This document shows, in pieces, positions 1 to 53,294 of a stretch of DNA of 53,294 nt (position 1 is the first letter of the stretch; every line of letters begins with the position of its first letter). Source of the DNA: an uncultured Eubacteriales bacterium (GTDB taxonomy: Bacteria; Bacillota; Clostridia; Peptostreptococcales; Anaerovoracaceae); contig CASDYG010000008.1 in assembly GCA_949285555.1 (NCBI GenBank), positions 1 through 53,294 of the forward strand, given 5' to 3'. The notes beneath the pieces are model-generated. The model did not search any database. It worked only from the letters and a program-made list of their open reading frames with translations, and was not told the DNA's origin. The position numbers and the translations under genes were made by a program.

Positions 1-84
1 CAGTGTTGTCTTTCCATGGTCTACGTGTCCGATTGTACCAATGTTAATATGTGGTTTGGTTCTCTCGAATTTTTGCTTTGCCAT
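1..84 (-). CDS. tuf: Elongation factor Tu, N-terminal 28 codons (cut by window edge)
   Basis: The first 28 codons of EF-Tu are present, reading [16 protein letters not shown] and then the P-loop region [10 protein letters not shown], where the window ends. EF-Tu is the GTPase that delivers aminoacyl-tRNA to the ribosome. An AAGGAG ribosome binding site lies just upstream of the ATG. It follows fusA by 22 bp, the usual end of the str operon (rpsL-rpsG-fusA-tuf), so it is co-transcribed. The rest of the gene lies outside the window. Identification is certain from the N-terminal sequence. Confidence 0.97.
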
Positions 85-106
85 TTTAGTTCTCCTTTAG
101 GATAAT

Positions 107-2176
107 TTATTTTGAATTAATTTTTTCTACTAGATTGTCCGGCATCTTCTCGAAATGGTCAAATTCCATTGAGTAGTTACCTCTTCCCTGTGTCCTTGAA
201 CGCAGGTCTGTTGCATATCCAAACATCTCAGAAAGTGGTACCATACCCTTTACTGTAACAGCACCATTTTCCATGTCGGATCCTTCAATTCTACCTCTTC
301 TTGAGCTGATATCTCCAATGACATCACCCATATATTCTTCTGGTACGATTACTTCTACCTTGAAGATTGGCTCAAGTAGTACAGGTTTAGCCTTCTTAGC
401 AGCCTCCTTAAATGCCATGGAACCCGCAATCTTAAAGGCCATTTCAGATGAGTCTACTTCATGATATGATCCATCATAAAGTTCTACACCTACGTCTACT
501 ACCTGATACCCTGCAAGAGGTCCTGTCTGCATAGCTTCCTTGATACCATCCTCAACTTTTGGAATGTACTCCTTAGGAATAGCTCCTCCAACAATTGAGT
601 TAGTAAACTCAAATCCGCTACCTGGTTCCTTAGGATATACCTTAATCTTAACATGTCCATACTGTCCACGACCACCAGACTGCTTAGCATACTTATGGTC
701 AACATCCACAGCATTGGAAATAGTTTCTTTATAGGATACCTGTGGTTTACCAACGTTAGCTTCTACTTTGAATTCTCTTAGTAATCTATCAACGATGATT
801 TCAAGGTGAAGCTCACCCATACCAGCAATAATAGTCTGTCCAGTCTCTTCATTGGTATAGGTCTTAAATGTAGGGTCTTCTTCAGCCAGCTTATTAAGAG
901 CAATACCCATTTTCTCCTGACCTGCCTTTGTTTTAGGCTCAATAGCTATTTCAATAACAGGATCTGGGAATTCCATAGACTCAAGCACGATTTCATGCTT
1001 GTCATCACATAGAGTATCACCTGTAGTTGTATCCTTTAGACCAACTGCAGCTGCAATATCTCCTGCATATACCTTGTCGATTTCATCCCTCTTATTAGCA
1101 TGCATCTGCATGATTCTTCCGATTCTTTCCTTTTTACCCTTTGAAGAGTTATATACATAAGAACCGGACTCTAAGGTTCCAGAATATACACGGAAGAAAG
1201 CAAGCTTTCCAACGAATGGGTCAGCTATAATCTTAAATGCTAGAGCTGCAAATGGCTCCTCATCACTAGGCTTTCTTTCATCTTCTGCTTCTGTTGCAGG
1301 GTTTATACCCTTAATTGGCGGAATGTCTACAGGTGATGGCATATAGTCTATTACCGCATCAAGCATCATCTGCACACCCTTATTCTTATATGCTGATCCG
1401 CATAGCATTGGGATCATTCTTCCTTCGATAGTTTCCTTACGGATAACCTTTCGAAGCTCTGCCTCTGTCAGAGTCTCTCCCTCGAGGAACTTCATCATAA
1501 GTTCTTCATCGCATTCTGCCACAGACTCCAGAAGCTTTTCTCTCCATTCATCTGCCAGATCCTTATAATCATCAGGAATATCTACGATTTCAAACTCCTT
1601 ACCCTCCTGGTCCTTATAAACCTCTGCCTTCATTGTTACAAGGTCAATAATTCCCACAAAGGTATCTTCTGCTCCAATCGGAAGCTGTACAGGCACTGCA
1701 TTAGCCTTTAGTCTTTCTTTAACCATCTTAACAACACGGAAGAAGTTTGCTCCAATGATATCCATCTTATTTACGAAAATCATTCTTGGAACACCATACT
1801 TATCCGCCTGTCTCCATACGGTTTCAGACTGAGGCTCTACACCACCCTTAGCACAAAGTACTGTTACAGCTCCGTCGAGAACTTTAAGAGATCTCTCCAC
1901 CTCTACTGTAAAATCTACGTGTCCTGGTGTATCAATAATATTTATTCTATGACCCTTCCATTGAGCAGTAGTAGCAGCAGAGGTAATGGTTATACCACGT
2001 TCCTTTTCCTGAGCCATGTAGTCCATTGTGGCAGCTCCATCGTGAGTTTCTCCGATTTTATGAGTTCTACCAGTATAGAACAGGATACGCTCAGTAGTTG
2101 TTGTCTTACCCGCATCTATGTGGGCCATTATTCCGATATTTCTAGTTTTTTCCAGTGAAAATTCTCTACCGGCCAT
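107..2176 (-). CDS. fusA: Elongation factor G
   Basis: A 689-residue translational GTPase that drives ribosome translocation and, with RRF, ribosome recycling. The G1 motif HIDAGKTT is near residues 19-26, followed by DTPGHVDF and NKMD motifs, then the EF-G domains II to V. Length matches the bacterial family (about 690). The start is set by an AAGGAGG site a few bases upstream; another ATG 4 bp further up is in a frame that stops at once. It lies 33 bp after rpsG and before tuf, as in the str operon. Nothing unusual was seen. Confidence 0.98.
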
Positions 2177-2209
2177 CCATTTTCCTCCTTTTTCTACTTG
2201 AACAAAGCA

Positions 2210-2680
2210 CTACCATCTGAAATGTGCAAATGCCTTGTTTGCTTCTGCCATCTTATGAGTATCTTCCTTCTTCTTTACGGAAGCTCCAGTATTGTTGGCA
2301 GCATCAATTAGCTCTTTGGCAAGTCTATCAGCCATAGTCTTCTCGCCTCTGAGTCGGGTGTATTTTGTAAGCCAGCGAAGACCTAGTGTTTGTCTTCTCT
2401 CAGGTCTAACCTCAATAGGTACCTGATAGTTAGCTCCACCCACTCTGCGAGCCTTTACTTCTAGAACAGGCATAATATTTGCCATAGCTCTCTCAAAAAC
2501 TTCCAGCGGCTCTTCGCCTGTTATATCCTTAACCTTTTCAAAGGCACTGTATACTATGCTTTGTGCAGTTCCCTTCTTACCGTCAAGCATGATGCTGTTG
2601 ATAAGCTTGGCTACAACCACGCTTCCGTATACTGGATCTGGAAGTACTTCTCTCTTTGGTACGTTACCTTTTCTTGGCAC
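2210..2680 (-). CDS. rpsG: 30S ribosomal protein S7, GTG start
   Basis: A 156-residue protein when read from the GTG at 2680, which gives the family N-terminus (V/M)[10 protein letters not shown] and the normal S7 length. A longer frame begins at a TTG at 2698, but that codon overlaps the AAGGAGG Shine-Dalgarno of the GTG start, so the six extra residues are an artefact. S7 nucleates assembly of the 30S head around the 3' domain of 16S rRNA and contacts the E-site tRNA. Middle gene of the str operon. Confidence 0.97.
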
Positions 2681-2786
2681 TTCTCTTCCCTCCTTCAAGT
2701 CATTCGGTGGTACTCGAGAGCTTTATAAAGCCCCCGTGGCGCTCAATATATGAAATATATTAAGGGCACTACTCTCCCGAACTATA

Positions 2787-3203
2787 CTACTTCTTCTTTG
2801 GTTTCTTTGCACCGTACTTTGAACGGCCCTGGGCTCTGTTAGCTACTCCGGAAGCATCCAGCGTTCCACGGATGATGTGGTATCTAACACCCGGTAGGTC
2901 CTTTACTCTTCCGCCTCTTATTAGCACTACGTGGTGCTCCTGCAGATTGTGACCAATACCTGGTATGTAGGCTGTTACCTCTATTCCATTTGTCAGTCTA
3001 ACTCTGGCAACCTTTCTCAGCGCTGAGTTTGGTTTCTTAGGAGTCACGGTCTTAACTGATGTACAAACGCCTCTTTTCTGAGGTGCATTCACATCTGTTG
3101 CTACTCTTTTGAGGGAGTTTAGACCCTTACCTAGAGCTGGGGAGTCAGACTTCTTAATGGAGCTAGTCCTGCCCTGACGTACTAGTTGGTTAATAGTAGG
3201 CAT
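2787..3203 (-). CDS. rpsL: 30S ribosomal protein S12
   Basis: A 138-residue S12 protein, starting [12 protein letters not shown] and containing the conserved [13 protein letters not shown] loop that forms part of the decoding centre and in which streptomycin resistance mutations arise. A GGGAAGGAG site precedes the ATG. It is the first gene of the str operon here. In many Clostridia and Bacilli a small L7Ae-family gene lies between rpoC and rpsL; none is present, and the gap is a 451-bp spacer instead. Confidence 0.98.
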
Positions 3204-3556
3204 TATTTTCTCCTTCCCTTAAATATTTCTTTATGCGCCCTTTTACTGTTAGAGCGTATTGCGATAGGATAAGATGCTTTATTATCAATACATGACTATG
3301 TTTTAATAATTCAAATTCCTTATCTCTACACACGAAAAATCGGCTATTTAATAGCCTCTTGCAAATTTGTGGTGATTATTTCTTTATATTACGCACAAAT
3401 TCACATAACCTTTTTCCTTTTCAATAAATCAATTTCCAAAAAAGGCTACCAACCATTGTATCACATACATAAAATAATTTCAATGTTATTAAGTGATATT
3501 TGATACTAAAATTTTTACATGATTACATTTATATATCTATATCAAATAATTATCTA
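3204..3556. other. Spacer/leader upstream of rpsL, no gene
   Basis: No coding region is supported in this AT-rich stretch between the rpoC terminator and rpsL. It contains a short palindrome at about 3343-3357 (GGCTATTTAATAGCC) followed by a T-rich tract on the minus strand, a weak terminator-like structure. The str operon promoter should lie here; a TTGAAT-like -35 and TGATAATAA-like -10 on the minus strand around 3270-3310 are possible but not convincing. The L7Ae-like gene usual at this place in Firmicutes is absent. Confidence 0.5.
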
Positions 3557-3650
3557 TCAAAAACGGACTGAGCAAAGTGAATATACCTCCATTAGTTAGA
3601 TTTTATTTTCCTCCTAACTATTGGAGCGCTTCAAAAGCTCAGCCCGTTTT
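3557..3650 (-). terminator. rpoC terminator with a nested palindromic element in its loop
   Basis: Outer arms at 3560-3573 and 3637-3650 pair over 14 bp with one G-U, and on the minus strand the second arm runs into a TTTTT tract, so this is the rho-independent terminator of rpoC, 5 bp after its stop. The loop is not simple: a second hairpin with 13-bp arms (3587-3599 and 3614-3626, one mismatch) is nested inside. The nested part shares its core with elements near 30217 and 32302. Confidence 0.85.
3587..3626 (-). repeat. Palindromic repeat element, copy a
   Basis: On the minus strand this element contains AGTTAG, a spacer, then TAAAATCTAAC followed by TAATGGAGG. The TAAAATCTAAC core and the downstream NNATNGGA pattern recur at 30217-30270 and 32302-32347. 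All copies lie within outer terminator stems. It resembles a very small, perhaps IS3-derived, inverted-repeat element; the origin is inference. Confidence 0.6.
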
Positions 3651-3654
3651 ATGT

Positions 3655-6600
3655 TTACTCTTCTCCTTCAATTATGGAAAAGCCACGGGTAGAAGTTAAC
3701 ACATCATCCTCGGACAAAACATTGTATTCGTCCATGCTAATATCGTCATCAAAATAGCTGTTTGCGTAATTATTATAGTTTTCTACATAATCCTGGTTTT
3801 CACCATAATCTACTTCTATATTGGAGTATCGCTTCATTCCTGTTCCAGCTGGTATAAGCTTACCAATTATAACATTTTCTTTAAGACCACTAAGTCTATC
3901 CACCTTGCCTTTAATAGCTGCATCTGTCAGCACTCTTGTAGTCTCTTGGAAAGATGCTGCAGATAAGAATGACCCTGTAGCAAGGGAAGCCTTAGTTATA
4001 CCTAGCAGGTTCCTGTGTACCTGTGCAGGATTTCCTCCCTCTGCCTCTACTCTTGCATTCTCATCATCAATCTCAGTTTTGCTGTATAAGCCGCCTGGAA
4101 GCAAATTAGTGTCTCCAGCATCATCAATTTTATACTTGGAGAGCATCTGACTGACGATAACTTCAATATGCTTGTCATTAATGTCTACACCTTGGTTTTT
4201 GTATACTCGCTGTACTTCCTTTAACAGATACTGATATACACCCTCTGCACCCTTATAAGCAAAGATATCATGTGGATTTAGAGGACCAACAGTTATATTA
4301 TCTCCTGCCTTGACAGCATCCCCCTCTTTGACAGCCAGTCTGGCACCATAAGGAATTCTATAGTTGGTTTCTCCACCATCATCACTTGCAACAATAACCT
4401 CCGTGGTATTATCACTTTGCAGCTCAATGGATTTTACCTTTCCATCCTCTCTGCATATTTCTGCCAGACCTCTAGGGCTACGTGCTTCAAATAATTCCTC
4501 TACTCTAGGAAGACCGTGTGTTATATCTGATCCTGCAACACCACCTGTATGGAAGGTTCTCATGGTCAGCTGTGTACCTGGTTCACCAATGGATTGAGCG
4601 GCAGTGATACCTACAGACTCTCCAAGATTTACGCTTTCTCCCGTAGCCAGATTTCTACCGTAGCATTTTGCACAAATTCCATTTTTACATTTACATGTCA
4701 TTACTGATCTGATTTTTACAGACGTAATGCCACAAGCTACAATAGCCTCTGCCTGCTCATCGGAAATCTCCTCTCCTGCCTGCACAATAACATGCCCACT
4801 ATGAGGGTCAACTATTTCGTCAACAGCAGTTCTGCCCTTTATCCTCTGGTCAAGTGGTTCAATAATTTCTCTGCCATCAGTAAAGGCTTCAACGAGCACA
4901 CCCTCAGTAGTTCCGCAGTCATCTTCTCTAATTATTGCATTATGCGAAACGTCTACCAATCTACGAGTTAGATATCCCGAGTCCGCAGTTCTAAGTGCTG
5001 TATCTGCAAGACCTTTTCTAGCACCGTTAGATGAAATGAAGTACTCCAAAATTGATAGTCCTTCACGGAAATTAGCCTTTATAGGAATTTCTACTGTCTT
5101 ACCTGTAGCATTCGCCATCAAGCCTCTCATACCACCAATCTGTCTGATCTGATTCTTGCTACCTCTCGCACCTGAAGATGCCATGATATTAAGATTGTTG
5201 CTCGGCTTAAGCGAATCCATGAGCGCCTCTGCAACAGTATCTGTAGTTTCATTCCAGATATTTATAATCTTCTCATATCTTTCAGATGCAGATACCAGTC
5301 CTCTCCTGTAGGCCTTATCGTATTTATCTACCTGATCCTGTGCTCCCTTTATGATTTCCCACTTATTTTTAGGGATCTCCATATCATCAATACCGATAGT
5401 TACAGCTGCCTTTGTGGAGTAGTGGTAACCCCTGCTCTTTATATAATCAAGCATTTGAGCTGTTCGTGTATTTCCATGAGTCTTGTAGCATTTATCTACT
5501 ATTTTACCAAGATTTTTCTTGTCACAAATAAAATCTACTTCAAGTGAATATGGATCCTTATCTCTATTGACAAAACCAATATCCTGAGGAATTCCCTGAT
5601 TATATATAAATCTGCCAACAGTAGATTCTACCAGTTTGCCCCTGTCGTCTGGAGATGTTTTAACTCTTACCTTTACTCTGGCATGAACATCCACTACGCC
5701 ATTCTTGTATGCCATCATCATTTCATCGATGTCGGTAAATACCTTGCCATCTCCCTTTTCTGGAATTCTTTCATACCCATCATCATGGTTCTTTCTCATA
5801 CTGATAGGATCAGCATGTTCATCCATTCTGTAATAGGTTCTCTCTTCACCATCAACGATTTCTTTTTTCATACAGTTACCTGGATGTGTCAGGTAATATG
5901 CACCTAAGATCATATCCTGTGTAGGAGTGGTGATTGGTGACCCATCCTTTGGAGCCAATATGTTATTCGTTGAAAGCATCAGGAATCTAGCTTCTGCCTG
6001 TGCTTCCACAGAAAGTGGTACATGTACCGCCATCTGGTCTCCGTCAAAGTCCGCATTAAAAGCAGTACAAACAAGCGGGTGAAGCTTAATGGCCTTACCT
6101 TCTACCAGCACTGGTTCAAACGCCTGTATTCCCAGTCTGTGAAGTGTAGGTGCTCTGTTTAGCATCACCGGATGCTCCTTGATTACTTTATCAAGTGCAT
6201 TCCAAACATTTGAAACATCACTTTCACTCTTTGGATTTTCTTCATCAATCTTCTTTTGTGCATCCTTAATGTTTTCTGCATGACCATTAGCTAAAAGCTC
6301 TCTTGCAATAAAAGGTCTAAACAGCTCCTTAGCCATGGTTTTAGGCAGTCCGCACTGATAAAACTTCAGTTCCGGTCCTACAACAATTACAGAACGACCA
6401 GAATAGTCAACTCTTTTTCCAAGCAGATTCTGTCTAAAACGTCCCTGTTTACCCTTAAGCATATTGCTCAACGATTTTAGAGTTCTTCCACCAGCACCTG
6501 TTATAGGTCTGCCTCGCCTACCATTGTCAATAAGAGCATCCACAGCTTCCTGTAGCATTCTCTTTTCATTTCGAGTAATTATCTCTGGAGCAACTAGCTG

Positions 6601-7440
6601 CTCTAGTCTTTTTAATCTATTATTTCTATTTATTACACGTCTGTATAAATCGTTTAAATCAGATGTAGCAAATCTTCCACCATCAAGCTGTACCATAGGT
6701 CTTAAATCAGGTGGAATTACTGGAATTACATCCATGATCATCCATTCAGGCTTATTACCCGATAGTCTAAAGGCCTCAACAACTTCAAGCCTTCTAATAA
6801 GCTTAAACTTTTTCTGACCTGTAGCTCCTACAATTTCAGCACGTAAAGATTTGGAAAGCTCATCCAGATCCTCTCTTTGTAAAAGCTCCTTTACTGCCTC
6901 GGCACCTATACCACCTCTAAAGCCTGCGTAGGTATCTCTTGCTTCACGATACTTTATTTCATCAATAGCTTCTTTGTAAGAGTACGGGCTATCACCAGGC
7001 TCAAGTACAACGAATTCAGAGAAATAAAGAATTTTTTCAAGAGTCCTTGGGGCCATATCAAGTATCAATCCCATGCGTGATGGAATACCTTTGAAATACC
7101 ATATGTGGGAAACTGGAGCCGCAAGATCTATATGTCCCATACGGCTTCTTCGAACCTTTGCCCTTGTCACTTCAACACCACAACGGTCACAAATAATACC
7201 TTTATAGCGAGCTCTCTTATACTTTCCGCAGTTACATTCCCAGTCCTTTGTAGGTCCAAATATCTTCTCACAGAAAAGGCCATCCTTCTCAGGCTTTAGG
7301 CTTCTGTAGTTAATAGTCTCAGGCTTTGTTACCTCACCATAAGACCACTGCCTTATTTTTTCTGGAGAAGCCAGCCTAATTTGTAGGGAATCAAAGGTAG
7401 AAGTGTTCAAATGTTCAGTGTTTATAATCTTATTGCTCAA
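3655..7440 (-). CDS. rpoC: DNA-directed RNA polymerase subunit beta'
   Basis: A 1261-residue beta' subunit, which carries the catalytic centre of RNA polymerase. The N-terminal zinc ribbon ([13 protein letters not shown] then CDRCG, about residues 68-86), the active-site loop NADFDGDQM, the bridge-helix/trigger-loop region ([11 protein letters not shown]) and the second zinc site ([13 protein letters not shown]) are all visible. The start [10 protein letters not shown] lies 9 bp after rpoB, in the normal operon order. The C-terminus ends in an acidic tail. Slightly longer than the Bacillus protein but within the clostridial range. Confidence 0.98.
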
Positions 7441-7449
7441 AGTCTTCTC

Positions 7450-10400
7450 CTATTCTGCGTCATCCGCATCTACAAATGTAATACCGTCTTCGTCAACTTC
7501 TTCAATACTTACATGGAACTCTTTATCATCCACTTCATTTCCAGTTTCTGAAAGGTTTTCTTCCTCTTCCTGAGCTCTTTGTGCTTCCAGAGCTTCCTGC
7601 TCAAGCCTTGTAGCCTCCTTAATGATGCTCTCAAGAGAAGGAACTACTGTTTCGGCTTCGCCAATTTCACTAAGAGGCATCTCTCCATCCTCGTCACTGA
7701 ACACGCTTACATCAAGGCCCAAACTTTGCATTTCCTTGATTAAAACCTTAAATGATTCAGGTATTCCTGGCGATGGAATATTTCTTCCATGTACAATTGC
7801 ATCGTAAGTTTGATTTCTTCCAGACATATCGTCTGACTTAACCGTCAGAATTTCCTGGAGTGTATACGCCGCACCATATGCTTCTAGTGCCCATACCTCC
7901 ATCTCTCCAAATCTCTGGCCACCAAACTGTGCCTTTCCTCCAAGAGGCTGCTGTGTAACAAGTGAATATGGTCCTATACTTCTTGCGTGAATCTTATCAT
8001 CTACTAAATGGTGGAGCTTCAGCATATACATATAGCCTACTGTAACTGGATGATCAAAATATTCACCAGTACGTCCATCTCTGAGCCATAGCTTTCCAGT
8101 TTCTGAATAACCACATTCCTTTAATAGTTCAATAATATCTGCCTCTGTCACACCATCAAATACAGGTGTTGCAATATACCAGTCCTTAGCCTTTGCCGCA
8201 AGTCCCAGATGTACCTCAAGTACCTGTCCAACGTTCATTCGAGATGGCACACCTAACGGATTTAGCATAACCTGAAGGCTTTGCCCATTATCCATAAATG
8301 GCATATCCTCTTCTGGTAATATTCTTGAAATAACACCTTTATTACCATGACGTCCAGCCATCTTATCACCAACGTTAATTTTTCTTTTAGTAGCTACATA
8401 TACTCTTATGAGCTTATTAACTCCAGGTGGCAGTTCGTCCTTATTTTCTCGCGAATAACGTTTTACATCAACGACTATACCTTTTTCACCATGAGGAACC
8501 TTTAAGGAAGCATCTCTCACGCCCTTTCCTTTTACTCCGAAGATGGAGTTGGCCAGGCTTTCTTCCGGCGTCAGATCACTCTCACCCTTCGGTGTTACCT
8601 TTCCAACCAGTATATCCATAGGTCCTACCTCTGCACCTATGCGAATAATTCCATCTTCATCAAGATTTGAAAGCTTCTTACCGCTCACATTTGGTATATC
8701 CCTGGTTATTTCCTCAGGTCCAAGCTTTGTGTCTCGTGACTCAAGTTCGTATTCAGTAATGTGAAGAGATGTTAATACATCATCAACTAAGATTTTCTCA
8801 TTTAATATGATAGCATCCTCATAGTTGTAACCTTCCCATGTCATGAATCCTACTAGTAGGTTCTTTCCAAGGGCAATTTCTCCAAGATCAGTAGAAGGTC
8901 CATCTGCAATAGTTTCACCCTTATCTACTCTCTCTCCTTGAGAAACAATCGGCTTTTGGTTTATACATGTACCTTGATTGGAACGCTTAAACTTAAGCAA
9001 CTTATATACATCAAGTTCATTATCTTCATCACGCCTTACGTGAATTTCCTTCGCATCTACAAATTCAACCGTACCAGCAGCTTTTGCAAGAACTACTGCA
9101 CCTGAATCTCTAGCTGCCTGAAATTCCATTCCAGTACCTACAATGGGAGCCTCTGTCACAAGAAGAGGTACAGCCTGTCTCTGCATGTTAGATCCCATTA
9201 GGGCTCTGTTTGCGTCGTCATTTTCAAGGAACGGAATCATCGCAGTAGCCACGGATACTACCTGCTTAGGAGATACGTCCATGCAGTCTACCACGTCCTT
9301 AGGGAACATGGCAATTTCTCCACCATCACCACGACAAGCAACCTTTTCATTGATAAAATGTCCCTCTGCATCAAGTGGTTCATTAGCCTGTGCAATAATT
9401 AGGTGTTCTTCTTCATCAGCAGAAAAATATCTAACCTCGTCTGTTACTCTTGCATTTTCTTTGTCAACAATCCTATATGGAGTCTGAATAAATCCATATT
9501 CATCCACAATTCCATAAGTACTTAATGAACCGATCAGACCGATGTTTGGTCCTTCTGGAGTTTCAATAGGGCACATTCTTCCATAGTGAGAGTGTTGCAC
9601 ATCTCGCACCTCAAAGCCAGCTCTTTCTCTTGAAAGTCCGCCAGGACCTAGAGCTGATAGCCTTCTCTTGTGAGTCAGTTCAGCTAAAGGATTATTCTGA
9701 TCCATGAACTGAGATAGCTGCGAGCTTCCAAAAAATTCCTTTATTGCACCCGTAACAGGCTTTATATTTATCAAATTACTTGGAGTAGCTGCATCTGCTT
9801 CTCCGTTTGTCATTCTTTCCTTAATTATTTTTTCCATACGGGAAAGGCCGATTCTAAATTGGTTCTGAAGCAGTTCACCTACAGTTCGTAGCCTTCTATT
9901 GGCAAAATGATCTATGTCATCTACTGATCCAATGCCGTAATTTAAATTTATCAAATAGCTTACTGATGCAATGATATCATCAACAATAATATGCTTTGGA
10001 TGCAGCTCATCTCTATTATTGTTTATCGCCTCAATTAACGCTTCTCCCTCAAGTCCTTCTTCCAATAGCTCTTTGAGCTTTGGAAAATACACAGTCTCCG
10101 GAAGCCTATTTCCTTTTACATCAAATGCAACAAATGATTGAAGCTCAACGAAGTTATTACCAATAACTCTTACCTTGGTTGTATCATCCAGCTTACTGAG
10201 AACATGAATAACGCTTATACCGGCATTTTCAATATCTTGTGCCATTTGGCGTGTAACTAACGTGCCTTCAGAGGCAATTACATCACCAGACATTGGATCC
10301 ACAGCATCCTCGGCCAATACACAGCCAGGTAATCTTTCAGCAAGCCCAAGCTTCTTATTGTACTTGTATCTACCAACCTTTGCCACATCATATCTCTTTT

Positions 10401-11193
10401 CCTCAAAGAACATAGCGTGGATAGTAGCCTTGGCATTCTCTATATGTGGTGGTTCAGTAGGCTTAATCTTCCTATAAAGCTCTCTGATTCCACTTTCAAA
10501 ACTATTTGATACATCCTTTGTAAGCGTCTCTTTAATAAGAGGTTCATCGCCAAACACTTCTAATATCTGTTCATCCTCCGCAAGACCGAGAGCTCTCAGG
10601 AAGGTGGTAAGTGGTAATTTTCTTGTTCTATCAATACGCACAGCAATAGAACCTGTACTTTCCATCTCACACTCAATCCAAGCTCCTCTATTAGGAATGA
10701 TCTGTGAATAGTACAGGGTCTGACCCATCTTGTCTTTGGACTCACTATAATAGGCTCCAGGTGATCTAACAAGCTGAGTTACGATTACTCTTTCAGCTCC
10801 GTTGTAAACGAAGGTCCCCTTATCCGTCATCTTAGGGAACTCACCCATGAAGACCTCTTCTTCTTTGATAAGTCCCGTAATATTATTTATCAATCTTACA
10901 TTTACCATGAGAGAGGCTGCATAGGTAACATCTCGCTCCTTACATTCCTCTTCATCATATTTAAACTCTTCATTTACCTTATAGTCGAGAAACTCCATAG
11001 TCAATATACTATTGGAATAGTCACGAATAGGCGAAAAATCTTCAAATACTTCCCTGAGTCCTTCCTCAATGAACCATTTGTAAGACTTTGTTTGCACGTC
11101 AATAAGGTTTGGCATCTCTCCGACCTGCTTGATCTTCGAAAATGTCATTCTCTCTTTACGGCCAACTTGGACTGGTCTATGCATATTGTTCAC
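7450..11193 (-). CDS. rpoB: DNA-directed RNA polymerase subunit beta
   Basis: A 1247-residue beta subunit. The rifampicin pocket is recognisable as [20 protein letters not shown] followed by [13 protein letters not shown], and the C-terminal clamp region contains [20 protein letters not shown]. The last about 50 residues are an acidic extension beyond the conserved core. It is preceded by its own strong promoter at 11231-11259 and an rplL terminator at 11358-11384, so rpoBC can be transcribed separately from the ribosomal protein genes upstream. Confidence 0.98.
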
Positions 11194-11230
11194 TCCTTAT
11201 TATTCCGTTTATGCTATATGGCAGTCTAAT

Positions 11231-11259
11231 ATAATATCATATTTTTGACAAATTTTCAA
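11231..11259 (-). promoter_or_regulatory. rpoBC promoter
   Basis: On the minus strand TTGAAA (11254-11259) and TATTAT (11231-11236) are separated by exactly 17 bp, a near-consensus sigma-A promoter. It lies about 40 bp upstream of the rpoB start and downstream of the rplL terminator. Confidence 0.8.
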
Positions 11260-11357
11260 GATAAAAAATCTAACATTTACAAATTCTCACAAAAAAATTG
11301 TATTCTCATGACTATGTATTATAAACAACACATGTAATAAAACCAAAATATAAATAT

Positions 11358-11384
11358 AAAAAAGCCGAGCATAGCCCGGCCTTA
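11358..11384 (-). terminator. rplL terminator
   Basis: On the minus strand GCCGGGC, a 3-nt loop and GCTCGGC form a 7-bp stem (one G-U) followed by a T6 tract, directly after rplL. It separates rplJL from rpoBC; in Firmicutes such a terminator usually allows partial read-through. Confidence 0.85.
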
Positions 11385-11400
11385 TTTCATGTGATAAAGA

Positions 11401-11766
11401 TTACTTAAGCTCTACCTTAGCTCCTACTTCTTCTAGCTGTGCCTTGATAGCTTCTGCCTCAGCCTTCTCAGCGCCTTCCTTAATTACAGAAGGAGCACCG
11501 TCAACTAATTCCTTAGCTTCCTTTAGACCTAGACCCTTGATTTCTCTTACAGCCTTGATTACCTTAATCTTTTCAGCACCAGCTTCTGCAAGTACTACAT
11601 CAAACTCGGATTTCTCCTCTGCTCCACCAGCTGCTCCACCAGCTGCTGCTACTGCTACAGGTGCTGCAGCAGATACGCCAAATTCTTCTTCGCAAGCCTT
11701 TACTAGCTCATTTAGCTCTAGTACGGACATCTCTTTTATTGCTTCAATGATTTGTTCCTTAGTCAT
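11401..11766 (-). CDS. rplL: 50S ribosomal protein L7/L12
   Basis: A 121-residue L7/L12 stalk protein that recruits translation factor GTPases. The N-terminal dimerisation helix region ([14 protein letters not shown]), an Ala/Gly hinge ([12 protein letters not shown]) and the C-terminal domain with [10 protein letters not shown] and [13 protein letters not shown] are typical. It follows rplJ by 54 bp, as in the rplJL operon. Confidence 0.98.
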
Positions 11767-11820
11767 TTTTATCTCCTTATAAATTATTTTTCTTAAGCAT
11801 TTTTTGATTTTGTTGTACTA

Positions 11821-12315
11821 TTACTCTGCCTTTGCATCTGCAATAGCTTGAAATGTTCTAACAGCCTTAGAAATTGGTGACTGAATGCTGCCCATAAACT
11901 TAGCAACAAGAACATCTCTTGAAGGTATATCAGCGATTTGCTGAATTCCTGTCTTATCGTAGAATTGTCCCTCTACTACTCCAGCCTTAAACTCCATTTT
12001 CTTCATATCCTTGATTATGGCGTTCAACTCACGAGCAGCAAGAGTAGCATCTTCCTTACTTATAGCTAGAGCGGTAGGCCCATCAAGAACCTCTGCCATG
12101 GACTCAAATTCTGTACCAGAGATGGCTCTCTTAATAAGAGTATTTTTATAAACAGTATAGTCTACTCCAGCCTCTCTGAGTCTCTTTCTCATAGCATCTG
12201 CTTCTGCAACAGTCAGTCCCATGTAGTCTACAACTACAGCGCCCTGTGCACCGTCCAGCTTGCCTTTAATCTCATCAATAATTAGTTGCTTGGCCTGTTT
12301 TGCTTCTACTGACAT
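11821..12315 (-). CDS. rplJ: 50S ribosomal protein L10
   Basis: A 164-residue L10 protein, the base of the L7/L12 stalk. The N-terminal rRNA-binding domain contains VVVDYMGLTVAEADAMRKRL and VYKNTLIKRAI, and the C-terminal helix that binds L7/L12 dimers follows. A conserved L10 leader RNA lies directly upstream, so expression is expected to be autoregulated by the L10-L12 complex. Confidence 0.98.
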   Translation of the reverse strand: MSVEAKQAKQLIIDEIKGKLDGAQGAVVVDYMGLTVAEADAMRKRLREAGVDYTVYKNTLIKRAISGTEFESMAEVLDGPTALAISKEDATLAARELNAIIKDMKKMEFKAGVVEGQFYDKTGIQQIADIPSRDVLVAKFMGSIQSPISKAVRTFQAIADAKAE

Positions 12316-12371
12316 TCTTTCTCCTTTCTGAGGTGACCCTCAAATTATTCGGTACCCTATAGAGTAAAGAA

Positions 12372-12460
12372 AAACCTCCTGCGTTCTGCCGAAGGAGGTT
12401 TGCAACATCTATGTCGTACCTCGGCGGGATATTAAGCCTTAGCACCCGCTGTCTTCGGTG
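12372..12460 (-). promoter_or_regulatory. Ribosomal protein L10 leader RNA
   Basis: The minus strand reads CGAAGACAGCGGGTGC, then GGCTTAATATCCCGCCGAGG and an AACCTCCT...AGGAGGTT hairpin (12373-12380 with 12393-12400) ending in a T-rich run. This is the architecture of the Firmicute L10 leader (Rfam L10_leader): a kink-turn type site bound by L10(L12)4 and a terminator-like hairpin before rplJ. It lies 57 bp upstream of rplJ and just after rplA. Confidence 0.9.
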
Positions 12461-12476
12461 TATATTCTAATTTAAC

Positions 12477-13172
12477 CTAGTTTCCAATGATTGCTGGATT
12501 TAATTTAACTCCAGGTCCCATTGTTGTCGCTACTGTTACACTTCTAAGGTATTGTCCCTTAGCGGCTGCTGGCTTTGCTTTAACAATAGCATCTAATAGT
12601 GCATCCAAGTTTTCTTTTAGCTTATCTGCGCCAAAGGAAACCTTTCCAATAGGTGTATGAATAATGTTCTGCTTGTCCAGACGATATTCCACCTTACCAG
12701 CTTTAATTTCGGCAAGTGCCTTTCCTAGATCCATAGTTACAGTTCCAGACTTAGGGTTTGGCATAAGTCCCCTAGGACCAAGCACCTTACCTAATCTTCC
12801 TACTACTCCCATCATATCAGGTGTAGCTACTACTGCATCAAAGTCAAACCATCCCTTTTGGATCTTTTCTGCCATGTCCTCAGCTCCCACAAAGTCAGCA
12901 CCTGCTTCCTCTGCTTCTGTTGCTTTTGGACCCTTGGCAAATACTAGAACCTTCTTTGTTTTACCAGTTCCGTTAGGTAAAACTATAGCTCCTCTTACCT
13001 GTTGGTCTGCGTGTCTTCCATCAACTCCAAGCTTAACATGTACTTCAACAGTCTCATCAAACTTTGCTCTAGCTGTAGAAACTACAGTCTCCATAGCCTC
13101 AGACACTTCATATAACTTGTTTTTCTCAAGCTTTTCCAGGCTAGCTTGATAGCCTTTGCCTCTCTTTGGCAT
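12477..13172 (-). CDS. rplA: 50S ribosomal protein L1
   Basis: A 231-residue L1 protein, forming the mobile L1 stalk at the E site. It starts MPKRGKGYQ and contains [20 protein letters not shown] and TVTMDLGKA signatures and the C-terminal [12 protein letters not shown] motif. It follows rplK by 45 bp. Family length and start are normal. Confidence 0.98.
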
Positions 13173-13217
13173 TTTTACCTCCTCGTGGTTCTAACGACAA
13201 ATGTCTCCCATCCTAAA

Positions 13218-13643
13218 TTATTCTTCTACTACGATTCCCATACTTCTAGCTGTGCCACTAACCATGCTAATAGCAGAGTCAATATTCGCAGCATTTAAGT
13301 CTGGCATTTTTACCTTTGCAATTTCTTCCACCTGAGCTCTTGTTAGTGTAGCCACCTTCTTCTTGTTAGGCTCACCAGAAGCAGCGTCAAGGCCTGCAGC
13401 TTTCTTTAACAGAACAGCAGCTGGCGGTGTCTTAGTCACAAAAGTAAATGATCTGTCGGAATATACAGTAATTACTACTGGTATAACCATTCCAGGCTGA
13501 TCCTGCGTCTTAGCATTAAACTGCTTACAGAAGTCCATGATATTCACGCCCTTCTGACCTAGAGCAGGTCCAACTGGAGGTGCTGGAGTAGCATTTCCGG
13601 CAGGAATCTGAAGCTTAATGTAACCTTCAATCTTCTTTGCCAT
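13218..13643 (-). CDS. rplK: 50S ribosomal protein L11
   Basis: A 141-residue L11 protein at the GTPase-associated centre. It contains the proline-rich N-terminal segment [19 protein letters not shown] and the C-terminal rRNA-binding part ending GTARSMGI. An AGGAG site lies 7-9 bp upstream. A 161-bp spacer separates it from nusG and may hold the L1-binding leader, which I could not confirm. Confidence 0.98.
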
Positions 13644-13804
13644 AATCTCTCCTTTCTTAATTTTTATAATGAATCGAATTGGTATGATAAATCATATAAT
13701 CGATAACATTAGCTTTTCCATGGCTGAACTTTCTCTTATATAGATGCCTTTTTATCCTAATAGGTACTTGATAAACCATAAATTGCTGTGGACAAAATAT
13801 ACGC

Positions 13805-14380
13805 TTAGCCATCTAGCTTATCTACATTACGAAACTCCAGCTCCACAGGTGTTTCTCGACCTAAAACTGTCATCTTCACACCTAAAGTCTGCTTTTCAGG
13901 GTTAATCTTTTCGATCACTGCTACGAAGCCTTCAAATGGTCCACTGATAACCTTGATCGTCTCTCCGACCTCCATATCTAAATCAATATGAACCTTCTCC
14001 ACACCCATTCTAACAGTTTCTTCCTTTGTTAATGGTATAGGATTTGCCCCATTGCCAACAAAGCCTGTTACACCCTGTGTATTTCTAACCAAATACCAAG
14101 TCTCATTATTAACGATCATCTTTATGAGTACATATCCAGGAAATCGCTTTTTGGCTTCCTTCCTGATTTTGCCAGTCTTAGAGTCTAAAATGTCATCCAT
14201 CGGGATAGATACTTCCACAATCTCGTCTTGCATCCCTCTGTTTTCCACCATTTTCTCAATGCTGGTCTTAACCTTTTTTTCGTGTCCAGAATAAGTATGT
14301 ACTACGTACCAATGGGCTTGACCGTCACCTCTTATCCCCTCTCCACTAATAGGGGATGCGCCCGTAACCTTTTCTGACAT
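13805..14380 (-). CDS. nusG: Transcription elongation/antitermination factor NusG
   Basis: A 191-residue NusG. The NGN domain begins after a short N-terminal extension at WYVVHTYSGHEKKV, with the RNAP-contacting FPGYVLIKM segment; the KOW domain contains GPFEGFVAVIEKINPEKQTL. NusG binds the RNA polymerase clamp and influences pausing and coupling. It overlaps the standard secE-nusG-rplK order, 22 bp after secE. Confidence 0.98.
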   Translation of the reverse strand: MSEKVTGASPISGEGIRGDGQAHWYVVHTYSGHEKKVKTSIEKMVENRGMQDEIVEVSIPMDDILDSKTGKIRKEAKKRFPGYVLIKMIVNNETWYLVRNTQGVTGFVGNGANPIPLTKEETVRMGVEKVHIDLDMEVGETIKVISGPFEGFVAVIEKINPEKQTLGVKMTVLGRETPVELEFRNVDKLDG

Positions 14381-14402
14381 GTCCTCTCCTTCTCTTTTGG
14401 GC

Positions 14403-14651
14403 CTACTGAATACCCAGAACGCTTCTAAGTGCTAAAAGTACTCCAGAATCAATCAGCCAAAATGCAAGGGCAAAGAAAGCACACGCTCCGAGCACAACAG
14501 CTGTAAATGTACCCAACTCTTTCTTTGTGGGCCAAACAACCTTGCTCAGTTCTTTCTTTACACCTTTGAAGTATTCCTTCATGCTGCCTTTTTTTCTGCT
14601 TTTTGCTTTTGCAACAGCATTTCTCTTTATACTTTCCCTATTTATTGCCAT
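14403..14651 (-). CDS. secE: Preprotein translocase subunit SecE
   Basis: An 82-residue SecE read from the ATG at 14651. A longer frame starts at a TTG at 14663 that overlaps the TTGGAG Shine-Dalgarno, so the shorter form is preferred. The family signature EYFKGVKKELSKVVWPTKKE is followed by one membrane helix (about residues 53-74). SecE stabilises SecY in the translocon. Position between rpmG and nusG is standard. Confidence 0.95.
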   Translation of the reverse strand: MAINRESIKRNAVAKAKSRKKGSMKEYFKGVKKELSKVVWPTKKELGTFTAVVLGACAFFALAFWLIDSGVLLALRSVLGIQ

Positions 14652-14674
14652 TGTTTTCTCCAAATCTACTATAA

Positions 14675-14824
14675 CTACTTAGTTTCCTTGTGCAAAGTAG
14701 TCTTCTGGCAGTGCTTGCAATACTTATTAGCTTCTAGCCTGTCAGGATCGTTTTTCTTGTTTTTTACAGTGTTGTAATTTCTGTTCTTGCATTCAGTGCA
14801 AGCCATTGTAACTTTAACTCTCAT
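14675..14824 (-). CDS. rpmG: 50S ribosomal protein L33
   Basis: A 49-residue L33 protein beginning [13 protein letters not shown] and carrying two CxxC pairs (CTEC and CKHC), so it is the zinc-binding form. It ends [10 protein letters not shown], typical of the family. It is the first gene of the rpmG-secE-nusG operon and is preceded by a strong promoter at 14923-14951 and an AAAGGTGAT ribosome binding site. Confidence 0.96.
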
Positions 14825-14922
14825 GGTATCACCTTTCTTAATATATTAAATAACACTAAAAGGTAGGGCAACGCCCCACTTCCCAAATATATTCATAGTG
14901 TAAACTCTAAAGTTGCCTATAT

Positions 14923-14951
14923 ATGTTATTACAAAACCTATACATTGTCAA
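14923..14951 (-). promoter_or_regulatory. Promoter of rpmG-secE-nusG operon
   Basis: On the minus strand a perfect -35 TTGACA (14946-14951) and a -10 TAACAT (14923-14928) are spaced by 17 bp, about 100 bp upstream of rpmG. The leader between them and rpmG contains a short GGGC/GCCC hairpin of unknown meaning. Confidence 0.85.
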
Positions 14952-15183
14952 GTTAAAAACGTTAAAAATCACCTGCATCTATACCGTTATAATTTTTATG
15001 TATGATTTCACTTTAAATCATTTAAAATATTATTAAAAGTCTTTATACATATAATATTAAACTTTTTGAATCTCTTTTCTTCTCTCTTAGTACAGCTTTA
15101 AGCCTAATCCTTAATAAAACTCCACCTTACTTTTGTTGTCAAACTTAAAAAGGACGCATCCATTATGCGCCCTCCCTTCATCT
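14952..15183. other. Spacer between LCP gene and rpmG promoter
   Basis: No gene was seen. The stretch is AT-rich and carries only the LCP-gene terminator at 15147-15172. Together with the rpmG leader it makes a 359-bp gap separating the ribosomal protein block from the LCP/asnS genes. Confidence 0.6.
15147..15172 (-). terminator. Terminator of LCP-family gene
   Basis: On the minus strand GGGCGCAT, a 5-nt loop and ATGCGTCC form an 8-bp stem (one G-U) followed by TTTTT, starting 11 bp after the stop of the LCP gene. Confidence 0.9.
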
Positions 15184-16611
15184 TTACTCATTCATCACCG
15201 ATATAATTTTATCTCTTGCTTCATTTATACTGTCCTCATCCTGGTCCATGATGTATCCAACTGCTCCTCCGGCTGAATATAGAGGTCTTGCATTTCCTTC
15301 ACCTGTAATATTTTGGTTTTCTATACTCCATGCACCCATGTTTATGAGCTGTCTAAAAGTGATTTCTTGCAGTTCCTTCGAAGTAAAGTTGGTGTCAATC
15401 TGATCCTTTAGCGAATTTACTATAGTAATAAACTTTGTAAGTATGGTTTTTTTGCTCGTTACTTTATCAAATATCGACTTGAACACCTTCTGCTGGTTGC
15501 TGTTTCTGTGCAAATCTCCTTCCTGATATGAATTACGCTCTCTGGCAAACATCAGAGCAATGTCACCATTCATATGATTCATACCCTTATGTATCACCCA
15601 TAGTCTGCCATCACCGTAGTAATCCCCTTCGTCCAGCTCTATATCGGAATCCACGTCTATACCGCCTATGGCATCTATCAGTTTTACAAACGTAGTGAAA
15701 TTGATTTTCACCGTATAATTTATGTCAATATCCAGCAAATCCTCTACTGCATAGGCCGATGCCTGCGCTCCATAAAGCCCTGCATGAGTAAGCTTGTCGA
15801 GTGCATCATCATGGTCTCTTAGATTTATTGCATAATCTCTCGGTATTGATGTTAAGAGAATTTTTTTCGTTTTAGGATTTATCGTAGCTATCATATTAAC
15901 ATCGGATCTGCCTTCTTTATCTATCGGTCCGTATGTGTCCATGCCGAGCAATAGCACATTGAAGGATTCTTTACCAATTTTGGCGGGCTTACTCCTTGCC
16001 CCTGACTTTACCTTAGCTGTAATGACGCCTATCTGTTTCATATCATCAAAAAAGGTATCCGAAATTTTGGCCATATACTCTTTTTCTTCACTGTTCAAGG
16101 CCACCATCTCAGCTTCCCCTGAAATTCCTAAAGTGCCTAAAGTTGGAATGTCATCTTCTTCATCACAGTCTAATCCTAAATTTTCTACAGCCTCAGTAAT
16201 TCCATCACGCTTATACTTAGGGCAATCTCCATTTATGTGGATCGTTCCTTCCTTTACATCCGCCAAGCTATCATGTTCATAGTCCGTTCTAGCGTAGATG
16301 TAGTAATCCATTGGAAGTCCCTCAGCTCCGCTAATTTCATCAAACAGATGCATTGCAAAACCCATATAGACCGTGCCTAATACAAATGTAGGAATCAGCA
16401 GAAGCGACAGAAACCACGCAATTACCTTTCGACTACGCTTTATATTTTTAAAATATAAAGGCGGAAATATGAATAGGCTTACGATTAAGCTTACACCTAT
16501 CGCAATTATCATTAGATGATTAGGCAATAGATGCAAGTAAAAGATTATTGCAAGAAAAGCAATCAGTGTTAAGCAATAAATTATCCCCCAAAGCTTACTT
16601 ATTACTCTCAT
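15184..16611 (-). CDS. LytR-CpsA-Psr (LCP) family protein
   Basis: A 475-residue membrane protein of the LCP family, enzymes that transfer phosphodiester-linked polymers (teichoic acids, capsule or similar glycans) to peptidoglycan. Three hydrophobic helices occupy about residues 7-28, 31-50 and 64-84; most LCP proteins have one. The extracytoplasmic LCP domain spans about 217-385, with FNVLLLGMD, GRSDVNM, IPRDY, ARERN and RNSNQQ motifs; the conserved Asp and Arg residues needed for pyrophosphate binding are present. A 130-residue linker precedes it. The ribosome binding site is weak (GAGGG). It follows asnS by 41 bp and has its own terminator. The polymer it attaches cannot be told from sequence. 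Confidence 0.9.
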   Translation of the reverse strand: MRVISKLWGIIYCLTLIAFLAIIFYLHLLPNHLMIIAIGVSLIVSLFIFPPLYFKNIKRSRKVIAWFLSLLLIPTFVLGTVYMGFAMHLFDEISGAEGLPMDYYIYARTDYEHDSLADVKEGTIHINGDCPKYKRDGITEAVENLGLDCDEEDDIPTLGTLGISGEAEMVALNSEEKEYMAKISDTFFDDMKQIGVITAKVKSGARSKPAKIGKESFNVLLLGMDTYGPIDKEGRSDVNMIATINPKTKKILLTSIPRDYAINLRDHDDALDKLTHAGLYGAQASAYAVEDLLDIDINYTVKINFTTFVKLIDAIGGIDVDSDIELDEGDYYGDGRLWVIHKGMNHMNGDIALMFARERNSYQEGDLHRNSNQQKVFKSIFDKVTSKKTILTKFITIVNSLKDQIDTNFTSKELQEITFRQLINMGAWSIENQNITGEGNARPLYSAGGAVGYIMDQDEDSINEARDKIISVMNE

Positions 16612-16652
16612 TTTACCCTCGATTTCTTAAAATGTTATTAGTTTTAATAGTT

Positions 16653-18041
16653 TTAAAATTCGGCGTTCCTTGGCGTTCTAGGGAACGGAATTACGTCTCT
16701 GATATTACTCATACCACTTAGGTACATGAGGATTCGCTCAAACCCCATTCCAAAGCCTGCATGCTTTACGCCACCGTATTTTCTAAGATCTAGATACCAC
16801 CACATTTCTTCCTCGCCAACTCCCATTTCCTTCATACGAGCTTGCAGTATATCCATTCTTTCTTCTCTCTGACTTCCTCCAACTATCTCTCCGACTCCAG
16901 GAACCAGCAGGTCGCAAGCTGCCACGGTCTTTCCGTCATCGTTCATCCTCATGTAGAAAGCTTTAATCTCCTTTGGATAGTCGGTAACAAATACTGGACC
17001 TTCAAATATTTTTTCAGTCAAATATCTCTCATGCTCCGTCTGAAGATCAACACCCCACTCTACTGGATATTCAAAATTATGTCCTGACTCTTTCAAGAGC
17101 TTAATAGCTTCGGTGTAAGTCACTCTCTTAAAATCAGATTTTGCCAGAGTGCTCATTCTCTCCAAAACTCCCTTTGCAATAAATGAATCGAAAAATTTCA
17201 TTTCTTCCTTGGCATTTTCCAGTACATAATTGATTATGTATTTTATGAGATCCTCTGCAAGCTTCATATTATCTTCTAAATCGGCAAAAGCTATCTCTGG
17301 CTCTATCATCCAAAATTCAGATGCATGTCTTGGTGTATTGGAGTTTTCGGCTCTAAATGTCGGCCCAAATGTATATACATTTTTAAAAGCCAGCGCAAAT
17401 ATTTCCGCCTCTAGTTGTCCACTTACCGTAAGGCCCGCTTGTTTACCAAAAAAGTCCCTCGAATAATCTATTGATTTATCACTTCCGGAAATTGCATCTA
17501 AATCTAATGTCGTAACCTGAAACAGTTCTCCTGCTCCTTCACAATCATTTGCGGTAATAATTGGTGTATGAGCATATACAAAGCCTCTCTCATTGAAAAA
17601 CTTATGTATGGCAAATGCTACTATTGAGCGTAGCCTGAAAACTGCCATGAAGGTATTACTTCTAGGTCTTAGGTGGGCAATTTCTCTCAAAAATTCTAAG
17701 GTGTGACGCTTTTTCTGAAGAGGATAGTCGCTATCTGAATCAGCCTCAAGACTAATCTTGTCCGCCTTAATTTCAAAAGGCTGTTTTGCCTCCGGTGTGA
17801 CTATCAAAGTTCCTTCTACTGTTATGGCACTTGAAATGGATATCTTGCTTATTTTAGCAAAATCCCCTAATTCCGATTCATATACTACCTGCACCGGAGC
17901 AAAGCAGGTCCCGTCATTGATAGACATAAAGCCAAACTTATTCGAACTTCTATTTCCCTTTACCCATCCTTCTATAGTTACCTTTTGTCCATCAAGCTCT
18001 TCATATTTTTTATGCAACTCTACAATATCTATAACAGCCAT
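16653..18041 (-). CDS. asnS: Asparaginyl-tRNA synthetase
   Basis: A 462-residue class II synthetase that charges tRNA-Asn. The N-terminal OB-fold anticodon-binding domain ([18 protein letters not shown]) is followed by the class II core with motif 2 ([25 protein letters not shown]) and motif 3 ([15 protein letters not shown]). Ends PRTPRNAEF, typical of AsnRS rather than AspRS. AGGAGA precedes the ATG. No T-box was seen upstream; the leader is short. Confidence 0.97.
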
Positions 18042-18085
18042 TTTGCCATCTCCTATTTTATATTTATATCTAATTGACTCAAGGA

Positions 18086-18094
18086 ATTATACCA
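18086..18094 (-). promoter_or_regulatory. asnS extended -10 promoter
   Basis: On the minus strand TGGTATAAT forms an extended -10 with a perfect TATAAT (18086-18091), 44 bp upstream of asnS. No good -35 is visible at 17 bp. Confidence 0.55.
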
Positions 18095-18124
18095 CATTTT
18101 TGATATTTTCTGTAGCTATTTTTA

Positions 18125-18850
18125 CTATTTAATCTCCTTAACATAGGTAAGCTTATTTTCAGAAAAAGAACTGAGTCTAAATCCCTCGTATTGAAACTCT
18201 TTAAAAGCTTCCATATCTAAGGTTTGAATTTTAAGATCACATATGAATCTAACCATCTGACCTCGGCTTTTCTTTATAAGCATATTATTACTTCGTTTCT
18301 TACCACCCTTCAAAATTATAAACTCAAATCCCACCAGATTTACAGGCGTGTCCTTTAGCAAATCTTCTCCATATTCCTTGCTGGCAAGGTTGAAGACAAC
18401 ATCTTCCTTTTGTAATACAGCAGTTACTTTAGGCTTCCATATTTCTTTCAACATCCTATGATTTTCCATGTCAAGTCTGTAAGGCAATATATTGTCTTCT
18501 GGTCGCAACATACCATAAAATGCAGACATTATTCGCAAATGTTCATTCATGAAGTTGAAAGTGTTCTCTTCCATGTCCAAGGTTCCTATGTTTTTGAATA
18601 CTGCACCGCTATATGTGTTAATAGCTGCTCGACCATAGCTACAAAGCTCTTTTAGATTTAATTCCCTGATACGTTCAAACTCCATATTACATATTTTATC
18701 TGAAGCTCCTAATAGTCCTTTGAACTCATCATAATTCATGGATTTAAGCCAGTTTAAGATTTCTTCACTTTGTTCTAAGAACACAGGGATCCCTTGCCCC
18801 TTAACATTCGTTTCCACCTTTGTTTTAGATGGCGAAATAATAATTTTCAT
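18125..18850 (-). CDS. yaaA: YaaA family (UPF0246) peroxide-stress protein
   Basis: A 241-residue protein of the YaaA/DUF328 family. It begins with the signature MKIIISPSKT and retains CSYGRAAINTYSGAVF and FYGMLRPEDNILPYRLDM. In E. coli YaaA protects against hydrogen peroxide by lowering free iron and binds DNA; its role in anaerobic Firmicutes is not established. Length is normal. It is separated from asnS by 83 bp and probably has its own promoter. Confidence 0.92.
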   Translation of the reverse strand: MKIIISPSKTKVETNVKGQGIPVFLEQSEEILNWLKSMNYDEFKGLLGASDKICNMEFERIRELNLKELCSYGRAAINTYSGAVFKNIGTLDMEENTFNFMNEHLRIMSAFYGMLRPEDNILPYRLDMENHRMLKEIWKPKVTAVLQKEDVVFNLASKEYGEDLLKDTPVNLVGFEFIILKGGKKRSNNMLIKKSRGQMVRFICDLKIQTLDMEAFKEFQYEGFRLSSFSENKLTYVKEIK

Positions 18851-19301
18851 ATAGCCCTGCTTTCTACTAATTTATACATACACTCATATTGTAATCGACA
18901 TATGACGATAAATCAATCACCACCTTGAAGGCTTTAAATTATATTTTAAAAATTTGTTTGATATATCTTGTTTAGCTTTCTACTTCATCCTCCATTTGAT
19001 AGTTTTTGTGGCTTTATAGCAAACAACCTCACACCTACGTCATGAGATGATATATTTTTTAACTGTCGTTGTTCCGTTTAGTATAGTCCTTTATATTTTA
19101 CTGACTGCGTTACATCTATTACTATCAATAATTACTTTTATACCTATCTCATCTTCAGCAATATATGTCACAATTGAAAATAGGTATATAGTATATAAAA
19201 AACAGGTGTTACTGAGATTATATAAACCATAGTAACACCTGTTTAATTTCATTTGAGGGCAAAAACGTTCCTCTTTTAATTATCCTCTGCAAATTATATG
19301 C
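18851..19301. other. Intergenic region yaaA / CPBP protease
   Basis: No gene is supported. It holds the CPBP-gene terminator at 19197-19244 and AT-rich DNA expected to carry the yaaA promoter. A 61-codon plus-strand frame at 19047-19232 is hydrophobic but lacks a ribosome binding site and runs into the terminator stem, so it is not called. Confidence 0.6.
19197..19244 (-). terminator. Terminator of CPBP protease gene
   Basis: Perfect 14-bp arms at 19200-19213 and 19231-19244 with a 17-nt loop. On the minus strand the stem runs into a T6 tract, 57 bp after the CPBP stop codon. Confidence 0.85.
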
Positions 19302-20201
19302 TTACATTACAGCCTTTCTGTTTTTTACAAAAATATCATAGATTAGCCACAATATAATTACTAGCTGCACGATGACGCTGACGATACTTCCCTCAACTCC
19401 AAATTCTCCCCCAGATATTACTGTATTTCCTTGCGTCTTTACAAGTATGAATGCATCTCCAGTTGGAGTACCACTCACTGGGAAGTTAAAAATATTGCCC
19501 TGGAAGCAGTTCCACGCCGTATGAAAACCAGAAGGTGCCCAGATGTTACCTCTCTTCATCATAAACAAGTATGCAAATATGCCGAACAAGAACAAATCCA
19601 GTACAGGGAGTATCCCCATATTATCGTTTCCAAGGTGCATTGCCATAAAGAAAGTTGCTGATACGATGATTCCAACAACTACACTATTTTTTCTTGATAT
19701 GTGATTACCTATCCAGCTTCTGCTCAGCACTTCTTCAGCATTACCCTGAATACACCAAGCTATAACAATCGGTATAAATCTGACTAACAGCCTTGCATTG
19801 AACTGAAAGCCCACGATTTTAACGCCCCCAAGCGCCCACATAATAAGTACAGAGACTACAAGCATTGCAGCACCTAGCACCCATCCAATGCCATACTCTT
19901 TAAGCCAGCCCTTTTTCACAAAACCTAATTCATGCCACGAATTCTTTTGAAATACCTTAGCAATCAAAAGAGTTCCAATAGTAATTAGCGCGAAAAATAA
20001 CAGCTCAATCAAATTTTTATTATATGCATTTTTTTCTATAACGCTATATATAGGCTTCTGCAATCTTTCAAACAGCTCATCATACACAAGTAGCAATACG
20101 ACCGCCGCCAAGAGGACCCACATGCTTGTAAGCTTAACCCTTATCTTAGCCAATCCGCCTTCAATAGTAGCAGGGCTTTCCCACATCAAACTATTCTTCA
20201 T
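19302..20201 (-). CDS. CPBP family intramembrane glutamic endopeptidase
   Basis: A 299-residue multi-pass membrane protein of the CPBP (Rce1/Abi-like) family. The three catalytic motifs are visible: EEVLSR at 156-161 (EExxxR), an FxxxH-type FMAMH ending at H189, and FHTAWN at 226-231 (HxxxN). About seven to eight hydrophobic segments are predicted by eye. In bacteria these proteases are linked to bacteriocin immunity, signal peptide processing or lipid-pathway control; the substrate here is unknown and no bacteriocin gene is adjacent. It is divergent from nrdAB. Confidence 0.88.
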   Translation of the reverse strand: MKNSLMWESPATIEGGLAKIRVKLTSMWVLLAAVVLLLVYDELFERLQKPIYSVIEKNAYNKNLIELLFFALITIGTLLIAKVFQKNSWHELGFVKKGWLKEYGIGWVLGAAMLVVSVLIMWALGGVKIVGFQFNARLLVRFIPIVIAWCIQGNAEEVLSRSWIGNHISRKNSVVVGIIVSATFFMAMHLGNDNMGILPVLDLFLFGIFAYLFMMKRGNIWAPSGFHTAWNCFQGNIFNFPVSGTPTGDAFILVKTQGNTVISGGEFGVEGSIVSVIVQLVIILWLIYDIFVKNRKAVM

Positions 20202-20570
20202 ACCTTACTCCAATCATAATATTTAAACTTAGGTTGACAAAAACCACTAAAATATTTAATTTATAATCTAAAATGCCCGTATATTTTCAGTGATATTGTC
20301 TCCTTAAATGTCTTATGTATTATAATATCATAAAAATTCATTTTTTGAATATTTAAAAGAAAAATTTTTGAAAAGTTTATATATTTTCATGAAATTCCTT
20401 ATATTATTTCCCCCAAAAATATGATATAATATAGTCTCACTATGGCATGTCAACGACCTGCCTATTTTATTTATTTCTTACAATTTACAGACATCTAGTG
20501 AAGCTTGAAAATTCAATCTTTTAAGCTTTCATATCTTTCATGCTAATACAATTTAATTTAGGAGGAGTCA
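20202..20570. other. Divergent promoter region CPBP protease / nrdAB
   Basis: No gene. On the plus strand an extended -10 (TGATATAAT, 20422-20430) gives an nrdA leader of about 135 nt with AAGCTT...AAGCTT arms around 20500-20530. I saw no convincing NrdR box pair. The CPBP promoter must lie on the minus strand here but is not obvious. Confidence 0.5.
20422..20430 (+). promoter_or_regulatory. nrdA extended -10 promoter
   Basis: TGATATAAT, an extended -10 with a perfect TATAAT at 20425-20430. The -35 region is poor. It precedes nrdA by 140 bp. Confidence 0.5.
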
Positions 20571-22850
20571 ATGGAAATTCTCATTGAAAAACGTGACGGT
20601 AGACTCGAACCTCTTGCCGTAGACAAAACAAAAAAGATGGCCGCCTATGCATGCCAGGGGGTTGAAGGCTGTGATCCTCTGGAGCTGGAAATGGACGCCA
20701 AAATCCTTTTTAGAGATAAGATGACTACAAAGGCTATACAAAAGATTCTGATACAGGCTGCGATTGAAAAAGTAATACAAAAAACAACAGATGAATTCGG
20801 TAATGTTGTAAATAAAATGAATCAAAATTGGCAGTATGTTGCAGCAAGACTATATCTTTTTGATTTATATAAGGAAGCCGCTATCAACAGAAAATACAAA
20901 GCTTTTGGATATGGAAATTTCAATCACCTGGTGGATATACTAAGCAACAATGGTGGATATGGCTCTTTCATAAAAGAAAACTATACTGCCGAAGAGATTG
21001 AAGAGCTGGGAGATTATATTGAGCCTAAGAGGGATTATCTTTTCAACTATGAAGGCATAAAGCTTCTTTCCGACCGTTATCTTGTAAAAGGTTACAACAA
21101 AGAAGTATATGAGCTGCCTCAGGAACGTTTTATGGCTATAGCAATGCACCTTGCCATACAGGAAGGAAAGGATAAGGTTAAATACGCAAAGAAATTTTAC
21201 GACCTTATGAGCAAGCTAAAGATGACCGTTGCAACACCTACTCTTGCCAATAGTGCTACTAGTCATTTCCAGCTATCCAGCTGCTTCATTTCTGGCGTCG
21301 GTGATAATCTTTGGTCCATATACGATGTAAACAGCAAGTTCTCACAAGTGTCCAAACATGGCGGTGCACTTGGTATCTACTTGGGCAAAGTAAGAGCGCT
21401 AAACAGTGATATTCGTGGATTCAAAAACGCTTCCGGAGGTGTAATTCCTTGGGTAAGGCTTTACAACGACACCGCTGTAGCTGTCGATCAATTAGGAAAA
21501 CGAAAGGGTGGAGCTACTGTAACTTTAGATATTTGGCACAAGGATTTATACGAATTTATTGATATTCGTACGAATAACGGAGATGATAGGAGAAAGGCAC
21601 ACGATATATTCCCATCTGTCTCCATACCGAACATCTTTATGGAAAGACTCAAGTCAAGAGGCTCTTTCACCCTGTTCGATCCACATGAAATTTCCAACAA
21701 GATGGGCTTTAATCTAGAAGATTTTTATGATGATGGTGATGATAAAGCATTTACTCAAAGATACTTAGAATGTGAAAACCATCCTGAACTCAGCAAAATC
21801 GAAGTATCGGCCCTTGATATTATGAAAAAGATAATGAAATCCGCAGTGGAAACGGGTACGCCTTTTATCTTCTTCAGGGATACAGTAAATGAAATGAATC
21901 CAAATAAGCACGAAGGAATGATTTATGCATCTAACCTATGCCACGAAATTGCACAAAATTTAGGATTCACAGATTTAACCGCTATTGAATATGAAGACGA
22001 TCAGATCATCAGCAAAGCTGCAATTGGCGATATGGTTACATGTAATCTTAACTCCATAAATCTAGGTAAAATACATAGAGAAGAGCTTGAAGAAAATATC
22101 GCTCTCCAAATTCGCATGCTGGATAATGTTGTAACCCTTAATAATTTCCCAGTCAAGGAGGCAGAAATTACCGCTAAAAAATATCGTGCCATCGGTCTTG
22201 GCACCAGCGGTTATCACCACTATCTTGTAAATAATGGAATCAAATGGGAAAGCGATGAACATATCAAGGAAGCTGATCAGCTTTTCGAGGACATTAATTA
22301 TTATGCTATTAAGGCTTCTATGGAGCTTGCTAAGGAAAAAGGAGCATATCCAAAGTTTAAAGGCTCCGAATGGGATACAGGTGTATACTTTGAACGCAGA
22401 GGCTATAATTCTGAAAGATGGCAAAAGCTACGCGAAGATGTACATAAATATGGACTTAGAAATGGATATATAATGGCCATTGCACCTACAGGAAGTACAT
22501 CTAATATAGCAAACACCACAGCAGGAATAGATCCTATTTTCAAAAAATTCTTCATTGAAGAAAAGAAAGGTAATTTCATTCCAAAGACTGCCCCTGATCT
22601 ATGTGAAGAAAATTTCTGGCTATACAAGGAAGCACACACCATAGATCAAATGTGGAGTATAAAGGCCTGTGGAGTTCGTGGCAGACATATCGATCAGTCT
22701 CAGTCCTTTAATCTGTACATCACTCCAACAATGAGTGCGAAAGAAATATTAGATCTTTATATAAATGCCTATGAACAAGGTATAAAGACAATATATTATG
22801 TACGAAACCAATCTCTTGAGATGGATGAATGCACAAGCTGCTCAAGCTAA
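20571..22850 (+). CDS. nrdA: Class Ia ribonucleoside-diphosphate reductase, alpha subunit
   Basis: A 759-residue catalytic subunit that reduces ribonucleoside diphosphates to deoxy forms. An ATP-cone occupies about residues 3-92, which marks NrdA rather than NrdE and allows dATP feedback control. The active-site residues are placed as in E. coli NrdA: redox cysteines C238 (QLSSCF) and C491 (MVTCNLNS), thiyl-radical C457 with N455 and E459 (NLCHE), and a C-terminal CxxC tail (C754, C757) for thioredoxin-type reduction. An AGGAGGAG site precedes the ATG. It forms an operon with nrdB 42 bp downstream. A class I enzyme needs oxygen or a metal/NrdI route to form its cofactor, noteworthy if the host is an anaerobe. 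Confidence 0.95.
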   Translation: MEILIEKRDGRLEPLAVDKTKKMAAYACQGVEGCDPLELEMDAKILFRDKMTTKAIQKILIQAAIEKVIQKTTDEFGNVVNKMNQNWQYVAARLYLFDLYKEAAINRKYKAFGYGNFNHLVDILSNNGGYGSFIKENYTAEEIEELGDYIEPKRDYLFNYEGIKLLSDRYLVKGYNKEVYELPQERFMAIAMHLAIQEGKDKVKYAKKFYDLMSKLKMTVATPTLANSATSHFQLSSCFISGVGDNLWSIYDVNSKFSQVSKHGGALGIYLGKVRALNSDIRGFKNASGGVIPWVRLYNDTAVAVDQLGKRKGGATVTLDIWHKDLYEFIDIRTNNGDDRRKAHDIFPSVSIPNIFMERLKSRGSFTLFDPHEISNKMGFNLEDFYDDGDDKAFTQRYLECENHPELSKIEVSALDIMKKIMKSAVETGTPFIFFRDTVNEMNPNKHEGMIYASNLCHEIAQNLGFTDLTAIEYEDDQIISKAAIGDMVTCNLNSINLGKIHREELEENIALQIRMLDNVVTLNNFPVKEAEITAKKYRAIGLGTSGYHHYLVNNGIKWESDEHIKEADQLFEDINYYAIKASMELAKEKGAYPKFKGSEWDTGVYFERRGYNSERWQKLREDVHKYGLRNGYIMAIAPTGSTSNIANTTAGIDPIFKKFFIEEKKGNFIPKTAPDLCEENFWLYKEAHTIDQMWSIKACGVRGRHIDQSQSFNLYITPTMSAKEILDLYINAYEQGIKTIYYVRNQSLEMDECTSCSS

Positions 22851-22892
22851 AATAAAAATATTCCTATAAGAATCAATAAATAAGGAGCTACA

Positions 22893-23921
22893 ATGGATAA
22901 GAAGAAGATTTTTAATGAGCTTGGCCTTAGAGGCACACAAAGCCTAATAGATGGAAATACTACTAATTTGAGAGAATGGAATAGAATTAAATATGACTGG
23001 GCAAACGTTCTTTACAGAACTATGCTTAACAACTTTTGGATTCCTGAGGAAATTGCTCTAAACGAAGATGTGAAACAGTTTCCATATCTCACATCAGGAG
23101 AAAGAAATGCTTTTGATAAAATCATCTCCTTCCTGAATTTTTTAGATTCAATCCAAAGTGAGAATCTCCCAAATCTTTCTAGATATATAACTGCCCCTGA
23201 GGTTTCTTCCCTTCTGAACATCCAGGCATTTCAGGAAGAAATACATGCTCAAAGCTATTCCTATATATTAGATACTGTTACCAATCCTGTTAACAGGGAT
23301 AAAATATATGACGAATGGCGTACAGACCCCGTGCTTTTAGGTAGAAATAAGTTCATTGCAGAAATTTATCAACGCTTTAGTGACGAGCCAAATACAACTA
23401 ATCTACTTAGCACGATAATGGCCAACTACATACTTGAAGGTATTTACTTCTACTCTGGTTTTAGCTTTTTCTATACTTTAGCCAGGCAGGGTAAAATGAC
23501 TGCTACTGCAACTATTTTTAAATATATAAATAGAGATGAAGTTACTCATCTCATTCTCTTTCAGGATATGATAAAGGAGCTTAGGAAGGAGAACCCAGAA
23601 CTATTTGATGCTGATACCATCGAGGAGCTTAGAGAAATGATGCGTATAGGCGTCGAAAACGAAATAGAATGGGGCCAATATGTGACTAATAACGAAATTC
23701 TTGGTATCAACAATGATCTTATTGATAAATATATTAAATATTTATCAAATTTAAGACTACGTGCCATAGGCTTCGAAGTTCTCTACCCTGAAATTGTCGA
23801 TCATCCAATGGCTTGGATAGACGGTTTTTCCAATATTAACAGCACCAAAACTGACTTCTTTGAAGCCAAAGTAACCAATTACACAAAGGCTGCTGCTTTT
23901 GATTTTGATAATTTAGAATAA
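22893..23921 (+). CDS. nrdB: Class Ia ribonucleoside-diphosphate reductase, beta subunit
   Basis: A 342-residue ferritin-like radical subunit that supplies the tyrosyl radical to NrdA. Metal ligands are visible: D85 (NFLDSIQSE), E115 and H118 (EEIH), an Glu in LEGIYFYSGF, and E-x-x-H in NRDEVTHL. The radical tyrosine is present as Y122 in HAQSY, so it is not a Tyr-less class Ic or similar variant. No NrdI-like flavodoxin is adjacent, which argues for an NrdB (di-iron) rather than an NrdF type. Followed by its own terminator. Confidence 0.95.
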   Translation: MDKKKIFNELGLRGTQSLIDGNTTNLREWNRIKYDWANVLYRTMLNNFWIPEEIALNEDVKQFPYLTSGERNAFDKIISFLNFLDSIQSENLPNLSRYITAPEVSSLLNIQAFQEEIHAQSYSYILDTVTNPVNRDKIYDEWRTDPVLLGRNKFIAEIYQRFSDEPNTTNLLSTIMANYILEGIYFYSGFSFFYTLARQGKMTATATIFKYINRDEVTHLILFQDMIKELRKENPELFDADTIEELREMMRIGVENEIEWGQYVTNNEILGINNDLIDKYIKYLSNLRLRAIGFEVLYPEIVDHPMAWIDGFSNINSTKTDFFEAKVTNYTKAAAFDFDNLE

Positions 23922-23938
23922 ATATTGAACATTAAAAT

Positions 23939-24012
23939 AGCCTGCTCATAACTTTCCGGATTTTGCCATTTTTAGACAATTTCTTACGAAAGATAGTGAG
24001 CAGGCTTTTAGT
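23939..24012 (+). terminator. nrdAB terminator with large structured loop
   Basis: Perfect 10-bp arms AGCCTGCTCA (23939-23948) and TGAGCAGGCT (23997-24006) followed by a T-rich tract, 18 bp after the nrdB stop. The 48-nt loop holds a weaker CTTTC/GAAAG stem and a TTTAGACA sequence, so it may be a diverged relative of the nested elements seen in other terminators. Confidence 0.8.
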
Positions 24013-24042
24013 TTTATCTAACATTCGTAACAGATATTTAAT

Positions 24043-24444
24043 TTATTTTTTAATATATATGCTAGGGTTTGCTCTTTTGGCAAGCATAATGATATTCTCA
24101 ACATCTCTTGCTTCAAATACAAAACTTCTTACAACTACATCCTTGCCAAAATGCAGTATTACTTTAGGATACTTTTTTACATAATCGCAATGTACTGTAT
24201 CAATGTCACTCCACAGCCACATAAAGTCACTCTTAATATTAAAAAAGCTAAATGCAATATTTACACCATTTGCATTAACAATATATTCTTTTTCCAAGAA
24301 CGTTGCTAAAAGAATTAAGAAACTGACGCCTACATAAAGATAGTTCTTTGAATACATGGCCATAATAAAACTTATTACAAAAGCGAATCCCCCTGCTATC
24401 TTTAGGGCTGTACTTTTTTTCTTTATATCCCCATATATATTCAT
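24043..24444 (-). CDS. Small membrane protein of unknown function
   Basis: A 133-residue protein. Two hydrophobic helices lie at about residues 16-31 and 35-48, followed by a soluble C-terminal part rich in beta-type pattern (KVILHFGKDVVVRSFVF), reminiscent of bacterial PH-like/YcxB-type small membrane proteins, but I do not recognise the family. It starts 15 bp after the NhaC-type antiporter stop and is probably co-transcribed with it. The upstream AAAGG site is 11 bp from the ATG. Function unknown. Confidence 0.7.
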   Translation of the reverse strand: MNIYGDIKKKSTALKIAGGFAFVISFIMAMYSKNYLYVGVSFLILLATFLEKEYIVNANGVNIAFSFFNIKSDFMWLWSDIDTVHCDYVKKYPKVILHFGKDVVVRSFVFEARDVENIIMLAKRANPSIYIKK

Positions 24445-24459
24445 AGACCTATAACCTTT

Positions 24460-25977
24460 CTAGAGTGATGGTGCTTTCCCCATCTTACGTAATTCTTCTA
24501 GTGCAGTTACTGCCATTTTATGAGCTTCTTCCGGTGCTTCTGCTACTCTGCCTTTTTTTAATTTTCTCAGAATATTTGTATATGTACCATCTGCATAAAA
24601 TATATTCACTCCCATAGATGCAGTAATGATGGCATAGATTGGATTAATAATGTTCATAAAGCAGAACGGCAAATATGATAATGTTGAGACTCCTAGAATA
24701 CTAGAATGGTATGCACCACATGAAGACCATGGCACTAGAGGGGACCAAAGAGTACCGCCATCCTCTAAAGTTCTAGACAGCATGTTTCTAGATAGTCCTA
24801 ACTCATCATATTTTTCTTTATACATACTGCTCGGTATAATTAATCCTAAATATTGGTCACACATGGTGGTTATGCAAAAAAGACCAGTTATTATCGTAAC
24901 AACTACTAATTGGAAGGGAGTTTTTACCTTTTTTATCATATCTCCTAACAATGCTTCTACTGCACCTATTTTATGTAGTATACCTCCAAAAGCCACTGCC
25001 ACTATGACAAGGTTATTTGTCCAAAGCATGGCATCCATACCACCTCTATTCATAAGCTTATCTGCCAATTCATTACCAGTTTCAGCTTTGTACCCATAAT
25101 GTAACATAGAGATACAGTCAGCAAAGTCTGCACCCTGAAAAACAGCAGCAAAAAGGCAGCCTACGGATGCAATTAAAAGGACCGCAGGTATGGCTGGAAC
25201 TCTTAAAACAGCTACAACTACAATCAATATCATCGGCACTAATAAAATTGGACTCATATATTGATACTGATTTAAGATAGCATTCGAAAGCTCATTTGCC
25301 ACTGTTGGGTCATATCCTGTATTATGTTTTAACGACAAAAAAGTATATATTATTATAGCAATTATTAAACTTGGAAATGTAGTACTAATCATAGCTCTAA
25401 CATGATCAAATAGACCTGTTTGTGCCGCACCCGCTGCTAGATTTGTCGAATCTGATAGAGGACTAAATTTATCACCACAGCAGGCTCCAGAAAGAATCAT
25501 TCCTGCTACTAGCCCAGGATGAATCCCCATTGTAGCACCCATCGCCATAAATGCAATTCCTAATGTTGCTGTAACAGTCCAAGCGGAGCCTAGCGCTATG
25601 CCTACAATAGCACATAATATACATGCTAATGGCAAAAACATCGCAGGTGTAATAATCTTCAAACCATAGTACACAACTGCCGGAATAGTCCCTGCATATT
25701 CAAATGAGCCTATTAAACAGCCTACAAACAATATTATAATAATTGCTTCTAATGACATACTGACTGCATCTAGTGCTCCTGCCAGCAAATCCTTGTATGA
25801 CCAGCCACAAAGCTTTCCTACAATCATCGCTGCAGCACCTGCTATTACCACTGGTATGTGTGGATCCGCTCCGAATTCAAATATATAATTTGAAATCATC
25901 ATTACCAATAAAAGTACAATAGGAAAAAGCGCTAAAATCTTATTTGGCAACCTCGGCCTTTCAACTTTTAAATCCAT
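24460..25977 (-). CDS. nhaC: NhaC family Na+/H+ antiporter
   Basis: A 505-residue secondary transporter with about 11-12 hydrophobic segments. The family motif GACCGDKFSPLSDSTNLAA is clear and LAxA-type small-residue helices surround it. NhaC proteins exchange Na+ for H+, or in some cases an organic substrate such as malate/lactate or amino-acid pairs. The start is the ATG at 25977 next to AAAGGAGG; a frame beginning at TTG 25992 would overlap that site. Its position next to pucR and the NCS1-DUF917 gene suggests it may serve substrate uptake or the ionic side of that pathway, which is inference. Confidence 0.88.
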   Translation of the reverse strand: MDLKVERPRLPNKILALFPIVLLLVMMISNYIFEFGADPHIPVVIAGAAAMIVGKLCGWSYKDLLAGALDAVSMSLEAIIIILFVGCLIGSFEYAGTIPAVVYYGLKIITPAMFLPLACILCAIVGIALGSAWTVTATLGIAFMAMGATMGIHPGLVAGMILSGACCGDKFSPLSDSTNLAAGAAQTGLFDHVRAMISTTFPSLIIAIIIYTFLSLKHNTGYDPTVANELSNAILNQYQYMSPILLVPMILIVVVAVLRVPAIPAVLLIASVGCLFAAVFQGADFADCISMLHYGYKAETGNELADKLMNRGGMDAMLWTNNLVIVAVAFGGILHKIGAVEALLGDMIKKVKTPFQLVVVTIITGLFCITTMCDQYLGLIIPSSMYKEKYDELGLSRNMLSRTLEDGGTLWSPLVPWSSCGAYHSSILGVSTLSYLPFCFMNIINPIYAIITASMGVNIFYADGTYTNILRKLKKGRVAEAPEEAHKMAVTALEELRKMGKAPSL

Positions 25978-26106
25978 ATGCCTCCTTTTCAATCAAATTT
26001 ATTTTTTAAAGTTAGATACACTATACTTAAATTAAGTTTATTAATTTAATATGCTAAAATACTCACTTTACCAATATTACCATTTTTTAACACCTCTATC
26101 AACATC

Positions 26107-27000
26107 TTACTTATCGCTATTTTGAATTCTCCATAATATCATAACAAAATATAGGTTTGAAATTATAGGTAAGCAATCCAAACTACAATCTAAGACTTCT
26201 TCTATTTTCATCAGTCTGTAACGAATAGTATTACGATGTAAACGCATAATACCAGATGCTTTATAAGCCTGTGCATCTGCATCAATTAAATATATTGCTA
26301 AAGTATCACATAAATCATATTCTACTAGCCTATTAAGTATATTTTTCCACTCTTTTCTTGCAGAATTACTTTCTAAAACATTGGTAATCGCTTTAATATA
26401 ACTTCTATTCCAAATTCTCTTCTTATCATAAACACGTTCTAAAAGGTTATGAAACTTTAGAAACTCCTTATATTCATCATACAATGCATCTAAATCATTT
26501 ACCTGTTCACTACAAAAAATATTTATAGTCTCTTTTTCCTTACTATATGCTATACGCTCTATCCTGTATCCTATTTCCTTAATGATATTCGATTCTTTGC
26601 ACGCAATAAGAAAGACATAGTTACCATCTATCAAGGAACAATCATATCTAAGTTCATAGCTATCAAATAGTTCCTTTATCTTGTTTGCATTACTTTTTTT
26701 ATCTTTATAGTAATGTCCACTTATTACGATCATTTTTAGCTTATCATTTGTGTCTAGTTGCAAACACTTACCTATCTCGTAACCTATACCCTCTTTCAGC
26801 AAAAAATAGATTGCATTTATTCTATTTCTTATATATCTTCTGTTACCCCAAATATTTTCAAACTCTTCTAGTAATGTCTTTATTTGATTTGTTTGTTCAG
26901 TTAGTAAATTCCCCTTTTTAGAAATAACAATACAGTCACAGATTTCCCCACCAATATTTATCCCTTTTATGCTGAAAAGCTCTTCATCAATATCTAACAC
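26107..27000 (-). pseudogene. PucR-type regulator, C-terminal fragment (frameshifted)
   Basis: This frame (297 codons from a GTG at 27000) holds the C-terminal half of a PucR/CdaR-type transcription regulator. Residues about 207-290 carry the PucR C-terminal helix-turn-helix, with the hallmark ADAQAYKASGIMRLHRNTIRYRLMKIEE segment in which HRNTxRYRL is diagnostic. The open frame continues upstream without stop to the 41-bp duplication at 27155-27236, where it meets the N-terminal half in another frame. The GTG has no Shine-Dalgarno, so this fragment is probably not translated alone. Removing one duplication copy joins both halves into 513 codons, a normal PucR length. Confidence 0.88.
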
Positions 27001-27154
27001 TTTATAATCTGAGGGTACGTTGAAATTTAATTGCTTTATTCGGTTATATTCTTCTATACCAATTCCTCGATATAAATAATAATAACATCTGCTGCAAATC
27101 GATATTATAGGCTTAATAATTATGCTACATTTAAATGTGACAGCAATATTCTTA

Positions 27155-27236
27155 ATATAAGAATCAAAATTTCTATTCTCAATTAATATGTCTTTATATA
27201 AGAATCAAAATTTCTATTCTCAATTAATATGTCTTT
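27155..27236. repeat. Perfect 41-bp tandem duplication inside pucR
   Basis: 27155-27195 and 27196-27236 are identical 41-bp units (each beginning ATATAAGAATC and ending ATATGTCTTT). The bases flanking the pair differ, so the repeat is exactly two units. As 41 is not a multiple of three, it shifts the pucR frame and places a TAA at 27183-27185. Deleting one unit leaves 1542 bp from 27689 to 26107, exactly 514 codons with stop and no internal stop in the bridging part. Confidence 0.97.
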
Positions 27237-27689
27237 CAAGTTTGCTTTAGCAATGTTTACCAGGTTCAGCGAATCATCCTTGTGCTCATAAATCATACTT
27301 GTTACCTGCATAATTATATCGCTGTACTTTACCTTTCTATCTTTTTTATCATCTAAAACAATAAGAGGTAATCCTATAGTATTAGCTAAATCACAAACTT
27401 GAGGCGATATGCTGCCCATAATTTCTGTGCTATAAAAAATAATTAAGGCTATAGCACCAGTATCTTTCAAATATCTAATAGCTTCACATTGTTTATTCAC
27501 ATCTTTACTATAACTATAAAAGGCGGTAATTATAATTTCATTTGGAGTATAGTCATTAAACTCATCATTAGAAAAAAATTCCATAACTGAGACAGATCTA
27601 ACGATGCTTCCTAGACCTGTAAAACCAGCAATAACCTTACTATTTTTCAAACATGGCAACTTCAAACAGTCCCTAATTGTACATAACAT
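27183..27689 (-). pseudogene. PucR-type regulator, N-terminal fragment (frameshifted)
   Basis: This 168-codon frame encodes the PucR N-terminal ligand/purine-catabolism domain: MLCTIRDCLKLP, a GLGSIVRSVSVME segment and PNEIIITAFYSY, GAIALIIF and GLPLIVLD follow the family pattern. The ATG at 27689 is chosen because GAGGTGAT lies just upstream; an ATG-less extension to 27758 lacks a site. Translation ends after ENRNFDSYIKTY because the 41-bp duplication shifts the frame, so the helix-turn-helix is lost. It is divergent from the NCS1-DUF917 gene, its likely target. A truncated product could exist but should not bind DNA. Confidence 0.88.
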
Positions 27690-27718
27690 AACATCACCTC
27701 TAACATTATTATATATTA

Positions 27719-27757
27719 TTTGTTCATGTGCACAAAGTATATTTGTTGCATTGTACA
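27719..27757. promoter_or_regulatory. Possible regulator-binding direct repeats between pucR and permease gene
   Basis: Two 16-nt segments starting TTTGTT at 27719 and 27742 match at 11 of 16 positions and are 23 bp apart, about two helical turns. The first also forms an imperfect inverted repeat (TTGTTC...GCACAA). They lie in the divergent control region, so they may be PucR operators. Weak evidence. Confidence 0.3.
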
Positions 27758-27785
27758 CATTGATAAAAACAAATTATCGCAAAGA

Positions 27786-27794
27786 TGTTATAAT
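27786..27794 (+). promoter_or_regulatory. Extended -10 promoter of permease-DUF917 gene
   Basis: TGTTATAAT, an extended -10 with a perfect TATAAT at 27789-27794, 29 bp upstream of the ATG. A TTGATA sits 23 bp upstream, too far for a normal -35, which may mean an activator is needed. Confidence 0.5.
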
Positions 27795-27823
27795 TCCAGT
27801 AAAATCATCTAAAGGAGGTACTT

Positions 27824-30202
27824 ATGGGCAAAGAAAAGAATTACTGTATTGAAGAAACAGCTTTATCACCTATTCCTCAAAGTCAAAGAATGAGTTGGCT
27901 ATCATTGGCTTTTGTACAAGCAGGAATTTGTGTATGTGTACCCGCCTTTTTGTTAGGTGCTCTGCTTGCAGAGGGAATGCCTATTATTCCAGCTATCATT
28001 TCTGGTTCTTTGGGCTATTTATTAGTGGTTATAGGCATGATAATAATAGGATTCATGGGTACTGATCTTGGCATAGCTTCATGTACCGCATGTGAAGCAG
28101 GGTTTGGAAAACGTGGAGCACGAATCATTGTAAGCACAATCTTTGCTATCAATATGATTGGATGGTTTGGAATCAATAATCAGGTATGCGGAGAAGCTTT
28201 TAGCAACGCTATTAAAGACATGACAGGATTTTATATTCCTGTTACAGCATCAAGCATCATTTGGGGAATTATCATGCTGCTTACTGCTATTTATGGTGTG
28301 TCTGCATTGGAGAAGCTGGATAAAATCTCCATACCGCTACTAATGGTTATTATGGTAGTTGGTACTTATTTAGCTTTTAAAATTTATGGAGTTTCAGGAT
28401 TAGATAAAGATTCTAATTATACTATGAGTTTTTTCTCTGGTGTTGCATTATCTTTTAATTTCACCGCTGTCGGAACTATAACAGCAGCAGACTATACGCG
28501 TTTTCAAAAAAGTCGTATTGATACTGTAAAATCCACCTTTTACGGAGTATTTCCGATGGGTGTTATTACTTTGGTACTTGGAATACTACTGACAAAGATA
28601 TCAGCAGAATATGATATAGGCATGGTGTTAATAAAGGTTGGTATGCCTTTACTCGGAGTGATAGCTTTAGTAATTTCCACATGGACTACTAATTCAAGCA
28701 ATGCTTACAGCGCAGGACTTAACCTAGTAATGGCTTTCAATATTAAAGATACTAAAAGAAGAGAGGCAACACTAATATCGGGAATCATAGGCATCATACT
28801 CTGTGCTCTTGGCATATTAGATGAAATTGAAAATGTACTAAGTTGGCTTTCATATGCTGTTTGCCCTATAGGCGGCATACTTCTTGCCGATTATTGGATA
28901 GTCGGCCGTGGAAAACCAGAAAACTTTAAACCTATAGAAGGTTTTAATTGGGCGGGTATACTAACATGGGCTGCTTCAATACCCCTAGCAGTATTGACCA
29001 AAATTGAATTCTTAGGAATCTTCATTGCCCTTATCATATACCTAGTCATCGAGAAATTTATTCCATCAAGTTCTAGACCACTAAACAATAAAAAGGAGGC
29101 TTTGAATGAAAAAATATTTAAAGAAGACATAATAAGAATCTTAATAGGATGCTCCTTACTGGGTACGGGGGGTGGTGGTTCTCTAGAAGAGGGAATTACT
29201 ATGATTAATCAATATTTTGAAGAGGATGATTATATAGAACTAATCCAACTTTCTGAAATACCTGACGACAAATATATCGCTACACCTTATAGCTGTGGTG
29301 CTCCAGATGCTAAAAGTGACCCTCAATTTAAAAATCTCAAAAAAGTAACATCAATACCATCTATACTGGCTTTAAAAGCTATAGAAAAATATATAGATGA
29401 AAAAGTTTTTGCAGTTACCACTACTGAACTTGGAGGGTCAAATTCTGCAGAAGCTTTTTGTGCAGCCAAAGCTATGGGAATTCCTTTAGTAGACGCAGAT
29501 CCCGCTGGACGTTCTGTTCCAGAATTACAACACTCAACCTATTTCTTAAATAATGTATCAATAGCTCCTCTAAGTGTTGCTACAACATTTGGAGATACAA
29601 TTGTTATTGAGAATGTAGTCAATGACTATCGAGCGGAAGATATCGTTAGAGCAATTGCCGTTGCCAGTGATAACATGGTAGGAGTTTGCGACCACGTTCA
29701 TAAGGCAAAGAAACTTAAAAATGCACTTATCCCACAAATGATTACCTACGCTGACACAATAGGTAGTATAATTACTCAAGCCCTGAATATAGAAAAAAAA
29801 CCGTGCGACTATATTATCAATCAATTAACAAATAAGCTAAAAGGTAAAAAATTATTTGAAGGCATTATAAATGATTTTTCTTGTGAAACAAGAGAAGGAT
29901 TTAACTTCGGAGAAATACTTTTACAAGGTCTTCATGAAAATCAAGATGACTATTTTAAAATTAACTTTAAAAATGAAAATATTATTGCCTATCACAATGA
30001 CAAGGTAGTTGCTATGGTTCCTGATTTAATTTGTATGCTAGGTGATAATGGCTATCCTATAACTACTCCTAATTTTAAAAAAGGAGATACAATTAACATT
30101 GTAGCTTTACCAGCACCAAAAGAGTGGCTAACAAAAGAAGGTTTAGAGTGTTTAGGTCCATCGCACTTCAATCTAAATGTTGACTATAAACCATTTAGTT
30201 GA
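27824..30202 (+). CDS. NCS1/CodB-like permease joined in frame to a DUF917 domain protein
   Basis: A 792-codon frame. Residues 1 to about 415 are a 12-helix NCS1 (cytosine/nucleobase, CodB-like) permease with MSWLSLAFVQAG, ADYTRF and TNSSNAYSAGLNL segments. Residues about 430-792 are a DUF917 (PF06032) domain with LLGTGGGGSLEEG, YSCGAPDAKS and DADPAGRSVPELQHS; Pfam links this family to S-methyl-thiohydantoin desulfurase activity, as I recall. These are normally separate neighbouring genes. At the junction an AAGGAGG (29095-29101) and an ATG (29106) lie one base out of frame before an A6 run; one more A would end the permease and start a DUF917 protein MKKIFKEDI. So the fusion may be a recent indel, a sequencing error, or a slippage site. 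The strong AGGAGG precedes the ATG at 27824. Confidence 0.85.
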   Translation: MGKEKNYCIEETALSPIPQSQRMSWLSLAFVQAGICVCVPAFLLGALLAEGMPIIPAIISGSLGYLLVVIGMIIIGFMGTDLGIASCTACEAGFGKRGARIIVSTIFAINMIGWFGINNQVCGEAFSNAIKDMTGFYIPVTASSIIWGIIMLLTAIYGVSALEKLDKISIPLLMVIMVVGTYLAFKIYGVSGLDKDSNYTMSFFSGVALSFNFTAVGTITAADYTRFQKSRIDTVKSTFYGVFPMGVITLVLGILLTKISAEYDIGMVLIKVGMPLLGVIALVISTWTTNSSNAYSAGLNLVMAFNIKDTKRREATLISGIIGIILCALGILDEIENVLSWLSYAVCPIGGILLADYWIVGRGKPENFKPIEGFNWAGILTWAASIPLAVLTKIEFLGIFIALIIYLVIEKFIPSSSRPLNNKKEALNEKIFKEDIIRILIGCSLLGTGGGGSLEEGITMINQYFEEDDYIELIQLSEIPDDKYIATPYSCGAPDAKSDPQFKNLKKVTSIPSILALKAIEKYIDEKVFAVTTTELGGSNSAEAFCAAKAMGIPLVDADPAGRSVPELQHSTYFLNNVSIAPLSVATTFGDTIVIENVVNDYRAEDIVRAIAVASDNMVGVCDHVHKAKKLKNALIPQMITYADTIGSIITQALNIEKKPCDYIINQLTNKLKGKKLFEGIINDFSCETREGFNFGEILLQGLHENQDDYFKINFKNENIIAYHNDKVVAMVPDLICMLGDNGYPITTPNFKKGDTINIVALPAPKEWLTKEGLECLGPSHFNLNVDYKPFS

Positions 30203-30292
30203 AAAACCACAGTTATTGAACCGACCTCCCATCTGTTAGATTTTAGGTCTAACTTTTTGGGGTCGGTTCATATCATGCTGTGGTTTTTATTT
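30202..30292 (+). terminator. Terminator of permease-DUF917 gene with nested palindromic element
   Basis: Perfect 11-bp outer arms AAAAACCACAG (30202-30212) and CTGTGGTTTTT (30278-30288) start in the stop codon and end in a T run. Nested inside is a second hairpin with perfect 10-bp arms (30217-30226, 30261-30270) and, inside that, GTTAGA/TCTAAC. The nested part is repeat copy b. Confidence 0.85.
30217..30270 (-). repeat. Palindromic repeat element, copy b
   Basis: On the minus strand it begins TGAACCGACCCCAAAAAGTT and ends GGGAGGTCGGTTCA, with TAAAATCTAAC in the centre. The start resembles the terminal inverted repeats of IS3-family (IS150-group) insertion sequences, and the right end is its complement, so it looks like two IS ends joined with no transposase. 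It shares its core with copies a and c and its ends with copy d. Confidence 0.65.
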
Positions 30293-30342
30293 AGTTGTAA
30301 TATATGATTTTAATTGTTAGACATTTTCTACATAAAGATTGC

Positions 30343-30371
30343 ACTTATTTAAAATGATTTATCAAATAAGT
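30343..30371 (-). terminator. Possible terminator after the YolD-like gene
   Basis: 8-bp arms ACTTATTT and AAATAAGT with a 13-nt loop lie 35 bp after the stop of the small gene. The T tract is poor, so termination is uncertain. Confidence 0.3.
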
Positions 30372-30405
30372 CACTAGCTATATCCACATTTCTAAGTACC
30401 GTCAT

Positions 30406-30639
30406 CTATTCCAGAAAGTCTCCCCAGCTACTTTCATCTACCATATAATAATTTTGTTTTTCTAGCTTGGCTTCTCTATTTACTCTGCTTTGCTCTAATG
30501 CCTCCTCATAACCTTTGAGCGCTGAAAAAGGTGCAAATTGTGCTGCTCGTTTTGATATGGGCATACCCACTTTTTTTATACTTTCATAGTCCAGATTTAT
30601 AATCCGTATATAGTCCTTCACCTTCATATTTAGTACCAT
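30406..30639 (-). CDS. Small YolD-like protein paired with Y-family polymerase
   Basis: A 77-residue protein with the pattern VKDYIRIINLDYESIKK, then PISKRAAQFAPFSALKGYEEAL. The AAQFAPFxALxGYEEA motif is found in small proteins that accompany Y-family polymerases (UvrX/UmuC-like) in many Firmicutes, often called YolD-like. It begins 31 bp after the polymerase stop, so the two are co-transcribed. No strong Shine-Dalgarno decides between M1 and M5. It probably assists or regulates translesion synthesis, but its biochemical role is unknown. Confidence 0.75.
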   Translation of the reverse strand: MVLNMKVKDYIRIINLDYESIKKVGMPISKRAAQFAPFSALKGYEEALEQSRVNREAKLEKQNYYMVDESSWGDFLE

Positions 30640-30670
30640 ATAACAATATTAAAGAGTTATTTTTAAAAAT

Positions 30671-32158
30671 CTACGCCTTATGCCCACCTATTTGGTTATT
30701 TCTTTCTCTTCCTGTTGCACCTTCTTGCATACTGGTTCCTCTAACAATAGAATTTTTACCAAATTTTTTCTTTATATCCATTATTACCCTTTCCACTTCC
30801 CGATTTTTCCTTTCTTTGTAGGAATTATCCCTGCCAATTAGCTTTAATAACTCATTGTTAGCAGACTCTGCCTCAGTTATGGGATCAATAGCCGCAATGG
30901 ATATGCGCCTTATGTATAATCTTTTATCCACAATCCTGGTAAAAAGCTCTAATAGCACATTTCTAATGGGTATAGTAGAATTTGTATAGTATGTTAACTT
31001 CGTTCTGCCTGATACATGCTTTGGTTTTACTCTTCCAAAAGAATCACTCACTAATTCTCCATTAAAATCATCATTATCTATAATTTTCCTTAGATTCTTT
31101 AAGTCATATCCAACTCTGAGGTGAAAGTGTCTGGCCAGCATACCCTTTTCTGCTAATTGTAATGACAGCGATTCTGCCATTTCATATACGATTATTCGCA
31201 CCTTATTATACTCATATGCTTCATGTAGCACCTGTGACTGACAAACACTTTGACTTTCTGGTTCATAATTTTTTATATCAGACATACTGCAAGGCTCATA
31301 GCCCCATGCATGATCAATAAGAAGCTCACCATTGATGCCAAAAATGCGATATATAAGACTGTCGTTATAGTAGGATTCCTTATCTCCCATAGAGCATATA
31401 GCTATATCGCCCATAGTATTAAGGCCTACACTTGCCAGCCTTCGTGCATATCCTTTTCCTACTCTCCAAAAGTCAGTAATTGGCCTGTGATTCCAGAGTA
31501 ACTTGCGATACTTGAGCTCGTCCAATGCTGCAATGCGTATACCAAATCTGTCAGGATTCATATGCTTAGCCACCATATCCATAGCTATTTTAGCCAGATA
31601 CAAATTCGTACCAACCCCTACAGTAGCTGTAATACCAGTTAACTCAAAAACCTTTCTTGCTATGCTACTCCCTATTTCTTCCCCACTCCTATCATATGTA
31701 TTAAGGTAAGGCGTAAGGTCAATAAACACCTCGTCTATAGAATATACGTGAATATCTTCTTCTGATATAAAATCTAAATAAATATTATAAATTTCCGTAC
31801 TCGCTTCTATATATCGTGACATGCGAGGGGTAGCAATTATATAGTCTATCAAAAGCTCTTTATTATTTATTAGCTCTCCTCTCGATATACTTTTTTTAAG
31901 TAAGCCACCACCTCTGGTAAGGCGACTTCTTTGGGCATTGAGCTTAGCTATGGTCTGTTCGACCTCAAATAATCTAGGTCTACCAGGTATTCCTAATTCT
32001 TTAAGTGGTGGAGTAACTGCAAGACAGATGGTCTTATTGCTCCTCTCTTTATCAGCAACTACTAAATTCGTATCGAGCGGATCTAACCCTCTATCCACGC
32101 ACTCTACCGAAGCATAAAATGATTTGAGATCTATGGCAATGTAGCACTTTTTGTCCAA
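30671..32158 (-). CDS. Y-family DNA polymerase (UmuC/UvrX-like), TTG start
   Basis: A 495-residue translesion polymerase. The N-terminal motif YIAIDLKSFYASVECV carries the first metal-binding Asp, and YSIDEVFIDLTPYL carries the catalytic SxDE pair; the thumb contains helix-hairpin-helix-like segments (FWRVGKGYARRLASVGLNTMGDIA). The C-terminal half is the little-finger domain plus a basic tail. The start is a TTG at 32158 behind AAAGGGGG, giving MDKKCYIAIDLKSF at the family's usual distance. Promoter at 32195-32223; no LexA site was recognised. It is followed by its small YolD-like partner. Confidence 0.9.
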   Translation of the reverse strand: MDKKCYIAIDLKSFYASVECVDRGLDPLDTNLVVADKERSNKTICLAVTPPLKELGIPGRPRLFEVEQTIAKLNAQRSRLTRGGGLLKKSISRGELINNKELLIDYIIATPRMSRYIEASTEIYNIYLDFISEEDIHVYSIDEVFIDLTPYLNTYDRSGEEIGSSIARKVFELTGITATVGVGTNLYLAKIAMDMVAKHMNPDRFGIRIAALDELKYRKLLWNHRPITDFWRVGKGYARRLASVGLNTMGDIAICSMGDKESYYNDSLIYRIFGINGELLIDHAWGYEPCSMSDIKNYEPESQSVCQSQVLHEAYEYNKVRIIVYEMAESLSLQLAEKGMLARHFHLRVGYDLKNLRKIIDNDDFNGELVSDSFGRVKPKHVSGRTKLTYYTNSTIPIRNVLLELFTRIVDKRLYIRRISIAAIDPITEAESANNELLKLIGRDNSYKERKNREVERVIMDIKKKFGKNSIVRGTSMQEGATGRERNNQIGGHKA

Positions 32159-32194
32159 ATATCAAGCCCCCTTTTCCACACTCCCCATGGAAAA

Positions 32195-32223
32195 AGTATA
32201 TCATTAATCAATACATTTGTAAA
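32195..32223 (-). promoter_or_regulatory. Promoter of Y-family polymerase gene
   Basis: On the minus strand TTTACA (32218-32223) and TATACT (32195-32200) are separated by 17 bp, about 37 bp upstream of the TTG start. Confidence 0.7.
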
Positions 32224-32278
32224 CATTAGTTCTGAAAATATTTTTAATAAATTAACTTCAGCTCTGTTCCCTTTCAAA

Positions 32279-32356
32279 TAAAAAACTATAGCAAGTTTAT
32301 CGTTCCAATGCGTTAGATTTTATCTCTAACTTTCAGACCCCTCTAACAAGCTACAG
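32279..32356 (-). terminator. marR-pirin terminator with nested palindromic element
   Basis: On the minus strand CTGTAGC (32350-32356) pairs with GCTATAG (32286-32292) over 7 bp with one G-U and runs into a T6 tract, 12 bp after the pirin stop. The long loop contains repeat copy c. Confidence 0.65.
32302..32347 (-). repeat. Palindromic repeat element, copy c
   Basis: The minus strand has AAAGTTAGAGATAAAATCT then AACGCATTGGAAC, matching copy b through the AAAGTTAGANNTAAAATCTA core and the NNATNGGA pattern after it. The outer CCGACCCC arms have decayed (GGGGTC remains on one side). It lies in the loop of the pirin terminator. Confidence 0.55.
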
Positions 32357-32367
32357 CCTTATAAAAA

Positions 32368-33210
32368 TTAATATTTTATTTCTTTCTTAATAAAGTTACC
32401 ATTTCTAAGCTCTTCAAATGCTTTATTAAGGCCCTCTCTCGTATCCATGACAATAGGTCCACCCCAATGCACCTCTTCTCCTAACCTTTTAGAGGCGATA
32501 AAAAGTACCCTTGCCTCGTTATCACTAAGATTTTCTATGGACACTGAGTTTCCATTACTTAGCTTAGCTGCCGTTTTTTCTTCAATTTCATCATCTGCTA
32601 CCTTTACATCTCCCAGTAAAGTAAATAACATTACAGAGGCCTCTGGATTACAATTTACGACTACCTTAGACCTTGGATTTATTGCAATATCATAATAATC
32701 AAAAGGCAGGAAATTACTCTTAAAACCTTCCTTATTTTCAAACTCCCCTGCCAGCAGTCTTATCCTGCCTCCTTCAACAGTGATTTCCTTTATATCTCCT
32801 TCCTTGATGCTGTGATAATCCGGAGATGTCATCTTATCTTTGGCAGGAAGATTAAGCCATAGCTGTACGCCAAGCATTCTGTCTGTAGCCGGTAGCTTCT
32901 CCTCATGCATTATTCCCGATCCAGCCGTCATCCATTGCACCTGACCATCACCAACTGTATCACTGTTTCCCATACTATCTTTATGCTGCATAGCACCTTT
33001 CAGCACATAACTGATAGTTTCAATACCTCTATGAGGGTGCATTGGAAATCCAGCCGTATAATCATCTGGATTATAACTATCAAACGAGTCAAGCATCAAT
33101 ATGGGATCAAAGTCGTGTACCGTGTTATGACCTAAAACTCTGACCAGCTTTACTCCTGCTCCATCGATTGTTTCAAATCCTCTGACCTTTTTTATTACCC
33201 TTCTTTCCAT
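32368..33210 (-). CDS. Pirin family protein
   Basis: A 280-residue bicupin. The N-terminal cupin has the metal-binding motif GFPMHPHRGIETISYVLKG with two His, then QHKDSMGN and MTAGSGIMHEE giving the remaining His and Glu; the pirin C-terminal domain follows (AAKLSNGNSVSIENLSDNEARVLF). Bacterial pirins such as YhhW act on flavonoids (quercetinase) or bind other partners; the substrate here cannot be inferred. It starts 15 bp after marR, so both form one unit, and the MarR protein probably controls it. Confidence 0.92.
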   Translation of the reverse strand: MERRVIKKVRGFETIDGAGVKLVRVLGHNTVHDFDPILMLDSFDSYNPDDYTAGFPMHPHRGIETISYVLKGAMQHKDSMGNSDTVGDGQVQWMTAGSGIMHEEKLPATDRMLGVQLWLNLPAKDKMTSPDYHSIKEGDIKEITVEGGRIRLLAGEFENKEGFKSNFLPFDYYDIAINPRSKVVVNCNPEASVMLFTLLGDVKVADDEIEEKTAAKLSNGNSVSIENLSDNEARVLFIASKRLGEEVHWGGPIVMDTREGLNKAFEELRNGNFIKKEIKY

Positions 33211-33225
33211 AATTTCATTACCTCA

Positions 33226-33654
33226 TCATACTTTTAACTCATGGTATTTTTTCAAGTAGCAAACCATTTGCTCCTGTTCATCATTATTAAAGATTTCCAA
33301 TTCCTTTTCTATCATCTGTCTATTTTCAGGCTCCACCTGTACAATTAGCTTCTCCCCCTCTTCAGTAAGCGAAAGATAGCTTCGTCTTCTGTCAGCTTCA
33401 TCTGTTCTTTTGGCAATCAAATTTCTTTTAAGCAAGTTGTTCACTATAAGTGGCATAGTACCGCAACTACTTAATATGGCTTCTTGTACCTGGCCAATAC
33501 TCATTTCCCCCTTATTGTGAAGTGCCTCAAGAACAGCAAACTGACCCATGCTTAATCCATATTTTTTTACAATTAATGATGTTTTCCTATCAATGGCATT
33601 AGCCATACGATGTATTCCTATCAAAATTTTTAACGCATTAGTATTCATATCCAC
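33226..33654 (-). CDS. MarR family transcriptional regulator
   Basis: A 142-residue winged-helix regulator. The DNA-binding part runs from GLSMGQFAVLEALHNKGEMSIGQVQEAILSS to the wing KRTDEADRRRSYLSLTEEGEKL, the standard MarR signature (DxRR). It lies 15 bp upstream of the pirin gene and is preceded by a 22-bp near-perfect palindrome at 33660-33681, a likely autoregulatory operator. Members that pair with pirin often sense phenolic or oxidising compounds; that is inference. Confidence 0.92.
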   Translation of the reverse strand: MDMNTNALKILIGIHRMANAIDRKTSLIVKKYGLSMGQFAVLEALHNKGEMSIGQVQEAILSSCGTMPLIVNNLLKRNLIAKRTDEADRRRSYLSLTEEGEKLIVQVEPENRQMIEKELEIFNNDEQEQMVCYLKKYHELKV

Positions 33655-33659
33655 CTCTT

Positions 33660-33681
33660 AATATCTCTATATAGATATATT
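33660..33681. promoter_or_regulatory. Candidate MarR operator
   Basis: A 22-bp palindrome centred on CTATATAG in which 10 of 11 pairs match. It lies 5 bp upstream of the marR start and overlaps its ribosome binding site and probable promoter, where an autorepressor would bind. Confidence 0.55.
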
Positions 33682-33717
33682 CCCCTAATCAAGTATCTTA
33701 AACGGCACTATTCAGCA

Positions 33718-33764
33718 ATAAAAAACTGCCATGACTGTTTTACTACCTACATATCATGACAGGT
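33718..33764 (-). terminator. Terminator of malic enzyme-fumarase operon
   Basis: On the minus strand CTGTCATGA pairs with TCATGGCAG over 9 bp (one G-U) with a 19-nt loop, followed by a T-rich tract, just after the fumC stop. Confidence 0.8.
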
Positions 33765-33770
33765 TATAAT

Positions 33771-35177
33771 CTAAATCATATTGTGAGGGTCCAGTAAAAT
33801 ATCCGCATCCTTCTCATCCAATATACCCTCTTCAATAATGACTTCCTTTACGCTTCTATCTTCATTTTGAGCCTTTTTAGCTACGTATGCAGCCTTTTCA
33901 TATCCCACAATTGTATTTAACGCTGTGATAAGCATCAAATTTTTTTCGTTATGCTGATCAATCCTTGCAATGTTTAATTGTATACCCTTTAAGCACCTAT
34001 CCACAAAAGAATTTATACCATCACTCATAATCTCAATACTTTCAAGAATTACATGTGCCATAATCGGCATATATGTATTAAGCTGGAAATGTCCCTGAGA
34101 TGTAGCAAAATTTATCGTCGCCTGATTACCAAATACTCTTGAACAAACCATTGCAAGTGCCTCGCACTGCGTAGGATTCACCTTACCTGGCATAATAGAA
34201 CTACCCGGCTCATTCGCTGGAAGAATTAGCTCTCCAATACCACATGAAGGGCCACACGCCAGCCATCTGATATCATTAACTATTTTAAAAAGACTACCAC
34301 CTATATTGGCAACACAATCTGAAACAGCTGAAATATCATCTCTAAAGCTCATGCTATAGTATTTGCTGTCAGCCGATACTAGATTTCCTTGCAGGCTCAA
34401 GTTATCATTTAAAATACCCACTACCTCTTTATCGAAGCCGCATGGAGCATTAAGGCCACTACCTACTGCAGTGCCACCAATAGGAAGTGTGTACAGTTCT
34501 TTTAAGGTATCCTTTAGCCTATCTACTCCCATCTCTATCGCCTTTCGCCAGCCTGCTATTTCACCACTTACACGAATTGGAGCAGCATCCTGCAAATGTG
34601 TTCTTCCGACCTTGATTACTCCAGTAAATTCTTTTTCCTTATCTATCAGAACGCTTATCATTTCCTGTAGGCTAGGTAGAAGCCACTTCTCCACAGCATA
34701 TATGATAGAGATTTTTAATGCCGTTGGGAATGTATCATTTGAGCTTTGACTCATATTTACATGGTCATTAGGATGTATCAGCGCCTTTCCCGCATAGATA
34801 TTACCCAGATTGGCTATTACTTCATTGACATTCATATTTGTCTGTGTACCACTTCCCGTCTGAAATACCTTTAACGGAAATTCATCCCACATTTTTTGTG
34901 ATTCAATGCTCTCAATGGCTTTAGAGATACATCTATACCTTTCGTCATCAAGCCTTCCCAGATGAAAATTTGCCAATGCCGCAGCTGCTTTAATTTTAAG
35001 ATAACTTTTTATTATTAAAAGCGGCATCCTATAACTACCTATTGGAAAATTTTCTAGGCTTCTTTGAGTTTGTGCCCCCCACATAGCATCACTGGGAACC
35101 CTGATTTCTCCCATTGAATCCAGTTCAATCCTAAAGCTGTCATTCTCTTTTTTATTTTTGCTTTTTTTATGATTCAT
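33771..35177 (-). CDS. fumC: Class II fumarate hydratase
   Basis: A 468-residue member of the fumarase/aspartase superfamily. FPLKVFQTGSGTQTNMNVNE and GSSIMPGKVNPTQCEA are the fumarase forms of the conserved regions; aspartases read GAGTS at the first site. The catalytic Ser lies in the GSSIMPGKVN loop. It interconverts fumarate and malate. It follows the malic enzyme gene by 53 bp, so the pair links fumarate, malate and pyruvate. It carries a lysine-rich N-terminal extension of about 15 residues. An aspartate ammonia-lyase function is less likely but not excluded by sequence alone. Confidence 0.9.
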   Translation of the reverse strand: MNHKKSKNKKENDSFRIELDSMGEIRVPSDAMWGAQTQRSLENFPIGSYRMPLLIIKSYLKIKAAAALANFHLGRLDDERYRCISKAIESIESQKMWDEFPLKVFQTGSGTQTNMNVNEVIANLGNIYAGKALIHPNDHVNMSQSSNDTFPTALKISIIYAVEKWLLPSLQEMISVLIDKEKEFTGVIKVGRTHLQDAAPIRVSGEIAGWRKAIEMGVDRLKDTLKELYTLPIGGTAVGSGLNAPCGFDKEVVGILNDNLSLQGNLVSADSKYYSMSFRDDISAVSDCVANIGGSLFKIVNDIRWLACGPSCGIGELILPANEPGSSIMPGKVNPTQCEALAMVCSRVFGNQATINFATSQGHFQLNTYMPIMAHVILESIEIMSDGINSFVDRCLKGIQLNIARIDQHNEKNLMLITALNTIVGYEKAAYVAKKAQNEDRSVKEVIIEEGILDEKDADILLDPHNMI

Positions 35178-35230
35178 AGCAATACTCCTGTCATAATACT
35201 TACTATGGTTCTACTTCCATAACATGATAG

Positions 35231-36382
35231 TTATAAGTTTTTCACTTTGCCAATAGCCTCTGCAATTGCAGGCACAACGTTTCTATCAAACGGGTCAGGC
35301 AATATATGATCTCTGTCGGGATTTTCGATTACTTCAGAAAGTGCTATAGCTGATGCCATTTTCATATCTAATGTTACTTGCTTCACACGATGATCAAGTA
35401 ATCCTCTAAAGATTCCTGGAAATGCCATTACATTATTTATTTGATTAGGAAAATCCGATCTACCAGTTCCTACAATAGCAGCTCCAGCTTCCTTTGCCAA
35501 ATCTGGCATAATTTCCGGCTCCGGATTACTCATTACAAATACAATTGGATCATCTGCCATACTTCTTATCATATCCTTGCTTACAATGCCACCACGACTT
35601 ACACCTATAAGGACATCTGCTCCTACCAGTGCATCTGCCAGACTACCCCTTATATCATCTTGATTTGTAATCTGTGCGATTTCCTCCTGAGCATTATTAT
35701 TGCTTTCACATCCCCTATATATGATACCAAATTTATCGCATATAATAACATTGCCAAGCTTCATATGAATAATCAATCTTGCTATGGCAATGCCTGCTGA
35801 ACCAGCTCCGCTAATTACAATCTTACACTCTTTTTTCCCTAATACCTTCTTGGCATTTATAAGTGCCGCACATGTTACAATAGCTGTGCCATGCTGGTCA
35901 TCGTGAAATACAGGTATATCGCAACTCTCGCTAAGCAGCTTCTCAATTTCAAAACAACGGGGTGCACTTATATCCTCTAAGTTTATTCCTCCAAAGCTTT
36001 TAGATATAGCTGTAACAATATTTACAATTTCTTTTGTATCCTTACTATCAATACAAATCGGTACTGCATCTATATTGGCAAATTGCTTAAATAAAGCACA
36101 CTTACCTTCCATAACAGGCATTGCCGCTTGAGGTCCTATGTCTCCTAATCCCAGTACTGCGCTTCCATCAGTGATGACCGCAACAGTATTGCCCTTTCCA
36201 GTATATTCATACGCATTTTGCTCATCCTTGGCAATTTCCATACAAGGAGCTGCTACGCCGGGAGTATACGCTATAGATAGCTCCTTACGATTTGTAATAG
36301 GTTCTTTAAGCTGTACATCGAGCTTTCCTTTCCACTGCTTATGTTTACTGAGTGCAATCTTACTTACCTGATTAACATCCAT
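35231..36382 (-). CDS. NAD(P)-dependent malic enzyme
   Basis: A 383-residue short-form malic enzyme that oxidatively decarboxylates malate to pyruvate. The N-terminal domain has ELSIAYTPGVAAPCMEIA and GNTVAVITDGSAVLGLGDIG; the divalent-metal site is around LEDISAPRCFEIE and FHDDQHGTAIV; the Rossmann motif is VISGAGSAGIAIARL. Without a phosphotransacetylase domain it is the small form, as in B. subtilis YtsJ/MaeA relatives. AAAGGAGAAG precedes the ATG. First gene of the mae-fumC operon. Confidence 0.93.
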   Translation of the reverse strand: MDVNQVSKIALSKHKQWKGKLDVQLKEPITNRKELSIAYTPGVAAPCMEIAKDEQNAYEYTGKGNTVAVITDGSAVLGLGDIGPQAAMPVMEGKCALFKQFANIDAVPICIDSKDTKEIVNIVTAISKSFGGINLEDISAPRCFEIEKLLSESCDIPVFHDDQHGTAIVTCAALINAKKVLGKKECKIVISGAGSAGIAIARLIIHMKLGNVIICDKFGIIYRGCESNNNAQEEIAQITNQDDIRGSLADALVGADVLIGVSRGGIVSKDMIRSMADDPIVFVMSNPEPEIMPDLAKEAGAAIVGTGRSDFPNQINNVMAFPGIFRGLLDHRVKQVTLDMKMASAIALSEVIENPDRDHILPDPFDRNVVPAIAEAIGKVKNL

Positions 36383-36419
36383 AGCTTCTCCTTTCGATTA
36401 CAAAAATCGCATATTTATA

Positions 36420-36448
36420 TTATTACATATTCCATTCCTTTAAGTCAA
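36420..36448 (-). promoter_or_regulatory. Possible malic enzyme promoter
   Basis: On the minus strand TTGACT (36443-36448) and TAATAA (36420-36425) are 17 bp apart, directly after the tRNA-Lys terminator T tract. The -10 is weak. Confidence 0.45.
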
Positions 36449-36451
36449 AAT

Positions 36452-36476
36452 AAAAAAGCCTAGATACATCTAGGCT
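36452..36476 (-). terminator. tRNA-Lys terminator
   Basis: On the minus strand AGCCTAGA and TCTAGGCT form a perfect 8-bp stem with a 4-nt loop, followed by T6, starting 4 bp after the tRNA CCA end. Confidence 0.92.
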
Positions 36477-36479
36477 TCG

Positions 36480-36555
36480 TGGTACACCCACAGGGGATCG
36501 AACCCTGGACACCCTGATTAAGAGTCAGGTGCTCTGCCAGCTGAGCTATGGGTGT
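36480..36555 (-). tRNA. tRNA-Lys (anticodon CTT)
   Basis: A 76-nt cloverleaf with encoded CCA. The acceptor stem ACACCCA pairs with TGGGTGT, the D arm reads GCTCAGCTGGCAGAGC, the anticodon stem CCTGA/TCAGG holds the loop CTCTTAA (anticodon CTT, reading AAG), and the T arm reads CAGGGTTCGATCCCCTG. It has its own consensus promoter and terminator, so it is a monocistronic tRNA unit. Confidence 0.97.
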
Positions 36556-36577
36556 ATATTCATTAAACAACTATATC

Positions 36578-36606
36578 ATTTTAGCATGTCCATATTTTAT
36601 TGTCAA
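36578..36606 (-). promoter_or_regulatory. tRNA-Lys promoter
   Basis: On the minus strand a perfect TTGACA (36601-36606), 17 bp, and TAAAAT (36578-36583), about 22 bp before the tRNA. Confidence 0.85.
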
Positions 36607-36707
36607 GGGATTTTTTAAAAAAGTTCAGCTAATTAATGAGTATGTCATCTTATATTCTTTTTGTTTTTACATTAGTTTACCTCGCAGAATGTCTTTCCTT
36701 TTCACAT

Positions 36708-36731
36708 ATAAAAAAGAGGCCACAGCCTCTT
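36708..36731 (-). terminator. Terminator of the HAD-MFS-two-component-TIM-barrel operon
   Basis: On the minus strand AAGAGGC and GCCTCTT form a 7-bp stem with a 4-nt loop and a T6 tract, 22 bp after the stop of the TIM-barrel gene. Confidence 0.88.
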
Positions 36732-36753
36732 AATCACTCTAGCATTGAAATTG

Positions 36754-37497
36754 TTATAATAGTTCTAGCATCTTGGATAAATCCGTATTACCCTGCTCCT
36801 GTACATGATGATCTTCAACCTCATGACGGTATTTCTCCATCATACCTGTAAAAATATCTGCTGTTGAAGGTGGCGTATAGCTAATGGTGTTAGCACCAGC
36901 ATCTATTGTAGCCTTTATGCTTTCTTCCGTCGGTCCGCCTGTGGCAATAATTGGTAGATCAGGGTATTTTTCTCTTATACCTCGAACTATTTCCGGAGTA
37001 TTAGGACCGGCAGATACATTGAGAATCGTCGCCCCAGCTTCAATTCTAGATGCTATATCCGTCGTATGGCTTACCACAGTAACTATAATAGGAATGTCTA
37101 CCACCTTACTTATAAGTCTTATATTTTCATTGCTCATAGGGGAATTAACGACTACTCCATATGCACCATGCGCCTCTGCATCCTTGGCCATTACCACTGC
37201 TCTAAAGCCTTGAGTGGTCCCTCCACCTACTCCTGCAAATACAGGTATAGATGCAGCTGTTATAATGGACTGTGAAATAATTTGCTGTGGCGTAAATGGA
37301 TATACAGCCAACACAGCATCTGCATTACAATTTCTTATAATTGCTATATCCGTAGTAAAGATAACAGACTTTATTCGTCTGCCCATGACAACTATTCCAG
37401 GTGCCTTCCAAATAATCTCCGGAATATGTAAATTTTTGGCCCTAAGCTTTCCATTGACCTTAGGAAGCGGCTTTTTCACTTTTACATCTTCGCTCAT
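36754..37497 (-). CDS. TIM-barrel protein of unknown function
   Basis: A 247-residue protein with alternating beta/alpha character. A phosphate-binding pattern typical of TIM barrels appears near the C-terminal end (IIATGGPTEESIKATIDAGANTISYTPPS), and FAGVGGGTTQGFRAV and AGATILNVSAG fit strands of the same fold. It may act on a phosphorylated small molecule, like NanE, ThiG or IMP dehydrogenase-type barrels, but I do not recognise a specific family. It starts 10 bp after the histidine kinase gene and is the last gene of that operon. Confidence 0.7.
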   Translation of the reverse strand: MSEDVKVKKPLPKVNGKLRAKNLHIPEIIWKAPGIVVMGRRIKSVIFTTDIAIIRNCNADAVLAVYPFTPQQIISQSIITAASIPVFAGVGGGTTQGFRAVVMAKDAEAHGAYGVVVNSPMSNENIRLISKVVDIPIIVTVVSHTTDIASRIEAGATILNVSAGPNTPEIVRGIREKYPDLPIIATGGPTEESIKATIDAGANTISYTPPSTADIFTGMMEKYRHEVEDHHVQEQGNTDLSKMLELL

Positions 37498-37507
37498 TAT
37501 GTCCTCC

Positions 37508-39034
37508 CTAAATTGCTACAGTCCCATCTTCTAAAGCATCGTCCTCTTCTATTTTCTCATCTTCAACCTTTACCGCATTGATCGGAAGTACGATGACAGC
37601 CTTGAAAAATCTATTGCCTTCCTTATAGATAAATTCCCCGCCCATGTTCTTGCTGATTTTTTCACATGTTTTGAGGCCTATCTTTGTACTCTCTACCTTA
37701 CGTGCTACCTTCGCAATGGCATTTATGAAGCTAATTACAATATTCTCATCCTGCATCATAGCGCTTATTATGATAGAATCTGTCGGTTCTGCATACTTCA
37801 TCATATTGGAGAAAACATTATCAAAAAGTCTTCTTACTGCAAATATATCCAGTTCCACCAACAGTTCGTTTAAATCAAATTGCATATCTACCACAAAATC
37901 ATTGCTTATAAGCTCTGCCACATGCTCAGTAAGAAGCTGCTGAAACAAAAGATCAGCATCCACTACTTCCTTATCTTGTGAGGCATCATTATCGCCAAAC
38001 ACCAAAAAATACTGAAAAAGCTTATCAGACATTTCTTTTAGCTGGTTAGACTTATTCTTGCATGACTCAATATAGGAAAATAGTTCCTCTTGACTGGTAT
38101 ACTTATTTTTCTGGATAATATCCAAATAGCCTATAAGCGATGTTAGCGGAGTCCTAATATCATGAGACATTGAGGTTATTAGCTGAGAATTAGCCTCAAA
38201 TGCCTGCCTCTCGTTTTCCAGCCTTCTGATAATAGATCTTCTCATATCATCAGCTCCCTTCGCAAGAAGCGTTAGCTCGTCATGTCCCTTGGCTTTAATC
38301 TCTTTATATATTTCTCCTCCACTGACTTCCATAATCTGAGTTGTAATTCTGCTTAGCCTTCGAAGCACCCTTTGATTGAATACAACAATGAGTAGGATAA
38401 ATGTAAAAAGGCTCACCAGAAAACCGATTATTAATACTCTTCCTTTAAATCTTTCAGCAGAATAGTTTTCCATATGAACCAGATACTGACCATCAGAGAA
38501 AGTCAAAATTCTGTTTCTAAAGTCCTCTTTAACGACGGAAGAATCTATATATGGTCCACTTGATGTAAGCTGTTTTTGGGAAATATCTTCCTTGGCAACA
38601 ACAAGCTTCTTGTCTGCCTCCCTGTTAAAATCCAAGACCCACGGAGACTCATAGTATGTATGATAGCTATCGTATACGGTAAAAAAGGTATAGGTATTTT
38701 TCTTGGCCCATTTAGAAAGCTCATCTCGATCCTGCCCTGATACCTCATTTCTAACCACATATTCCTGAAACTCTTCAAACTTTTGATTGATAGTCTTTCG
38801 CATCACCTCAGGATCCTTATAGTATCTTTTTACCACCTGCTCTCCAGCACTATCAAAAAGAAAATAAATGGCAGCTGCAATCAAAAGACTGCACACAAAG
38901 CAAATGGCTGTCTTTGCACCAAGGGATATAAAGTATCCCTCGTAGCTGCTACCACCTTTTTTAAATAGATAAATTCCTTTTTTTAAGGAAAATTTTTTCT
39001 TGCTATTACCCTTAGAACTATTGCTCCTTTTCAT
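37508..39034 (-). CDS. Sensor histidine kinase with atypical ATP-binding domain
   Basis: A 508-residue membrane kinase (numbering here from the upstream M1 used for positions). Helices at about 42-62 and 201-221 bracket a 140-residue extracellular sensor; a HAMP region follows, then the dimerisation domain with the phosphoacceptor H293 in SMSHDIRTPLTSLIGY. The N box (NVFSNMMKYA) and a G2-like STKIGL are present, but the usual DxGxG G1 box is missing and reads FINAIAKVARKVE, a form seen in some Firmicute kinases. The ATG at 39034 is preferred because AAAGGA lies 5 bp upstream. It pairs with the response regulator 25 bp upstream. Confidence 0.9.
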   Translation of the reverse strand: MKRSNSSKGNSKKKFSLKKGIYLFKKGGSSYEGYFISLGAKTAICFVCSLLIAAAIYFLFDSAGEQVVKRYYKDPEVMRKTINQKFEEFQEYVVRNEVSGQDRDELSKWAKKNTYTFFTVYDSYHTYYESPWVLDFNREADKKLVVAKEDISQKQLTSSGPYIDSSVVKEDFRNRILTFSDGQYLVHMENYSAERFKGRVLIIGFLVSLFTFILLIVVFNQRVLRRLSRITTQIMEVSGGEIYKEIKAKGHDELTLLAKGADDMRRSIIRRLENERQAFEANSQLITSMSHDIRTPLTSLIGYLDIIQKNKYTSQEELFSYIESCKNKSNQLKEMSDKLFQYFLVFGDNDASQDKEVVDADLLFQQLLTEHVAELISNDFVVDMQFDLNELLVELDIFAVRRLFDNVFSNMMKYAEPTDSIIISAMMQDENIVISFINAIAKVARKVESTKIGLKTCEKISKNMGGEFIYKEGNRFFKAVIVLPINAVKVEDEKIEEDDALEDGTVAI

Positions 39035-39059
39035 GTACATCCTTTTAAAGCTTCTATGA

Positions 39060-39767
39060 TTATCCTATTTTATATCCTTTGCCCCAAACTGTTTGTACTA
39101 TATTTTCGTCACTGCCTGGTTCATCGAGCTTTCGACGCAAATTTAATACATGAACCATAATTTTATTTCCTGAGCTACTTTTATATTCTTCTCCCCATAC
39201 ATTTTCAAACAATTCCTTAGCGGATACTGTTTCACCCCTATGGTCAAGCAGGCATCTTAAAATATCATACTCCTTATCTGTAAGCGAAAGTCTGGTCCCA
39301 TGCTTTATTATATATCTTTTTTTAGTGTCTAATTCTATGCCATGAGAAAGAATTTCTATATGAGATTTCCTATATACCTTACCCTGATATTTATTATATC
39401 TACGAATAAGTACCCTGACCTTCATAAGCAGTTCTTCATGGTCAAAAGGTTTTTCCAGGTAATCATCTCCACCTTGCTCATATGCATCCATCTTGCTGCT
39501 TTCACTTGAGTCTGCGGTCAAAAATAATACCGGTGCATTGGAAAACTGTCTTACCTTAGCACAAAGCTCAATGCCATTTATCCCAGGCATCATAATATCG
39601 AAAATAAGCAGATCCCACTTGTTATCATTTTTAATTTTAAGCAGTGCATCTTCCCCATTTTCCACATCTTCCACATGAAATCCTTCTGTTTTGAGCAGTA
39701 CCCCTAGCACTTCTCTAATATCAGGATTATCGTCTACTATTAAGATTTTTTCTCTCTTTGATTCCAT
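39060..39767 (-). CDS. OmpR/PhoB family response regulator
   Basis: A 235-residue regulator. The receiver domain has the acidic pair in VDDNPDIRE, the phosphoacceptor Asp in LLIFDIMMPG, the Thr/Ser switch in FLTADSSE and Lys in EKPFDHEEL. The C-terminal winged-helix domain (about 135-233) has LSLTDKEYDILRCLLDH and VHVLNLRRKLDE. It overlaps the MFS gene by 28 bp and is followed by the cognate kinase. The signal is unknown; neighbours suggest control of the transporter operon. Confidence 0.95.
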   Translation of the reverse strand: MESKREKILIVDDNPDIREVLGVLLKTEGFHVEDVENGEDALLKIKNDNKWDLLIFDIMMPGINGIELCAKVRQFSNAPVLFLTADSSESSKMDAYEQGGDDYLEKPFDHEELLMKVRVLIRRYNKYQGKVYRKSHIEILSHGIELDTKKRYIIKHGTRLSLTDKEYDILRCLLDHRGETVSAKELFENVWGEEYKSSSGNKIMVHVLNLRRKLDEPGSDENIVQTVWGKGYKIG

Positions 39768-41128
39768 TGTTTCACCCTATCTATGAAAAAAATTATAATT
39801 ATTGCACCTACAATTGTCACCAGTGTTGATAACAGCAGCATACTCTTTGCCCCGTGCTCATCTAACACTTTTCCACCTATCAAGCTGGCAAATACCATCC
39901 CTAAGGTTATCATAATGGTAAATAAGGACTGACCTTTTACGGCCTCTCCCTTTTCCATCGTCTCTCCGATGAACTGCACCATGGCAGGAAGATAAAGAGC
40001 AAATGATACTGGCTGAAATAAGTGTGCCAGATAAATTACCATAACGCTGTTTGCTAAATAGCATATGCCTATTTTTATGCAAAATCCAATTGCCGCCACT
40101 TTAAGCAAAAGCCGACATCCAAATCGCTTATGCAGTAAATGAAAAGCACACAAGGTAGGAATTTCCAAAAACGCCATAATTCCAAGCGCAAATCCCACAT
40201 GGCTACTATCTCCATTGACACTGAATATAATTTGTGGCATAAAACTATTCAATATACCATTGTTAAAAAAAACAAATGCAGTACCTATACTCATAAAAAA
40301 GAAATTTTTATTTCTTTTTAGAAAAAGCCAAAGCCCTATCTTTTCATCATCAAGCTTCACATGCTCTATATCAGAAAATGTAACCTGCTCAATTGTAGTT
40401 AGACTTTCGGAACCTTCCATCATTCCACCAACTGACATATGTGGAATTTCTGCACAAACCATAAGTTCATCACTTTTTTTAAAACAATCATCTGAACCTT
40501 CAATGGTTAAGGCTTCATTGTCAATTTTAGCGAAATTTTGCCTAAGCCCAATATGATTAGTATCTAATTTTCTGTAACAAAATGTCATATATGCTGTCGT
40601 GATAATAAGCCCGGCAAGAAAAATAATACCTGCTACTGGAATACTGGCTTCCCCGTAAAGCTTAATCACCGTTCCCATAAGGGCACTCATTGCTGCAAAT
40701 GCTAATGATCCAAAGCTCCTATCTAACCCGAAATTTATTTTTTCTCCCTTGCTTTCAAAGGCGAAGGGCATAGTATTTAGTAGTCCCTGCAAGGCTGCCA
40801 CAATTGCCAGCTGAAAAATATATAAAGAAGTCAGCATGAGGGATTTTTCATCAAGAATAAAAAACAGCAGCCCGCCAGCACACATTAACAGAGTTAATAA
40901 AATGCTCATGCCCATCACGTCTAAGCGCTTAGATCTATCTGCAATATCAGCAAAAAATGGCTGCACTAGCACTGCCAGTACATTGCCCGTAGCTATGATC
41001 ATCCCAATATATTCGCTGCTATAACCCTTAGGCAAAAGAAATAATGAAACGAAGGATCCGATGATTCCATAGTACATCCAGTAAGTACCATGTATGGCTG
41101 CATAAGTCACATTAAGCTTTCTTCCCAT
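39740..41128 (-). CDS. MFS transporter with long central loop
   Basis: A 462-residue, about 12-helix transporter resembling the MFS_1-like (LacY/NupG-type) group: it begins YAAIHGTYWMYYGIIGSFVSLFLLPKGYS and has PFFADIADRSKR in the helix 2-3 loop. Between helices 6 and 7 lies an unusually long, charged cytoplasmic loop of about 90 residues (roughly 190-280) of no known domain. AAGGAG precedes the ATG. Its 3' end overlaps the response regulator start by 28 bp, giving translational coupling. Substrate unknown; sugar or nucleoside is possible. Confidence 0.85.
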   Translation of the reverse strand: MGRKLNVTYAAIHGTYWMYYGIIGSFVSLFLLPKGYSSEYIGMIIATGNVLAVLVQPFFADIADRSKRLDVMGMSILLTLLMCAGGLLFFILDEKSLMLTSLYIFQLAIVAALQGLLNTMPFAFESKGEKINFGLDRSFGSLAFAAMSALMGTVIKLYGEASIPVAGIIFLAGLIITTAYMTFCYRKLDTNHIGLRQNFAKIDNEALTIEGSDDCFKKSDELMVCAEIPHMSVGGMMEGSESLTTIEQVTFSDIEHVKLDDEKIGLWLFLKRNKNFFFMSIGTAFVFFNNGILNSFMPQIIFSVNGDSSHVGFALGIMAFLEIPTLCAFHLLHKRFGCRLLLKVAAIGFCIKIGICYLANSVMVIYLAHLFQPVSFALYLPAMVQFIGETMEKGEAVKGQSLFTIMITLGMVFASLIGGKVLDEHGAKSMLLLSTLVTIVGAIIIIFFIDRVKQWNQREKKS

Positions 41129-41178
41129 ATTACTCCTTCATATCTACATTGTATTCGCTTTCATCATCTTAAAGCGTA

Positions 41179-41865
41179 TCATAAAGCCTCTAACTCCTCT
41201 AGCGAATGCACGTATATACTTGAAACTTGCTTAAGTTCAGCCTGTTCTGACTCACTAACAGGATCATATATTCCCACAGTAGTCATACCTAAGCTATCCG
41301 CCACCTTTACCGCATATAGTCCGTCTTCAAATACCCATATGTCGTCCAGCTTGCTTTCTTCATCAGGCTCTATACCCAGCTTAGAGATAGCATGATAAAA
41401 GGCTTTGGTATCTCTCTTACTAAATCCAATACTGTCACTTGTCAGTATATGAGAAAAGTATCCATCTAGCCCACTTCGTTTTACGCCAATGCTGGCAAGC
41501 TCATAGTCTGTAGATGTAAGTATCACCATAGGAACTTGTTTCTCTTTCAATTTATCAAGAAGAGGGATGACACCTTTTTTTAAAGAAAATCCAGTCTCAT
41601 ATCCAAGCCGCATTTCATCCCTAAGACCGCAGATTATATCATCTACTTCAAGGGGAACTCCAAAGGTATCTATCATGTAATTTGCTACCATTATAGGGGT
41701 CATCGAGAAAAATAGACTCCCTATATCCCTTGGTGCCTCTATACCCTGTTTTTTTAAGAATCTGTATCCACATGTGTGCCACAGAGGCATGGAATCTATC
41801 AGAGTTCCATCCAAATCAAAAATTATTCCACTAATTTTTCCTGTATCTACTGAGACTTTTTTCAT
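41179..41865 (-). CDS. HAD family phosphatase (beta-phosphoglucomutase-like)
   Basis: A 228-residue HAD hydrolase. Motif I is IIFDLDGTLIDS with both Asp residues, motif II is VILTSTD, motif III lysine lies near FSKRDTKAF, and motif IV is DDIWVFEDGLYAV. The helical cap fits the phosphoglucomutase/phosphoglycolate phosphatase subgroup. It is the first gene before the MFS/two-component genes, 50 bp apart. The ATG is only 6 nt from a perfect TATAAT, and no Shine-Dalgarno is present, so the mRNA may be leaderless. Confidence 0.88.
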   Translation of the reverse strand: MKKVSVDTGKISGIIFDLDGTLIDSMPLWHTCGYRFLKKQGIEAPRDIGSLFFSMTPIMVANYMIDTFGVPLEVDDIICGLRDEMRLGYETGFSLKKGVIPLLDKLKEKQVPMVILTSTDYELASIGVKRSGLDGYFSHILTSDSIGFSKRDTKAFYHAISKLGIEPDEESKLDDIWVFEDGLYAVKVADSLGMTTVGIYDPVSESEQAELKQVSSIYVHSLEELEAL

Positions 41866-41871
41866 TTTTTT

Positions 41872-41880
41872 ATTATACCA
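41872..41880 (-). promoter_or_regulatory. Extended -10 promoter abutting the HAD gene start
   Basis: On the minus strand TGGTATAAT with TATAAT at 41872-41877. Only six A residues separate it from the ATG at 41865, so the expected start of transcription coincides with the start codon. A -35 is weak (TTATAG at 17 bp). Confidence 0.6.
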
Positions 41881-42013
41881 TATAAATTAATTTTCTATAA
41901 TTTTATTTTTTCAAAATAAATCGGTAAAAAGATACCTCCTATTCCATCTCCTAAATGTATCTGCTAAAAGATTTATGTTGCTCTTGTTAATTTCTCCTAA
42001 TAATCTTTTTACT

Positions 42014-42036
42014 AAAAAAGGGGATTGTAATCCCCT
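42014..42036 (-). terminator. Terminator of small membrane protein gene
   Basis: On the minus strand GGGGATT and AATCCCC form a perfect 7-bp stem with a 2-nt loop and a T6 tract, 59 bp after the stop at 42095. Confidence 0.85.
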
Positions 42037-42094
42037 CTATATGTTTCCTTCATATTGATTTTTGAAAGTTTGCTCATCAATATTATAACTGACA

Positions 42095-42400
42095 TCAAAT
42101 AAGATTTTTAAAACAGTCAAGAATAATGGAAACTACTACAGCAATCTGTACTCCAAGTAGTGCCCGAAACTTCACAATGGTTTCCACCTCTTGAATCTCC
42201 TTTTTTAACTTATAATATTTACTCATTCCCCATATCCACCAGAAAAAATCCAGTATAACAATGATTAGAAAGAAAAGATACATGCTACTCATTTGATTTC
42301 TTCTTGGGTTATAGTTTGTGTGAAGGAATATCAGTTGCCCTACTATTAACAGTATCTGAACTATTAAATTACTATAGGCATATGCTTTATTAAGCTTCAT
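42095..42400 (-). CDS. Small membrane protein of unknown function
   Basis: A 101-residue protein with three hydrophobic helices (about 9-27, 39-57 and 82-98) and a basic cytoplasmic segment between helices 2 and 3 (KYYKLKKEIQ). AGAGGTGA precedes the ATG. It has its own promoter at 42581-42609 and terminator, so it is a single-gene unit. I recognise no family. Confidence 0.7.
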   Translation of the reverse strand: MKLNKAYAYSNLIVQILLIVGQLIFLHTNYNPRRNQMSSMYLFFLIIVILDFFWWIWGMSKYYKLKKEIQEVETIVKFRALLGVQIAVVVSIILDCFKNLI

Positions 42401-42580
42401 ACTTCACCTCTATTTCACATTTACCCATATTGCTATCATCTTTCTAAATGTTTAAATAAAATAATAGCCCATTGGAATCACCTTCTCTCAATGAATCATC
42501 CCCACTGAAAATGCTATACCTTAATTAGATAATTAATGAGGGATTTACACTACGAGTGAAAACACAAATTTTTCAACCTC

Positions 42581-42609
42581 ATTATACTCCCGTGTTTAAA
42601 ATTATACAA
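42581..42609 (-). promoter_or_regulatory. Promoter of small membrane protein gene
   Basis: On the minus strand TTGTAT (42604-42609), 17 bp, and a perfect TATAAT (42581-42586). The leader to the ATG is about 175 nt. An inverted repeat arm overlaps the -10 and may be an operator. Confidence 0.65.
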
Positions 42610-42659
42610 TACATTTTTCAACTAAAATTTGAAATCAAATTCCAGCTAATACTTGCCAA

Positions 42660-42690
42660 AGAAAAAGAAGCCTCCAAAAGGAAGCTTCTT
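42660..42690 (-). terminator. AGCS symporter terminator
   Basis: On the minus strand AAGAAGCTTCC and GGAGGCTTCTT form an 11-bp stem (one G-U) with a TTTT loop and T-rich tail, 20 bp after the stop. Confidence 0.9.
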
Positions 42691-42709
42691 TACTATCTTT
42701 TATCAGCTA

Positions 42710-44119
42710 TTATTTCCAGCAGTCTGTATTTGTGATGCCTATATCAGCAGCCTTAAATACAGGATCTAATCCCTGCTTTCTTTGCTTTTGATAATCCTTA
42801 AGTGCCTTGCAGGCAATATTGCCAAGGAACAGCATTGCTATACAGTTCACAAGTGCCATAAACGCCATGGTCACGTCAGCAATATTCCATGCCAATGTAA
42901 GGTCTAGATTTGCACCTATGAATACCATTACTACACATAGTATTCTAAATGCTAGCATTGCGCTCTTGCTTTCGGTTATGAAACGCATATTAAATTCAGC
43001 ATAGAAGTAATTGCCTATTAGCGAAGTAAATGCAAATAAAGCAACAGAGAATGTTAATACCGCTACACCTGTTTCCCCAAATACTGTCTGAACGCTCTTT
43101 TGTACAACAGGAATACCATTTAGATCTCCCGCATTTACATGCATGTTTGTAGTTAAAACGATGAATACTGTTGTGGAACAGATTATAATGGTATCTATGA
43201 AAACGGAAATTACCTGCACCAGACCCTGCTTAACAGGATGGCTTACATCCGCTGAAGCTGCTGCATTAGGTGCGGAACCCATACCTGCCTCATTACTGAA
43301 CAGACCTCTCTTAATACCTATCACCATGCATGAACCTGCAAAGCCGCCAAAAATAGCCTGAAAATCAAATGCTTCCTTGAAGATTGTTCCAAATACCTCT
43401 GGTAGGGTCTTATAGTTTATTACTGTAATAGCAAGACCCATAATTATATAGATAGATGCCATTATTGGTACCAGTACTGAAGAAAGTGTACCTATTTTAG
43501 TAGCTCCACCAAAGAATAGGAAGGCAGATACTACCGATAGAAGGATTCCGATTCCGGCTGCTACCATCTGGTAATGCTCTGCACCTGCATAATGCTCAAA
43601 TGCGGATGCTATGTTAAATGACTGCAATGAATTGAAGCCCATGGCAAATGTGATAATAAGTATAATGGAGAAAAGAACTCCAAGCCATCTATATCCCAAT
43701 GCTCTTTCAATATAGTATGATGGGCCTCCCTTATATATGCTGCCATCTTTCTGCTTATATATCTGGGCTAAAGTAGATTCAATAAATGCAGAAGCAGATC
43801 CTATAATCGCCATAATCCACATCCAGCATACAGCTCCAGGTCCACCAAGCACCACTGCTGTAGCTACACCTGCAATATTTCCTGTACCTACTCTGGAAGC
43901 AGTAGCAATCATTAGAGCCTGAAAAGATGAAATACCACCCTCGTGGCTCTTCTCCTTAAGAACCCTTATCCCTTCTGGGAAAAGTCTAAGCTGAACTACT
44001 CCCGTTCTAATTGTAAATAGCAATCCTACAGCTATTAATATCCAAAATAAAATATAGCCATAGAGCCAGTCATTGAGGGTGCCTACTACACCGTTTATCG
44101 CGTCAAAATACTTGCTCAT
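42710..44119 (-). CDS. AGCS family sodium:alanine/glycine symporter
   Basis: A 469-residue, about 11-helix sodium-coupled amino-acid carrier (AlsT/DagA type). The family signature region SRVGTGNIAGVATAVVLGGPGAVCWMW and GLFSNEAGMGSAPNAAASA are clear. It imports alanine or glycine with Na+. AAGGAG precedes the ATG. Its promoter lies back-to-back with the zur promoter, so zinc control of this gene is possible. Confidence 0.93.
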   Translation of the reverse strand: MSKYFDAINGVVGTLNDWLYGYILFWILIAVGLLFTIRTGVVQLRLFPEGIRVLKEKSHEGGISSFQALMIATASRVGTGNIAGVATAVVLGGPGAVCWMWIMAIIGSASAFIESTLAQIYKQKDGSIYKGGPSYYIERALGYRWLGVLFSIILIITFAMGFNSLQSFNIASAFEHYAGAEHYQMVAAGIGILLSVVSAFLFFGGATKIGTLSSVLVPIMASIYIIMGLAITVINYKTLPEVFGTIFKEAFDFQAIFGGFAGSCMVIGIKRGLFSNEAGMGSAPNAAASADVSHPVKQGLVQVISVFIDTIIICSTTVFIVLTTNMHVNAGDLNGIPVVQKSVQTVFGETGVAVLTFSVALFAFTSLIGNYFYAEFNMRFITESKSAMLAFRILCVVMVFIGANLDLTLAWNIADVTMAFMALVNCIAMLFLGNIACKALKDYQKQRKQGLDPVFKAADIGITNTDCWK

Positions 44120-44194
44120 AAACCCTCTCCTTCTCTTTCGTTTACAATAACATTCCTATAAAAACACATAATTATTTTTCATAATTACTTTGAT

Positions 44195-44223
44195 ATTATA
44201 TCACACTAAAGGATTGTAGGCAA
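44195..44223 (-). promoter_or_regulatory. AGCS symporter promoter
   Basis: On the minus strand TTGCCT (44218-44223), 17 bp, and a perfect TATAAT with an extended TGA (44195-44200). The -35 is one base from the -35 of the divergent zur promoter. Confidence 0.7.
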
Positions 44224-44224
44224 A

Positions 44225-44253
44225 TTGACAAAACAAGGTAAAGGTAATAAAAT
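44225..44253 (+). promoter_or_regulatory. zur-znu operon promoter
   Basis: A perfect TTGACA (44225-44230), 17 bp, and TAAAAT (44248-44253), about 100 bp before zur. The -10 touches the palindrome at 44253-44273. Confidence 0.85.
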
Positions 44254-44273
44254 GAAAATGGATTTCATTTTCA
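44253..44273. promoter_or_regulatory. Candidate Zur/Fur box
   Basis: A perfect inverted repeat, TGAAAATG, 5 bp, CATTTTCA, 21 bp in all, placed over the transcription start of the zur promoter. Fur-family repressors bind palindromes of about 19-21 bp at such places, so the operon is probably repressed by its own first gene when zinc is ample. Confidence 0.7.
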
Positions 44274-44351
44274 TCATGATTTTGTTTTCTCTTCATTGCT
44301 TAAAAGTTGCTGTCTCTTATTTGAGAAAGCATATAACATTTGGAGGTAGAT

Positions 44352-44828
44352 GTGGATAAAAAATTAAATACTGCAAAAAGATATTCCACCAAACAAGGAA
44401 ATATAATAGCAGATTATTTGCAAGAGCATGTAAATGAAGCTGTTACTGCAAAATCCGCATGTGCAGATTTGATGAGAATGGGTCATGACATCGGTCTTAC
44501 AACTGTATATCGTCATCTAAATAGAATGGCAAGGGATGGTATATTGCGAGTGTCAAATCCTCCAGGTGAAAAGGAAACATACTTTTTCCTGCAAAAAGGA
44601 GAAATTCCCCCTATTCATCTCCAATGTGAGAGCTGCGGCAGGTTGGTGGATATTCACTGTAATACCATAAGGAATTTATGCCTTCATCTATTAGATGAGC
44701 ATCAGTTTAAGGTTAACACACACAAGGCCATCCTTTTGGGGCTGTGCAAAACATGTAGGGAAACAAAAAGTGGTGGTGAAAGGTATGCAGGCTACTCCAA
44801 AGCAAGTAGTATAAAAGAAAGGATATAG
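44352..44828 (+). CDS. zur: Fur family regulator, probable zinc-sensing Zur, GTG start
   Basis: A 158-residue winged-helix metalloregulator. The DNA-recognition helix is DIGLTTVYRHLNRMARDG and the structural zinc is held by two CxxC pairs (C92/C95 and C132/C135). The GTG at 44352 follows GGAGGTAGAT; a TTG at 44340 would overlap that site. Gene order with znuA, znuC and znuB makes a zinc repressor the best call over iron or peroxide sensors, but the metal is inferred. Its 3' end is 5 bp from znuA. An autoregulatory palindrome lies at 44253-44273. Confidence 0.88.
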   Translation: MDKKLNTAKRYSTKQGNIIADYLQEHVNEAVTAKSACADLMRMGHDIGLTTVYRHLNRMARDGILRVSNPPGEKETYFFLQKGEIPPIHLQCESCGRLVDIHCNTIRNLCLHLLDEHQFKVNTHKAILLGLCKTCRETKSGGERYAGYSKASSIKERI

Positions 44829-44833
44829 TTGAT

Positions 44834-45937
44834 ATGAAACGAAGTTTAAAGATTTTAGCACTCATTATGACAATAGTCATGGTAGCAGGAGGTTTTGCCG
44901 CTTGTGGAAAGAAAGCGGATGGCACAAAAAAAGGTGATAAGCTAAAGGTTGTAACCACAATCTTTCCACAATATGATTTCTTAAAGGAAATAGGTAAAGA
45001 TAGAATCGACCTTACCATGCTTCTTAAGCCTGGTGCAGAAAGTCATACATATGAGCCTACTCCAAAGGACATAAATACTATCAATGATACTGATCTATTT
45101 ATATATGTTGGTGGAGATTCCGATGAGTGGGTTGAAGATATTTTAGATTCTACTAAAAACAAGGATTTAAAATTAGGAAAGCTTATGGACTATGTTAAGA
45201 CCGTCCCAGAAGAAACCGTTGAAGGAATGGAAGAAGAACACGACCACCATCACGACGGACATCATCATGATTCAGACCATGACGAGGATGCTGATCACGA
45301 TCATGACTCCGATCACGACCACGATAAGGATGCTGATCACGATCATGACCACGATTCTGACAAGGACGATGAGCATGTTGACGGAGACAAGAACCATGAT
45401 GAAGACGTGGAATATGATGAGCATGTATGGACATCTCCAAAGAATGCTATTAAAATAGTAAAAGCACTTACTAAGGAATTAGGTAAGCTTGATCCTGACA
45501 ACAAGGATTTTTATGAAAAAAATGCTAAAGATTACATCGAAAAACTAAAAGGTCTTGATAAGGAGCTTAAAGGTGTAGTCAAGGATGCAAAGAGAAATGA
45601 AATAATAGTAGGAGATAGATTCCCGTTCAGATATTTAGTGGATGACTATGATATTAAATATTATGCCGCTTTCCCTGGCTGCGCTACGGAAACAGAGGCA
45701 AGTGCTAAAACCATTGCATTCCTAACAGACAAGATTAAGGAAGATAAAATTCCAGTGGTATTCCACAGAGAACTTTCCAACGAAAAGATTGCAGATGCCC
45801 TATGCGATGCAACAGGTGCAAAGAAGCTACTTCTTCATTCCATGCATAACGTTAGTCAAAAAGATTTTGATAATGGTGCAACCTATCTCTCACTAATGCA
45901 AGACAATATAAAGGCATTAAAGGAGGCACTTAATTAG
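44834..45937 (+). CDS. znuA: Zinc ABC transporter substrate-binding lipoprotein with His/Asp-rich loop
   Basis: A 367-residue cluster A-I metal-binding protein. A lipoprotein signal ends at FAAC, with C24 lipidated. The fold begins KLKVVTTIFPQYDFLKEIG; metal ligands are likely H71 (ESHTYEP), H197 (DEHVW) and later His and Asp/Glu residues (VFHREL). Residues about 136-197 are an exceptional His/Asp/Glu-rich loop with 18 histidines, the zinc-capturing loop of ZnuA proteins but long. AAAGGAT precedes the ATG, and znuC follows without gap. Zinc is favoured over manganese by that loop and by the zur neighbour. Confidence 0.94.
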   Translation: MKRSLKILALIMTIVMVAGGFAACGKKADGTKKGDKLKVVTTIFPQYDFLKEIGKDRIDLTMLLKPGAESHTYEPTPKDINTINDTDLFIYVGGDSDEWVEDILDSTKNKDLKLGKLMDYVKTVPEETVEGMEEEHDHHHDGHHHDSDHDEDADHDHDSDHDHDKDADHDHDHDSDKDDEHVDGDKNHDEDVEYDEHVWTSPKNAIKIVKALTKELGKLDPDNKDFYEKNAKDYIEKLKGLDKELKGVVKDAKRNEIIVGDRFPFRYLVDDYDIKYYAAFPGCATETEASAKTIAFLTDKIKEDKIPVVFHRELSNEKIADALCDATGAKKLLLHSMHNVSQKDFDNGATYLSLMQDNIKALKEALN

Positions 45938-46696
45938 ATGAATTTAATAACCTGCAGAGATTTAAGCTTCGCCTATGACGGCAAGATAGTCTTTGAAAAT
46001 CTGAGCTTTCATGTGGAGGATGGTGATTTTCTAACCATACTTGGTTCAAATGGAGCCGGAAAAAGCACTTTAATGAAAGGGCTTTTGCGCCTTAAGGATC
46101 CGGCAAAGGGTAGTATCGAGTATTCACAAAGCTTAAAGCCTCATCACATAGGCTATTTACCACAGCAAAAGGCAGTACAAAAGGATTTCCCTGCAGGCGT
46201 TTTCGAAGTCGTACTATCAGGTAGGCTTAACAGAAAGGGTATAGCTCCTTTCTTTAATAAAGAGGACAGGGACAGTGCAAATCACGCCCTGTCCTCTCTT
46301 GGTATTGAGAATTTAAAAAAACATTGTTTCCGTGAACTTTCAGGAGGACAACAGCAACGAGTCTTACTGGCAAGAGCACTTTGCGCCACTACTAGCTGCA
46401 TAGTATTAGATGAACCTGTAACTGGCTTAGATCCAAAAACCTCCCAGGATTTTTATGATCTGGTCACAAAACTGAATCAAGATGAAAAGATAACCGTCAT
46501 CATGGTCAGTCATGATCTGCATGGAGCAATAAAATTTTCAAAAAATATACTTCACATCGAGCAAGACTATCGGTTCTTTGGCAATGTGTCAGATTACTTA
46601 AATGAGCCTGCCATAAGACCACTACTTGATAACAGGAAATCTAAAACCATTACTATAATGGGCGAAGAAATAGATATTGAGAAAGGAGAAGCATAA
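45938..46696 (+). CDS. znuC: Zinc ABC transporter ATP-binding protein
   Basis: A 252-residue ABC ATPase. Walker A is GSNGAGKST (about 35-43), the signature is ELSGGQQQRVLLARAL and Walker B with catalytic Glu is CIVLDEPVTGLD; the switch His is in MVSHDLHG. It starts immediately after the znuA stop with AAGGAGG inside the znuA end, so translation is coupled. It energises ZnuB. Confidence 0.95.
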   Translation: MNLITCRDLSFAYDGKIVFENLSFHVEDGDFLTILGSNGAGKSTLMKGLLRLKDPAKGSIEYSQSLKPHHIGYLPQQKAVQKDFPAGVFEVVLSGRLNRKGIAPFFNKEDRDSANHALSSLGIENLKKHCFRELSGGQQQRVLLARALCATTSCIVLDEPVTGLDPKTSQDFYDLVTKLNQDEKITVIMVSHDLHGAIKFSKNILHIEQDYRFFGNVSDYLNEPAIRPLLDNRKSKTITIMGEEIDIEKGEA

Positions 46697-47512
46697 ATGG
46701 AACAGTTCATACGCATGCTACAATATCCATTTTTGGTAAATGCCATAGTCGTGGGCGTACTTGTAGCCCTTTGCGCTTCTCTGCTCGGAGTTAGCCTTGT
46801 ACTCAAACGCTACTCTATGATAGGAGATGGTCTTTCACATATTGGATTTGCCTCACTTGCCATTGCCTACGCATTAAACATTGCACCTCTTAGCGTTGCC
46901 ATACCTGTATGTCTTGTAGCTGCATTCCTTCTGTTAAGACTTACCGAAAATTCCAAGATACAAGGAGATGCCGCCACAGCTATACTTTGTAGTGGCTCAC
47001 TTGCTATAGGTGTTATGACCATCTCACTTACCAGGGGTATGAATACTGATGTATGTAACTATATGTTTGGAAGCATACTAGCTATGAGCAGATCCGATGT
47101 TTTTCTATCCATCGGTCTTTCCATAATAGTGATACTCCTTTATATTTTTTGCTATCATAAAATATTTTCTATTACCTTTGATGCCGATTTTGCCACGGCT
47201 ACAGGAGTAAAAACTTCATTCTATAATATGATTTTGGCACTTCTTACTTCAATTACCGTAGTTTTAGGCATGAGGATGATGGGTGCCTTACTCATATCCA
47301 GTCTAATTGTATTTCCATCTCTTTCTGCAATGCGAATTAGCAAAAGGTTCTTCGCAGTTATCTGTCTTTCTGCTATAATATCAGTAGTGTGCTTTGTAAT
47401 AGGAATATATTTTTCCTTTATCCACAATACACCACCTGGAGCAAGCATAGTCATACTTAATATGATTCTCTTTTCATCCCTATGGATCTTAGAAAAGGCG
47501 CGCTCCAAATAG
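46697..47512 (+). CDS. znuB: Zinc ABC transporter permease
   Basis: A 271-residue permease of the ZnuB/MntB type with about eight to nine helices. It starts directly after znuC behind GAAAGGAGAAGC. GLSHIGFASLAIAY and the late VVLGMRMMGALLISSLIVFPSLSAMR segments are family features. It forms the membrane channel for zinc. Confidence 0.95.
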   Translation: MEQFIRMLQYPFLVNAIVVGVLVALCASLLGVSLVLKRYSMIGDGLSHIGFASLAIAYALNIAPLSVAIPVCLVAAFLLLRLTENSKIQGDAATAILCSGSLAIGVMTISLTRGMNTDVCNYMFGSILAMSRSDVFLSIGLSIIVILLYIFCYHKIFSITFDADFATATGVKTSFYNMILALLTSITVVLGMRMMGALLISSLIVFPSLSAMRISKRFFAVICLSAIISVVCFVIGIYFSFIHNTPPGASIVILNMILFSSLWILEKARSK

Positions 47513-47555
47513 ACATGGATACAGCAAGCGTTATTGGCACAAGACTTTTATAAAC

Positions 47556-47564
47556 TGATATAAT
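47556..47564 (+). promoter_or_regulatory. Possible promoter of the zinc-locus lipoprotein
   Basis: TGATATAAT, an extended -10 with a perfect TATAAT at 47559-47564, in the 139-bp gap after znuB. No good -35 at 17 bp and no Zur-type palindrome were seen, so the gene may be read both from this and from the znu promoter. Confidence 0.45.
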
Positions 47565-47651
47565 AATGGATAGAAGGCAAATAGTATCTCGTCCTTTATT
47601 ATAGGCAATATAATCTTAGCTAAAAACATTTTATATAGAGAGGTATACTTA

Positions 47652-48281
47652 ATGAAGCAATTACAAAGGAGCTGTGTCATTCTCATTTGTCTGATGGCAG
47701 TAGTCTTCTGCTTTACTGGCTGCAAAAATAAAGACAGGGACACCCGAATAAAAGAGCTTGAAAACTCAAGTACAAATCAGAGTGAATCCCTTAAGTCAGC
47801 AAATGAAAAAAATGCTCCCCTCACACAGGATCAAAAGGACGCCAAAACTCAGGCAGATGTAATAAACGGAAAAAGCACCTATCCATATAACGTTCGAAAG
47901 GATAGAAAAAGCTTTGATGCGAAAAATATTGATATAGTTGTTGGCGATGACTACTATGCTACACAGATAAATGATTGGTTCATCAATCCTACAGCATATG
48001 CCGGCAAAACTGTTGAAATTGAAGGCTACTATATAGATTTAGGGGACTACAAGCTGGTAGGAAGATTTGGTCCTACCTGTCCATATTGTATGGGAGGCTA
48101 CGTGTCCTTTGAATTTAAAGGGGATCAGGATCTTTCTAAGCTAAAAAATAAAGAAAGCTGGATTAAAATCCAGGGGATTTTAAGGCAGGGGCATAATACA
48201 GTATTTGGTCCATTCCAATATATAGAAGCTATAAATGTTGAAAAAATGCCTGAAGTAGGTAAAGCCACAGTAGTAAATTAA
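47652..48281 (+). CDS. Lipoprotein of the zinc uptake locus
   Basis: A 209-residue protein with a lipoprotein signal ending FTGC (C24) and a low-complexity spacer to about residue 75. The C-terminal domain has an OB-like pattern (AGKTVEIEGYYI, SWIKIQGILRQG) and a GPTCPYCMGG motif whose CxxC could bind metal. It resembles the C-terminal part of the DUF1980/YcgQ proteins that accompany zinc transport genes; this likeness is from memory and pattern, not a search. AGAGAGGT precedes the ATG. Role: surface zinc handling is plausible. Confidence 0.75.
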   Translation: MKQLQRSCVILICLMAVVFCFTGCKNKDRDTRIKELENSSTNQSESLKSANEKNAPLTQDQKDAKTQADVINGKSTYPYNVRKDRKSFDAKNIDIVVGDDYYATQINDWFINPTAYAGKTVEIEGYYIDLGDYKLVGRFGPTCPYCMGGYVSFEFKGDQDLSKLKNKESWIKIQGILRQGHNTVFGPFQYIEAINVEKMPEVGKATVVN

Positions 48282-48313
48282 AGTGACATTTAATTTTTTA
48301 ACAGATAATATAG

Positions 48314-48347
48314 AAAAAAAGGCAGCTTATTATCAAGCTGCTTTTTT
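48314..48347 (+). terminator. Terminator of the zinc locus
   Basis: GCAGCTT and AAGCTGC form a perfect 7-bp stem with a 6-nt loop and T6 tract, 40 bp after the lipoprotein stop. An A-tract on the other side makes it usable in both directions. Confidence 0.9.
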
Positions 48348-48375
48348 GTACCAAAAAAGCTGGCATACATAATAA

Positions 48376-48422
48376 TACCGACCCCAACAATTTAGACATA
48401 TGTCCAAAGTTAGAGGTCGGTA
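48376..48422 (+). repeat. Palindromic repeat element, copy d
   Basis: Perfect 8-bp arms TACCGACC (48376-48383) and GGTCGGTA (48415-48422). The left end, ACCGACCCCAACAATTTAGA, closely matches the minus-strand start of copy b. The centre differs and holds the palindrome GACATATGTC. On the minus strand flanking AAAAGGCT and AGCTTTTTT could form an outer stem, so it may again lie in a terminator loop, here that of the surface protein gene. Confidence 0.6.
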
Positions 48423-48454
48423 TATAATCTAGCCTTTTCTTTGTTTAATTTGAA

Positions 48455-51400
48455 TTATTTTTCAAATCTTCTTTTTCCAAGAGCTGCTACAGCACCTGCA
48501 AGTAATACTGTATATAACATTATATTTTCAGCATCGCCTGTCTTTGGCGCCTTATTTCCTGCTTTACCATTTCCTCTGGATACAGGTGTTGAAGGTGTCA
48601 CTGGTGTTGTGCTTGCTGGAGTCTGCGGCTTAATATTTTCCGGCTCTCCAGGTGTAACAGGTTGCTCTGGTGCTGGTGGTGTCTCAGGATCTGGTTCTGG
48701 ATCAGTCTGAGTTCCGTTATCAGTTACCTCTGGTTTTTCTGGTACTGGCGGTGTCTCAGGATCCGGTTCTGGATCAGTCTGAGTTCCGTTATCGGTCACT
48801 TCTGGTTTTTCTGGCGCTGGTGGGCATGGCTCACACTCCTTTTCCTTACTGAAGAAGTATACTAAATTGTTTTCTCCCTCATTTATTATAATAGACTCAT
48901 CACCATAAACCTTCTTGTATTTTTCCTTATCAGCTACATCATCTCCTAACTGTTGATCCTTTTCACTAACTGTATACTTATCTCCCGCTTTCAGACCAGT
49001 AATCACTTTATCTGCCTGAAGCTTATTGCCTTCATTGTCAATATATACAATAGTCAGGTTACCCTTCTTTGGATCTACTGGTGGCTTAGGTTCTTCCTTT
49101 ACTACCTTCTTGTAAAGAACAATCACCTTATTGTTGCCACCCTTTACAGTTATTTCACCATTTCCATACTTGTATTCGTAGTCATTGCCATCTTTAGTGA
49201 TCTTGTTATCTACGTTTACAGTATAGCTGTCACCATCTGTAAATTCTCCAGGAACATTTTTCTCCTTTATCTTATTGCCTTCATCATCAACATAGATAAT
49301 GGTAATAGTTCCCTTTTCTTTTTCTGCTGGAGGCACTGGCTCTGGAGTTCTTGCATAATAGTAAACAACTGTAGTTTCACCTTCAGTTACCTTACCAGTC
49401 TTCTCACCAAGAGTAATCTTTCCAGCTTCGTATCCAGCCTTAGGCTTCTCATTAGCATCATAAGGAGTGTCAAGTGCCTGATCCTGCAAGATATATTCAG
49501 ACTCAGTTTCGCCTCCTTCATATACATGAACCACCTTTACAGAACCTGTCTTAGGTGCTTCAGGCTCTTCTCCAGGCTCGGCAGGAGTCTTAGCATAATA
49601 GTAAATTACAGTAGTTTCACCTTCCTTCACTACTCCGTCCTTGTCTCCTACGGCAACAACACCCTTCTCAAAGCCTTCCTTATCCTTAGCCTCAGATGTA
49701 TATGGTGTATCTACATCAACATTTTGCACCGCATATTCTGTAACTGTCTGTCCACCTTCATAAATATGCACAACCTTTACAGAGCCCTTCTTAGCTTCAG
49801 GTGCTGGAGTGGTTACCTTCTCTTTGTATAAAAGTATAACCTTATTTTCACCTTCTTTAACAGTTATTTCACCGTTTCCATACTTGTATTCGTATGTCTT
49901 GCTGCCATCGTCGCTAGTAATAGTGTCATCACCTTTGACAACATACTTATCGCCTACATTCTTTTCTTCCTCTACAGGTACTTCCTTGATGACATTGCCA
50001 TCTCCATCCATGTATACAAGAACCACTGTACCCTTTGCTGGCGCTGGAGGTACTTCAGTCTTCTTTTCTGCATACAATACCACTACAGTATTTTCGCCTT
50101 CTTTAACAGTTATTTCACCGTTTCCATACCTGTATTCATAAGTCTTATCTTCAACATTTATTTCAGGATCAACATTTACCTGATATTTTTCATTTACATT
50201 GTGTTCTGTCTTGTCTCGATCAGTTTTAATAATCTGACCTTTATCATCAATATAAACTATTGTTACTGTACCCTTCTTTGCCACTGGTTCCTCTGGAGTT
50301 TCAGGTGTCTTAGCATAATAGTAAACAATTGTCGTTTCACCCTCTGTAACCTTACCTGTAGCAGTACCTGTGGTTACAACACCTGCTTCGTAGCCCTCCT
50401 TTGGTTCCTGAGATGTGGTGTATTCAGTGTCTACATCTACATTTTCATGGATATATTTTACAACTGTTTCTCCACCCTCATAGACGTGGACAACCTTTAC
50501 AGAGCCTTTCTTTGCAACAACAGGTGGTTCTTCATTTTTCTTATATACATATACAATAGTTCTATTTAGTCTATCCTTGGAGATTTTACCTTCTTCTGGA
50601 TCAGAAGATGTCTCTATCCTCTTGTATGTATATCCTTCGATCTGCTTATTGGCACCTCTCTTATCAGCATCCACGCTGTATGCAGTGTCTTCTTTTGCAT
50701 CGGTTACTATCTTCTCCTCAGCAGCAATAGGTGTACCGTCCTGATCTACATACTTAACTGTTACATTACCAGTAACCTTTTTGTACACATAAACGATAAC
50801 CTGTGTTTCTTCCTTTATTTCTCCCTTTTCAGGGTCAGATGCTACCTCAACGCGTACAAATTCATAGCCTTGATCTGTTAAGTCAGAAGGATTTTTCTCA
50901 TCATTTCTAACGATTTCATATCCTTCTCCCACATTACCATTAGCCACCTCTTTGTCGGCTTTGATAGTGTTTCCTTCCTGGTCAACATACTTAAGAATTA
51001 CATTTCCAGTCTTTTCGGCTGGTTCTTCTGGTTCGGCTGTCTTACGATATACGTAAACTACAGTCTTTGTTCCTTCTGTAACCTTTCCATTCTTTTCTGC
51101 TGATCCATATCCCATATAAGCGAATTCATAGCCATTGAAGGTCTTCTCCTCTGTAGTATATGCTGTATCTACCTTCTTATCTTTAGCCTCTCCGCTATCC
51201 GTATTGGCATAAGCTTCTATGGCATTTGGATCTGGCTGTCCTTCTACTTCTATAGGCTGTCCAGTTGCTTCATCTATGTAAACAACCTTAACGCTACCTA
51301 CTATTTTTTTATAATAGAGGAAAACTCTTTTGATACCTTCTTCTACCGTACCCATCATTGGCTCAGAATCAAATCCAAGGCCTTCTAGGCGATATCCGTC

Positions 51401-52921
51401 AAAAGCATTTTTATATTCTTCAGCCTTGCTGTCATTTTTAAATGCTTCGTCCTGGTATCCTTTATAATTCTCATTTGTTCCTTCAATTACCTTATAGTCA
51501 GCCCCTACTGCCTCATTTTTCTTAACGAATTCTTCCGGAATGATCAGATGACCAGTATCATCGTCAATATGTACTGCTATAATCGTTCCCTTAGGCACCT
51601 CTGTTCCTTCAAGGTTTGCATTCACATCGTTTAGGTAGATCTCCGTACCTCTTGCATATGCTGGTACAGTCATATTTGCCCTGTCGGTATACATTACACC
51701 CATATCGAAGGTTACTTTATCACCACTTTCATTTTTACCTCTGTGTTTTACTACAAAGGTCTTATTGGTATTTGCATATGCACCTTCAAAACGCACAACG
51801 TATACGCTGCTTTTCTTAATAAGTTCATCAATCTGAGCTTCTATTTTAGCCTGCTCGGCAGGGTCTGTTTCAGCATCATACTTTTCCCACAAAGCGTCTA
51901 CCTGATCTTTTATAGCAGGATCAAACTGAGACTGTCCAAGATTGTAGTCTACATCTGGTGTTAGCTTCTTACCAAGTGTGTAGTGGAAGCTGTCTGTTAC
52001 ATTTTCTGCCTCATATACTTCTACCGTTTCAGGCAAAATTGTGTAATTTGGTGCAGCATTAGCTACAAACTCAATTCCGTTAGAAGCTACTCCACCATGT
52101 CCATCACCTTCTGCAAGCATCTTGCTGATCTGCATTGGTGACAGATAGATGTATCCATTCTCCATCTGGTTCTTAGCTTTATTGACAATACCAACCCAGT
52201 CAATGGTTCTATCACCAAGGTGCATTTTTTCAGCCATAGGATATGCTATATTGAAATCCTCAGCCATTGGATGCATCGTAATGTCGTATACCACGGATAC
52301 CTTATTCTTAAATTCCTTACCAGCCTTAGTCCTAAAAGTGATTTCTCTTTCATAATTAACCAAGTCTGTAAAGGAAGCTCTATTAGCAAATGTGCCTATT
52401 TTCAAGGTTCCATTATAGATACGACCTTCCTCCATGTCTTTAAGTAACTTTACCGTAATAGTTCGATTATTATAATCTAATGTTACTTCTCCAAAATCTG
52501 GCTCTCCATTAGCAGCAAATTTCTTCTTTACTATCTTTGTAATGGAGTCAAACTCGTCTGGCATCTGCATAACATATGAGTCACCAGCCTTAAGTCCTGT
52601 TCCTTCCCATGTGGCAAGAACATCTAGCTCCAGGTTCTTACTTTCAAGAGTATAGTTGTCCTTAAATCGAATTGAATTAATTTCGAATGTAGAACCCTCT
52701 CTTACGGTTCCATCTCCTTCATATGGATTTCCATTGGCAGATGATACCGCAGCTGTACCCATTGTTCTTGCAATAGCAGGCGAATCAGCATTATCTTCAG
52801 CAAACGCCTTATTTTCTAGACCTTGATACCCAAAAGCAAGACCTAGAACAAAGATAAGTGCAACAGCCTTAAGAAGATACTTCTTATAAGCCTTTGCTGT
52901 GTGAACTTGATACTTGTTCAT
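48455..52921 (-). CDS. Large cell-wall-anchored surface protein with MucBP-like repeats
   Basis: A 1488-residue exported protein. The ATG at 52921 follows AAAGGAG; an ATG 15 bp upstream overlaps that site. A signal peptide (to about 40, ending AFA) is followed by an adhesin-like N-terminal region to about residue 430. Then come about eleven repeats of 70-95 residues of MucBP type in three subtypes: classical (GNVxxKYVDQxG), a GSVKVVHxYEGGxT type and a type ending YxYGNGEITVKEGEN, arranged B-C-C-B-B-C-C after two or more classical units. A Pro/Glu-rich wall spanner carries an exact-length 24-residue duplication. The C-terminus has a sortase signal, KAPKTGD (APxTG instead of LPxTG), a hydrophobic helix and KRRFEK. 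Probable mucus or host-glycoprotein adhesin. Confidence 0.92.
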   Translation of the reverse strand: MNKYQVHTAKAYKKYLLKAVALIFVLGLAFGYQGLENKAFAEDNADSPAIARTMGTAAVSSANGNPYEGDGTVREGSTFEINSIRFKDNYTLESKNLELDVLATWEGTGLKAGDSYVMQMPDEFDSITKIVKKKFAANGEPDFGEVTLDYNNRTITVKLLKDMEEGRIYNGTLKIGTFANRASFTDLVNYEREITFRTKAGKEFKNKVSVVYDITMHPMAEDFNIAYPMAEKMHLGDRTIDWVGIVNKAKNQMENGYIYLSPMQISKMLAEGDGHGGVASNGIEFVANAAPNYTILPETVEVYEAENVTDSFHYTLGKKLTPDVDYNLGQSQFDPAIKDQVDALWEKYDAETDPAEQAKIEAQIDELIKKSSVYVVRFEGAYANTNKTFVVKHRGKNESGDKVTFDMGVMYTDRANMTVPAYARGTEIYLNDVNANLEGTEVPKGTIIAVHIDDDTGHLIIPEEFVKKNEAVGADYKVIEGTNENYKGYQDEAFKNDSKAEEYKNAFDGYRLEGLGFDSEPMMGTVEEGIKRVFLYYKKIVGSVKVVYIDEATGQPIEVEGQPDPNAIEAYANTDSGEAKDKKVDTAYTTEEKTFNGYEFAYMGYGSAEKNGKVTEGTKTVVYVYRKTAEPEEPAEKTGNVILKYVDQEGNTIKADKEVANGNVGEGYEIVRNDEKNPSDLTDQGYEFVRVEVASDPEKGEIKEETQVIVYVYKKVTGNVTVKYVDQDGTPIAAEEKIVTDAKEDTAYSVDADKRGANKQIEGYTYKRIETSSDPEEGKISKDRLNRTIVYVYKKNEEPPVVAKKGSVKVVHVYEGGETVVKYIHENVDVDTEYTTSQEPKEGYEAGVVTTGTATGKVTEGETTIVYYYAKTPETPEEPVAKKGTVTIVYIDDKGQIIKTDRDKTEHNVNEKYQVNVDPEINVEDKTYEYRYGNGEITVKEGENTVVVLYAEKKTEVPPAPAKGTVVLVYMDGDGNVIKEVPVEEEKNVGDKYVVKGDDTITSDDGSKTYEYKYGNGEITVKEGENKVILLYKEKVTTPAPEAKKGSVKVVHIYEGGQTVTEYAVQNVDVDTPYTSEAKDKEGFEKGVVAVGDKDGVVKEGETTVIYYYAKTPAEPGEEPEAPKTGSVKVVHVYEGGETESEYILQDQALDTPYDANEKPKAGYEAGKITLGEKTGKVTEGETTVVYYYARTPEPVPPAEKEKGTITIIYVDDEGNKIKEKNVPGEFTDGDSYTVNVDNKITKDGNDYEYKYGNGEITVKGGNNKVIVLYKKVVKEEPKPPVDPKKGNLTIVYIDNEGNKLQADKVITGLKAGDKYTVSEKDQQLGDDVADKEKYKKVYGDESIIINEGENNLVYFFSKEKECEPCPPAPEKPEVTDNGTQTDPEPDPETPPVPEKPEVTDNGTQTDPEPDPETPPAPEQPVTPGEPENIKPQTPASTTPVTPSTPVSRGNGKAGNKAPKTGDAENIMLYTVLLAGAVAALGKRRFEK
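48669..48812 (-). repeat. Two 72-bp tandem repeats encoding the wall-spanning region
   Basis: 48669-48740 and 48741-48812 are near-identical 72-bp units, each coding 24 residues beginning PEKPEVTDNGTQTD and ending DPETPP. A few mostly silent differences separate them. Such units commonly change in number between strains. Confidence 0.9.
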
Positions 52922-53019
52922 CTTTTCTCCTTTCATAATCTTAAATATAAATTTTAATATTGGTTATAAGCTCTATATACTCACCTAATATGCTTAAGGG
53001 ATATAATTGCATCGAAAAA

Positions 53020-53066
53020 TGATTGAAATATGTGATATTTAATCTGATATTTAATTATTTCAATCA
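53020..53066 (-). promoter_or_regulatory. Terminator-like hairpin with tandem repeats in surface protein leader
   Basis: Perfect 11-bp arms TGATTGAAATA (53020-53030) and TATTTCAATCA (53056-53066). On the minus strand the structure is followed by a T5 tract. Its loop holds two 12-bp direct repeats (TGATATTTAATC at 53033 and TGATATTTAATT at 53045, plus-strand reading). It could be an attenuator, an operator or the terminator of a gene beyond the window. Confidence 0.55.
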
Positions 53067-53207
53067 CTTTTTGCATTCTTACAACATTATTAGAGTAGGT
53101 ATATTTATAAATATACGAATATGTAAAGAATCTGCATAATGTTCGAATATAAATTTTTATACATATATTACAGACTAAACCCCTTACATATATCCTGTAT
53201 ATTCTAT

Positions 53208-53236
53208 AGTTTATGATATCCCTCTATGTTTGTCAA
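53208..53236 (-). promoter_or_regulatory. Candidate promoter of the surface protein gene
   Basis: On the minus strand a perfect TTGACA (53231-53236), 17 bp and TAAACT (53208-53213). It is 287 bp from the ATG. It may instead serve an unseen short RNA. Confidence 0.55.
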
Positions 53237-53294
53237 TACCTTTAAAATGTTTATTTTTTAACCATTATCAGCCTTGCTTTGCTCGATATATATA

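Follow-up and report, generated by a model that had tools for sequence, protein, structure and literature searches.

In the window (the whole stretch of 53,294 nucleotides that was analysed), an exact tandem duplication of 41 bp divides the PucR-type regulator gene that lies divergently to permease-DUF917, and judging from the sequence we consider it likely, with a probability of about 0.8, that this is a recent loss-of-function allele born by slippage. The inactivation of the regulator, as predicted from the reading frames, is well supported. The exact duplication, the break of the frame, the one-frame orthologs, a spacing of the halves that agrees with a single unit and the contig overlaps of 99 bp are direct observations; slippage, recency, loss of function and the regulatory direction are the parts of the explanation that we infer. 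The features of the locus are collected in Table 1.

Table 1. Position of the 41-bp duplication, its flanks and the surrounding genes in the window.
Feature	Position	Strand	Remarks
41-bp unit, left copy on the + strand, second read by the ribosome	27155..27195		exact identity with 27196-27236
41-bp unit, right copy on the + strand, first read by the ribosome	27196..27236		exact identity with 27155-27195
Left flank, proposed slippage annealing site (inferred)	27145..27154	+	resembles the last 11 unit bases (27185-27195); the alignment has one gap, one mismatch
Inverted repeat, perfect 7 bp, 3-base loop	27148..27164		left edge of the duplication falls where stem and loop meet
N half of the regulator, PucR domain, 168 aa, stop inside the duplication	27183..27689	-	PF07905, E=4.4e-23
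C half of the regulator, 365-codon frame, PucR-type helix-turn-helix	26107..27204	-	HTH_30 (PF13556), E=3.4e-10
Divergent intergenic region, 134 bp, presumed promoter/operator	27690..27823		between the N-half and permease starts; function inferred
Permease (Transp_cyt_pur) fused to S-Me-THD/DUF917, presumed target	27824..30202	+	Pfam; gene order kept in relatives
Na+/H+ antiporter family (nhaC-type) gene, downstream of the regulator	24460..25992	-	PF03553, E=7.4e-58

Structure of the Duplication and of the Divided Regulator

Direct comparison limits the exact period-41 run to 27155..27236, which is 82 bp and no longer, and Tandem Repeats Finder reports a matching array with two copies of 41 bp. 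The first-pass annotation had described two identical and adjacent units with a length that is not divisible by three. This is correct, as 27155-27195 equals 27196-27236 and 41 mod 3 is 2, and the exact duplication thereby shifts the frame of the regulator. The N half begins with an ATG at 27689, with AGAGGTG upstream, and ends at the TAA 27185-27183, which occupies bases 11-13 of the second-read unit. Translations and Pfam agree here with the earlier statement that the PucR domain ends at a stop within the duplication and that the helix-turn-helix follows in another frame. Both domains typical for PucR-type regulators are present, PF07905 in the N half and PF13556 in the C half, but in the window they do not occur in one polypeptide, since they lie in different frames. 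A second PucR-type gene of the same genome (G000), located on contig C5, contains both domains in one frame. Besides the TAA in the duplication no further stop appears in the frame translations of the N or C half, and the peptide encoded by the unit is identical in the two frames. The length of the regulator with one unit had been calculated as 1542 bp or 514 codons, which is right when counted inclusively (1583-41) and with the stop codon included. The first ATG, GTG, or TTG codon of the C half is the GTG at 27000, and no Shine-Dalgarno-like stretch can be seen by eye before it.

Two further observations concern the window itself. The permease and DUF917 (S-Me-THD) parts at 27824-30202 form a single open frame of 792 aa; the 18 inspected relative loci that clearly show both genes have a separate frame for each. 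Furthermore, a 72-bp repeat with 2.1 copies and 92% matches is located at 48666-48814 in an ORF of 1493 aa.

The Regulator Locus in Related Genomes

The divergent arrangement of PucR-type regulator, permease and DUF917 gene recurs in the family, and a PucR-domain match is present in 178 of 296 genomes drawn from it. In G001, which belongs to the same genus, the order is a gene of the Na+/H+ antiporter family, a PucR-type gene (535 aa), a permease gene and an S-Me-THD/DUF917 gene, whereby the Na_H_antiporter neighbor of the regulator is 47% identical to the nhaC-type gene of the window. In alignments with the G001 regulator, the N half covers residues 16-147 at 47% identity, and the C half covers residues 390-535 at 32% identity. 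The spacing between the two aligned parts, obtained by arithmetic on the alignments, amounts to 242 residues when one unit is counted, compared to 243 in G001. Another strain or a close species was not found; N-half matches outside G000 were at most 47% identical among the matches listed.

We inspected 22 relative loci, namely L062, L063, and 20 stretches that were chosen as strong matches together with every match with an open frame of <400 codons among the matches listed. At 19 of these loci the regulator lies in one frame, three run off a contig end and none is split, whereby three of the 22 (L194, L195, L196) have no permease in the stretch and not all are therefore orthologs of this locus. 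Separate genes for the two halves, which had been named beforehand as part of the counter-evidence, were not encountered at any of the inspected loci, three of which are cut by contig ends. Relatives with frames of <400 codons were also considered as cases of a broken regulator (G291, G253, G297, G178, and G081, among the matches listed). No breakage was found in them, as two are short one-frame variants and three run off contig ends. When the query was begun upstream of the ATG, a stop fell inside seven of 46 matches; in the three of these that were checked (L006, L011, L018) it stands just before the start and is followed by an open frame of 529-536 codons. As a separate observation, the permease of the same locus lies in two frames in L209 (2076-3385, G217) and L202 (1319-2676, G064).

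Together with halves that are otherwise open and a frame offset that equals the duplication, the one-frame state in relatives supports the earlier description of a clean and recent inactivation. The case cautions against annotating the two halves as two genes.

Origin of the Duplication

Immediately left of the array stand ten bases, AATATTCTTA, that are similar to the last eleven of the unit, AATATGTCTTT. Their alignment score of 6 is reached at 96 of 20000 random window sites and at 70 of 17804 nearby sites. The similarity of the flank and the adjacent hairpin fit a replication slippage with imperfect annealing, in which the nascent strand, ending in AATATGTCTTT, would have slipped back by 41 bases and paired with the similar AATATTCTTA. 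Re-annealing beside the small hairpin, followed by a second copying of the stretch, would then lead to an exact 41-bp duplication in place. As the exact run comprises just 82 bp, the junction has no perfect microhomology and the proposed slippage site is imperfect, which weakens the slippage reading. The event is presumably recent, because the units are identical and neither half contains another stop.

Assembly Evidence

The first-pass annotation had also considered an assembly duplicate, in which case the DNA would carry one unit and the second would be spurious. The genome is indeed a draft of 1,445,866 bases in 16 contigs, and the lack of exact microhomology at the junction is what a mechanical concatenation would give. 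However, among the 32 contig termini 10 pairs have an exact overlap or an identical terminus. The shared length is exactly 99 bp in nine pairs and 95 bp in the tenth, and 99 bp is the signature of a de Bruijn assembler run at k=99. In such an assembly a duplication caused by node overlap would have the length of the overlap, which is 99 here; the duplicate measures 41 bp and matches neither 99 nor 95 bp. Moreover, the 82-bp array plus 17 bases fits into one 99-mer, so that the two-unit form should be among the read k-mers and should exist in the assembly graph as a path that the assembler kept.

A census of adjacent, exactly matching duplications (periods from 15 to 600), covering 40 stretches of G000 (804,247 of 1,445,866 bases, 55.6%), points in the same direction. 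It yielded five duplications in all, among which the 41 bp of the window is the longest unit and the only intragenic case with a period that is not a multiple of three; the other four are one of 25 bp between genes on contig C1 and three of 18, 30, and 33 bp, periods that are divisible by three. Neither N bases nor a second 41-bp duplication occurred in these 55.6% of the genome. As controls, 144,337 bases of G002 (4,685 masked) and 153,700 bases of G003 (1,660 masked) gave one 15-bp duplication and one 4-bp microsatellite. The similarity of the flank to the end of the unit fits a biological cause as well. The contig overlaps and the census thus argue against an assembly duplicate; an artifact is unlikely and a real allele is favored.

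Further repeats and disrupted genes of G000 were noted on their own account. An exact 25-bp tandem duplication at 19871-19920 of L072 (contig C1) lies between genes, just upstream of a small, cysteine-containing ORF of 47 aa, near ORFs that by appearance resemble a radical-SAM maturase and an ABC transporter. A crude split-gene scan gave near-full matches with relatives' frames for 74 query segments; the pairs in L072, L076, and L091 appear to be neighboring genes. At 7239-8293 of L099 (contig C2) a RhuM-family gene, labeled by PF13310 in the two pieces searched, is disrupted into three frames and is one frame in G001. In L102 (contig C3), three short segments at 16138-17013 match consecutive portions of one frame of 867 codons in G036, which resembles gene decay; the two pieces searched against Pfam gave no match.

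Less Probable Readings: Reversible Switching or Separate Genes

If the 41-bp unit were gained and lost at high frequency, the regulator would be phase-variable, and cells with the regulator on and off would be maintained side by side. An exact direct repeat of 41 bp is expected to be unstable, and the locus carries an exact frame-shifting duplication, as would a locus that is phase-variable by sequence duplication. Spontaneous reversible sequence duplications are known from pneumococcal capsule genes (Waite 2001, 2003; as cited in excerpts of PMC4022640 and PMC4243769). Against this stand the presence of two copies only, in one allele of one genome, the lack of a split regulator at all 22 inspected relative loci, and the case of lrp in Xenorhabdus, an instance of a regulator gene that can bear tandem duplications without switching: the excerpted text of PMC6786866 gives no genetic reversion among the eight isolates tested, whichever of the lrp mutations these carried. 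The array also differs from the many-copy arrays of short units that define simple-sequence contingency loci, as it has two copies of 41 bp, and the longest homopolymer within 27140-27240 is 4. A scan of viral_contigs for the exact pattern of the left junction gave no match. Phase variation is therefore quite improbable here. It is very doubtful, too, that the 41-bp segment, owing to its hairpin and imperfect flank repeats, duplicates readily and so lets the bacterium switch a regulator of nutrient uptake reversibly off and on.

That the halves are a stable arrangement, either as separate proteins or as a whole regulator made by shifting ribosomes, is highly improbable: both halves are open without internal stops and each unit has an AAATTTT heptamer, but the C half offers no ATG, GTG, or TTG before the poorly equipped GTG described above, the first heptamer is in phase and the -1 frame from it reaches a TGA at once, the second lies beyond the N-half stop, no AAATTTT is present in the frame overlap between 27204 and 27183 as a programmed -1 frameshift would need, and none of the 22 relative loci, three of them cut by contig ends, has two genes.

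Predicted Consequence for the Regulator and Its Presumed Target

For the loss-of-function allele that we favor, the frame shift would end translation in the unit read second and leave a 168-aa fragment without the DNA-binding domain, while the helix-turn-helix half would have no good start of its own. The divergent permease-DUF917 gene would then lose its induction. The first-pass annotation had expected the controlled genes (permease-DUF917, perhaps nhaC) to be deregulated, which is probably the wrong word: according to excerpts of PMC7652997, characterized PucR-type regulators are mostly activators, with PucR of Bacillus subtilis acting both as activator and as repressor. A loss of induction of permease-DUF917 is therefore, by analogy, likelier than deregulation. 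The same excerpts describe GabR of Corynebacterium glutamicum as a PucR-type regulator that is likewise divergent to a gene set containing a permease, whereas here the domains lie in different frames and the neighbor is permease-DUF917. Among the literature matches listed for PucR with tandem duplication, pseudogene, or phase variation, none names PucR.

The pneumococcal capsule genes, as far as the excerpts describe them, share with the present case a duplication in place within an open reading frame that inactivates the gene; they differ in being capsule genes with reported phase variation, whereas here a metabolic regulator is affected in one genome. In lrp of Xenorhabdus three of 25 mutations were tandem duplications of 26-116 bp (PMC6786866, excerpts), thus of similar size and also in a transcription regulator, but the 25 mutations arose in culture and here a single allele is at hand. 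As far as these sources are excerpted, the two cases show both fates of such lesions.

As mutations go, the duplication described here is ordinary, and the locus it affects is a metabolic one. It provides a clear example of how a short tandem duplication inactivates a gene, in which the usual state of the locus can be read from the relatives. If the allele is reversible, duplication-based switching would extend to a regulator of uptake and catabolism, and the locus would then be a metabolic rather than a surface phase-variable locus.
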